Shown: piece by piece, positions 1 through 42,799 of the stretch
Numbering within the stretch: position 1 is the stretch's first letter
Layout: each line of letters opens with the position of its first letter
Assembly (NCBI GenBank): GCA_027315255.1
Contig: DAHUYL010000202.1
Span: 1-42,799, forward strand
Source of the DNA: Solirubrobacterales bacterium
GTDB lineage: Bacteria > Actinomycetota > Thermoleophilia > Solirubrobacterales > Solirubrobacteraceae
DNA length: 42,799 nucleotides
Reading direction: 5' to 3'
The notes under the pieces: model-generated
Databases searched by the model: none
What the model saw: only the letters and a program-made list of their open reading frames with translations
Told to the model about the DNA's origin: nothing
Program-made: the position numbers and the translations under genes

Positions 1-156
1 GGCGGCTCCGGCGGCCAGCGTGGCGGTTCCGGCGGCGGCCAGGGCGGTTCCGGCGGCGGCCAGGGCGGTTCCGGCGGCGGCCAGGGCGGTTCCGGCGGCG
101 GCCAGGGCGGCGGCTCGGGCACGTCCGGCGGCGCGCCTGCGGGTGGTGACGGCTGA
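1..156 (+). CDS. rpsC: Ribosomal protein S3, C-terminal tail only (partial)
   Basis: Only the last 51 codons are in the window; the 5' part lies upstream. The frame ends in TGA at 154-156 and shares bases with the rplP ATG (TGATG). What is visible is a tail made almost entirely of Gly, Ser and Gln, repeating GGSGGGQ and ending in ...[12 protein letters not shown]. No conserved S3 domain (KH or C-terminal) is visible, so the name rests on position: in the S10 operon the gene directly before rplP is rpsC, which encodes the 30S protein at the mRNA entry site. A Gly/Ser-rich, probably disordered S3 tail of this length is unusual. If the upstream gene were not rpsC, the tail description would still hold. 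Confidence 0.72.
22..105 (+). repeat. Four perfect 21-bp tandem repeats in the S3 tail
   Basis: Four identical head-to-tail copies of a 21-bp unit (22-42, 43-63, 64-84, 85-105), each encoding GGSGGGQ; a degenerate copy precedes them at 1-21. Identity at synonymous positions suggests recent expansion or gene conversion by slippage, so copy number may vary between strains. Confidence 0.9.
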
Positions 157-569
157 TGCTGGCTCCCAAGCGCGTCAAGCACCGCAAGCAGCACCGCGGC
201 CGCAGGGCAGGCCTGTCGCGTGGTCAGGTCAAGGTCCAGTTCGGCGAGTACGGGCTCAAGGCACTCGACGCCGGCTGGCTCAGCAACCGGCAGATCGAGG
301 CTGCCCGTATCGCGATGACCCGGAAGATCAAGCGTGGCGGCAAGGTGTGGATCAACGTCTACCCGGACAAGGCATTCACGAAGAAGCCTGCCGAGACCCG
401 GATGGGCTCCGGCAAGGGCTCACCGGAAGGCTGGGTGGCCGTCGTCAAGCCCGGCAGGGTGATGTTCGAGCTTGCCGGCGTGCCCGAGCCGCTTGCTCGC
501 GAGGCGATGCGACTGGCCGGTCACAAGCTGCCGGTCCGGACGAAGTTCGTGCAGCGCGAGGAGGGCTGA
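156..569 (+). CDS. rplP: 50S ribosomal protein L16
   Basis: 137 residues, the normal length for L16, starting [16 protein letters not shown] and containing the conserved blocks around [22 protein letters not shown] (read in two parts, GEYGLKAL and [11 protein letters not shown]), then [20 protein letters not shown] and [19 protein letters not shown]16 helps form the A-site tRNA-binding region of the large subunit. Its ATG overlaps the upstream stop by one base and its own stop (567-569) overlaps the rpmC ATG, so it is probably translated by coupling within the S10 operon. Nothing is unusual in the coding sequence. Confidence 0.98.
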
Positions 570-763
570 TGACGCCGCTGGAGCTCCGTGACATGTCCGA
601 TTCCGACCTGCGCGAGCACGTCGACACCGCCCGCCGCGAGCTGTTCGGCTTGCGCTTCCAGCACGCCACGGGGGCGCTGGACAACACCGCTTCGCTGAAA
701 CGCGCCAAGAAAGAGATTGCGCGGGCACTGACTATCGCTCGCGAACGGGAAATGGAAATCTGA
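569..763 (+). CDS. rpmC: 50S ribosomal protein L29
   Basis: 64 residues starting [17 protein letters not shown], with the L29 signature of an N-terminal helix, an ELFGLRFQHATGAL loop and the second helix ending in KKEIARALTIAREREMEI. L29 sits near the polypeptide exit tunnel and contacts trigger factor and SRP. The ATG at 569 is used because it gives the standard N-terminus and overlaps the rplP stop (TGATG); the gene's own stop overlaps the rpsQ ATG the same way. Confidence 0.96.
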   Translation: MTPLELRDMSDSDLREHVDTARRELFGLRFQHATGALDNTASLKRAKKEIARALTIAREREMEI

Positions 764-1347
764 TGGCTGAAGACGAGAAGGATCAGAAGGCATCCGAGAC
801 GGAGTCCTCTTCAGAGGCAACGACTGACTCGATTGTCTCTGCAGAGGACTCTGTCGCGGGTGCCGGCTCTGATGCGCCCGCTGAGTCGGAAGGTTCCGCC
901 GGTGCGCGACGTCCCCGCGCGCGGAAGGTCAAGGCCGCCAAGAAGTCGGTGCCCTTGACGCCCGAGGAGCGGCAGGCCGCTAGGGACGCCCTCAGAGCCA
1001 GGAAGGCCGTGGCGCGGCGTGGGGAGCGGGCCCGGGAACGGGCTCGACATCACGCGGTCGAGCACGAGCTGCTCGCGACGCCACCGCGCGAGCATGGCGC
1101 CGGCACGCAGAAGACCCGCCAGGGCGTGGTCGTCTCCGACAAGGCCGACAAGACGATCACCGTCCGGCTCGACGTCGCGCGTCGACACCGCCGTTACGAG
1201 AAGATCGTGCGAACGTCGACCACGGTCCACGCCCACGACGAGCGCAACGATGCGCACATCGGCGACATCGTCGTCGTGCGCGAGTCGCGGCCGCTCTCGC
1301 GCATCAAGCGCTGGCGTCTGGTCGAGGTCGTGGAGCGGGCGAGGTAG
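763..1347 (+). CDS. rpsQ: 30S ribosomal protein S17 with a ~114-residue N-terminal extension
   Basis: 194 residues, whereas S17 is usually about 80-90. The S17 OB-fold is residues 115-194 ([20 protein letters not shown], then [33 protein letters not shown]). Residues 1-48 are acidic and Ser/Ala-rich; residues 49-112 are strongly basic and helix-like ([29 protein letters not shown]). The ATG at 763 is supported by its TGATG overlap with rpmC and by an open frame with no earlier stop. The only inner alternative I see is GTG at 1009, which would still leave about 30 extra residues. Codons in 763-900 are less GC-biased than in the core domain (for example tct, tca, gca). S17 is a primary 16S rRNA binder; the role of the extension is unknown. 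Confidence 0.95.
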
Positions 1348-1351
1348 CGAG

Positions 1352-1720
1352 ATGGTCCAGAACGAGACACGCCTGCGCGTCGCCGACAACACCGGCGCGC
1401 GCGAGATCCTGGTGATCCGCGTGAAGGGCGGGCATCGGCGCCGCTACGCTCACGTCGGCGACATCATCACCGCGACCGTGAAGACCGCGATCCCGAACGG
1501 GTCGGTCAAGAAGGGCGAGGTGGTGACCGCCGTCGTCGTACGGACGAAGAAGCCGTACGGCCGCGAAGATGGCACTTACATCGCCTTCGACGAGAACGCC
1601 GCCGTGATCATCGACAACAACAACAACCCGCGTGGCACGCGCATCTTCGGCCCGGTTGCGCGCGAGCTCCGGGAGCGCAACTTCATGCGGATCGTGTCGC
1701 TGGCGCCGGAGGTCCTCTGA
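1352..1720 (+). CDS. rplN: 50S ribosomal protein L14
   Basis: 122 residues, standard length: [20 protein letters not shown] at the start, then [39 protein letters not shown] and a C-terminus [21 protein letters not shown]14 lies at the subunit interface, forms bridges to 16S rRNA and binds next to L19. The gene starts four bases after the rpsQ stop with a GAG-type ribosome-binding stretch inside the end of rpsQ. The coding sequence is ordinary. Confidence 0.98.
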
Positions 1721-1722
1721 CG

Positions 1723-2055
1723 ATGCCGGCGCGGATCAAGACCGGCGACCAGGTCGTCGTGATCGGCGGCAAGGACCGCGGCAAGAGCGGCAAGGTGCTG
1801 CGTGTCGACCCGCGCAAGCAGCGCGTGTACGTCGAGGGACTGAACATGATCAAGCGCCACGAGCGGCCACGGCAGGTTGCGGGCGCTCAGCGCGCCGAGC
1901 AGGTCGGCGGCGTGATCGAGAAGGAGGCCGGGATCCACGTCTCGAACGTGATGCTGGCCGACCCGAAGGACGGCCGGCCGACTCGGGTCGGGATCGAGCT
2001 GGAAGACGGCAAGCGCTACCGGATCGCCCGTCGCAGCGGAACGAGGCTCGACTGA
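1723..2055 (+). CDS. rplX: 50S ribosomal protein L24
   Basis: 110 residues with the KOW motif near the N-terminus ([20 protein letters not shown]), followed by [13 protein letters not shown] and a C-terminal region ending [14 protein letters not shown]24 is an assembly initiator of the 50S subunit and later lies by the tunnel exit. It starts two bases after rplN and its stop overlaps the rplE ATG (TGATG at 2053-2057), continuing the coupled string of the spc cluster. Confidence 0.97.
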
Positions 2056-2630
2056 TGGCTGAGGCTCGGCTCAAGACGAGGTACAACCAGGAGATCCGTC
2101 CGGCACTGATCGAGCGGTTCGGATACGCGACGCCGATGCAGGCTCCGCGGATCCTGAAGGTGACGGTGAACATGGGAGTCGGCGACGCCAAGCAGGATTC
2201 GAAGCTGCTGGACGCCGCGCAGGCACAGCTCGCGTCGATCACGGGTCAGCGGCCGAACGTGCGCCGGGCGCGCAAGTCGATCGCCCAGTTCAAGCTGCGC
2301 GAGGGGATGCCGGTCGGCCTGTCGGTCACGCTCAGGGGCGAACGCCTGTATGAGTTCCTCGACCGGCTGTGCTCGCTGGCGATCCCGCGAATCCGGGACT
2401 TCCGGGGACTGAACCCGCGCTCGTTCGACGGCCGGGGCAACTACTCGCTCGGACTGCGCGAGCAGACGATCTTCCCCGAGATCGATTACGACGACGTCGA
2501 CCACACCCGCGGCCTCGATGTCACGATCACGACGACCGCGAGCACGGACCTGGAGTCCTTCGCGCTGCTCGAGGCGCTCGGCCTGCCGTTCGCCCGAGAG
2601 GGTCGTCCGCAGGCGGCGGCGCAGGCGTAA
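2055..2630 (+). CDS. rplE: 50S ribosomal protein L5
   Basis: 191 residues. Visible L5 blocks are [77 protein letters not shown] and [21 protein letters not shown]5 binds 5S rRNA and contacts P-site tRNA. The ATG at 2055 overlaps the rplX stop and gives the expected N-terminus ([16 protein letters not shown]). A short Gln/Ala tail closes the protein. Ordinary gene. Confidence 0.98.
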
Positions 2631-2648
2631 CGGAGCTAAAGGGAGCAC

Positions 2649-2834
2649 ATGGCAAAGGTTTCACAACGAGTCCGCCAGCAGCGGACCCCGAAGTTCAAGA
2701 CACGGGCATACAGTCGCTGCCGTCGCTGCGGGCGCTCGCGGGCGGTGTACCGCAAGTTCGGCGTGTGCCGGATCTGCCTGCGTGAGCTCGCGCATCGCGG
2801 CTACATCCCCGGCATGACGAAGTCGAGCTGGTGA
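2649..2834 (+). CDS. rpsZ: 30S ribosomal protein S14, zinc-binding type Z
   Basis: 61 residues, the short zinc-containing form of S14 (also called rpsN1). The zinc ribbon is [20 protein letters not shown], a CxxC pair and a second CxxC pair. S14 sits in the head of the 30S subunit. An AAGGGAG Shine-Dalgarno-like stretch lies a few bases before ATG 2649. Keeping all four cysteines means this is the zinc-dependent copy; a zinc-free paralogue, if any, would be elsewhere. Confidence 0.97.
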
Positions 2835-2838
2835 CGCG

Positions 2839-3246
<408 letters not shown>

Positions 3247-3256
3247 ACCTGAGGCG

Positions 3257-3808
3257 ATGTCACGAATCGGAAGACAACCGATCCCGGTGCCAACCGGCGT
3301 CACGGTCTCGATCGAGCGCGAGCGAGTCACCGTCCGCGGTCCCAAGGGCGAGCTGTCCGAGCGAATCCCGCGCGACATCGCCGTCGAGCAGACCGATGCA
3401 GCGAACGGCGACGGCCCCCAGCTCGTCGTGTCTCGTCCCACCGACCGTGGCGAGCATCGAGCCCTGCACGGGCTCACACGAACGCTCGTGGCGAACATGG
3501 TCACCGGCGTGACCGCAGGCTTCGAGAAGCGCCTCGAGATCCAGGGCGTCGGCTACCGGGCGCAGCTCAAGGGACGTGACCTCGAGCTGGCGCTCGGCTA
3601 CTCCCATCCGGTGTCGGTGAAGGCTCCCGACGGGATCGAGTTCGAGGTGCCCGTTCCGACTCGGATCACCGTCCGCGGCGCCTCCAAGCAGCAGGTGGGC
3701 GAGATCGCCGCGTTCATCCGCAAGCAGCGCAAGCCCGAGCCGTACAAGGGCAAGGGGATCCGCTACGAAGGCGAGTTCGTCGCAAAGAAGGTGGGTAAGC
3801 GCGCATGA
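3257..3808 (+). CDS. rplF: 50S ribosomal protein L6
   Basis: 183 residues, with the two repeated L6 domains: N-terminal [20 protein letters not shown] and [10 protein letters not shown]-terminal [20 protein letters not shown] and the conserved [19 protein letters not shown] end. L6 lies at the base of the L7/L12 stalk near the factor-binding site. A GAGG stretch precedes the ATG. Its 3' end overlaps rplR by four bases (ATGA). Confidence 0.98.
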
Positions 3809-4158
3809 GCGTCAGCACGAAGCAGGCGATCCGGCTGAAGCGCCGCCGGCGGGTTCGGGCGAAGGTTCGTGGCAGCGCCGAGCGGCCGCGGATCTCGGTG
3901 TTCCGCTCCAACCGGGGCATCTCCGCGCAGCTGATCGACGACGACACGGGGCGCACGCTGGCCGCGGTCAACTGGACCGAGGCGGCGCTGCGTGACCTGG
4001 CTCCCGCCGAGCAGGCCAAGCGCGCCGGGATGCTGCTCGCCGAGCGCGCTCAGGCGGCCGGCGTCAGCGCCGCCGTGTTCGACCGCGGCGGCTACCAGTA
4101 TCACGGGCGCGTGCAGGCGCTCGCCGACGGTGCCCGCGAGGGCGGGCTCCTGTTCTAG
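3805..4158 (+). CDS. rplR: 50S ribosomal protein L18
   Basis: 117 residues, usual length. Visible L18 features are the basic N-terminus [20 protein letters not shown], then [20 protein letters not shown], and the C-terminal [27 protein letters not shown]18 binds 5S rRNA with L5 and carries it into the 50S particle. The start overlaps the rplF stop (ATGA), which suggests translational coupling. Confidence 0.97.
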
Positions 4159-4185
4159 CTCTCGCCGCTACCCTGGGTGAACCCG

Positions 4186-4893
4186 ATGGCACGTGACCGC
4201 ACAGTTTCAGCAGCAGGGCTCGACCTCCAGGAGCGCGTGGTCGAGATCAACCGCGTCGCCAAGGTCGTCAAGGGCGGCCGGCGCTTCTCGTTCACCGCGC
4301 TGGTGGTCGTCGGCGACGAGCGCGAGATCGTGGGGGTCGGCTACGGCAAGGCCAACGAGGTCCCGGTCGCGATCCAGAAGGGCGTCGAGCGCGCGAAGAA
4401 GAACCTCTATCGCGTGCCCAAGCACGGCTCGACGATCACCCACCAGACGACGGGCATCTTCGGCGCGGGCCGCGTGTTCCTGAAGCCGGCGGCGCCCGGC
4501 ACCGGCGTGATCGCCGGCGGCGGCGTGCGGGCCGTGCTCGAGCTCGCCGGGATCCACGACATCCTGTCGAAGTCGCTCGGGTCCCAGAACCCCATCAACC
4601 TCGTGAAGGCGACGATGGCCGGGCTCGAGTCTTTGCGTACGCCCGAGGAAGTCGCTGAGCTGCGCGGGTTGTCCGTGAACGCGGTGCTTGGGCTTACGGT
4701 CGCCAATGGGGCCTCCGGGATGCCAACCGCTGATTCAGGGGCTGGTGTGGGAACGGCGCCTGAGGCGACGCAAGTTGGCGAGTCGGAGGCCTCATTGGCT
4801 TCTGCTGATCCCCTCGATGAGACCGCTGCTGCTCCCCTCGATGAGACCGCTGCTGAACCTGACTCACCCACCACCGAGGAGGCGGAAGCGTGA
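4186..4893 (+). CDS. rpsE: 30S ribosomal protein S5 with an acidic C-terminal extension
   Basis: 235 residues from ATG 4186; a GTG at 4177 would add three residues. The S5 core is residues about 10-165: [79 protein letters not shown], and [21 protein letters not shown]5 is needed for mRNA entry and translational fidelity. From about residue 168 the protein continues for nearly 70 residues with an Ala/Glu/Asp/Ser/Pro-rich acidic tail that includes a duplicated PLDETAA unit. Codon choice loosens from about 4627 on (ttg, ctt, gat, gct, tca). The stop overlaps the rpmD GTG (GTGA). Confidence 0.97.
4810..4855 (+). repeat. Two 22-bp direct copies in the S5 tail (period 24)
   Basis: Copies at 4810-4831 and 4834-4855 are identical over 22 bases and encode PLDETAAA / PLDETAAE. 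Exact nucleotide identity points to a recent in-frame duplication inside the acidic extension. Confidence 0.88.
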
Positions 4894-5069
4894 GCGCGAT
4901 CAGGGTCACGCAGCGCAAGTCGCGCAACGGGTGCGACCAGCGGCAGCTCGACACGCTGCGGTCGCTCGGGCTGCGGCGGATCGGGCACACGGTCGAGGTC
5001 AAGGACACGCCGCAGATCCGCGGCATGCTGCACAAGGTGCGGCATCTGGTCGAGGTGGACGGATCGTGA
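4890..5069 (+). CDS. rpmD: 50S ribosomal protein L30
   Basis: 59 residues from GTG 4890: [18 protein letters not shown], then [20 protein letters not shown] and [15 protein letters not shown]. This is the normal bacterial L30 length and pattern. The start overlaps the rpsE stop by four bases (GTGA), and the gene's stop overlaps the rplO GTG in the same way at 5066-5069. It is short enough to be missed by length-filtered gene finding. Confidence 0.96.
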
Positions 5070-5641
5070 GCGCGGCTGAAGAAGAGCTCGACACGACCGC
5101 CGCCGAGGCTCCTGCGAAGCAGCGGATCGGGCTGCACAATCTGAAGCCGGCGCCCGGGTCCCGGCGGCCCCGCAAGCGGGTGGGTCGCGGCGAGGGATCG
5201 GGCACCGGCAAGACCTCGGGTCGGGGTCAGAAGGGCTACGGCTCGCGCTCGGGCGCGAAGTCGCGTCCCCGCTTCGAGGGCGGGCAGATGCCGATTCACA
5301 TGCGGATGCGCAAGCTGCGCGGTCCGCACATGAAGAAGTCGATGCCGTTCGAGCCGTTCCGGACGCACACGCAGACGGTGAACCTGAAGGACCTCGAGGC
5401 GCGTTTCGAGGCCGGGACGGCCGTCGGTCCGGACGAGTTCAAGGCCGCGGGGCTGGCCACGCGCAAGGGAATCCCGGTCAAGATCCTCGCCAAGGGGGAG
5501 CTGACCAAGTCCCTGACCGTCACCGCGCACGCGTTCAGCGCAGCCGCGCGCTCGGCGATCGAAGCCGCCGGCGGCAGCTGCCTGACGATCGGCGGCGGCG
5601 GCGCCGGTTCGAGCGGCGAGGCGGCTGGCGCCGGGTCGTGA
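5066..5641 (+). CDS. rplO: 50S ribosomal protein L15
   Basis: 191 residues from GTG 5066. The L15 pattern is clear: LHNLKPAPGSRRPRKRVGRG, GSGTGKTSGRGQKGYGSRSG, FEGGQMPIHMRMRKLRG, then VKILAKGELTKSLTVTAHAF. It carries a short acidic N-terminal extension ([18 protein letters not shown]) before the canonical start region and a Gly/Ala/Ser tail, so it is about 40 residues longer than the usual form. L15 helps late 50S assembly. The GTGA overlap with rpmD fixes the start. Confidence 0.96.
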   Translation: MSAAEEELDTTAAEAPAKQRIGLHNLKPAPGSRRPRKRVGRGEGSGTGKTSGRGQKGYGSRSGAKSRPRFEGGQMPIHMRMRKLRGPHMKKSMPFEPFRTHTQTVNLKDLEARFEAGTAVGPDEFKAAGLATRKGIPVKILAKGELTKSLTVTAHAFSAAARSAIEAAGGSCLTIGGGGAGSSGEAAGAGS

Positions 5642-5648
5642 GGGCGCG

Positions 5649-6929
5649 ATGATCTCGACGATCCTGGGTGCGTTCCGGGTCAGGGAGATCCGCAACAAGG
5701 TTCTCTTCACGGCGCTGCTGCTCGGTCTCTACCGGCTCGGCTCCTATATCCCGGCGCCGGGCATCAATCGCACGGCCGTCAACGCGATCCAGCGGAACTT
5801 CGGCGGTTCGAGCATCCTCGGGCTGCTCAACACCTTCTCGGGCGGCGGGCTCGGTCGGATCGCGCTGTTCGCGCTCGGGATCATGCCGTACATCACGGCC
5901 TCGATCATCTTGCAGCTGCTGCAGGTCGTGGTGCCCTCGCTGGAGAAGCTCTCCAAGGAGGGCGAGGTCGGGCAGGCCAGGATCACGCAGTACACGCGCT
6001 ACCTGACGGTCGGACTGGCGTTCGCGCAGTCGATCGGCTACGTGTTCCTGTTCCGGAGCTTCGAGAACCAGGCAGGCGTCACGCTGATCAGCAACTTCAA
6101 CCTCGCGAAGGTGTTCCTGATCGTGCTGTCGCTCACGGCCGGCACGGTCCTGCTGATGTGGATGGGTGAGCTGATCACCCAGCGCGGCATCGGCAACGGC
6201 ATCTCGCTGATGATCTTCGCCTCGATCGTCTCCCGCATCCCCAGCGGCGTGCAGGCGTGGTGGAACAACCCGGACGCGACCTTCCGGGTGCTGATGCCGT
6301 TCATCGTGTTCGGCGTGGTCGCCGCGGTCGTGTTCGTCCAGGAGGGCCAGCGGAAGATCCCGGTTCAGTACGCGAAGCGGGTGATCGGGCGGCGGATGAC
6401 GCAGGGCGGCCAGACGTTCCTGCCACTGCGCGTCAACATGGCCGGCGTGATCCCCGTGATCTTCGCCGCCAGCGTGATGGCGATCCCGCCGACGCTCGGT
6501 CAGCTGATCGGTCAGAACCGCACGGGCTTCTGGATGGATCTCTACAACTTCTTCGCCCCGGGGAGCTGGCACTACGTCGCCGGCGAGGCGTTGATGATCA
6601 TCCTGTTCACCTACTTCTACACGGCCGTCACGTTCAACCCGGTCGATCAGGCCGACAACCTGAGGAAATCGGGCGGGTTCATCCCGGGGGTGAGACCAGG
6701 CCGGCCAACGGCCGAGTTCCTCGATCGGATCCTGGCGCGGCTGACGCTGCCCGGGGCGCTGTTCCTCGCGGCGATTGCGGCGCTGCCGACGATCCTGATC
6801 ACCCAGACGAACGCCAACTTCGCGTTCGGCGGCACGTCGATCCTGATCGTGATCGGGGTCGCGCTCGACACGATGAAGCAGCTCGAGGCGCAGCTGATGA
6901 TGCGCAACTACGAGGGCTTCCTCAAGTAA
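5649..6929 (+). CDS. secY: Preprotein translocase subunit SecY
   Basis: 426 residues, typical of SecY, with ten hydrophobic segments. Recognisable blocks: VLFTALLLGLYRLGSYIPAP near TM1, GIMPYITASIILQLLQVVVP in the plug/TM2 region, GIGNGISLMIFASIVSR in TM5, the cytoplasmic loop VQEGQRKIPVQYAKRVIGRR, and ADNLRKSGGFIPGVRPG before TM9. It forms the membrane channel for Sec-dependent export, which serves the many signal-peptide proteins in this window. The start is seven bases after rplO. Confidence 0.98.
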   Translation: MISTILGAFRVREIRNKVLFTALLLGLYRLGSYIPAPGINRTAVNAIQRNFGGSSILGLLNTFSGGGLGRIALFALGIMPYITASIILQLLQVVVPSLEKLSKEGEVGQARITQYTRYLTVGLAFAQSIGYVFLFRSFENQAGVTLISNFNLAKVFLIVLSLTAGTVLLMWMGELITQRGIGNGISLMIFASIVSRIPSGVQAWWNNPDATFRVLMPFIVFGVVAAVVFVQEGQRKIPVQYAKRVIGRRMTQGGQTFLPLRVNMAGVIPVIFAASVMAIPPTLGQLIGQNRTGFWMDLYNFFAPGSWHYVAGEALMIILFTYFYTAVTFNPVDQADNLRKSGGFIPGVRPGRPTAEFLDRILARLTLPGALFLAAIAALPTILITQTNANFAFGGTSILIVIGVALDTMKQLEAQLMMRNYEGFLK

Positions 6930-6943
6930 TAGGATCGGGCGCC

Positions 6944-7618
6944 GTGTCCGAGCTGAACCTGATCCTGATCGGCCCGCCGGGAGCCGGCAAGGGCACGCAG
7001 GCCGACCGCTTGCGCGATGACTTCCGGCTCCCGTTCATCTCGACCGGGGAGATGCTGCGCGCGAACGTCAAGGACGGTACCGAGCTCGGGCTGCAGGCCA
7101 AGCGGCACATGGACTCCGGCGGCCTGGTCCCCGACGAACTGATCGTCGCGATGGTGGCCGACCGTCTGCACCAGGGCGACGCGCAGGACGGGTTCATCCT
7201 CGACGGCTTTCCGAGGACGACGGGACAGGCCGACGCGCTCGCCCGCCAGCTGCGCGACCAGGGCCGGCGGATCACGGCAGCGCTGTTGATCGACGTCCCC
7301 GACGCCGAGGTCGTCAGGCGGATCTCGGGCAGGCGGGTGTGCGTCAAGGCGGGGCACAACTACCACGTCGACTTCGACCCGCCGAAGACCGAGGGGATCT
7401 GCGACCAGGACGGTTCGCGGCTGATCCAGCGCGATGACGACAGGCCGGACGTGGTGCAGAACCGGCTGGACACCTACCACGCGAAGACGGCGCCGCTGAT
7501 CGACTATTACGACGAGCAGGGACTGCTGCGCCGGATCGACGGTACGCGCAGCCCCGCCGAGGTGCACGATCACATCCGGGCGGTGATCGCGACCCTGCGG
7601 CTCGAAGACGACGTCTGA
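6944..7618 (+). CDS. adk: Adenylate kinase
   Basis: 224 residues from GTG 6944, giving MSELNLILIGPPGAGKGTQA with the P-loop GPPGAGKGT at residues 10-18. It continues with the AMP-binding stretch FISTGEMLRANVKDGTELG, DGFPRTTGQADAL, and a long LID (SGRRVCVKAGHNYHVDFDPP ... GICDQDGSRLIQRDDDRPD) followed by RLDTYHAKTAPLIDYY. It interconverts ATP + AMP and 2 ADP. Position after secY is the classical one. The LID has two visible cysteines rather than a full four-Cys zinc site. Confidence 0.97.
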   Translation: MSELNLILIGPPGAGKGTQADRLRDDFRLPFISTGEMLRANVKDGTELGLQAKRHMDSGGLVPDELIVAMVADRLHQGDAQDGFILDGFPRTTGQADALARQLRDQGRRITAALLIDVPDAEVVRRISGRRVCVKAGHNYHVDFDPPKTEGICDQDGSRLIQRDDDRPDVVQNRLDTYHAKTAPLIDYYDEQGLLRRIDGTRSPAEVHDHIRAVIATLRLEDDV

Positions 7619-7633
7619 CTCCAGAGAAGCCCG

Positions 7634-8410
7634 GTGATCATCAAGAAGAGCTCAGAGCAGATCGACCAGATGGCGGGCGCGGGTGCCGTCCTGGTCAAGA
7701 CGATGAACCTGCTCGCGGGCAAGGTCCGGCCCGGGGTCACGACGTTCGAGCTCGACCAGGCGGCCGAGCGGTTCATCCGCTCGCAGGGATGCGAGCCTGC
7801 CTTCAAGGGCTATCGCGGCTTCCCGGGCTCGATCTGCGCATCGCCCAACTCGATGATCGTGCACGGCATCCCGGGTCCATACCAGCTCGAGCGCGGCGAC
7901 ATCATCTCGATCGATATCGGCGTGGTCCGTGACGGCTGGGTCGCCGACGCGGCGCGAACGTTCCCCGTCGGTCCGATCACCCCGATCGCGCGCAAGCTGC
8001 TGACGGTCACCGAGGAATCGCTGCATCTGGCGGTCCAGCAGGTCCGGGTCGGCAACAGGCTCGGCGATGTCTCGCACGCGATCCAGCAGCACGTCGAGGC
8101 GGCCGGCTTCTCGATCGTCCGCAACCTCGTCGGCCACGGCGTCGGCCGCAGCATGCACGAGGAGCCGCAGATCCCCAACTACGGGAACCCGGGCACCGGC
8201 GTTCTGCTCGAGGAGGGGATGGTGCTCGCGGTCGAGCCGATGGTCAACGCCGGCCGTCACACGGTGCGGATGGGCGACGACCACTGGGCGATCTACTCGG
8301 AGGACGGCTCGCTGGCCGCCCACTTCGAGTTCACGATCGCCGTCACGGCCGACGGCCCGCGCATCCTCACGCCGTGGCACGAGGCCTCAGGCGGCCGCGC
8401 CGCCGCCTGA
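7634..8410 (+). CDS. map: Type I methionine aminopeptidase
   Basis: 258 residues from GTG 7634 (MIIKKSSEQIDQMAGAGAVL). The metal-binding set of the pita-bread fold is visible: Asp pair in IDIGVVRDGWVADAARTF, His in GHGVGRSMHEEPQIPNYG, Glu in MVLAVEPMVNAG and Glu in HFEFTIAVT. It removes the initiator methionine from nascent proteins. An AGAAG stretch lies upstream. In most actinobacteria infA and rpmJ follow immediately; here they do not. Confidence 0.97.
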   Translation: MIIKKSSEQIDQMAGAGAVLVKTMNLLAGKVRPGVTTFELDQAAERFIRSQGCEPAFKGYRGFPGSICASPNSMIVHGIPGPYQLERGDIISIDIGVVRDGWVADAARTFPVGPITPIARKLLTVTEESLHLAVQQVRVGNRLGDVSHAIQQHVEAAGFSIVRNLVGHGVGRSMHEEPQIPNYGNPGTGVLLEEGMVLAVEPMVNAGRHTVRMGDDHWAIYSEDGSLAAHFEFTIAVTADGPRILTPWHEASGGRAAA

Positions 8411-8552
8411 CTGCTGCGTCTCTTCACGGGCTCCGACCCGGCGTTTCTACGGTTCCAAGGCGCCGCGCGACCGTGCAAAGTCGAGAGCATGGCGAGCAGA
8501 GTCGAAGCCAAGGCGGCGGCCCGCGCGGCCCGGCTCGAGCGCGAGCGCCACG

Positions 8553-8557
8553 AGGCT
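8553..8557 (+). repeat. Left copy of 5-bp target-site duplication (AGGCT)
   Basis: AGGCT immediately precedes the left IS end. The same five bases follow the right end at 10836-10840, the expected footprint of staggered cutting by a DDE transposase. Confidence 0.85.
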
Positions 8558-8579
8558 CAGACCTCCGGTAGTGGGCCTT
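8558..8579 (+). repeat. Left terminal inverted repeat of the IS
   Basis: Starts CAGACCTCCGGTAGTGGG and ends CCTT. Compared with the reverse complement of the right end it differs at positions 12, 16 and 18 only. Confidence 0.88.
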
Positions 8580-8588
8580 GATGAGATG

Positions 8589-10736
8589 TCAAGGTTTTGA
8601 GCTGATTTGGTAGTGGATTGGGCGGTGATCGCCGGCGAGCCGGGGCGGGGTGTGGTTGATCTGCTCGATCAGGAGGTTGAGCGCGCGAGCGGTTCGGGGG
8701 GCGTGCGGCTCGTCGATCGTGACGACGATCTGGCTGGTTGTGTAGTCGATCCGGCCGGGCTGGTGCAGGAGATGGCGGGCGATCGTGCGGTACTCGTCTG
8801 AGTCGTTGAGATAGCAGTTCAGCGCGCGGGCGAGGTCGAGCTCTGCGTTGTAGGCCAGGAGCCGCAGCACGGTCTGAAGCGCGCGGCGGTTGATCTTCGG
8901 GGTCGCGCGCTGGGCGTCGGGGTCGACCTGGTTGGCGGGCAGCTTGGCGGGGATCGTCTTGAGCGCCTGCTTGGCGGCGGTGATGTCGTGCCGGGCTTGG
9001 TAGAGGTCGGCGGTCAGCATGCATGTCGTCTTGGCGGTGTCGGCGTTCATGGGGGCGGTGTGGTGCTTGCCGAGCTTCTGCTCGAGCTCTGAGGCGGTCC
9101 GCTCGCACGCTCTGAGGTGCGCGAGCGCCTGGGAGCGGGCGGGGTTGCGGACCAGGGCGATGTCCGGCGCGAGGTCCATCGTGTAATCGCAGAGCCAGTG
9201 CAGGCCGTGGTGGTCTTCGAGGTATTTGAACGTGTTCTCGATCCGCCAGCGGCACCGCAGCGTGTACGCCAACCGGGCCGCGGTGCTCCCGATGTCGGAG
9301 GTGAGGATCTGCAGGACGATCTGGTCGTGCTCGTAGACGGTCAGCTGCCGGCATTCGCCGTACCCGTCGATCTCGACGCGCTCGTCCGCGACGTGGATCG
9401 TGCGACGCGTGCCGTCGACCTGCACCCAGGATGTCCGCGGCCGAGCGGTCGTCTCAGCCAGCGGCGCGCGGCGGTAGGTCACCCAGTCGATCCCGCGGTC
9501 GCGCAGCGCGCAGAACGCCTTCGGGTAGGCGCCGCCGCGGTCGAACCCGACCGTGATCGGCCGGCCGGCGGAGATCTCGAGCAGCTGATCAAGGGGGTCG
9601 AGCATTCCCTCGGCGAGCCCTCGCGGCGGGCCGGTGTGAAAGCAGATCGCCCGCCAGCGCTCGTCGACGACGATCGTGTCGTGCCGACCCGGCTCGGCGT
9701 GACGGCGCCGGGTGTTCCACCCCTTGCCGACCGGTCGGGAGCCGGTGTAGGCGACGAAGTGCTCATCGACGAAGAACACCGACGGCGGGTCCTCATCAGC
9801 GTCGAGCATCCCTTTCGCGAGCGCGGCCTGCACCTGAAACGGATCGCACGCGTCCGCCAGCATCCCGAGCCGCGGGCGGAGCGTCCGCAGATGCGGGAAG
9901 CGCTCGACGCCGATCAGCAGCCCCGCGCCGGCGGGCTGCAGGTGCTTGGATCCCTCAAGCGAGGAGCACCCCAGTGCCGAGGCGAGCATCCCCGCGAGCG
10001 CGACCGCGGTCGTGTCATACGCGCGCGCGGGCCCGGACTCAAGCGCACAGAGCACGCGGCCCGCTCCGACCTTCTCCAGAAACGGGTGAAGCAGCATCGC
10101 CCCGCAGTACGCCGAGCGCCCGCCGCCCTCACCCAGCCGCGCCAGCTCCCCGGCCGCGTCCGCCTCTCGGGCCGGGCGGTCAGTCACGCTGTCGCCGTTT
10201 GCGGCCGCCTGCACCGACACGACCGCCACGCTCGCCTCGGCCGGCTCCGGCTCGGCATTTGAGGGGAACGTCTCGACCACGAGCCGCTCCGGCTCGATCC
10301 TCCGAGTCGCCAGAAGCCGCGACACCGTCGCCGCCGAGACTCCCAGCCGCCGTGCGATCTCGCTGCCGGCCATCCCCGCAGCTGAGAACGCGAACGCCCG
10401 CCCGCGAGCGGCCGCGTCGAGCTTCGCCGGACGCCCGCGGACCGGTAGGAGCCCCCACGCGCCGTCCTCGTCGGCCTGACGCCGCAGCCGGCTCACATGC
10501 TCGGGCCGGATCCCGAACAAGCGAGCGACCTCGACCCCGGCCACCCCCGCCCGCGTCAGCGACACGATCGCGAGGTTCCGCATCCCCCGATCGCCCCGCT
10601 CGTACATCGCCAACGCCCGCCCGCCGTGAGACACGACCACGTTCTCGCCGAGCGCCTCCAACCGCAGCTCCATCGCGGGCGGCATTCCCGGCAGCCGGCC
10701 CTCGTCCCCGTCGCTCTGCGCCCTCTCGATCGCCAC
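8589..10736 (-). CDS. IS transposase, DDE type, with two N-terminal helix-turn-helix motifs
   Basis: 715 residues from GTG (10736), ending at TGA 8589-8591. Two HTH-like stretches are visible: residues about 64-86 (GVAGVEVARLFGIRPEHVSR) and 121-145 (GMAGSEIARRLGVSAATVSR). The catalytic core fits a DDE fold: D324 in FFVDEHF, D399 in ITVGFDRGG, E500 in CRWRIENTFKYLEDHHGL, the last resembling the IS4/IS1634-type Y/W-x-R-x-E signature. A tail of about 200 residues follows. Its product would cut and join the 22-bp ends. ATG codons at about residues 18 and 22 are alternative starts. The reading frame is intact, so the element may still be active. Confidence 0.93.
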   Translation of the reverse strand: MAIERAQSDGDEGRLPGMPPAMELRLEALGENVVVSHGGRALAMYERGDRGMRNLAIVSLTRAGVAGVEVARLFGIRPEHVSRLRRQADEDGAWGLLPVRGRPAKLDAAARGRAFAFSAAGMAGSEIARRLGVSAATVSRLLATRRIEPERLVVETFPSNAEPEPAEASVAVVSVQAAANGDSVTDRPAREADAAGELARLGEGGGRSAYCGAMLLHPFLEKVGAGRVLCALESGPARAYDTTAVALAGMLASALGCSSLEGSKHLQPAGAGLLIGVERFPHLRTLRPRLGMLADACDPFQVQAALAKGMLDADEDPPSVFFVDEHFVAYTGSRPVGKGWNTRRRHAEPGRHDTIVVDERWRAICFHTGPPRGLAEGMLDPLDQLLEISAGRPITVGFDRGGAYPKAFCALRDRGIDWVTYRRAPLAETTARPRTSWVQVDGTRRTIHVADERVEIDGYGECRQLTVYEHDQIVLQILTSDIGSTAARLAYTLRCRWRIENTFKYLEDHHGLHWLCDYTMDLAPDIALVRNPARSQALAHLRACERTASELEQKLGKHHTAPMNADTAKTTCMLTADLYQARHDITAAKQALKTIPAKLPANQVDPDAQRATPKINRRALQTVLRLLAYNAELDLARALNCYLNDSDEYRTIARHLLHQPGRIDYTTSQIVVTIDEPHAPRTARALNLLIEQINHTPPRLAGDHRPIHYQISSKP

Positions 10737-10815
10737 CCCCTGAACCTATCAGACTAGCGATGATTATGCAATCTCTATGCCAACAAAAAATACCTGCTAA
10801 ACAAATGAAAACGAA
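10737..10815 (-). promoter_or_regulatory. AT-rich IS leader, probable transposase promoter region
   Basis: Markedly richer in A/T than its surroundings. On the minus strand a possible pair is TTGCAT and TAGGTT with a 17-base gap, placed just before the GTG; the match is weak. On the plus strand the same stretch supplies ATG codons in frame with the interrupted thioredoxin-fold gene. Confidence 0.4.
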
Positions 10816-11620
10816 GGTCTACTGCCGGAGGTCTGAGGCTGCCGCGGCCAGCCGCAGACGGCTCGTGATCCTGGGTGGTGTGGCGCTCGTCGTGATCGCG
10901 GTCGTCGCCGTCGTGATCGCGGTCAGCGGCTCGGGCGGCCCCAGCAGCCCGCCGGGCCAGAACAGCAGCGCGGCGAAGGCCGCTCAATCACGGGTCGACA
11001 GCCTGCTGGCGGGGATCCCGCAGCCGGGCAACAACGTGCTCGGCAGTGCGACCGCGCCCGTGACGATCACCGAGTACGCCGACCTCCAGTGCATCGCGTG
11101 CGCCTCGTTCGCGCTGCCGGCCGGTCAGCAGGCGCCGAGCGGCGCCCAGGGCTCGGGGATCGAGGACGAGCTGATCTCCAGGTACGTCCGCACGGGCGAG
11201 GTCCGGCTCGTCTACAAATCGCTCGAGACCGTGTCCGACCAGTCGCCGATCCCGAAGGCGTTCCAGTCGCAGCAGAGCGCCGCCTATGCCGCGGGGCTCC
11301 AGGGCAAGGGCTGGCACTACATCCTCATGTTCTACAACGAGCAGGGCGCCGAGGGCACCGGCTACGTGACCAACGCGTACCTCGAGGGACTAGCGCGCCA
11401 GATCCCCGGTCTCGACTACGGCAGGTGGCTGGCAGACCGCGCGAGCTCGACGCTGGCGTCGCAGGTCAGCTCCGAGAACGCCGCCGGGACCGCGCTCGAC
11501 GGCGGCCAGGCGGCGACGCCCACGATCGTGGTCAAGGGACCGAAGGGCACTGCCCAGCCGATCGTGGGCCTGCCGGCCAGCTTCAGCCAGCTCGAGTCGA
11601 AGATCAAGTCCGTCGAATAG
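10805..11620 (+). CDS. Membrane-anchored DsbA-family thioredoxin-fold protein, 5' end replaced by IS sequence
   Basis: Host sequence resumes at 10836. The frame is open back through the IS end to ATG 10805 (and ATGs at 10760 and 10766), giving a 271-residue hybrid: MKTKVYCRRSEAAAASRRR, a single membrane segment LVILGGVALVVIAVVAVVIA at about 20-40, a Gly/Ser/Pro linker, then the thioredoxin fold. The redox motif is C96-I-A-C99 in YADLQCIACASF, and a cis-Pro loop is present (ATPTIVV). Such proteins oxidise or isomerise thiols outside the membrane. The IS removed only the 23-residue charged N-terminus, so anchor and catalytic domain survive. Whether anything initiates here is unknown: I see no Shine-Dalgarno before ATG 10805. 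Without initiation it is simply the 3' half of a pseudogene. Confidence 0.82.
   Translation: MKTKVYCRRSEAAAASRRRLVILGGVALVVIAVVAVVIAVSGSGGPSSPPGQNSSAAKAAQSRVDSLLAGIPQPGNNVLGSATAPVTITEYADLQCIACASFALPAGQQAPSGAQGSGIEDELISRYVRTGEVRLVYKSLETVSDQSPIPKAFQSQQSAAYAAGLQGKGWHYILMFYNEQGAEGTGYVTNAYLEGLARQIPGLDYGRWLADRASSTLASQVSSENAAGTALDGGQAATPTIVVKGPKGTAQPIVGLPASFSQLESKIKSVE
10814..10835 (-). repeat. Right terminal inverted repeat of the IS
   Basis: Plus-strand sequence begins AAGGTCTACTGCC and ends GGAGGTCTG; its reverse complement matches the left end at 19 of 22 positions. It is followed directly by the AGGCT target copy. Confidence 0.88.
10836..10840 (+). repeat. Right copy of 5-bp target-site duplication (AGGCT)
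   Basis: Matches 8553-8557. Joining the flanks with one copy retained restores the host reading frame across the junction. Confidence 0.85.
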
Positions 11621-11664
11621 CGGCCAGCACCACCGGGCCGGCGCGGCGCGGTCCGACGTTCGCC

Positions 11665-12612
11665 TCAGCGAGCGGCAGTGCCGGAGGGGCCGTGGGCCCG
11701 CTCTCCGTGGACGATCCGTCGGGCGAGATCGGCGATGAGCGAAAGCGCCTCGGCGTGCATCTGCCTCCACGTGACCCGCATGAGATCGATCCGAGCGGCG
11801 CTGAGCGCCCGGTCCTTGCGGCGGTCCCGCTCGAATGCGCTCCTCGTCGAGTGCCATTGAAAGCCGTCCACCTCGACCGCGACGTGCGCCGCCCGCCACA
11901 GGAAGTCAACCGTGAACTCGCCGACGCGGGCGTTGCATTCGGGAGGCGGGAGTTCGGCGGCGCGGATCAGCGCGAGCATCCGCTCCTCCGCAGCAGAGCG
12001 CGTGACCGTCGCCTCCCCGCGGCGGCGCAGGAGCTGCCGCAGCACCGCACGGCCCTGCCGCCCGGGCGATCGCTCGACGAGCTCGGTCACGGACTGGACC
12101 GTGACGATCCCGATCGCGAGCGCCTCGTCGAGCGCGCGCTCCAGCTCGCGGGGAGTCAGGACGGCGGCGAGGTCGAGCAGGGTCTGCTCGGGACACGTGA
12201 CCGGCAATCCGTCGACGATCGTTCCGCGGATCGCCAGCACGATCGGGTCGGCGCGGTGGACCCGGATTCCCGTGCGACGGCGCCCGCCCCTGTTGCGGCA
12301 GACCGTGACATCGACGACCCCGTCGTCGGGCGGCAGGGCCAATCGCCAGCGCCGCCCGGCGCTCAGATGCGAGAGCAGCGAGCCGAGCGGAACGGTGAGG
12401 AGGGCCTCGATCTCGGCGGACAGCGGGCCGGGCGTCCTGTGGCCGACTGCGTACACGCCCCGGTGCCGCCGGATCAGCGAGCCTCGGCGCAAGCGACCGG
12501 CGATCTGGCGGGGGCTCAATCCCGCGCTGATCAGCTGCCAGTGCGCGACGCGACCCTGCTGCGCGTCGCCGAGCTGCGAGATCCGTGCGTCGGGATGTCC
12601 CGAGACCGGCAT
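11665..12612 (-). CDS. AbiEi-type antitoxin-like N-terminus with DUF559 endonuclease-like domain
   Basis: 315 residues from ATG 12612; an open frame continues upstream to 12879 through a Pro/Gly/Asn-rich stretch that is probably not coding. The N-terminus (ISQLGDAQQGRVAHWQLISA, IAGRLRRGSLIRRHRGVYAV) looks like the winged-helix region of AbiEi-family antitoxins. The C-terminus (VGEFTVDFLWRAAHVAVEVD, then GFQWHSTRSAFERDRRKDRA) resembles DUF559, a Vsr/PD-(D/E)XK-like fold, with VDFLW and EVDG as candidate catalytic positions. No partner toxin gene is adjacent. It converges with the thioredoxin-fold gene, 44 bp apart. Function is not known; the family is common as single genes in Actinobacteria. 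Confidence 0.8.
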   Translation of the reverse strand: MPVSGHPDARISQLGDAQQGRVAHWQLISAGLSPRQIAGRLRRGSLIRRHRGVYAVGHRTPGPLSAEIEALLTVPLGSLLSHLSAGRRWRLALPPDDGVVDVTVCRNRGGRRRTGIRVHRADPIVLAIRGTIVDGLPVTCPEQTLLDLAAVLTPRELERALDEALAIGIVTVQSVTELVERSPGRQGRAVLRQLLRRRGEATVTRSAAEERMLALIRAAELPPPECNARVGEFTVDFLWRAAHVAVEVDGFQWHSTRSAFERDRRKDRALSAARIDLMRVTWRQMHAEALSLIADLARRIVHGERAHGPSGTAAR

Positions 12613-12765
12613 AACCTCGATCGCACCGATCACCGGCACCCACACTGTGCCCGAATGCGCTCTGCCGGGGCGCTGGTGCGCCAGGTCGCTCGGCCCGGGG
12701 GGTGCTGGTGCAGACGTGCGGTCATCGTTCCGGTGTATTGGAGGGCGGGCCTCGCGGTGGGTATC

Positions 12766-12801
12766 GGGGGCGTTGGGGCCGCCGGGGGCGTTGGGGCCGC
12801 T
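12766..12801 (+). repeat. 18-bp tandem repeat, two copies plus a degenerate third
   Basis: Copies at 12766-12783 and 12784-12801 differ only in the last base; a decayed copy continues to about 12812. In the minus frame upstream of the DUF559-like start it reads GPNAPG. Confidence 0.8.
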
Positions 12802-12985
12802 CGGGGCGTCGGGCAGGCGGCGCTGAGGTTGGAGAGGTGAGTTGGTCATGCCCTCAGACGCTGCCGCGTGTCGGACCACCCCCGGCGGTGCTCCGGACGA
12901 ATCGGCTCAAATCCGGCTCTAATTCGTCGCAGATCCATTGCTCCGCGTCGCGAACGGGGTGAAGGCGCCGGTGCGAGGGGAGCTT

Positions 12986-12993
12986 GCTACTAT
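12986..12993 (+). promoter_or_regulatory. Possible -10 box for the rpmJ-rpsM cluster
   Basis: TACTAT at 12988-12993 lies in an otherwise GC-rich gap about 130 bp before rpmJ. No convincing -35 box is visible at 16-18 bp, so this is a weak call. A promoter somewhere in this gap is expected, because the gap and an opposing gene separate rpmJ from the upstream ribosomal cluster. Confidence 0.3.
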
Positions 12994-13124
12994 CCGTCGA
13001 TGCGCCCGCAGCGCCCGCGTTGTGCTGCGCGTGCCATACCCATCCGTGGTAGCGGCGACCGCACCGGTCGCCAGAGCCGCGAATGCGGATCCACCGAGAC
13101 CAGCCAGGACGAGAGCGAAGCGAC

Positions 13125-13238
13125 GTGAAAGTACGACCGTCGGTCAAACCGATGTGCGAGAAGTGCAAGATCATCCGCCGCCACGGGCGGGTGCTCGTGA
13201 TCTGCTCCAATCCGCGGCACAAGCAGCGGCAGGGCTAG
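13125..13238 (+). CDS. rpmJ: 50S ribosomal protein L36
   Basis: 37 residues from GTG 13125: [20 protein letters not shown] then [17 protein letters not shown]. The zinc site is the classical CxxC...C...H arrangement, so this is the zinc-binding form. L36 is the smallest 50S protein and links 23S domains near the peptidyl-transferase region. It is far shorter than usual ORF cut-offs. It precedes rpsM by 18 bases and opens the alpha cluster here. Confidence 0.96.
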
Positions 13239-13256
13239 GAGCGGACCACCACCACC

Positions 13257-13640
13257 ATGGCACGGATCAGCGGGGTCAACATCCCTCTCAACAAGCGGGT
13301 CGAGATCGGCCTCACATACATCTACGGGATCGGGCGACCGACCTCGAACAAGCTGCTCGCGGAGATCGGGATCGAGCCCGACCGCAAGGTGCGCGACCTG
13401 ACCGAGGAAGAGGTCGTCAAGCTCCGCGACGCGATCGACGGCGCGCTCGTGGTCGAGGGCGACCTGCGCCGTGAGCGCTCGCAGAACATCAAGCGCCTGC
13501 AGGAGATCGGCTGCTATCGCGGCCTGCGGCACCGCCGCGGCCTGCCGGTCCGCGGACAGAACACGAAGACCAATGCGCGCACGCGCAAGGGTCCGAAGCG
13601 GATGCAGGTTGCAGGCAAGAAGAAGGCGGGCAAGAAGTGA
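13257..13640 (+). CDS. rpsM: 30S ribosomal protein S13
   Basis: 127 residues: [39 protein letters not shown], then [20 protein letters not shown] and the basic tail ending in GKKKAGKK. S13 sits in the 30S head, contacts P-site tRNA with its tail and bridges to L5. Length and motifs are ordinary. Start fixed by the canonical MARI N-terminus. Confidence 0.98.
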
Positions 13641-13654
13641 GCGTGAACCACTAG

Positions 13655-14050
13655 ATGCCAGCTCCTCGCAGGCCTCAGCGTGGCCGCCGTCGCGTTCGAA
13701 AGAACATTCCGATCGGCCAGGCCCACATCAAGACGTCCTTCAACAACACGATCGTCTCGCTCACCGACCGCGAGGGCAATGTGATCGCCTGGGAGTCAGC
13801 CGGCGGTGCCGGCTTCAAGGGCTCGCGCAAGTCGACCCCGTTCGCCGCCCAGGTGACCGCCGACGCGGCAGCCCGCAAGGGGATCGAGCACGGCCTGCAG
13901 AAGGTCGAGGTGTTCGTCAAAGGCCCGGGGTCGGGCCGTGAGACGGCGATCCGCTCACTCCAGGCCGCCGGGCTCGAGGTGACCGGCGTCAAGGACGTGA
14001 CGCCACAGGCGCACAACGGCTGCCGGCCCCGGAAGCGGAGGAGGGTCTAA
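13655..14050 (+). CDS. rpsK: 30S ribosomal protein S11
   Basis: 131 residues. After a basic N-terminus ([20 protein letters not shown]) come the S11 blocks [60 protein letters not shown] and the C-terminal [19 protein letters not shown]11 lines the 30S platform near the E site with S7. It lies 14 bp after rpsM and 4 bp before rpsD. Confidence 0.98.
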
Positions 14051-14054
14051 CCCC

Positions 14055-14675
14055 ATGGCGCGGGACACAGGACCACAGTGCAAGCAGTGCCGCCGCGAGG
14101 GGCAGAAGCTGTTCCTCAAGGGCGAGCGCTGCCTGACCGACAAGTGCGGCGTCGAGCGTCGTTCCTACCCGCCCGGCGAGCACGGTCGCGGGCGCCAGAA
14201 GCAGAGCGAGTACCGCGTCCAGCTGCGCGAGAAGCAGAAGGCGAAGCGGTATTACGGGGTGCTCGAGAGGCAATTCCGGATCTACTACGAGAAGGCGTCG
14301 CGCCAGCCGGGGATCACCGGCGAGAACCTGCTGCGCACGCTCGAGTGCCGATTCGACAATGTCCTCGTCCGCCTCGGTTTCGCGGCCTCGCGCCGGCAGG
14401 CGCGGCAGCTGATCCTTCACGGCCACTGGACCGTCAACGGGCGGCGCGTGAACATTCCCAGCTACCAGCTGCGGGACAACGATGTGATCGCGATCCACGC
14501 CCGCTCGACCGCGACCCAGGTGATCCGCGACGCGACCGAGCTGACCGGCCAGGTCCCCGCCTGGCTGCAGGCCGACCACGACTCGCTCACGGCCAAGGTG
14601 CTGCGCAAGCCCGAGCGGCGCGAGATCGCCGCTCCGGTGCAGGAGCAGCTGATCGTCGAGCTGTACTCGAAGTAA
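14055..14675 (+). CDS. rpsD: 30S ribosomal protein S4, zinc-binding form
   Basis: 206 residues. Near the N-terminus the cysteines in QCKQCRREGQKLF and RCLTDKCGVERRSYPPGEHG form the zinc knuckle of C+ type S4. The S4 RNA-binding domain follows (LECRFDNVLVRLGFAASRRQ, ARQLILHGHWTVNGRRVNIP). S4 starts 30S assembly and in some bacteria represses the alpha operon. The gene is well conserved. It is followed by a 90-bp gap before rpoA that contains no gene. Confidence 0.98.
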   Translation: MARDTGPQCKQCRREGQKLFLKGERCLTDKCGVERRSYPPGEHGRGRQKQSEYRVQLREKQKAKRYYGVLERQFRIYYEKASRQPGITGENLLRTLECRFDNVLVRLGFAASRRQARQLILHGHWTVNGRRVNIPSYQLRDNDVIAIHARSTATQVIRDATELTGQVPAWLQADHDSLTAKVLRKPERREIAAPVQEQLIVELYSK

Positions 14676-14765
14676 ACCCTGACAGTCGCGCCCGGCACCG
14701 CCGCGCGACACCGAGACCGTCGCCCCGGGAGGCGGCGCCCTGAACCCACGATCTAGGAACGCGCG

Positions 14766-15746
14766 ATGCTTGACTTCCAAGTCCCCCGAATCTCCAGCGA
14801 GAACGTCGACGAGAACCGCGGCTCGTTCGTGATCGAGCCGCTCGACCGCGGCTTCGGTTACACGTTCGGCAACTCGCTGCGGCGGGTCCTGCTCTCGTCG
14901 CTGGCCGGTGCCGCAGTCACGAGCGTTCGGATCGAGGGCGTCGCGCACGAGTTCTCGACGATCAAGGGCGTCAAGGAGGACGTCACCGACATCGTCCTGA
15001 ACCTGAAGGGGATCGTCTGCCGGATGCACTCGGACGCGACCGAGGTCGAGGCTCCGCTGGTCGTCACCGGCCCGGGTGAGATCACGGCCAAGGACATCGA
15101 CCTCCCGTCCGGCGTCGAGATCCTCAACCCCGAGGCGCACATCGCGACGCTCGAGAAGCAGACCAAGCTCGAGGTGTACCTGACGATCGGCCGCGGGCGC
15201 GGCTACCGTCCGGCGGACGAGAACAAGTCGCCCGACCAGCCGATCGGCGTGATCCCGATCGACTCGATCTTCTCGCCCGTCAGGCGTGTCGCGTACAACG
15301 TCGAACAGGCCCGCGTCGGCCAGCGGACCGACTTCGACAAGCTGACGCTCGACATCGAGACCGACGGCTCGATCGACCCGCACGCGGCGCTGCGCGAGGC
15401 AGCCGAGATCCTGATCTCACAGCTGGCGATCTTCACCGACGCCGACCGCGTGGTCGAGCTGCGCGACACGGGCTCGACGGCGATGCTCGACCAGGGTCTG
15501 TCAGGCACCGATGCGCTCCGCTCGCCGGTCCGCGCCCCGAACGCGATGGACGACATCCTGATCGAGGAGCTCGAGCTCGGCGTTCGCTCGTACAACTGCC
15601 TGAAGCGCGCCGGGATCCAGACGGTCGGCGACCTGGTCGCCAAGACCGAGGGCGAGCTCAACGCGATCCCGAACTTCGGCAAGAAGTCGATCGACGAGGT
15701 GATCGAGACGTTGCACGCGCGCGGCCTGGCGCTGCGCGAGGGCTAA
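14766..15746 (+). CDS. rpoA: DNA-directed RNA polymerase subunit alpha
   Basis: 326 residues. The N-terminal dimerisation domain shows FVIEPLDRGFGYTFGNSLRR and VLLSSLAGAAVTSVRIEGVA, then VEQARVGQRTDFDKLTLDIE. The C-terminal domain (about 250-326; LELGVRSYNCLKRAGIQTVG, IPNFGKKSIDEVIETL) is complete and would contact UP elements and activators. Position between rpsD and rplQ is the classical alpha operon order. Nothing is missing. Confidence 0.98.
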   Translation: MLDFQVPRISSENVDENRGSFVIEPLDRGFGYTFGNSLRRVLLSSLAGAAVTSVRIEGVAHEFSTIKGVKEDVTDIVLNLKGIVCRMHSDATEVEAPLVVTGPGEITAKDIDLPSGVEILNPEAHIATLEKQTKLEVYLTIGRGRGYRPADENKSPDQPIGVIPIDSIFSPVRRVAYNVEQARVGQRTDFDKLTLDIETDGSIDPHAALREAAEILISQLAIFTDADRVVELRDTGSTAMLDQGLSGTDALRSPVRAPNAMDDILIEELELGVRSYNCLKRAGIQTVGDLVAKTEGELNAIPNFGKKSIDEVIETLHARGLALREG

Positions 15747-15761
15747 GATCCCGGGACCGCC

Positions 15762-16115
15762 ATGCGCCACCAACGCAATCGCTACCAGCTGAGCCGCAGC
15801 TCCGCGCACCGCAAAGCGCTGCTGATGAACCTCTCGAAAGAGGTGATCGAGCACGAGCGGATCCAGACGACCGAGACCAAGGCCAAGGCCGTCAAGCCCG
15901 AGCTCGAGAAGCTGATCACGCTCGCCAAGCGCGGTGATCTGCACGCGCGCCGGCAGGCACTGTCGGCGCTGGGTCAGGACAAGTTCGCGGTGTACAAGCT
16001 GTTCGAAGAGGTCGCGCCGCGCTACACCGAGCGTAACGGCGGCTACACGCGGATCCTGAAGCTCGGCCCGCGGCGTTCCGACGCGACCGAGATGGTCCTG
16101 CTAGAGCTGGTCTGA
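15762..16115 (+). CDS. rplQ: 50S ribosomal protein L17
   Basis: 117 residues: [59 protein letters not shown], and the end [21 protein letters not shown]17 lies near the tunnel exit of the 50S subunit. Its stop (TGA 16113-16115) overlaps the proposed CTG start of truA. Confidence 0.97.
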
Positions 16116-16870
16116 GCGCCCGGCTCACGATCGAGTACGACGGGACCGCCTTCGCCGGCTGGGCGGCGCAGCCGGGACAGCGGACCGTCCAGGGCGAGCT
16201 CGAGCGCGCGCTCGCGACCGTGCTGCGCCAACCGGTGAAGCTGACGGTCGCAGGGCGCACCGACGCCGGCGTTCACGCATGGGCGCAGGTCGCAAGCTAC
16301 GAGGGCGAGCCGGCATCCGTGGGCGCGCTCAACGCACTGCTGCCAGTTGATGCGGCGGTGCTGGCCTGTGAGCCAGCACCGCCCGGCTTCGACGCTCGCC
16401 GTGACGCGACCTCGCGGGCCTACTGCTACCGCGTGCTGACGCGATCCGGACGCCCCGCGCTCGAGCGTGGCCACGTGCTGCACTGGACCCATCCGGTGAA
16501 CATCGACGCGCTCCACGCGTGCGCGGCCATGCTCGTCGGCACCCACGACTTCACCGCGTTCACCCCGACCGACACCTACCACGTCCGCTTCGACCGTGAC
16601 GTGTACGCGGCGTTCTGGCGTCAGCGCGGCGACCGCCTGCTCGAGTTCTGGATCGAGGCCGACACGTTCATGCGCCACATGAACCGGGCGCTGGTCGGGA
16701 CGATGCTCGAGGTGGCGCGTGGCAGGCGCACCGTTGACGGGTTCGCCCGTCTACTGGACGGGCGAACCCGCGAGCACGCCGGTCCGACCGCCCCGGCCCA
16801 CGGGCTGTACCTGGCAGGGGTCGGGTACAGCGGCGTGTGGGTGCTTGGAACCGTCGAGCGCCCGATCTAA
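16112..16870 (+). CDS. truA: tRNA pseudouridine(38-40) synthase TruA, apparent CTG start
   Basis: 252 residues when read from CTG 16112, which overlaps the rplQ stop as CTGA. The conserved TruA N-terminus [20 protein letters not shown] and the catalytic block [15 protein letters not shown] (Asp nucleophile in GRTDAGVHA) are in this frame. Between the preceding in-frame stop and GTG 16220 there is no ATG, GTG or TTG; starting at 16220 would cut off the first 36 residues, including the conserved EYDGT block. The four-base overlap resembles the ATGA/GTGA overlaps used elsewhere in the cluster. The C-terminus ([35 protein letters not shown]) is normal. TruA converts U38-U40 in the tRNA anticodon arm. 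Confidence 0.93.
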
Positions 16871-16880
16871 GATCTGCGTG

Positions 16881-17432
16881 GTGGCCGTCACCGCAACCCA
16901 GCTGCCGATCCATCCGCTCGATGCCGACGCATATGACGCGATCATCGCCTCGGGGGCGCTCGACGATCAGCGCGTCGAGCTCTTGGACGGCGTACTTGTC
17001 GAGATGAGCCCGCAGTCGGAACGACATGAGATCGCGATCGAGCTCCTGACGAAGCACCTGGCCGCTGCTGCGGCCCGTCTTCGCGTGCAGCTCTCGCTGC
17101 GCGTCGCTGGTGACTCGGTGCCGGAGCCGGACCTTGCGCTCGTCGAGGAGCCAGTGACCGTCGCGCACCGCCCGACGTCGGCACTGCTCGTCGTCGAGGT
17201 CGCGCACACGTCCCTGTCGATCGATCGAGGGCGCAAAGCGGAGCTGTATGCGGCCGCCGGGGTCCCGACCTACTGGGTCGTCGATCTCGATAACCGTGTC
17301 GTCGAGGTTCGTACCGACCCCGGGACTTCGGGCTACCGGACGTTGGCTACGTTCTCGCCCGGCGACGCCGTCCCGTCGCCCGGTGCGGGCGTCGACCCGC
17401 TCGACGTCGCGGCGCTGTTCAGCGGGCTCTGA
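16881..17432 (+). CDS. Uma2-family (DUF820) nuclease-fold protein
   Basis: 183 residues from GTG 16881 (GTG 16878 is also possible). The order of blocks matches the Uma2/DUF820 family, which has a PD-(D/E)XK restriction-endonuclease fold: RVELLDGVLVEMSPQSERHE, VPEPDLALVEE, LLVVEVAHTSLSIDRGRKAE LYAAAGVPTYWVVDLDN. Asp in PDLAL, Glu in VVEVA and the following Lys are candidate catalytic residues. Biological role is unknown; these genes often occur singly in cyanobacteria and actinobacteria. It sits between truA and surE with no partner. Confidence 0.85.
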   Translation: MAVTATQLPIHPLDADAYDAIIASGALDDQRVELLDGVLVEMSPQSERHEIAIELLTKHLAAAAARLRVQLSLRVAGDSVPEPDLALVEEPVTVAHRPTSALLVVEVAHTSLSIDRGRKAELYAAAGVPTYWVVDLDNRVVEVRTDPGTSGYRTLATFSPGDAVPSPGAGVDPLDVAALFSGL

Positions 17433-17464
17433 GCCGGCGCCGGCGCGGCCGCCCGCGCCTCTAG

Positions 17465-21463
<3,999 letters not shown>

Positions 21464-21492
<29 letters not shown>

Positions 21493-22645
21493 CCGGCGCG
21501 GCGACCGGTTGCTCGACGGCCCCCTGGTCGGCTCCCGGACGGTGGCTGTTGTGGGTCTGCGCCTTGGCGGCATTGAGGATCTGCACCGCCTGGCTGACCA
21601 GGCCGGACATGACCTCGCCGAGCCCGTCGGCGCCGTTCAGCACGGTCAGGTTCGAGTTGCTCACCGCCACCGCCAGCTTGTCGACGATCTCCGGCATCAG
21701 CTGGATCCACATCTGATCGAGCGCGACGCGGTCGTTGGCCGCCGCGGCTGCGGCCTTGATCCTGGTCGCCTCGGCGTCGGCTTCGGCACGCAGTTTGACG
21801 ATCTTCGCCTGCGCCTCGGCCGGCTTGACGTCCGTCGTCTCGAGCTGCTTGGCCGCGAGCTCGGCCTGCTGCTCGGCCAGCACGGTCTGCGCCTCGATCG
21901 CCGCCTTCTTCGCCTCCGCCTGGCGCTTCTCCGAATCCTGCTGGGCGGCGACCGTCTCTGCTTCGGCGTTGGCCTGGGCGACGTTGATCTTCGCCTGCGC
22001 GGCCGCCTCGACCTCGGCGGTCTGCTGCTTGTACTGGGCCTGCGCCTGCGCCGACTTCTGCTGAGCCTCGACCGCCGCCTGCTCGGCCTGAGCCTGCGCG
22101 ACGGTCGCCTGCTTCTGGACCTCCGCGTTGTGGGGGGCGGCGAGGGCGTTGATGTAGCCGCTCCCCGAGTCGGTGATCGAGGTGATCTGGAAGCTGTCGA
22201 CGACGAGGCCGATGTGCGCGAGCTCCGCCTTGGAGGCGTCGAGCACCTCGGTGGCGAGCTTCTGGCGCTCGCGGATGATGTCCTCGATCGTCATCGCCCC
22301 GACGATGCCGCGCAGGTGGCCGGCGAAGATCCGCCCGACGAGCGTCGCCATCTGGCTCTGGTCGCTGAGGAAGCGCTGCGCCGCCGCGACGACGCTCTGG
22401 GCGTCGTCGCCGACCTTGAACGCGCCGACCGCCGACAGGTTGAGCGTGATCGCCTGGGTCGACTGGCACGTCTCGGTGACGCTGGCCTCCTGCATCCGCA
22501 GCGTGAGGAACGCCGCCCGGCGGAGGAACGGCATCACCCACGCCTTCTGACCGATCACGACACGGAACGGGGTGCCGTCGGTGCCGCGGCGGCCGCCGCT
22601 GATGATCATCGCCTCGTCTGCCCGAGGAATGCGGACTCCCAGCAT
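21464..22645 (-). CDS. Flotillin-like SPFH-domain protein
   Basis: 393 residues from ATG 22645, which has an AGGAGG box eight bases upstream. There is no strong N-terminal membrane segment; the SPFH (band 7) domain is about 20-165 (LNLSAVGAFKVGDDAQSVVA, LRGIVGAMTIEDIIRERQKL, IGLVVDSFQITSITDS). Residues about 170-320 are an Ala/Gln/Glu-rich coiled coil (AQAQAEQAAVEAQQKSAQAQ and similar), then a C-terminal domain. Flotillins scaffold membrane microdomains. The gene follows the small NfeD-like gene by 32 bp, the usual NfeD-flotillin pairing. It overlaps the end of the MFS gene. Confidence 0.9.
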
Positions 22646-22677
22646 GTGTGCCTCCTGACGTGCCCCGGCCGGGGGCA

Positions 22678-22869
22678 CTAGCCGATCGGCTGGACCCGCA
22701 CCGTGCGGGAGCCCAGCTCCTGATAGACGACGACCGAGGTGCCGTTCGGGAGTGGATCGTCCGAGTAGGCGATGAACACTCCGAGGAACGGAACGTCGAC
22801 CTCGCCCGGTCCTGCTGCGCCCCGGGTGGGATTGATCACGGTCGCTTCGCTGCCAACCAGCTCAGTCAG
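22678..22869 (-). CDS. Small NfeD-like OB-fold protein, apparent CTG start
   Basis: 63 residues if read from CTG 22869: LTELVGSEATVINPTRGAAG, PGEVDVPFLGVFIAYSDDPL PNGTSVVVYQELGSRTVRVQ PIG. The pattern (LVG..A.V..P..G.GEV, then V.V....RTV.V.P) is that of the soluble NfeD C-terminal beta-barrel. In this frame there is no ATG, GTG or TTG before GTG 22839, which would delete the first strand (LVGSEAT). GGAG lies seven bases before the CTG. Position right before a flotillin gene supports the call, since NfeD proteins bind SPFH proteins. The membrane part of classical NfeD is absent. Confidence 0.7.
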   Translation of the reverse strand: MTELVGSEATVINPTRGAAGPGEVDVPFLGVFIAYSDDPLPNGTSVVVYQELGSRTVRVQPIG

Positions 22870-23045
22870 GGGTGCGCTCCGAGGTCTCGGTGGCGCGAGT
22901 GTAGTTGAGGCGTGCCACCGTCCGGGCGCTCCGTCTCGCCTCGGCGTCGAGAAGTCGTGTGGCGTGAGGCCACGCTCGTCTCACGCATGCCGCGTAGCAT
23001 TGCCCGCTCGGCCGGGCATCAACGACACATCGGAGGATCAGCCGG

Positions 23046-25229
23046 ATGCTGAGAGCAAGGATCGGGGCGGCGGCTGCCGCATTCGTGGTGGCTGCCTGCT
23101 TGGCGCCTGCCGCACAGGCGGCGGGCTGCAGCTACACGTGGAATGGCGGCAGCGGGGCCTGGGACATCGCGTCCAACTGGACGCCCAACGGCGTTCCCGG
23201 GACCGGATCGCAGTCGGCCAACCTGGCAACGAGCGTCTGCATCACGGCGTCCGGGACCTACACAGTCACCCTGGCGCCGTTCAGCTCAGGCAGCGTCGAC
23301 TACTCGGGCGGCGTGCAGATCGGCTCGCTGACGCTGGGCGGCGGGGTCAGCGGTACGCAGACGCTGGAGATCCAGGGTCAGGCGGCTGTCGACCGCAACA
23401 ACGAGACGTCGAACTTCGTCAACCTCGACCTCGCAAGCGGGGCGAGCTCGATCGCGAGCAGCGGCGAGCTGATCCTCGACGGCACGACGCAGGGGACCGG
23501 CAACAACGGGCCTGACGGCGGCGGCGCGGGACTGTCCGAGGAGACCGGCGTGACGCTCGTCAACGACGGCTCGATCCTCAGCCAGTCGGACACCTCGTCA
23601 CTGCCTGCCGGCAACCAGTGGCAGAACTACCTGACCGGCCCGAGCATCGACAACGGCGGCGCGATCGAAGTCCAGAGCGGAACGCTCGGGCTCCCGTCGC
23701 CCAACAACGGCGGCTACGGCAACAGCAACCAGATCTCCCTGTTCAACTCGGGAACCCTCACGGTCGACAGCGGCGCGAGCTTCAACCTCTATCCCGGGGC
23801 GGTGTTCAGCAACAACGGTTCGTTCGTCAACAACGGGAGCGCCCAGGTGAACGGCGGCTCGACGTGGAACCAGGGCCCGGTCAACGGCATGAGCGGGAAC
23901 CTCGTCCAGGTCGAGGGCGGTGGGCAGGTCGATGACGGCGCGTCCCTCGCGATGCCGCAGACCGTGACGGCCGGCAACGGCGGCTTCCAGTACGTCGTCG
24001 GCGGCGGTTACCTGGCCGGGACGATCCCGGTGGGGCAGACCGTCGACGTGCAGGGGACGACGTGGAACAACAGCGGCAACATCGCCCAGGCGACGACGCT
24101 GACGCTCGGCGGTCCGAGCAACACCTACCCGGGAGCGGTCGTCAACAACGGGACGCTGCGGATCGACTCCGACGGCTCCGGCAAGACCAGCGGCGGCGGG
24201 GCGATCCTGACGGGCAACGAGCTTGACAACAACGGCACGTTCGCCTCGACCGTCGAGGACGCCAGCTACGAGAACCAGCTCCAGAGCACGTTCGTCAACG
24301 AGTCGAGCGGGACCGCTCAGATCACGGGCGGGACGCTCTACCAGGGGGCGACTGCCTCGACCAACAACGGCATCGTGTCGATCGGATCTGGGGCCACCTG
24401 GATCGTCCAGAGCGGGTCGTTCACCAACAACGGGACCTTCGCCCCCTCGATCGCGGGGCCTTTGAGTTACGGCACGCTGACGCTCCAGGGCGGGCTCTAC
24501 GGACCGGGGACGTTCAACGCGGGCGGGACGATCGCGCCGGCGCTGCAATCGGGATACGTCCCGGCGTCGGGGACGGAGTTCGCGGTGGTTCCGATCAGCG
24601 GTGGCAGCTTCAAGGGGACCTTCGGCGCGGTCGGCGGCGGCTTCGTCGCCGACTACGGCAAGCAGACCGCGAGCTCACCGTACGTCGGAGTGGCCTACGG
24701 ATCGCTCCCGTCGACGACGACTACTACTACCACCACCACGACCACCCCGACCACGACGACGCCGACGACGACGACCCCGACGGCGCCTGCCGCCGGTCAA
24801 CTGGCGCTGCGCGGGCTGCGGGGCGGCGTCGGCCGGGGGACGGTCGAGCTCGCCTGCCCGGCGGCCACCTCGGGGTGTCCGGCATTCGTGGCGACCGCGT
24901 CGGTCACCGAGAAGCTCCGGGGCGGCAAGGTGATCGGAGTTGCGGCTCGCGCCGGGAAGCCACGCAAGCCGAAGGTCACGACGAAGGTGGTCGTCGTCGC
25001 GACCGCGGCCGGCGTCGTGGCGGCCGGAGGGTCAGGCAGCTATACGCTCGCGCTGAACGCCGCAGGCAAGGCGCTGCTACGCACGCACGAGCGCCTGACC
25101 GCACGCGTCACCGTCGCGGAGGGCAAGACGGTCGTCGCGACCCGGACCGTCACCTTCACGGCGGCGCCGAGCAAGCACAAGAGCAAGGGTAAGCACAACA
25201 GCAAGGGTAAGCACAAGAGGAAGGGCTGA
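23046..25229 (+). CDS. Secreted beta-strand-repeat surface protein with Thr linker and Lys-rich tail
   Basis: 727 residues with a clear signal peptide (cut near AAQA-AG, residue 25) and GGAGG nine bases before the ATG. Residues about 26-550 are Gly/Asn/Thr-rich with recurring VNNGTL, FVNNGS, LDNNGTF turns and WNGGSGAWDIASNWTPNG at the start, the pattern of parallel beta-helix or autotransporter-like passenger repeats. Residues about 557-590 are an all Thr/Pro linker. The C-terminal ~135 residues form a compact domain (GKALLRTHERLTARVTVAEG) and end in repeated KHKSKGKHNSKGKHKRKG. No anchor or sortase motif is visible; the basic tail may bind wall polymers (inference). Function is unknown. It converges with the carboxypeptidase gene, nine bases apart. 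Confidence 0.82.
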   Translation: MLRARIGAAAAAFVVAACLAPAAQAAGCSYTWNGGSGAWDIASNWTPNGVPGTGSQSANLATSVCITASGTYTVTLAPFSSGSVDYSGGVQIGSLTLGGGVSGTQTLEIQGQAAVDRNNETSNFVNLDLASGASSIASSGELILDGTTQGTGNNGPDGGGAGLSEETGVTLVNDGSILSQSDTSSLPAGNQWQNYLTGPSIDNGGAIEVQSGTLGLPSPNNGGYGNSNQISLFNSGTLTVDSGASFNLYPGAVFSNNGSFVNNGSAQVNGGSTWNQGPVNGMSGNLVQVEGGGQVDDGASLAMPQTVTAGNGGFQYVVGGGYLAGTIPVGQTVDVQGTTWNNSGNIAQATTLTLGGPSNTYPGAVVNNGTLRIDSDGSGKTSGGGAILTGNELDNNGTFASTVEDASYENQLQSTFVNESSGTAQITGGTLYQGATASTNNGIVSIGSGATWIVQSGSFTNNGTFAPSIAGPLSYGTLTLQGGLYGPGTFNAGGTIAPALQSGYVPASGTEFAVVPISGGSFKGTFGAVGGGFVADYGKQTASSPYVGVAYGSLPSTTTTTTTTTTTPTTTTPTTTTPTAPAAGQLALRGLRGGVGRGTVELACPAATSGCPAFVATASVTEKLRGGKVIGVAARAGKPRKPKVTTKVVVVATAAGVVAAGGSGSYTLALNAAGKALLRTHERLTARVTVAEGKTVVATRTVTFTAAPSKHKSKGKHNSKGKHKRKG
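24712..24785 (+). repeat. Low-complexity trinucleotide tract encoding the Thr/Pro linker
   Basis: Runs of ACG, ACT, ACC codons with some CCG encode Thr/Pro. Likely a flexible, possibly glycosylated spacer and a slippage-prone stretch. Confidence 0.8.
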
Positions 25230-25238
25230 TCGCGTGGC

Positions 25239-26621
25239 TCAGCCGGCACCGGTCTCCGGGTCGTACTCGGCGAGCGCGGCCCCCATCGCGTCCTCGGTCG
25301 CGTGTCCGAGGTCGGTGTTCTGGAGGCCGTTCTCGAGGAACGCGAATGCGAGCTGGTCGCCGTTGCGGGCGGTGCAGTAGCCGACGAGGCTGGCGACGTC
25401 CGACAGCGTGCCGGTCTTGCCGCGGCAGTTGTCGACGGCCGGGGTGCCGAGCATCTCGTGCTGCATCGTGCCGCTCACCCCCGCGACGGCCAGCGACGCG
25501 ACGAAGGGCGCGTCGCCGGCCTGCTGCTCGAGCAGCGAGACGACCTGCGCCGCAGTCGTGTGATCGAACCGAGACAGCCCGGAGCCGTCGTTGAAGCTGG
25601 GGCGCAGCCGGAACACCTGCGCGATCGTCGCGGCGACCACGCCGACGCCGGCGGCGGTCGTGCCGCCGGCGCCGTAGCTCGCGCCGATGTCCTTCAGCAG
25701 CGTCTCCGCGAAGTAGTTGTCGGACGGCGCGTTGGTCAGCTGGATCAAGGTCGCGATCGGCGGCGAGGCGACGCTTGCGAGCAGCCGCGCGCTGCGCGGG
25801 GTGGAGCCCGTGAACACGGGCGTCTGGGGCGGCACGGAGACGCCGGCGGCGCGCAGCGCCGCGACGAACGCCTGCGTCGCAGCCAGCGCCGGACGCGGCT
25901 GGAGCGCCGTCTCGGCCGAGGTCGTGAAGCCCGCGTCGTACGAGAGCCCGCTCAGCTCTCCCTCGATCTCCGTGCTCGGTGCGAAGCTCGTCGCCGGGGT
26001 CCCCCTGAGCGCGTCCAGGAACGTCTCGTCGCCGACGATCGCGCCTGCGACGCTGCGGATGCCGGCCGCCTTCAGGTTGGCGGCCAGCTCCTGCACGGTC
26101 GCGCCGGTCCCGTAGGCGGCTCGATCGAAGCCCGCATCGCCGAACGTCGGATCGCCGCCGCCGCGCAGGAACAGGAGCCCGCGCCAGCTGCCGCCGGCGG
26201 TCAGCGCGCCGAGGCCGAGCACGCTCGTCTCGAGCCTCGCCGTGGGCCCGAACGTGGCGAGCGCAGTGCTCGTCGTGTACAGCTTCTGCACCGAGGCGGG
26301 CAGCCTCGGAGTGTCGGGTGCGGCCGCGTACAGCGTCGTGTTGGTGGTCATGTCGACGACCAGCACGCTGCTCTGCCCGCCGGCGCGCGCCAGCTCGGCG
26401 CCGAGCGTCTGCCGCAGTGCCCGCAGCGCGTTCGCCGCTGGTCCGCTCGTGGGCGGCGGAGGCGGTGCCAGCCCGATGCCGCTTGCGGGAGGGGGTGCCC
26501 CTCCGTTGCCGGCCACGGCGCTCGGGATGCCGATCAGCGACGCGCCGGCGATCGCCAGCGCGACCGCGAGCACGCGCACGATGCGTGGCGGCGCTGGGAT
26601 CCGGGAGCGCGGCGGCGGCAT
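25239..26621 (-). CDS. dacB: D-alanyl-D-alanine carboxypeptidase/endopeptidase (peptidase S13, PBP4-type)
   Basis: 460 residues from ATG 26621; an earlier in-frame start at 26693 would overlap the divergent patatin gene. The N-terminus has a signal-like hydrophobic stretch IVRVLAVALAIAGASLIGIP, then a Pro-rich spacer. The three penicillin-binding motifs are present: S110-V-Q-K113 (LPASVQKLYTT), S300-D-N (NAPSDNYFAETLL) and K402-T-G (GKTGTLSDVASLVG). The enzyme trims pentapeptide side chains or cuts cross-links of peptidoglycan outside the cell. The symbol is given by family, not by proven orthology. Confidence 0.93.
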   Translation of the reverse strand: MPPPRSRIPAPPRIVRVLAVALAIAGASLIGIPSAVAGNGGAPPPASGIGLAPPPPPTSGPAANALRALRQTLGAELARAGGQSSVLVVDMTTNTTLYAAAPDTPRLPASVQKLYTTSTALATFGPTARLETSVLGLGALTAGGSWRGLLFLRGGGDPTFGDAGFDRAAYGTGATVQELAANLKAAGIRSVAGAIVGDETFLDALRGTPATSFAPSTEIEGELSGLSYDAGFTTSAETALQPRPALAATQAFVAALRAAGVSVPPQTPVFTGSTPRSARLLASVASPPIATLIQLTNAPSDNYFAETLLKDIGASYGAGGTTAAGVGVVAATIAQVFRLRPSFNDGSGLSRFDHTTAAQVVSLLEQQAGDAPFVASLAVAGVSGTMQHEMLGTPAVDNCRGKTGTLSDVASLVGYCTARNGDQLAFAFLENGLQNTDLGHATEDAMGAALAEYDPETGAG

Positions 26622-26676
26622 CCTGGTACTAAACCACGGCGGCCTGACTGCTCGCCCACCTAGAATCCGGACGAGC

Positions 26677-27957
26677 ATGGGCAAGGTCGTCAAGCTGGAC
26701 GCCGTCGCCGGCGGATCGCGCCCAGGTCAGTCGCGCGATCCCGGGGCGCGCCGGCGCAAGCGCTCCCGGGCCGCGCTGGTCCTCGGCGGCGGCGGCTTCA
26801 CCGGCGGCGTCTACGAGATCGGGGCGTTGCGTGCGCTCGACCTGCTGTCGGTCAACCGCACGGTCAACGAGTTCGACGTGTACGTCGGCACCAGCGCCGG
26901 GTCGTTCGTGGCCGCCGCGGTCGCCAACGGCGTCACCCCGGAGGAGATGATGCGGGTGGTCGTGCAGCAGCAGCCGACCGCGTTCCCGCATGTCCGCGTG
27001 ACCGGCCTGCTGAAGCCCAACTATCTCGAGTATCTGACCAAGAGCGCTGCGGTCCCGGTGCGTCTGGCGCGGATGCTGCACGGGCTCGTTCGCGACTTCG
27101 GCCGGGTCTCGATGGTCGACCTGGTCGTCGGGCTGGCGGAGTCGCTGCCTTCGGGGCTCTACACGACCGATGGGATCGAGCGCTACGTCCGCGACGCGTT
27201 GGGGAAGCGCGACCAGCCCGACGATTACAGGCTGGTCGACCGCGAGCTCTACCTTGCGGCGACCGACCTCGACACGTGTGAGCGGATCGTGTTCGGCACC
27301 GCCGGCTGGGACGACGTGCCGATCTCCTCGGCCGTGGCAGCCTCGTGCGCGCTGCCGATGATCTACAAGCCGGTCCGGATCAAGGACCGGGAGCTGGTCG
27401 ACGGCGGCGTGCTGTCGACGACCAACCTCGACATCGCGGTCGAGGCCGGCGCCCGCTTCATCGTCGTCGTCAACCCGCTGGTGCCGTACGTCAACGACTT
27501 CGAGAAGCGGGTCAAGACGCTGTCGGGGTCGCGCCTGCGGCGGGTGTCCGACATGGGCTTCCCGCAGATCGGCTACCAGACCTTCAAGCTGCTCGCCTAC
27601 CAGCGCCTGCACGAGGTCGCTCGCCGCTGGGAGGAACGCTACCCCGGGGTCGACATCATCCTGATCGAGCCCGAGCCGAACGACGAGATGATGTTCCGCA
27701 CCGGCATGATGAGCTACACCTCGAGCGTCGACATCGCCCGCCACGGCTTCCAATCGGTGACGCTCAAGCTCGCCAACGACTACCCGCGCTTCAAGCGGAT
27801 CTGCGCGCGCCACGGGATCGACATCTCGGCCACGCGCGTCCGCAACGTGCTCAAGCACATCGAGGCCGACCGCGAGAAGACGCGGGCGTGGCGGCGGATC
27901 CTGGAGCAGACCACGGCGGCACTGCTGCGCCAGGCGGGCGAGGACACGGGCCGCTAG
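26677..27957 (+). CDS. Patatin-like phospholipase
   Basis: 426 residues from ATG 26677. After a basic N-terminus (GARRRKRSRAALV) comes the oxyanion loop GGGGFTGG (37-44), nucleophile Ser73 in GTSAG (71-75), and catalytic Asp242 in DGG (242-244), so the Ser-Asp dyad is complete. No signal peptide is seen; it is likely cytoplasmic or membrane-associated and hydrolyses acyl esters of lipids. A TAGAAT -10-like box lies at 26661, about ten bases before the ATG. It is divergent from dacB (55 bp) and convergent with the glycosidase gene, sharing the palindromic CTAG as stop for both strands. Confidence 0.92.
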   Translation: MGKVVKLDAVAGGSRPGQSRDPGARRRKRSRAALVLGGGGFTGGVYEIGALRALDLLSVNRTVNEFDVYVGTSAGSFVAAAVANGVTPEEMMRVVVQQQPTAFPHVRVTGLLKPNYLEYLTKSAAVPVRLARMLHGLVRDFGRVSMVDLVVGLAESLPSGLYTTDGIERYVRDALGKRDQPDDYRLVDRELYLAATDLDTCERIVFGTAGWDDVPISSAVAASCALPMIYKPVRIKDRELVDGGVLSTTNLDIAVEAGARFIVVVNPLVPYVNDFEKRVKTLSGSRLRRVSDMGFPQIGYQTFKLLAYQRLHEVARRWEERYPGVDIILIEPEPNDEMMFRTGMMSYTSSVDIARHGFQSVTLKLANDYPRFKRICARHGIDISATRVRNVLKHIEADREKTRAWRRILEQTTAALLRQAGEDTGR

Positions 27958-29117
27958 GGCTTCCCACGCACTCGTGCCTGCCGGCGATCGGGGCCGTCAG
28001 GGCGGACCGACATCGTGACGAAATCGCGTGCCCACCACGCATCGAAGAACGTGTCCGGGCCGCGCACGGCCCCCGTCAGCAGCAGCTGGCCGTTGCCCGG
28101 GGTTGCGAGCCCGCCGGGATGGACCGGATCGTAGGTTGCGAACACCGGCCAATCGGGGTTGATGTCGAGCTCCATCCCGCGAACGGCGCCGGCCCGCGCG
28201 AGCACGGCCGCGAGCTGCGCCGGGGAGAGCGCGGGCCCTTCGACGTAGACGAGCGCGTGGTCCGCGGTGATGCCGACCGCGGAGCGCCACTGCTGCTCGA
28301 TGCCCGGCACGCTCGGAGCGCACGAGCCTGCGCCGCAGGTCGCGCCCCAGGCCTGCCAGTCGGCGCTCTCGGCCAGCGGCGTCGGCCGGCCTCCGTCGAC
28401 GAGCAACACGAGGTTCTGGCGGACGGCGACGACCTTACGCGTCATCCGCAGCTTGCCGCCCCACGCGCCGACGTCGACCGAGCCGTTCCTGTAGATGACC
28501 AGCGAAGCCGCGCCCGTCCGCAGCGGGTCGATCAGCCGGCCCTCGGTGAAGTAGCCGCCTTCCGCCGAGGCCATCTTGAAGCCGCCGTTGAAGGCCGCCA
28601 CGAGCGATCGCGCGTCCGCCGGCTGGATCGGCGCCGTGTACCGGTAGGGGCCGCCTCCCGGGCTCTCGGACCCCGAGTACAGCCGGGCGGCCAGTAAGCG
28701 AGTGTCCATCCATGCGATTCCGGCTGCCTGCGAGCCGCCGGGCGCAACCAGCGTCGTCTCATAGACTGCGGGTACGCCCCGCACGCGTCGCCCGGCCGGC
28801 CTCCACCCTCCCTGCCCGGCGGCCGGCCCCTGGAAGGGTCGGAGGCTCGCCGGCGGGCGGAGCGGCGCGGGCGCCGACCTCGGACGCGGGCCGTGGGAGC
28901 GTCGCCGAGCAGAGGTGGTCCCAGCTGGACCCGCGGCGGCTGGTGGCGCTGTCGCGCTTGTCGCGCCGGTTCCCTGGGTGGCTGTGACGGCCGTGTTGAC
29001 CGTGGCCGTGGAATCGAGGCGGTTCGCCCTGTCGGCACCGCATGACGCGAGCACCAGCGCTGTACACGCTGCGGCAGAGATGACGTGGAGGCGCTTCGTG
29101 AGGCGAATCGTGTTCAC
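27954..29117 (-). CDS. Lipoprotein with phosphodiester glycosidase (NAGPA-like) domain
   Basis: 387 residues from GTG 29117. The N-terminus is a lipoprotein signal with lipobox LASC (ACTALVLASCGAD), then a Thr/Ala/Pro/Arg-rich spacer to about residue 110. The C-terminal domain resembles the phosphodiester glycosidase family (NAGPA, PF09992): ARSLVAAFNGGFKMASAEGG, SLVIYRNGSVDVGAWGG, RSAVGITADHALVYVEGPAL and GAVRGMELDINPDWPVFATY. Members split sugar-phosphodiester bonds; the natural substrate here is unknown, perhaps wall teichoic-type polymers (inference). It shares the last four bases with the patatin gene. Confidence 0.85.
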   Translation of the reverse strand: MNTIRLTKRLHVISAAACTALVLASCGADRANRLDSTATVNTAVTATQGTGATSATAPPAAAGPAGTTSARRRSHGPRPRSAPAPLRPPASLRPFQGPAAGQGGWRPAGRRVRGVPAVYETTLVAPGGSQAAGIAWMDTRLLAARLYSGSESPGGGPYRYTAPIQPADARSLVAAFNGGFKMASAEGGYFTEGRLIDPLRTGAASLVIYRNGSVDVGAWGGKLRMTRKVVAVRQNLVLLVDGGRPTPLAESADWQAWGATCGAGSCAPSVPGIEQQWRSAVGITADHALVYVEGPALSPAQLAAVLARAGAVRGMELDINPDWPVFATYDPVHPGGLATPGNGQLLLTGAVRGPDTFFDAWWARDFVTMSVRPDGPDRRQARVRGKP

Positions 29118-29351
29118 ACGAAGCGTAACGCGCGCGCAGGCGTGTCCGGTCCTCGTTCACTCGACGCGCAACGTGCGTGCGCTCGAGCGCAGTCCCGCTC
29201 GCTGGAGCGTAACGCACGCAAAAGCCACTCCGAACCGTGATCCACTACTCCGACCCTGATCCGCTCGTGAGCCGTGGTCGGCGATCCGTTCGGGAGCCCT
29301 GGACACACGGGCCCGGCAACTGCCGGGCCCCCTGAAATGAGGCCCGATCGG
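29118..29351. other. Intergenic stretch with short direct repeats and a hairpin
   Basis: AGCGTAACGC followed by RCGCA occurs at 29122-29136 and 29206-29220 (14 of 15 bases). A second looser pair, ACTCCGAACCGTGATCC and ACTCCGACCCTGATCC, follows around 29227-29262. A strong hairpin sits at 29309-29330. No small gene was recognisable. The first repeat lies directly upstream of the glycosidase GTG and could be a regulator site. Confidence 0.5.
29309..29330 (-). terminator. Hairpin after the 61-residue gene
   Basis: A perfect nine-base stem (GGGCCCGGC / GCCGGGCCC) with an AACT loop. It is 22 bp past the stop of the minus-strand gene at 29352. There is no T-run, as is common for high-GC terminators. 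Confidence 0.6.
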
Positions 29352-29537
29352 CTAGGCGGTCACCACCTGGACATTGGCGCGGTCCATCGACGTCTCGTGG
29401 AGACTCGACAGGAAGAGGGTCTTGTCGATCCTTCCGTTGAAGATCGGGACGCCCCACTGAACGCATTTGGCGATGACGTCTCTGCGCTCGAGACCGGATT
29501 CGCGGGCAAGCTCGGTGGGCGTCAGGTGATTGGCCAT
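29352..29537 (-). CDS. Small 61-residue protein, putative helix-turn-helix
   Basis: ATG 29537 gives MANHLTPTELARESGLERRD, VIAKCVQWGVPIFNGRIDKT LFLSSLHETSMDRANVQVVT A. AAGGAGGAAGAGG lies before the start. The section TPTELARESGLERRDVIAKC looks like a helix-turn-helix, followed by a GVPIFNGRIDK wing-like turn, similar to small MerR/excisionase-type proteins. A candidate promoter (29579-29607) and a downstream hairpin make it look like a stand-alone transcription unit. An upstream ATG at 29579 lies on the proposed -10 box and is unlikely. No specific function can be assigned. Confidence 0.75.
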   Translation of the reverse strand: MANHLTPTELARESGLERRDVIAKCVQWGVPIFNGRIDKTLFLSSLHETSMDRANVQVVTA

Positions 29538-29578
29538 CGGTCCTCTTCCTCCTTTTGGGAAGTTCGCTACATGGCCCA

Positions 29579-29607
29579 AGTATTGCGCGCCGGGCGGACG
29601 CCCTCAA
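29579..29607 (-). promoter_or_regulatory. Candidate promoter of the 61-residue gene
   Basis: On the minus strand TTGAGG (29607-29602) and AATACT (29584-29579) are separated by 17 bases; each matches four of six consensus positions. The start codon would be about 35 bases downstream of the likely transcript start. Confidence 0.45.
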
Positions 29608-29624
29608 CAAATCTTCGAGCAATG

Positions 29625-29640
29625 GCCGCAAATTTGCGGC
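29625..29640. promoter_or_regulatory. Perfect 16-bp palindrome GCCGCAAATTTGCGGC
   Basis: It lies four bases after the marR stop and about 20 bases upstream of the -35 of the 61-residue gene. It may be a terminator stem for marR (no loop, no T-run) or a dimer-binding operator; the AT core within a GC-rich setting favours an operator. Confidence 0.4.
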
Positions 29641-29643
29641 ATG

Positions 29644-30102
29644 TCACGGGCGGGCGCCATTCGAAAGGTTTCGCATCGCCGCCCGCAGCGCGTGGACCGT
29701 GGCGGCTCGCTGCGCGGGCGTCACGCCGGCCAGGACCTCCTCCTCCAGTTCGCGGATCGTCGGACCTGCGGCAGCGAGCAGCTCGCTCCCGCGCGCCGTC
29801 AGCCGCGCCTGCAGGATCAACGCGTGCGTCGGATCGGCCGCGCGGCCGACGAGGCCGCGTCGCTCGAGCTTGCCGAGGATCTCGATCATCGATTGCGGCG
29901 TCACCAGTGCCCGGCGCGCGAGCTGCGCGTTCGACAGGCCAGGGCGGGCGGCGAGCACCGACAGGGTGGTGTACTCCTGGACGCTGAGGCTCCATCGGGC
30001 GAGCCGGGAACGCATCTCGCGCCGGATGCCCTGGTTGACGCGGCCTACGACGTACGCAAGCGATGCCTCGTGCTGGCTCTCGCCGCTTCTTCCATCGCAC
30101 AC
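29644..30102 (-). CDS. MarR-family transcriptional regulator
   Basis: 152 residues from GTG 30102, the last start before the divergent promoter gap; the open frame continues upstream into the opposite gene, which is not credible. Visible: helix 1 ASLAYVVGRVNQGIRREMRS, then WSLSVQEYTTLSVLAARPGL, recognition segment SNAQLARRALVTPQSMIEIL, and the wing LVGRAADPTHALILQARLTA. MarR dimers usually repress their own and adjacent genes until a phenolic or acyl ligand binds. Divergent from the MaoC-SDR-amidohydrolase operon with a 67-bp gap, which it is likely to control. Confidence 0.88.
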   Translation of the reverse strand: MCDGRSGESQHEASLAYVVGRVNQGIRREMRSRLARWSLSVQEYTTLSVLAARPGLSNAQLARRALVTPQSMIEILGKLERRGLVGRAADPTHALILQARLTARGSELLAAAGPTIRELEEEVLAGVTPAQRAATVHALRAAMRNLSNGARP

Positions 30103-30119
30103 CGCCGCCAAGCTAACAT

Positions 30120-30140
30120 TCGGGTACCTGATATTCAAGC
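30120..30140. promoter_or_regulatory. Possible MarR operator in the divergent gap
   Basis: An imperfect palindrome centred on GGTACC (ATTCGGGTACCTGATATT), more AT-rich than its flanks, between the divergent marR and maoC starts. Half-sites match at about six of ten positions. Confidence 0.3.
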
Positions 30141-30169
30141 CGCTCGGCGGTGGCTTAGGAAGGAGCGAG

Positions 30170-30637
30170 ATGGAGAGCGTGGCGACGAATGGCCTGACGA
30201 CGGACCTCGCGGGGTTGTCCGCGTTGCTCGGCCGCACCGTCGGCCCGAGCGAGTGGGCCGAGATCAACCAGCGGCAGGTGGACCAGTTCGCCGACCTGAC
30301 CGACGACCACAACTTCCTCCACGTCGACCCTGACCGCGCGAGCCAGACCTCGTTCGGCGGCACGATCGCCCACGGCTTCCTGTCCCTGTCGCTGCTGGCG
30401 CCCGTGACGCAGCTGCTGCGCGTGACCGATGCGGCGACGGCGATCAACTATGGCCTCGATCGCGTGCGGTTCCCGGCCCCGCTGCCCGTCGGTCGGCGGT
30501 GGCGCGGGACGGCCGAGATCGTCGAGGTGACCGAGATCAAGGGCGGCGTGCAGGTCAAGCTGAGCGCTCAACTCGAGGTCGAGGGGTCCGAGCGCCCCGC
30601 CGTTGCTGCCGAATGCCTCGTGCGGTATTACGCATGA
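30170..30637 (+). CDS. MaoC-family (R)-specific enoyl-CoA hydratase
   Basis: 155 residues from ATG 30170, with GGAAGGAG eight bases upstream. The hot-dog hydratase signature is complete: FADLTDDHNFLHVDPDRA carries the catalytic Asp and His (D-x-N-x-x-H), followed by FGGTIAHGFLSLSLLAPV. It would hydrate trans-2-enoyl-CoA to (R)-3-hydroxyacyl-CoA. The stop overlaps the SDR ATG (ATGA). With the next gene it reproduces the two activities of peroxisomal-type multifunctional enzyme 2. Confidence 0.92.
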   Translation: MESVATNGLTTDLAGLSALLGRTVGPSEWAEINQRQVDQFADLTDDHNFLHVDPDRASQTSFGGTIAHGFLSLSLLAPVTQLLRVTDAATAINYGLDRVRFPAPLPVGRRWRGTAEIVEVTEIKGGVQVKLSAQLEVEGSERPAVAAECLVRYYA

Positions 30638-31560
30638 GCGGGTTGAGGCTGGACGGGAAGGTCGCCGTCGTGACCGGAAGCGGCCGCGGGCTCGGCCGCG
30701 CCTATGCGGTAGCGCTGGCCGGCGCCGGCGCCGCGGTCGTCGTCAACGACGTCGACGTCACCGCGGCAAGCGAGACGGTCGAGCTGATCGCGTCGGCTGG
30801 AGGACGCGCTGCCGCCGAGATCGCTGCGGTCGGCGACACGGCGGCCGCCGAGGCGCTGGCGAGCCGAGCGGTCGACGAGTTCGGCCGGCTCGACGTGATG
30901 GTCACGAACGCCGGCGTGCTCCGTGACCGCGTCCTGTGGAAGATGACCGACGAGGACTTCGACCTGGTGATCGCGACCCATCTGCGCGGCACCTTCACCT
31001 GTGCGCGAGCAGCTGCGACCCGGATGCGCGAGCAGGGCGACGGGGGCCGCATCATCGTCGTCGGCTCGCCCGCCGGGCAATTCGGGAACTTCGGGCAGAC
31101 CAACTACGCGGCTGCCAAGGCTGGGGTCATCGCGTTCGCGCAGACGTGGGCGATGGAGCTCGCACGCAGCGAGATAACCGTCAACGCAATCGTGCCGACC
31201 GCGTGGACGCAGATGACTGCGACGATCCCGATCTACGCGCCGCTCGCCGAGGCGGTCGAGGCCGGGCGCGGTTTCCCGCGGTCGGTGAGGCGCGACCACG
31301 CGATCGGGCTGCCGGAGGATTGTGCGCCCGTCGTCGTGTTCCTCGCCTCCGAGGCGGCGGCCGGTGTCACCGGTCAGGCGATCGGCATCGGCGGTGACAA
31401 GCTGACCCTGTACTCGCACCCGGCGGAGGCGGCCGTCCTGTACAGCGATGACGGGTGGAGCGCCGAGGAGGTCGCCGCGGCATGGGCCGAATCGCTGGCC
31501 GCCAAGATGCAGCCGGTCGGGATGAAGCTGGCGCCGCTCGAGCTCGGCACGGGGGGCTGA
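30634..31560 (+). CDS. Short-chain dehydrogenase, (R)-3-hydroxyacyl-CoA dehydrogenase-like
   Basis: 308 residues. N-terminal NAD(P) site TGSGRGLGRAYA, then VTNAGVLRD (NAG motif) and the active site: Ser in VGSPAGQFGNFGQTNY and YAAAK. The string GNFGQTNYAAAK is what I know from the dehydrogenase domain of multifunctional enzyme 2 (HSD17B4-type). The enzyme runs on about 40 residues beyond the usual SDR end (DDGWSAEEVAAAWAESLAAK), also seen in that group. It probably oxidises the product of the upstream MaoC hydratase. The start overlaps maoC by four bases. Confidence 0.9.
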   Translation: MSGLRLDGKVAVVTGSGRGLGRAYAVALAGAGAAVVVNDVDVTAASETVELIASAGGRAAAEIAAVGDTAAAEALASRAVDEFGRLDVMVTNAGVLRDRVLWKMTDEDFDLVIATHLRGTFTCARAAATRMREQGDGGRIIVVGSPAGQFGNFGQTNYAAAKAGVIAFAQTWAMELARSEITVNAIVPTAWTQMTATIPIYAPLAEAVEAGRGFPRSVRRDHAIGLPEDCAPVVVFLASEAAAGVTGQAIGIGGDKLTLYSHPAEAAVLYSDDGWSAEEVAAAWAESLAAKMQPVGMKLAPLELGTGG

Positions 31561-31563
31561 ACC

Positions 31564-32439
31564 GTGGCGATCGACGTCGAGGGACTGGTCGCGATCGATG
31601 TGCACGTGCACGCGGAACGCAACGCCGGCGAGCCGCAGGACCCGGTGACGGTCGAGGTGCTGGATGCCGCCGCTCGCTACTTCGGCGGCCACCCGCCGCA
31701 GCCGACCGCCCAGGAGGTGGCCGATCACTACCGTGAGCGCCGGATGGCGGCGGTCATCTTCAATGTCGACGACGAGGCCGGGATGGGCCGCCGCCGGCTC
31801 GGCAACGACGAGGTGCTCGAGGCGGCGCGGGCGAACCCCGACGTGCTGATCCCGTTCGGCAGCGTCGACCCGCACAAGGGCAAACTGGCCGTTCGCGAGG
31901 CGCGGGAGCTGGTCGCGGCGGGGGTGCGGGGATTCAAGTTCCACCCCAATACGCAGGCGTTCTGGCCGAACGATCGCTCGGTCTATCCGCTGTACCAAGT
32001 GATCGCCGAGGCCGGGTTGATCGCCCTGTTCCATTCAGGCACGACCGGGATCGGAGCGGGCATGCCCGGCGGCGGGGGCGTCCGGCTCAAGTACTCGAAC
32101 CCGATGGCTGTGGACGACGTCGCGGCCGACTTTCCGCAACTCGACATCATCCTCGCACACCCGTCGTTCCCGTGGCAGGACGAGGCGCTGGCGATGGCAG
32201 TGCACAAGCCGAATGTGTACATCGACCTGTCGGGCTGGTCGCCGAAGTACTTTCCGGAGAATCTGATCCGCTACACCAACACCCAGCTCAAGCACAAGAT
32301 GCTGTTCGGTTCGGACTATCCGCTGATCACGCCGGACCGGTGGCTGTCCGACTTCGAGAAGCTGCCGATCAAGGACGAGGTACGACCGCTCGTGCTCAAG
32401 CAGAACGCTGCGCGCCTGCTCGGGCTGGACGCCGGCTGA
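31564..32439 (+). CDS. Amidohydrolase-2 family protein
   Basis: 291 residues from GTG 31564, three bases after the SDR stop. The metal-binding pattern of the amidohydrolase/decarboxylase family (COG2159) is seen: AIDVHVHAERN at the N-terminus, GFKFHPNTQAFWPN, a His in IILAHPSFPWQDEAL, and the Asp in LFGSDYPLITPDRW. Members decarboxylate or hydrolyse aromatic and ring-cleavage acids. Co-transcription with a hydratase and a dehydrogenase suggests breakdown of a CoA-linked ring or branched acid (inference). Substrate not known. Confidence 0.87.
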   Translation: MAIDVEGLVAIDVHVHAERNAGEPQDPVTVEVLDAAARYFGGHPPQPTAQEVADHYRERRMAAVIFNVDDEAGMGRRRLGNDEVLEAARANPDVLIPFGSVDPHKGKLAVREARELVAAGVRGFKFHPNTQAFWPNDRSVYPLYQVIAEAGLIALFHSGTTGIGAGMPGGGGVRLKYSNPMAVDDVAADFPQLDIILAHPSFPWQDEALAMAVHKPNVYIDLSGWSPKYFPENLIRYTNTQLKHKMLFGSDYPLITPDRWLSDFEKLPIKDEVRPLVLKQNAARLLGLDAG

Positions 32440-32658
32440 GCCGCAGCCGAGTCTCACCTGGACATTCGTCCGCCGTCGCGGTCGGTTGCTCGCGCTGAGC
32501 TGCGCTCGCGACGAAGGGGGCGGCGATATGGCCGGGAGCCAAACGCCGACGCACCTGACCCCGGATACGGGATGCCGCGTGTCGTCGCTGCGGTCAGTCG
32601 GTCCAGGAATCGGCTGACTGATGCGGCCTCGCATCGTTACCAAGGAGGGTTTGAGTCG
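32440..32658. other. Intergenic leader before the secreted DUF5666-like gene
   Basis: 219 bases. A six-base hairpin GATGCG-GCCT-CGCATC (32620-32635) ends about 23 bases before ATG 32659, and AAGGAGGG lies between them. I compared the stretch by eye with common riboswitches and saw no convincing match. A promoter is expected but not obvious. Confidence 0.45.
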
Positions 32659-34148
<1,490 letters not shown>

Positions 34149-34176
34149 CTACCGCGAGAGCGGCGGGTGGGAAGGC

Positions 34177-35232
34177 CTACAGCTCGACACCGACCAGGGT
34201 CGGCTCGACATCCAAGGTGACACCGAACGAGTCCCTCACCCGGTGCTGGATCTCCCGCGCGAGCGCGATCAGCTCCGTGGTGCTCGCCCCGCCGCGGTTG
34301 ACCAGAGCGAGCGTGTGCTTGCTCGAGATCCCAGCACGGCCTTCCCCGTAGCCGCGGTGAAAGCCGGCGTGCTCGACGAGCCACGCCGCGGACGTCTTGA
34401 ACCTGCCATCCTCCTCACGCCATGCAGGCGGGCGCGCCGGTTCAGGCCCGAGCTGCGCGCTCGTCCGCCGCTCGAGCGCCTCGAACTGCTCAGGCGACAG
34501 GATCGGGTTGAGGAAGAACGAGCCGGCGCTGACCGAGTCGGGGTCCTCCGAATCCAGGACCATTCCCTTCCGGCGCCGGAGCGCGAGCACTGCTTCGCGC
34601 ACTTCTGCGAGCGGCGGGCGCGCGTCCTCCACCACGCCGAGCAGATCCGTGAGCTCGGGGTAGCGCGGCGACCGCGCGCGGGCTGAGCGCTCGAGCTCGA
34701 AGGTCACCGCGAGCACGACGAACCGGGGGTCTCGACGGAACCGGCTGGTGCGGTAGCCGAACCGACACTCACCGGTTGCCAGCTCCACGACCTGCGCCGC
34801 ATCGCGATCGTAGGCGCGGACGGAGACGATCACGTCGGCGACCTGCTGGCCGTACGCACCGACGTTCTGGATCGGCGTCGCGCCGGTGGACCCGGGAATC
34901 CCGGACAGGCACTCGATCCCGGCGAGCCCTTCGCGAACAGTGCGCACCACCAGTCGATCCCACGGCTCGCCGGCTGCGACCGTGAGCCGGACGCGGCCGG
35001 AATCTGCGCTGCTGTCCAGCCCGCTCGACATGATTCGGACCACGGTGCCGTCGAACCCGTCGTCGGCGATCACGACATTCGAGCCGCCGGCGAGGATCAG
35101 CAGAGGCTCCCGGGCAGCGTCGGCGGCCGCCACGGCTTCGACGATCTGATCGGTTGTGGTCGCCTCGACCAGCCGGCCTGGCGGGCCGCCGAGCCGAAGC
35201 GTCGTGTATTCGGCGAGCGCGACCGAGGTCAT
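34177..35232 (-). CDS. murB: UDP-N-acetylenolpyruvoylglucosamine reductase (MurB)
   Basis: 351 residues from the start at 35232. FAD-binding block YTTLRLGGPPGRLVEATTT and LLILAGGSNVVIADDGFDGT, then GIECLSGIPGSTGATPIQNV GAYGQ; the catalytic Ser is in SVSAGSFFLNPIL and the final Glu in VEPTLVGVEL. The GYRTSRFRRDPRFVVLAVTF loop is of the type I MurB form. It reduces enolpyruvyl-UDP-GlcNAc to UDP-MurNAc, a cytoplasmic peptidoglycan step. It stands alone rather than in a division cluster and starts 22 bp after the marR stop, so the two may be co-transcribed. Confidence 0.96.
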   Translation of the reverse strand: MTSVALAEYTTLRLGGPPGRLVEATTTDQIVEAVAAADAAREPLLILAGGSNVVIADDGFDGTVVRIMSSGLDSSADSGRVRLTVAAGEPWDRLVVRTVREGLAGIECLSGIPGSTGATPIQNVGAYGQQVADVIVSVRAYDRDAAQVVELATGECRFGYRTSRFRRDPRFVVLAVTFELERSARARSPRYPELTDLLGVVEDARPPLAEVREAVLALRRRKGMVLDSEDPDSVSAGSFFLNPILSPEQFEALERRTSAQLGPEPARPPAWREEDGRFKTSAAWLVEHAGFHRGYGEGRAGISSKHTLALVNRGGASTTELIALAREIQHRVRDSFGVTLDVEPTLVGVEL

Positions 35233-35254
35233 CCGCCAGGAGGGGTCGTGTTCG

Positions 35255-35749
35255 TCAGCACGGGCGGGGCGCGGAGGGCGCGTACCGCGCCGTCGGTTCG
35301 GCCCGCCTGGAGTCGACGTTGCCCGTCAGGGTGTTGAGGAGGCAGGGCAGTTGCGCGACGATGCCTTCGGGCAAGCCGGTCACGGTCTCCTGTGCGAGGG
35401 TGCACCAGAGTTGCTTGACCTGACCGGCGAGCGCCCTGCCGCTGTCGGTCAGCTCGACTAGGCGGGCACGCTTGTCGGCCGGGGCGGGAGTACGGCGGAC
35501 ATGGCCCAAGGTTTCGAGCTTGCGGGTCATCAGGGTGATGCTCGGCGGTTCCACTCCAAGCGCGTCACTGAGCTGAGCCTGGATTCTCGGCCCGGTCCGG
35601 TCGAGCTCGAGCAGGAGGGCCTCCTGTCCGGTTTGCAGGCCGAGCGGGGCCAGCAGCGCTGCCGCCCGCGCTCGATGGCGCAGGCTCAACCGGCGGATCG
35701 CCTGGTTGATCTCGTCTGCGCGCTCGAAGTCAACGAAGCCCCCTGGCAG
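35255..35749 (-). CDS. MarR-family regulator, apparent CTG start
   Basis: 164 residues when read from CTG 35749; TTG 35689 is the first conventional start and gives 144. The CTG version adds PGGFVDFERADEINQAIRR, which completes the first dimerisation helix with LSLRHRARAAALLAPLGL. The in-frame TAA at 35753-35755 rules out anything longer. The winged helix follows: GPRIQAQLSDALGVEPPSIT LMTRKLETLGHVRRTPAPAD KRARLVELTDSG. Just upstream lies a strong inverted repeat (35753-35786), the likely self-operator. It is followed at 22 bp by murB. Ligand unknown. Confidence 0.83.
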   Translation of the reverse strand: MPGGFVDFERADEINQAIRRLSLRHRARAAALLAPLGLQTGQEALLLELDRTGPRIQAQLSDALGVEPPSITLMTRKLETLGHVRRTPAPADKRARLVELTDSGRALAGQVKQLWCTLAQETVTGLPEGIVAQLPCLLNTLTGNVDSRRAEPTARYAPSAPRPC

Positions 35750-35752
35750 AAG

Positions 35753-35786
35753 TTACTCATGCACATAAGCTCACCTGCATAAGTAA
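35753..35786. promoter_or_regulatory. Inverted-repeat operator upstream of the second marR
   Basis: TTACTCATGCA (35753-35763) and TGCATAAGTAA (35776-35786) are inverted copies, 10 of 11 matching, with a 12-base spacer. The whole stretch is far more AT-rich than the neighbourhood and ends three bases before the CTG start. It probably overlaps the marR promoter. Confidence 0.65.
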
Positions 35787-35852
35787 TCCTACTCGCCGGC
35801 AGTCCAGACTCGGGCAGCGAGCTCCCCACTTCGGGAGAGGGGCCCAGGAGGG

Positions 35853-36224
35853 TCAGGTGCCCTCGACGGCTCGCCCGTCACGTCCGACGTAACCACCCTT
35901 GCCGCCGGCGACCAGCACGACTGCTTCGTCTCCGCCCACGTTGCGCATGCCGCGGTGCGTGCTGGCATCGACCCGTGCGAGGCCGCCTGGCCCCAACAGG
36001 TGGGTGGTGCCATCCCCAAACCGCAGCTCGACCGCGCCGCGGTGCACGAAGTAGAGCTCCTGCTGCTCGTCGTGGAAGTGCAGGTCGGTGACGTATCCGG
36101 GTGGCAGGACGATCGCGTTGACGCCGAACGCGTCGACGCCGAGGGCGGCGCGGATCTTGCGAAAGCCGGGGCCCTCGCCGAGATCGTCGAGACTGCTGAC
36201 GGCGAATCCGTGAGCTTCGGTCAC
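35853..36224 (-). CDS. Small cupin-domain protein
   Basis: 123 residues from GTG 36224. The cupin metal motif is seen in GYVTDLHFHDEQQELYFVHR GAVELRFGD (HxH...E) and the second motif in THRGMRNVGGDEAVVLVAGG. It has the single-domain fold used by many sugar-binding, isomerase and dioxygenase-like proteins; substrate cannot be told. About 100 bp separate it from the marR operator. It lies next to the degraded gene at 36235 and ends in GRDGRAVEGT. Confidence 0.82.
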   Translation of the reverse strand: MTEAHGFAVSSLDDLGEGPGFRKIRAALGVDAFGVNAIVLPPGYVTDLHFHDEQQELYFVHRGAVELRFGDGTTHLLGPGGLARVDASTHRGMRNVGGDEAVVLVAGGKGGYVGRDGRAVEGT

Positions 36225-36234
36225 GAGCAGGATC

Positions 36235-36405
36235 CTAGCCTAGCCTGCGGGCGTGGGTGAGGATCGCGAGCATCGACAGGACGAGCAGCGGGGCCGTCAC
36301 ACCCTCGGCGGCGGACGAGCGCCACGCCGGTGACACTCGTCAGGATCTCGTTGCCCGCCGTTCCGCCGAGCCGGCCGTACTGCTCCGGGTCGGCGGTGTC
36401 GAGTG
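36235..36405 (-). pseudogene. Possible remnant of a membrane-protein gene, frameshifted
   Basis: In one minus frame the sequence reads DTADPEQYGRLGGTAGNEIL TSVTGVALV; in another it continues EGVTAPLLVLSMLAILTHAR RLG and a TAG at 36235-36237. Together they look like the end of one protein with a final membrane helix, broken by a one- or two-base change near 36310. No start is present. The rest of the 350-bp gap to 36574 holds nothing I can identify. Confidence 0.4.
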
Positions 36406-36573
36406 ATTGATCAGGCGATCGAGGCTAGGCTACCGGCAGTCGCAGGGCGTGCGAGCCCTGGGTTACCCGCGATCGGCCTCGGCTGTCAGCGCACGCACAC
36501 GCATGGATGCGGTCGGCCGCACGACACGGGGCGGCAACGCCGAGGTCGGTAGCACGCCGTATCCTCGCAGGTC

Positions 36574-37515
36574 TTGGAGCCAACGATCGAGTTGCAGGGG
36601 CTGGTCAAGACGTATCCGGGCGGTCCGCATGGTCCCGTGCGCGCTGTGCGTGGGATCGATCTGTCGATCGCCCGCGGAGAGACCGTCGCCCTGCTGGGCC
36701 CCAACGGCGCGGGCAAGTCGACGACGATCGACATGATGCTGGGGCTCTCGCGGCCGGACTCCGGCACGGTATCGGTGTTCGGTCGCTCGCCGCGCGAGGC
36801 GGTTGACGCCGGCGCTGTCGGCGCAATGCTGCAAACGGGTGAGCTGATCCGCGACCTGTCGGTGCGCGAGCTGATCGCCCTGGTGGGGTCGCTGTATCAA
36901 CGGTCGATGCCGCTCGATGAGGTGATCGGCTTGGCCGGACTGAGCAACGTTGCGGACCGGCGCACGCAGAAGCTGTCGGGCGGGCAGGCGCAGCGTGCCC
37001 GGTTCGCGATCGCGCTGGTGCCCGATCCGGAGCTGCTGGTGCTGGACGAGCCGACGGTCGCGATGGACGCACAGGGCCGTCGTGACTTCTGGCTGGCGAT
37101 GCGGGAATACGCGGCACGTGGACGGACGGTGCTGTTCGCGACTCACTATCTGGAGGAGGCCGACGCGAACGCCGACCGCGCGGTGTTGATGGCGAGCGGC
37201 GAAATCGTCGCCGATGGCCCGACGACCGAGATCAAGGCACGCGTCGGGACGCGGACCATCCGTGTCACGCTGCCGCTCGCGACTGCCGAGGAACTGGAGG
37301 CGCTGCCGGGGGTCGGGAGCACCGAGCGCCACGGAGAGGCGGTGACGCTCCGCTGCGCCGACTCAGATGCAGCGCTACGCGCCCTGCTCGAACGCTATCC
37401 CGCGGCGCGCGACATCGAGGTCGTTGGGGCCGGACTCGAGGAGGCGTTCCTCGAGTTGACCGCGGACATCGCGGATGGAAGCTCATCCGAGACCCGCATG
37501 GGAGCCACGCGGTGA
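36574..37515 (+). CDS. ABC-2 type exporter, ATP-binding subunit
   Basis: 313 residues from TTG 36574 (MEPTIELQGLVKTYPGG). Walker A LLGPNGAGKSTT, Q-loop AMLQTGELIRDLSV, signature KLSGGQAQRARFAIAL, Walker B LLVLDEPTVAMD and H-loop FATHYLEEAD are complete. The C-terminal extension (about 220-300) resembles that of daunorubicin/DrrA-type exporters. TATCCT at 36560 could be a -10, which would leave almost no leader. Its stop overlaps the permease GTG (GTGA), so the two form one transporter. Cargo unknown. Confidence 0.93.
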   Translation: MEPTIELQGLVKTYPGGPHGPVRAVRGIDLSIARGETVALLGPNGAGKSTTIDMMLGLSRPDSGTVSVFGRSPREAVDAGAVGAMLQTGELIRDLSVRELIALVGSLYQRSMPLDEVIGLAGLSNVADRRTQKLSGGQAQRARFAIALVPDPELLVLDEPTVAMDAQGRRDFWLAMREYAARGRTVLFATHYLEEADANADRAVLMASGEIVADGPTTEIKARVGTRTIRVTLPLATAEELEALPGVGSTERHGEAVTLRCADSDAALRALLERYPAARDIEVVGAGLEEAFLELTADIADGSSSETRMGATR

Positions 37516-38246
37516 CCGGGCTCAACTACACCCGCTTCGAGCTGAAACGGGCGTTTCGCAACCGGCGCTTCTTCATGTTCTCGTTCGGCTTTCCGCTCGT
37601 CCTCTACTACCTGATCGCCGCACCGCAGCGGAACACTCACAACCTCGCCGGCACCGGCATCTCGGCGCCGCTGTACTACATGCTCGGCCTCGCCTCGTTC
37701 GGGACGATGGCCTCGATGATCTCCAGCGGGGGTCGGATCGCCGGCGAGCGGCAGGCCGGCTGGACGCGTCAGCTGCGGATCACGCCGCTGTCGCCCCGGG
37801 CGTACTTCCGAGCGAAGGTGATCGCCTCCTACGCGATGGCGATCACCAGCATGCTGCTGCTGTACATCGCGGGCACGACCCTGGGTGTCAGCCTGTCGGC
37901 GCGCGTCTGGCTCGAGATGACGGGGCTGATCCTCGTCGCGCTGCTGCCGTTCGCCGCGCTGGGTATCACGCTCGGGCACCTGATGAACGTCGATTCGGTG
38001 GGGCCTCTGACTGGCGGCCTGGTCGCGATCCTCGCGTTCCTCAGCGGCACCTGGTTTCCGCTCACCCACGGCTTCCTGTACGACGTCGGCCAGTACATCC
38101 CCGGCTATTGGATCGTGCAGGCACGGGACATCGCCTATCACGGTCACGGCTGGACGACCAAGGGCTGGGCTGTGGTGGTGATCTGGACCCTCGTGCTCGT
38201 GATCCTGGCTCGCATCGCGTACCGCCGCGACACGCAACGGGTCTGA
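37512..38246 (+). CDS. ABC-2 type exporter, permease subunit
   Basis: 244 residues from GTG 37512 with six hydrophobic segments: FFMFSFGFPLVLYYLIAA, YYMLGLASFGTMASMISSGG, AMAITSMLLLYIAGTTLGVS, LIALLPF-like segment in MTGLILVALLPFAALGI, GGLVAILAFLSGTWFPL and VVVIWTLVLVILARIAY. The loop GGRIAGERQAGWTRQLRITP LSPRAYFRAK is typical of ABC2_membrane proteins. It pairs with the ATPase by a four-base overlap. Confidence 0.9.
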   Translation: MTGLNYTRFELKRAFRNRRFFMFSFGFPLVLYYLIAAPQRNTHNLAGTGISAPLYYMLGLASFGTMASMISSGGRIAGERQAGWTRQLRITPLSPRAYFRAKVIASYAMAITSMLLLYIAGTTLGVSLSARVWLEMTGLILVALLPFAALGITLGHLMNVDSVGPLTGGLVAILAFLSGTWFPLTHGFLYDVGQYIPGYWIVQARDIAYHGHGWTTKGWAVVVIWTLVLVILARIAYRRDTQRV

Positions 38247-38310
38247 GCTTCTGCGCTGACGCCATCCGTTTCACCCGAGGATTTCCCGGCCCGAGCCATC
38301 ACATGTCTGA

Positions 38311-38326
38311 GCGCGTCTGGACGCGC
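38311..38326 (+). terminator. Hairpin after the exporter operon
   Basis: GCGCGT-CTGG-ACGCGC, six-base stem, about 65 bp after the permease stop. A longer-range pair GGGGAGGCGG / CCGCCTCCCC (about 38330 and 38383) could extend it. No T-run; low certainty. Confidence 0.4.
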
Positions 38327-38436
38327 CTGGGGGAGGCGGCGACACCGCCGTAGCACCAGCACGACTTGTCTCACCGCCTCCCCTCGTCCACGCCCAGCCG
38401 TCGCCCATCTATGCAACGACTTTCCGGTGCAGGACG

Positions 38437-39918
38437 CTAGCACGAGAAGGCGCGGTGCGTAGAGACCACGAACGTGCTGCGGCCAGTTCGGACCAGCGCG
38501 CTGACAACGACGACGCTCCTCCCCGGTGGCAGATATACATCGGGTGGGTTGCGCAACGCGCGGCGCAACGGGAGGCCCGTGAGGGTCAGCAACCGGCGGC
38601 CGCGGATGGACACCCACAGCCTGAGAACCCGTGAGCCCGCCTGCCGGTGTGGCAAAGACAGCTTGAAACCGCATCTGAACATCGCCGTGACGTTGTGATC
38701 GGAGCTCATCGTCACTTGGCAGCCGGTCACGGAGGTGCCCGTGCAGTCCCCACCCCACCCCGCGAACACAGAGTCCTTCCCCGGCACCGGATCGAGGGTG
38801 AGGCGCCCGCCGGCCGCGAGGAGCGTCGTGCAGGTCACGGTCGTACCGTTCTTGTTCGCACACGGGCGGCCGACGGTGTACACCGCGCCGGTGCCGCTGC
38901 CCTGGACTGTGATGGCGAGTCTGTATGTCGTCGCAGCGCTGCCCGTATAGGTCAGCGCGTTGCCGCTGCCGTCGACCGCCGCGCAGAACGCCGTCGACGG
39001 ACACGACACCGAGTTGAGGGGGTGCCCGGTCGTGTCGATGGGGGCCGGGGCGCTCCACGAGCTGCCGTCGTAGGCCAGCACGTTCTCGTCGGCCACCGTG
39101 ACACAGACCAACGCGGACGGGCACGACACCGAGCCGAGTGAGTTCGGGCCGTTGATGTTGGTCGGAGCGCTCCACGAGCCGCCGCTGTACGTCAACGCGT
39201 TGCCGGCGCTGTCGACCGCTGCGCAGAACGACGCCGACGGGCACGACACGTAAGCCGAGTCGGTGCCCGGGTCGCTGACGGTCATCGCACTCCACGAGCT
39301 GCCGTTGTAGATCCACGCAGCGAGGCCTGACGAGCCGCTGTAGTTGGTGCCGACCGCAACGCAGAAGGACGCCGACGGGCACGAGACCGAGCCGAAGGCG
39401 TCGACCTGGTAGTTGAAGTAAGCCGGCGCGCTCCAAGCGCTGCCGTTGTAGGTCAGCGCGCTCGCGCCGGTGCCCGACCCGCCGGCTGTCACGGCGGCGC
39501 AGAACGACGCTGACGCGCAAGACACCGATGTCAGCATGTTCACTGCGCCGGTACTGGCCGGCGCGCTCCAAGTGCTGCCGTTGTAGGTCAGCGCGTTCCC
39601 GACGGCGTCAACCGCAAGACAGAAGGACGCCGAGGGGCACGACACCGAGACAAGCGAATTCGCGAGGTCGACATCGGCCGGCGCGCTCCACTTGGTGCCG
39701 TCGTAGGTCAGCGCGTAGCCGGAGTTGTCGACCGCGGCGCAGAACGATGCCGTCGGGCATGACACCGAGACAAGGCCCGTGCTGTCGATGTTCGCCGGCG
39801 ACGACCACCCACTCGCTCCCAGCGCCGTTGAGGGCACGAGCCCGATTCCGACCGCATTGACCACCGCGATCGCCCTCAATGTTCGTGCAAGGTGGGTGTG
39901 CGCCATTGCCATTGCCAC
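38437..39918 (-). CDS. Secreted seven-repeat (probable beta-propeller) protein with a divergent InlB-like repeat domain
   Basis: 493 residues from ATG 39918, preceded by AGGAGG. Signal peptide to about residue 35 (STALG-ASG). Then exactly seven repeats of about 40-46 residues, each of the form WSAP..., SVSCPSASFCAAVD, ALTYNGS; the Cys pairs are 54/60, 94/100, 134/140, 180/186, 226/232, 266/272, 306/312. Seven such units suggest a seven-bladed propeller with one disulfide per blade (inference). Residues about 332-415 are a Gly-rich bacterial repeat domain (FAGWGGDCTGTSVTGCQVTM), followed by a basic beta domain that ends in Cys. No anchor is seen. Binding partner unknown. Confidence 0.85.
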   Translation of the reverse strand: MAMAMAHTHLARTLRAIAVVNAVGIGLVPSTALGASGWSSPANIDSTGLVSVSCPTASFCAAVDNSGYALTYDGTKWSAPADVDLANSLVSVSCPSASFCLAVDAVGNALTYNGSTWSAPASTGAVNMLTSVSCASASFCAAVTAGGSGTGASALTYNGSAWSAPAYFNYQVDAFGSVSCPSASFCVAVGTNYSGSSGLAAWIYNGSSWSAMTVSDPGTDSAYVSCPSASFCAAVDSAGNALTYSGGSWSAPTNINGPNSLGSVSCPSALVCVTVADENVLAYDGSSWSAPAPIDTTGHPLNSVSCPSTAFCAAVDGSGNALTYTGSAATTYRLAITVQGSGTGAVYTVGRPCANKNGTTVTCTTLLAAGGRLTLDPVPGKDSVFAGWGGDCTGTSVTGCQVTMSSDHNVTAMFRCGFKLSLPHRQAGSRVLRLWVSIRGRRLLTLTGLPLRRALRNPPDVYLPPGRSVVVVSALVRTGRSTFVVSTHRAFSC

Positions 39919-40000
39919 TGCCTCCTGGTTTCCGCGTCGCCGCCAGCTGTCAGCTGTCAGCGCCGGTCAATCGACGTGCCGGGCAGGATCGCCCACCAAC

Positions 40001-40029
40001 CTTGGTGGAGGCTTGGCGGAACCTTGGCG
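40001..40029 (-). promoter_or_regulatory. Three 7-mers at exact 11-bp spacing, SARP-like direct repeat
   Basis: CTTGGTG (40001), CTTGGCG (40012) and CTTGGCG (40023) on the plus strand; on the minus strand they read CGCCAAG, CGCCAAG, CACCAAG toward the propeller gene. Heptamers separated by four bases are how SARP/AfsR-type regulators bind. The lowest copy also forms a palindrome CCACCAA-CC-TTGGTGG (39993-40008). No good -10 box is visible 8 bp downstream. The site is about 80 bp upstream of the propeller ATG. Confidence 0.45.
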
Positions 40030-40049
40030 GGGCGCGGCGCCGCCCGCCC

Positions 40050-42799
40050 TCAGCCACTGGCGGCGGCGATCGCGGCCGAGGCTTGGGCGGCGAGCGCGGC
40101 CATTCCGAGCTCGGCGGCGTCGGTCAGCACCGAGCCGAGCAGCTCGCGACCGCGATGACGCCCGCCCGGCGCCCCGGCGGCCATCAGAGCTCGCCCGAGC
40201 TCAAAGCGAGTGCGTACGGCGAGTGGCCGCGCGCCGATCGCGGTGTGGAGCTCCAGCGCACGCTGGAGTCGAACGCATGCATCCTGAGAGCGCCCGAGTG
40301 TCGCCGCGAGAACGCCGAGATGGTGCTCGACCGATCCCAAGAAGACGATCGGATGACCCGTCGTCACGTAGCGAGACGCGTGCGGCGCGAGCAGCTCGTA
40401 GAGCAATTCGGCGAGCTGGCGATCTGCGGTCAGCCCGCAGCTCTGCGCCAGGCAGGACATCACCGGCAGCCAGTTGATGTCCACGGGCAGGCCGGCGAGC
40501 GGGCCTAGTCGCTCGAGCTCGGATCGTGCCTCGGTGTCACGTCCCAACTCGGCGCACAGCAGAACCAGCAGGGTGCGCCATACCGGGACATCGGGGAACC
40601 GCTCGATGTGCTCGCGCAGCTCGTCCTCCACCTCGGCCAGCCGGCCCTGCTCGCGCCGCAGCATGAACCGCAGCACGCCGAGATAGCTGCTCGCGTTCGG
40701 ATCCCCTGACCGGGTGCCGACCTCCAGCCCGGCGGTGATCAGGTCCTCGGTGTCGTCCAGACAGCCCTCGAGCAGCGACCGCATGCCAGCGAACAGCGAG
40801 ACGTGCCAGAGGTAGGCGGGCTGGCGAAAGTCGCGCGCGAGCCGCTCGTAGGCGTCGAGCTCGCGGCAGGCCGCCTCCACCCGCCCGTGCTCCAGAAGGT
40901 CGACGGCGCGCCAGGTATGGCCCCACAGCAGCACCTCGATCGCCCCGCCCGCGGCTGCCAGCTCGAGCAGCTCCGTGGTGGCCGCGAGCCGTGCGTCCAG
41001 GTCGGCGGAGCCAGAGATCGCGACCCGCCGGCTGGTCAGCGCCCTGGCCAGAGCCACCCCATCGCCGAGCCGCCGCGCCGACGCCACCGCCTCCGCGCTC
41101 AGCGTGTCGCGGCGATCGCTTCCCTCGTAATAGACCTCGACCGCCAGCCGGCTGAGGACATTCACGCGGGTGATGGAGTCCTCGGGCCCGAGCGCCCCGC
41201 ACGCCTCCTCGAGCAGAGCAACCCGCTCACGGTCCAGCATCCCCAGCTCGAGCCAGGTTCCAGCGAACCCGAGGGCTGCGCGAGCCAGCAGTTCGGGGTC
41301 ACGGCGCCCGCGGGCCAGCTCGGCGGCGCGCTGGAACGTCGCGCGTGAGCCCTCGGGCTCGACGGCGGCTCGCTGGGCAGCGCCAAGCTCGAGCAGCAGC
41401 AGGCAGCGCTCACGGTCCGGGTGGTGTGCGGGTAGCGCGTCCAGCGCCCGCTGGAAGTGCTTGCTGGCCTCCTCGTGCGCCAGCTGGGAGCGTGCACGAT
41501 GCCCAGCCCTGGCTGAGTGGACGACGGCCTTGGCGCGCGCGTCGATGCCGCCCGCGAGCAGGTAATGGTGCGCCAGTTCGGCCGAGTGCAACTCGACATC
41601 GTCGGCGTGCAGCGACGCGAGCGCCTCCGCGGCACGCCCGTGCAGCCGGGCCCGACGGGTCGGTCCGAGCGATAGGTACAGCGTGTCTCGGACCAGCGCA
41701 TGCGAGAACACGTAGCGCCCGGCGCTGTCCGGCACCTCCCCGAGCAAGTGTGCGTTGCGCGCCTCCTCGAGCAGGTCCAGCAGGCGATCCTCGTCGGTGT
41801 CGCACGTACGCGCGAGCACCTCCAGCGAGAACTCGCACCCCAGAACGGTGCTGGCCCGCAACACCAGGCCCGCCTCCTCGCCGAGGCGCCCCACCCGACG
41901 CTCGATCGTCTCACGAACGGAGGCGGGGATTCCCACCTCGGCGAGTGGCACGCGTTCGGCCCACCCGTCGGCGCCGCGCTCGTAGACGCCGCTCTCGAGC
42001 AGGTGGCGCAGCAGCTCGACGATGAAGAACGGGTTTCCTTGCGTCTCGGCACGCAACGCATCGGCGAGCGCGGGCGAGGCTCGCTCACCGGCCCAAGACT
42101 CGATCAACTCGCCCACCTCGCGCTCGTCGAGCCCGACCAGCGCGACCCGGGTCGCGAGTTGCTCGCGGTGCAGATCGGCGAGGAAGCTCGTCAACGGCCG
42201 CCCGGGCTCCCGCTCGCCGGTCCGAAATGTCCCTAAGACCAGTAGCTGCGACGGCGGCCGGCGTCGAAGCACGTGTCGCAGCAGCAGCAGCGTGGCGCGG
42301 TCGGCCCAGTGCAGGTCGTCGACGACCAGCAACAACGGTGCCTGAAGCGCCGCCGCCCGCAGCAGGCCCCCCGTCTCCTCAAACAGCCGGTAGCGCAGCA
42401 CGTCGGACCGCCCACGCTGCGGTGCAGGCAGCCCCGGAAGCCGCTGGCGCAGCTCCGGAAGCACCCGCGCCAGCTCGCCGCCGCCGCCCCCCAGCTGCTC
42501 GCCGAGCAGGTCGTCGGGGCAGTCGGCGACATAGCGGGCGAGTGCCTCGACGACCGGCTGGTAGGCGACGACCAGCTCCTCGTCGCAGCGGCCATAGAGG
42601 ACCGTGGCCCCAGCTTCGTGCACATCGCGAGCGAGCTCGGCGGCGAGGCGGGTCTTGCCGATCCCCGCCTCACCCTCGAGCACGACCAGACCCGCGCCCG
42701 CGGCCCCCGCGCGGGCCCACCCCCCGTGCAGCGGGTGCCCGGGCGTCTCGCGCCCCCCCCGCCGCCCGGCGGCCCCCCGCGGCGCCGGGGGGGCCGGCC
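40050..42799 (-). CDS. Large AAA-ATPase/TPR regulator, N-terminus outside the window
   Basis: At least 880 residues of the C-terminal part are present; the gene runs off the window end, and the last 100 bases look unreliable. Walker A GEAGIGKT (in VVLEGEAGIGKTRLAAELAR), Walker B LLLVVDDLHWADRATLLLLR, sensor region LVLGTFRTGER, and HALVRDTLYLSLGPTRRARL HGRAAEALA mark an STAND-type ATPase of the MalT/AfsR class. Residues beyond about 350 are TPR-like helical repeats, for example EASKHFQRALDALPAHHPDR. There is no LuxR helix-turn-helix at the C-terminus, so the output domain (BTAD/SARP or a cyclase) would be at the unseen N-terminus. The nearby heptamer repeats favour SARP (inference). Confidence 0.9.
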   Translation of the reverse strand, partial: PAPPAPRGAAGRRGGRETPGHPLHGGWARAGAAGAGLVVLEGEAGIGKTRLAAELARDVHEAGATVLYGRCDEELVVAYQPVVEALARYVADCPDDLLGEQLGGGGGELARVLPELRQRLPGLPAPQRGRSDVLRYRLFEETGGLLRAAALQAPLLLVVDDLHWADRATLLLLRHVLRRRPPSQLLVLGTFRTGEREPGRPLTSFLADLHREQLATRVALVGLDEREVGELIESWAGERASPALADALRAETQGNPFFIVELLRHLLESGVYERGADGWAERVPLAEVGIPASVRETIERRVGRLGEEAGLVLRASTVLGCEFSLEVLARTCDTDEDRLLDLLEEARNAHLLGEVPDSAGRYVFSHALVRDTLYLSLGPTRRARLHGRAAEALASLHADDVELHSAELAHHYLLAGGIDARAKAVVHSARAGHRARSQLAHEEASKHFQRALDALPAHHPDRERCLLLLELGAAQRAAVEPEGSRATFQRAAELARGRRDPELLARAALGFAGTWLELGMLDRERVALLEEACGALGPEDSITRVNVLSRLAVEVYYEGSDRRDTLSAEAVASARRLGDGVALARALTSRRVAISGSADLDARLAATTELLELAAAGGAIEVLLWGHTWRAVDLLEHGRVEAACRELDAYERLARDFRQPAYLWHVSLFAGMRSLLEGCLDDTEDLITAGLEVGTRSGDPNASSYLGVLRFMLRREQGRLAEVEDELREHIERFPDVPVWRTLLVLLCAELGRDTEARSELERLGPLAGLPVDINWLPVMSCLAQSCGLTADRQLAELLYELLAPHASRYVTTGHPIVFLGSVEHHLGVLAATLGRSQDACVRLQRALELHTAIGARPLAVRTRFELGRALMAAGAPGGRHRGRELLGSVLTDAAELGMAALAAQASAAIAAASG
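42700..42799. other. Window end of extreme G/C homopolymer content, probably low sequence quality
   Basis: Runs of six to eight C or G in close succession, and loss of the expected FVGRE-type motif in the coding frame just before Walker A, suggest indels or a poor contig end. Do not trust the frame here. Confidence 0.55.

Follow-up and report, generated by a model that had tools for sequence, protein, structure and literature searches.

A 2278-bp insertion sequence within a DsbA-like gene between map and rpmJ of a Solirubrobacterales bacterium

The window, a stretch of 42,799 nucleotides from a Solirubrobacterales bacterium, contains a 2278-bp insertion sequence (IS; 8558-10835, minus strand) lying between two copies of AGGCT. 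The ends and the repeat were recovered exactly as the original prediction had placed them, and this base-exact, probably young insertion is confirmed; it is an ordinary type of event, with good support from relatives. There is little doubt that a DDE element, whose transposase is of the Transposase_29 type, was inserted into a DsbA-like gene with a 5-bp duplication of AGGCT. The point of entry follows codon 23 of this gene, which is located between map and rpmJ and encodes a membrane-anchored protein; the type of transposase suggests a cut-and-paste mechanism. The organism is probably an actinobacterium of the class Thermoleophilia that lives in soil, the habitat being presumed.

Both termini of the IS read CAGACCTCCGG inward. 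The left terminal inverted repeat (8558-8579, plus strand) is on the C-terminal side of the transposase, and 19 of its 22 bases are identical to those of the right repeat (10814-10835, minus strand). The AGGCT copies are found at 8553-8557 and 10836-10840. A pair of 5-mers taken at random from the window is identical with a frequency of 0.0024, so the repeat taken alone is modest evidence; it is located exactly at the symmetrical ends of the IS. Since one G is common to the IS end and the target, a 6-bp reading is also possible, with GAGGCT starting at 8552 and the IS ending at 10834, and the empty site is identical either way. The IS was present once in the assembly, the only other match being 25 bases long. 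This count comes from a draft (4.3 Mb, 231 contigs, 92% complete), so that it could lack further copies, and polymorphism of the IS is conceivable. When the 14-base IS end was searched in 61 genomes allowing one mismatch, the matches did not exceed those of a reversed-pattern control.

The IS interrupts a reading frame on the plus strand. The 5' piece (8489-8557) contains the ATG and the first 23 codons, encodes a charged tail beginning with MASR and ends in the left AGGCT, while the 3' piece (10841-11620) encodes the rest of the tail, a membrane anchor and a thioredoxin fold with CIAC, followed by the stop codon. Deletion of the IS and one AGGCT had been predicted to restore one frame, and joining the flanks by script indeed gave a single open frame of 282 codons. 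The rejoined protein had been predicted to consist of a charged tail, a membrane anchor and a CIAC thioredoxin domain; the 3' piece matches Pfam Thioredoxin_4 (43.2 bits, curated cut-off 23.2). This piece keeps its CXXC and 260 codons without a stop, and its frame contains both CIAC and TPT; a CXXC and a cis-Pro loop are motifs of DsbA-like proteins. Matches to solved structures were weak (best E 0.013).

Comparison with 25 homologues of the same genus (L004-L028) provided an external view of the junction. The N-terminus was visible in 24 of them, L028 being cut by a contig end, and it began with MASR in 23 and VASR in one. None of these 24 carries the insertion, and none has a gap at the rejoined junction. 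The tail of the rejoined protein has one residue fewer than those of 22 homologues among the 24, the same length as that of L026 and one residue more than that of L016; in L026, a gap precedes the junction by one column. The junction is within an Ala-rich stretch of low conservation, and the tail around it varies among homologues; support for the junction comes from the frame, the length and both flanks. The nearest homologue found was 57% identical and no near-identical empty site was found, so the sequence before insertion is a reconstruction. The proposal of an insertion into a DsbA-like gene is thus borne out by the homologues, and also by a related element described below.

The transposase gene (8589-10736, minus strand) is one intact frame of 715 codons with a GTG start. 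Its product matches Transposase_29 (PF21804; 64.7 bits, curated cut-off 27) and DDE_Tnp_1, both from Pfam, with helix-turn-helix matches in the N-terminal part. Residues D324, D399 and E500 are conserved in an alignment with three relatives, and their spacing (D324-74-D399-100-E500) is within the D(60-110)D(100-150)E described for the IS4 family, which is further characterized, in the portions of the source used here, by a Y(2)R(3)E(6)K motif and by target duplications of 7-13 bp over its subgroups (PMC2266710). The motif is incomplete in the window element, with R496 and E500 present but L493 in place of Y and E507 in place of K, and the duplication is 5 (or 6) bp; being incomplete in the motif and short in the duplication, the element falls outside IS4.

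Two further families were compared by the same source (PMC2266710): IS1634 (1500-2000 bp, 5-6 bp duplication, AT-rich target, ends C-----YT) and ISH3 (1225-1500 bp, ends CRGT), the latter described as an emerging family like IS1634. The duplication length agrees with IS1634 and would fit ISH3. The AT-rich target of IS1634 is not seen in AGGCT, and at the ends the C and Y fit its consensus while the eighth base is C; for ISH3, the ends read CAGA instead of CRGT. With 2278 bp, the element is longer than either family, and its length and ends place it outside both. The DDE_Tnp_1 match, the D(74)D(100)E spacing and, for IS1634 and ISH3, the 5-bp duplication are shared with these families as outlined in that source, whereas the YREK motif, the length and the ends set the element apart. 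No NCBIfam IS family model scored over its curated cut-off (IS630, 33.8 bits against 100; IS4, 14.8 against 115). The element was assigned no further than to Transposase_29, as a member that resembles the IS4 superfamily and is a distant relation of it, and that matches none of IS4, IS1634 and ISH3 fully. The predicted transposase fold had a mean pLDDT of 36, and a sequence search of solved structures gave no match at E up to 1.

The nearest relative with both ends seen is on plasmid NZ_CP108048.1 of Streptomyces sp. NBC_00289. It shares with the window IS the CAGACCTCCGG ends, a 5-bp duplication and one large transposase (735 aa there) with conserved D, D and E, but its protein is ~41% identical and its duplicated target is GGTCC rather than AGGCT. 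The terminal 11 bases are identical between the window IS and the plasmid elements. One plasmid copy (76772-79112) has GGTCC on both sides. The other ends at 104021, followed by GGTCC, and has candidate left ends at 101267, 101495 and 101723, the latter two preceded by GGTCC; as both copies share this pentamer, they may not be independent events. The Streptomyces elements support the ends and the duplication length independently of the window. A genus-mate (G002) has a transposase 65% identical to that of the window, with an adjoining end that reads ...GGGGGTCTG and the other end off the contig.

Relatives of this transposase are rare. At E 1e-30, matches were found in two of 399 genomes of the class (this genome and G002), and Transposase_29 was found in 10 of 396 genomes of the phylum, this genome included, both sets having been drawn from larger groups. 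At E 1e-5, relatives were detected in one of 72,556 plasmid records and in none of 50,697 phage records. A search of genome contigs yielded one transposase relative, in a Solirubrobacteraceae MAG.

The genes around the insertion are arranged in the order map (7634-8410), the fragment starting at 8489, the IS, the thioredoxin-fold gene to 11620, an opposite-strand gene and rpmJ (~13125). The opposite-strand gene (11665-12879) is outside the IS and shows AbiEi-like and MTES_1575 (DUF559-like) matches with scores under the Pfam cut-offs. Together these features make up a map-rpmJ gap of ~4.7 kb. The rpsM gene was found in 57 of 61 genomes, from which 30 loci including that of the window were taken; map and rpmJ were both seen in 27 of the 29 loci from relatives. 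In 26 of these 27 the gap is 88-489 bp and lacks a DsbA-like gene, making the superoperon position of the window gene unusual. The exception is G015, in which a gap of 1175 bp holds a DsbA-like gene in the opposite direction. The window and G015 genes were not sisters in the tree, where support was weak, and the gene at this site may be either private to the window genome or common to G015 after a rearrangement. The placement inside the ribosomal superoperon thus stands by position, between map and rpmJ, but it is atypical among relatives, and the downstream genes appear to have a conserved promoter-like box and leader of their own (see below). Displacement of infA from the operon by the insert was considered and rejected: infA was found in 36 of 41 genomes, on other contigs in the window's own genome, and gave no match at any of the 30 rpsM loci, including that of the window. 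A literature search combining insertion sequences with the spc operon found nothing.

Neighbouring genes also distinguish this gene from its homologues. A VKOR gene adjoins 18 of the 26 same-genus homologues fetched (L004-L028 and L082), which are part of the homologue matches; some of the eight lacking this neighbour are near contig ends. The window gene has no VKOR neighbour. An intact second homologue is found on contig C59 of the same genome, followed by a VKOR gene, and the genome has no other VKOR match. A tree of 30 rows placed the C59 copy in a well supported group of five VKOR-linked rows; the window gene clustered, though weakly supported, with copies that are mostly unlinked. As most of the fetched homologues are VKOR-linked and an intact VKOR-paired copy is present elsewhere, the window gene appears to be an orphan, a paralogue of a DsbA that is paired with VKOR, and apparently encodes a spare disulfide-forming enzyme. 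It resembles the actinobacterial membrane-anchored DsbA-like oxidoreductases paired with VKOR in its anchor and its thioredoxin fold with CXXC, and differs from them in lacking the VKOR neighbour, in its position among ribosomal genes and in being cut by an IS. Searches for work linking VKOR and DsbA, an insertion sequence and Actinobacteria found none. The interrupted copy may have been expendable because most oxidative folding would fall to its VKOR-linked paralogue.

The sequence itself implies that the native product is lost: with the original start codon separated from the rest of the gene, the locus would no longer make the native protein, and the left piece would yield a product of ~30 residues. 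Probably all product has been lost. A less likely outcome, held tentatively, is that the gene is still alive, with an IS-borne in-frame start (ATG at 10805, or those at 10760 and 10766) giving rise to a shortened, re-tailed membrane-bound DsbA-like protein in which a short tail encoded by the IS takes the place of the original 23 residues, a natural tail swap. Such a protein may still be made because the cut, within the N-terminal tail, spares the anchor and the CIAC domain, and because the IS end holds in-frame ATGs. The tail is taken as cytosolic, as positive charge precedes the anchor, and it varies between homologues. Across the right end of the IS (10737-10835, 43% GC) the DsbA frame is the only open one, with no stop back to 9554 and the three ATGs in it, while the other two frames contain stops and one ATG between them; the stop-free 3' piece with its CXXC also fits a re-start. 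On the other hand, this agreement of frame is expected by chance about one time in three, and no clear Shine-Dalgarno sequence was seen by eye before any of the three ATGs. Transcription for such a re-start would come from map-side read-through or out of the IS; promoter and terminator scans of 8400-10900 found nothing, with no sigma-70 consensus near the IS.

The original prediction had also called the insertion recent. An intact transposase, a perfect repeat and both pieces kept in frame make this plausible, although the event carries no date and the nearest homologue is too distant to provide one. Under an opposite and rather improbable view, the IS and the gene have been together for long, and the intactness reflects selection on a re-started gene instead of recency. 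The open frame with its ATGs and the intact 3' piece would fit this view as they fit a re-start, but the perfect repeat and intact transposase are easier to explain if the insertion is young, and none of the homologues with a visible N-terminus shares it. That an assembly error joined unrelated pieces through an IS is very improbable even for a draft in many contigs, given the exact repeat at symmetrical ends, the restored frame, the homologues that span both pieces in one gene and the single copy of the IS in the assembly, which makes it a poor cause of misjoining.

Downstream of the insertion and upstream of rpmJ, a promoter-like TGCTANNAT box (12985-12993) and a structured leader (13001-13080) were identified on the plus strand, together covering 12985-13080. 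The box is present in 10 of 10 aligned genomes, and the leader could be aligned in 23 of 23 loci, namely that of the window and 22 others from its genus out of the 30, leaving out L063 and L065-L070 (five from other genera, plus G021 and G003). In this genus alignment, from which part of the structure was itself derived, 95.4% of helix cells are paired; sliding the 3' partners lowers this to 32-49%, but column shuffles still give 94.0%. Six pairs changed on both sides, against 2.6 in the shuffles (reached in 7 of 500), and this genus-only covariation is modest because shuffled columns already pair at 94.0%.

At a threshold of E 0.01, a covariance model built from the 23 leaders found a single match in each of 28 genomes out of 299 from the class. 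Twenty-six of these matches are just upstream of rpmJ-rpsM, including 17 in other genera of the family, outside the set used for model building; the remaining two are in other families, with neither rpmJ nor rpsM nearby, and at least 20 genomes of the same family gave no match. Among the 28 matches, 93.6% of cells pair, compared with 81.7% after shuffling. Changes on both sides affect 10 of 17 pairs and 53 cells, where shuffles give 16.7 and none of 500 reached 53; these figures are to be read with caution since this alignment was fitted to the model. Rfam gave no match to the leader region at E up to 5, and promoter and terminator scans of 12700-13260 found nothing, with no sigma-70 consensus before rpmJ. 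For Clostridia and Fusobacteriales, a published listing (PMC7247131) includes S4 leaders located upstream of rpsM-rpsK-rpsD-rpoA-rplQ; its consulted parts name none for the class Thermoleophilia. A literature search for ribosomal protein leaders with rpmJ in Actinobacteria found nothing.

According to this arrangement, expression of the downstream ribosomal genes would begin from a conserved promoter-like box and leader belonging to them, and for this reason they would not be silenced by the insertion. The box and leader may explain how these genes withstand an insert of 4.7 kb.

For a rare transposase group, the termini and the short target duplication are now fixed. Of two DsbA-like paralogues in a soil actinobacterium, the insertion reveals the one whose interruption could be afforded. 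The leader RNA and a protein possibly made from a new start are the parts worth following. In addition, the site indicates a conserved rpmJ-rpsM start point that may keep essential genes on despite insertions upstream.

Upstream of one copy of the related element in the Streptomyces sp. NBC_00289 plasmid stand three IS-end-like sequences with a spacing of 228 bp (locus L105, 2268-2724; NZ_CP108048.1, 101267-101723). Two of the three are preceded by an identical GGTCC, the 5-bp target repeat flanking the plasmid element, and the triplet looks like a tandem end duplication.

The map-rpmJ gap of the related genome G015 also holds a DsbA-like gene, as in the window, although in the opposite direction (locus L011, C1:3211466-3212254). 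On the minus strand at 11665-12879, antisense within the ribosomal superoperon, the window carries a gene with AbiEi-like and MTES_1575/DUF559-like matches, all scoring below the Pfam cut-offs; no such gene was found at the rpsM loci of 29 relatives (1.5 kb flanks searched). The infA gene is absent from this ribosomal operon (12880-13125); the genome to which the window belongs carries it on other contigs (C125 and C182) and gives two full-length infA matches and a partial one.

Ahead of rpmJ (about 13125) and rpsM (13257), the stretch 12985-13080 holds a TGCTANNAT box conserved among relatives and a structured leader of 80 nt with covariation over the family. The covariance model matched once in each of 28 of the 299 class genomes, with rpmJ-rpsM directly downstream in 26. 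The leader region had no match in Rfam (E up to 5). The structure is a candidate ribosomal-protein leader; the protein concerned may be S4 or S13.
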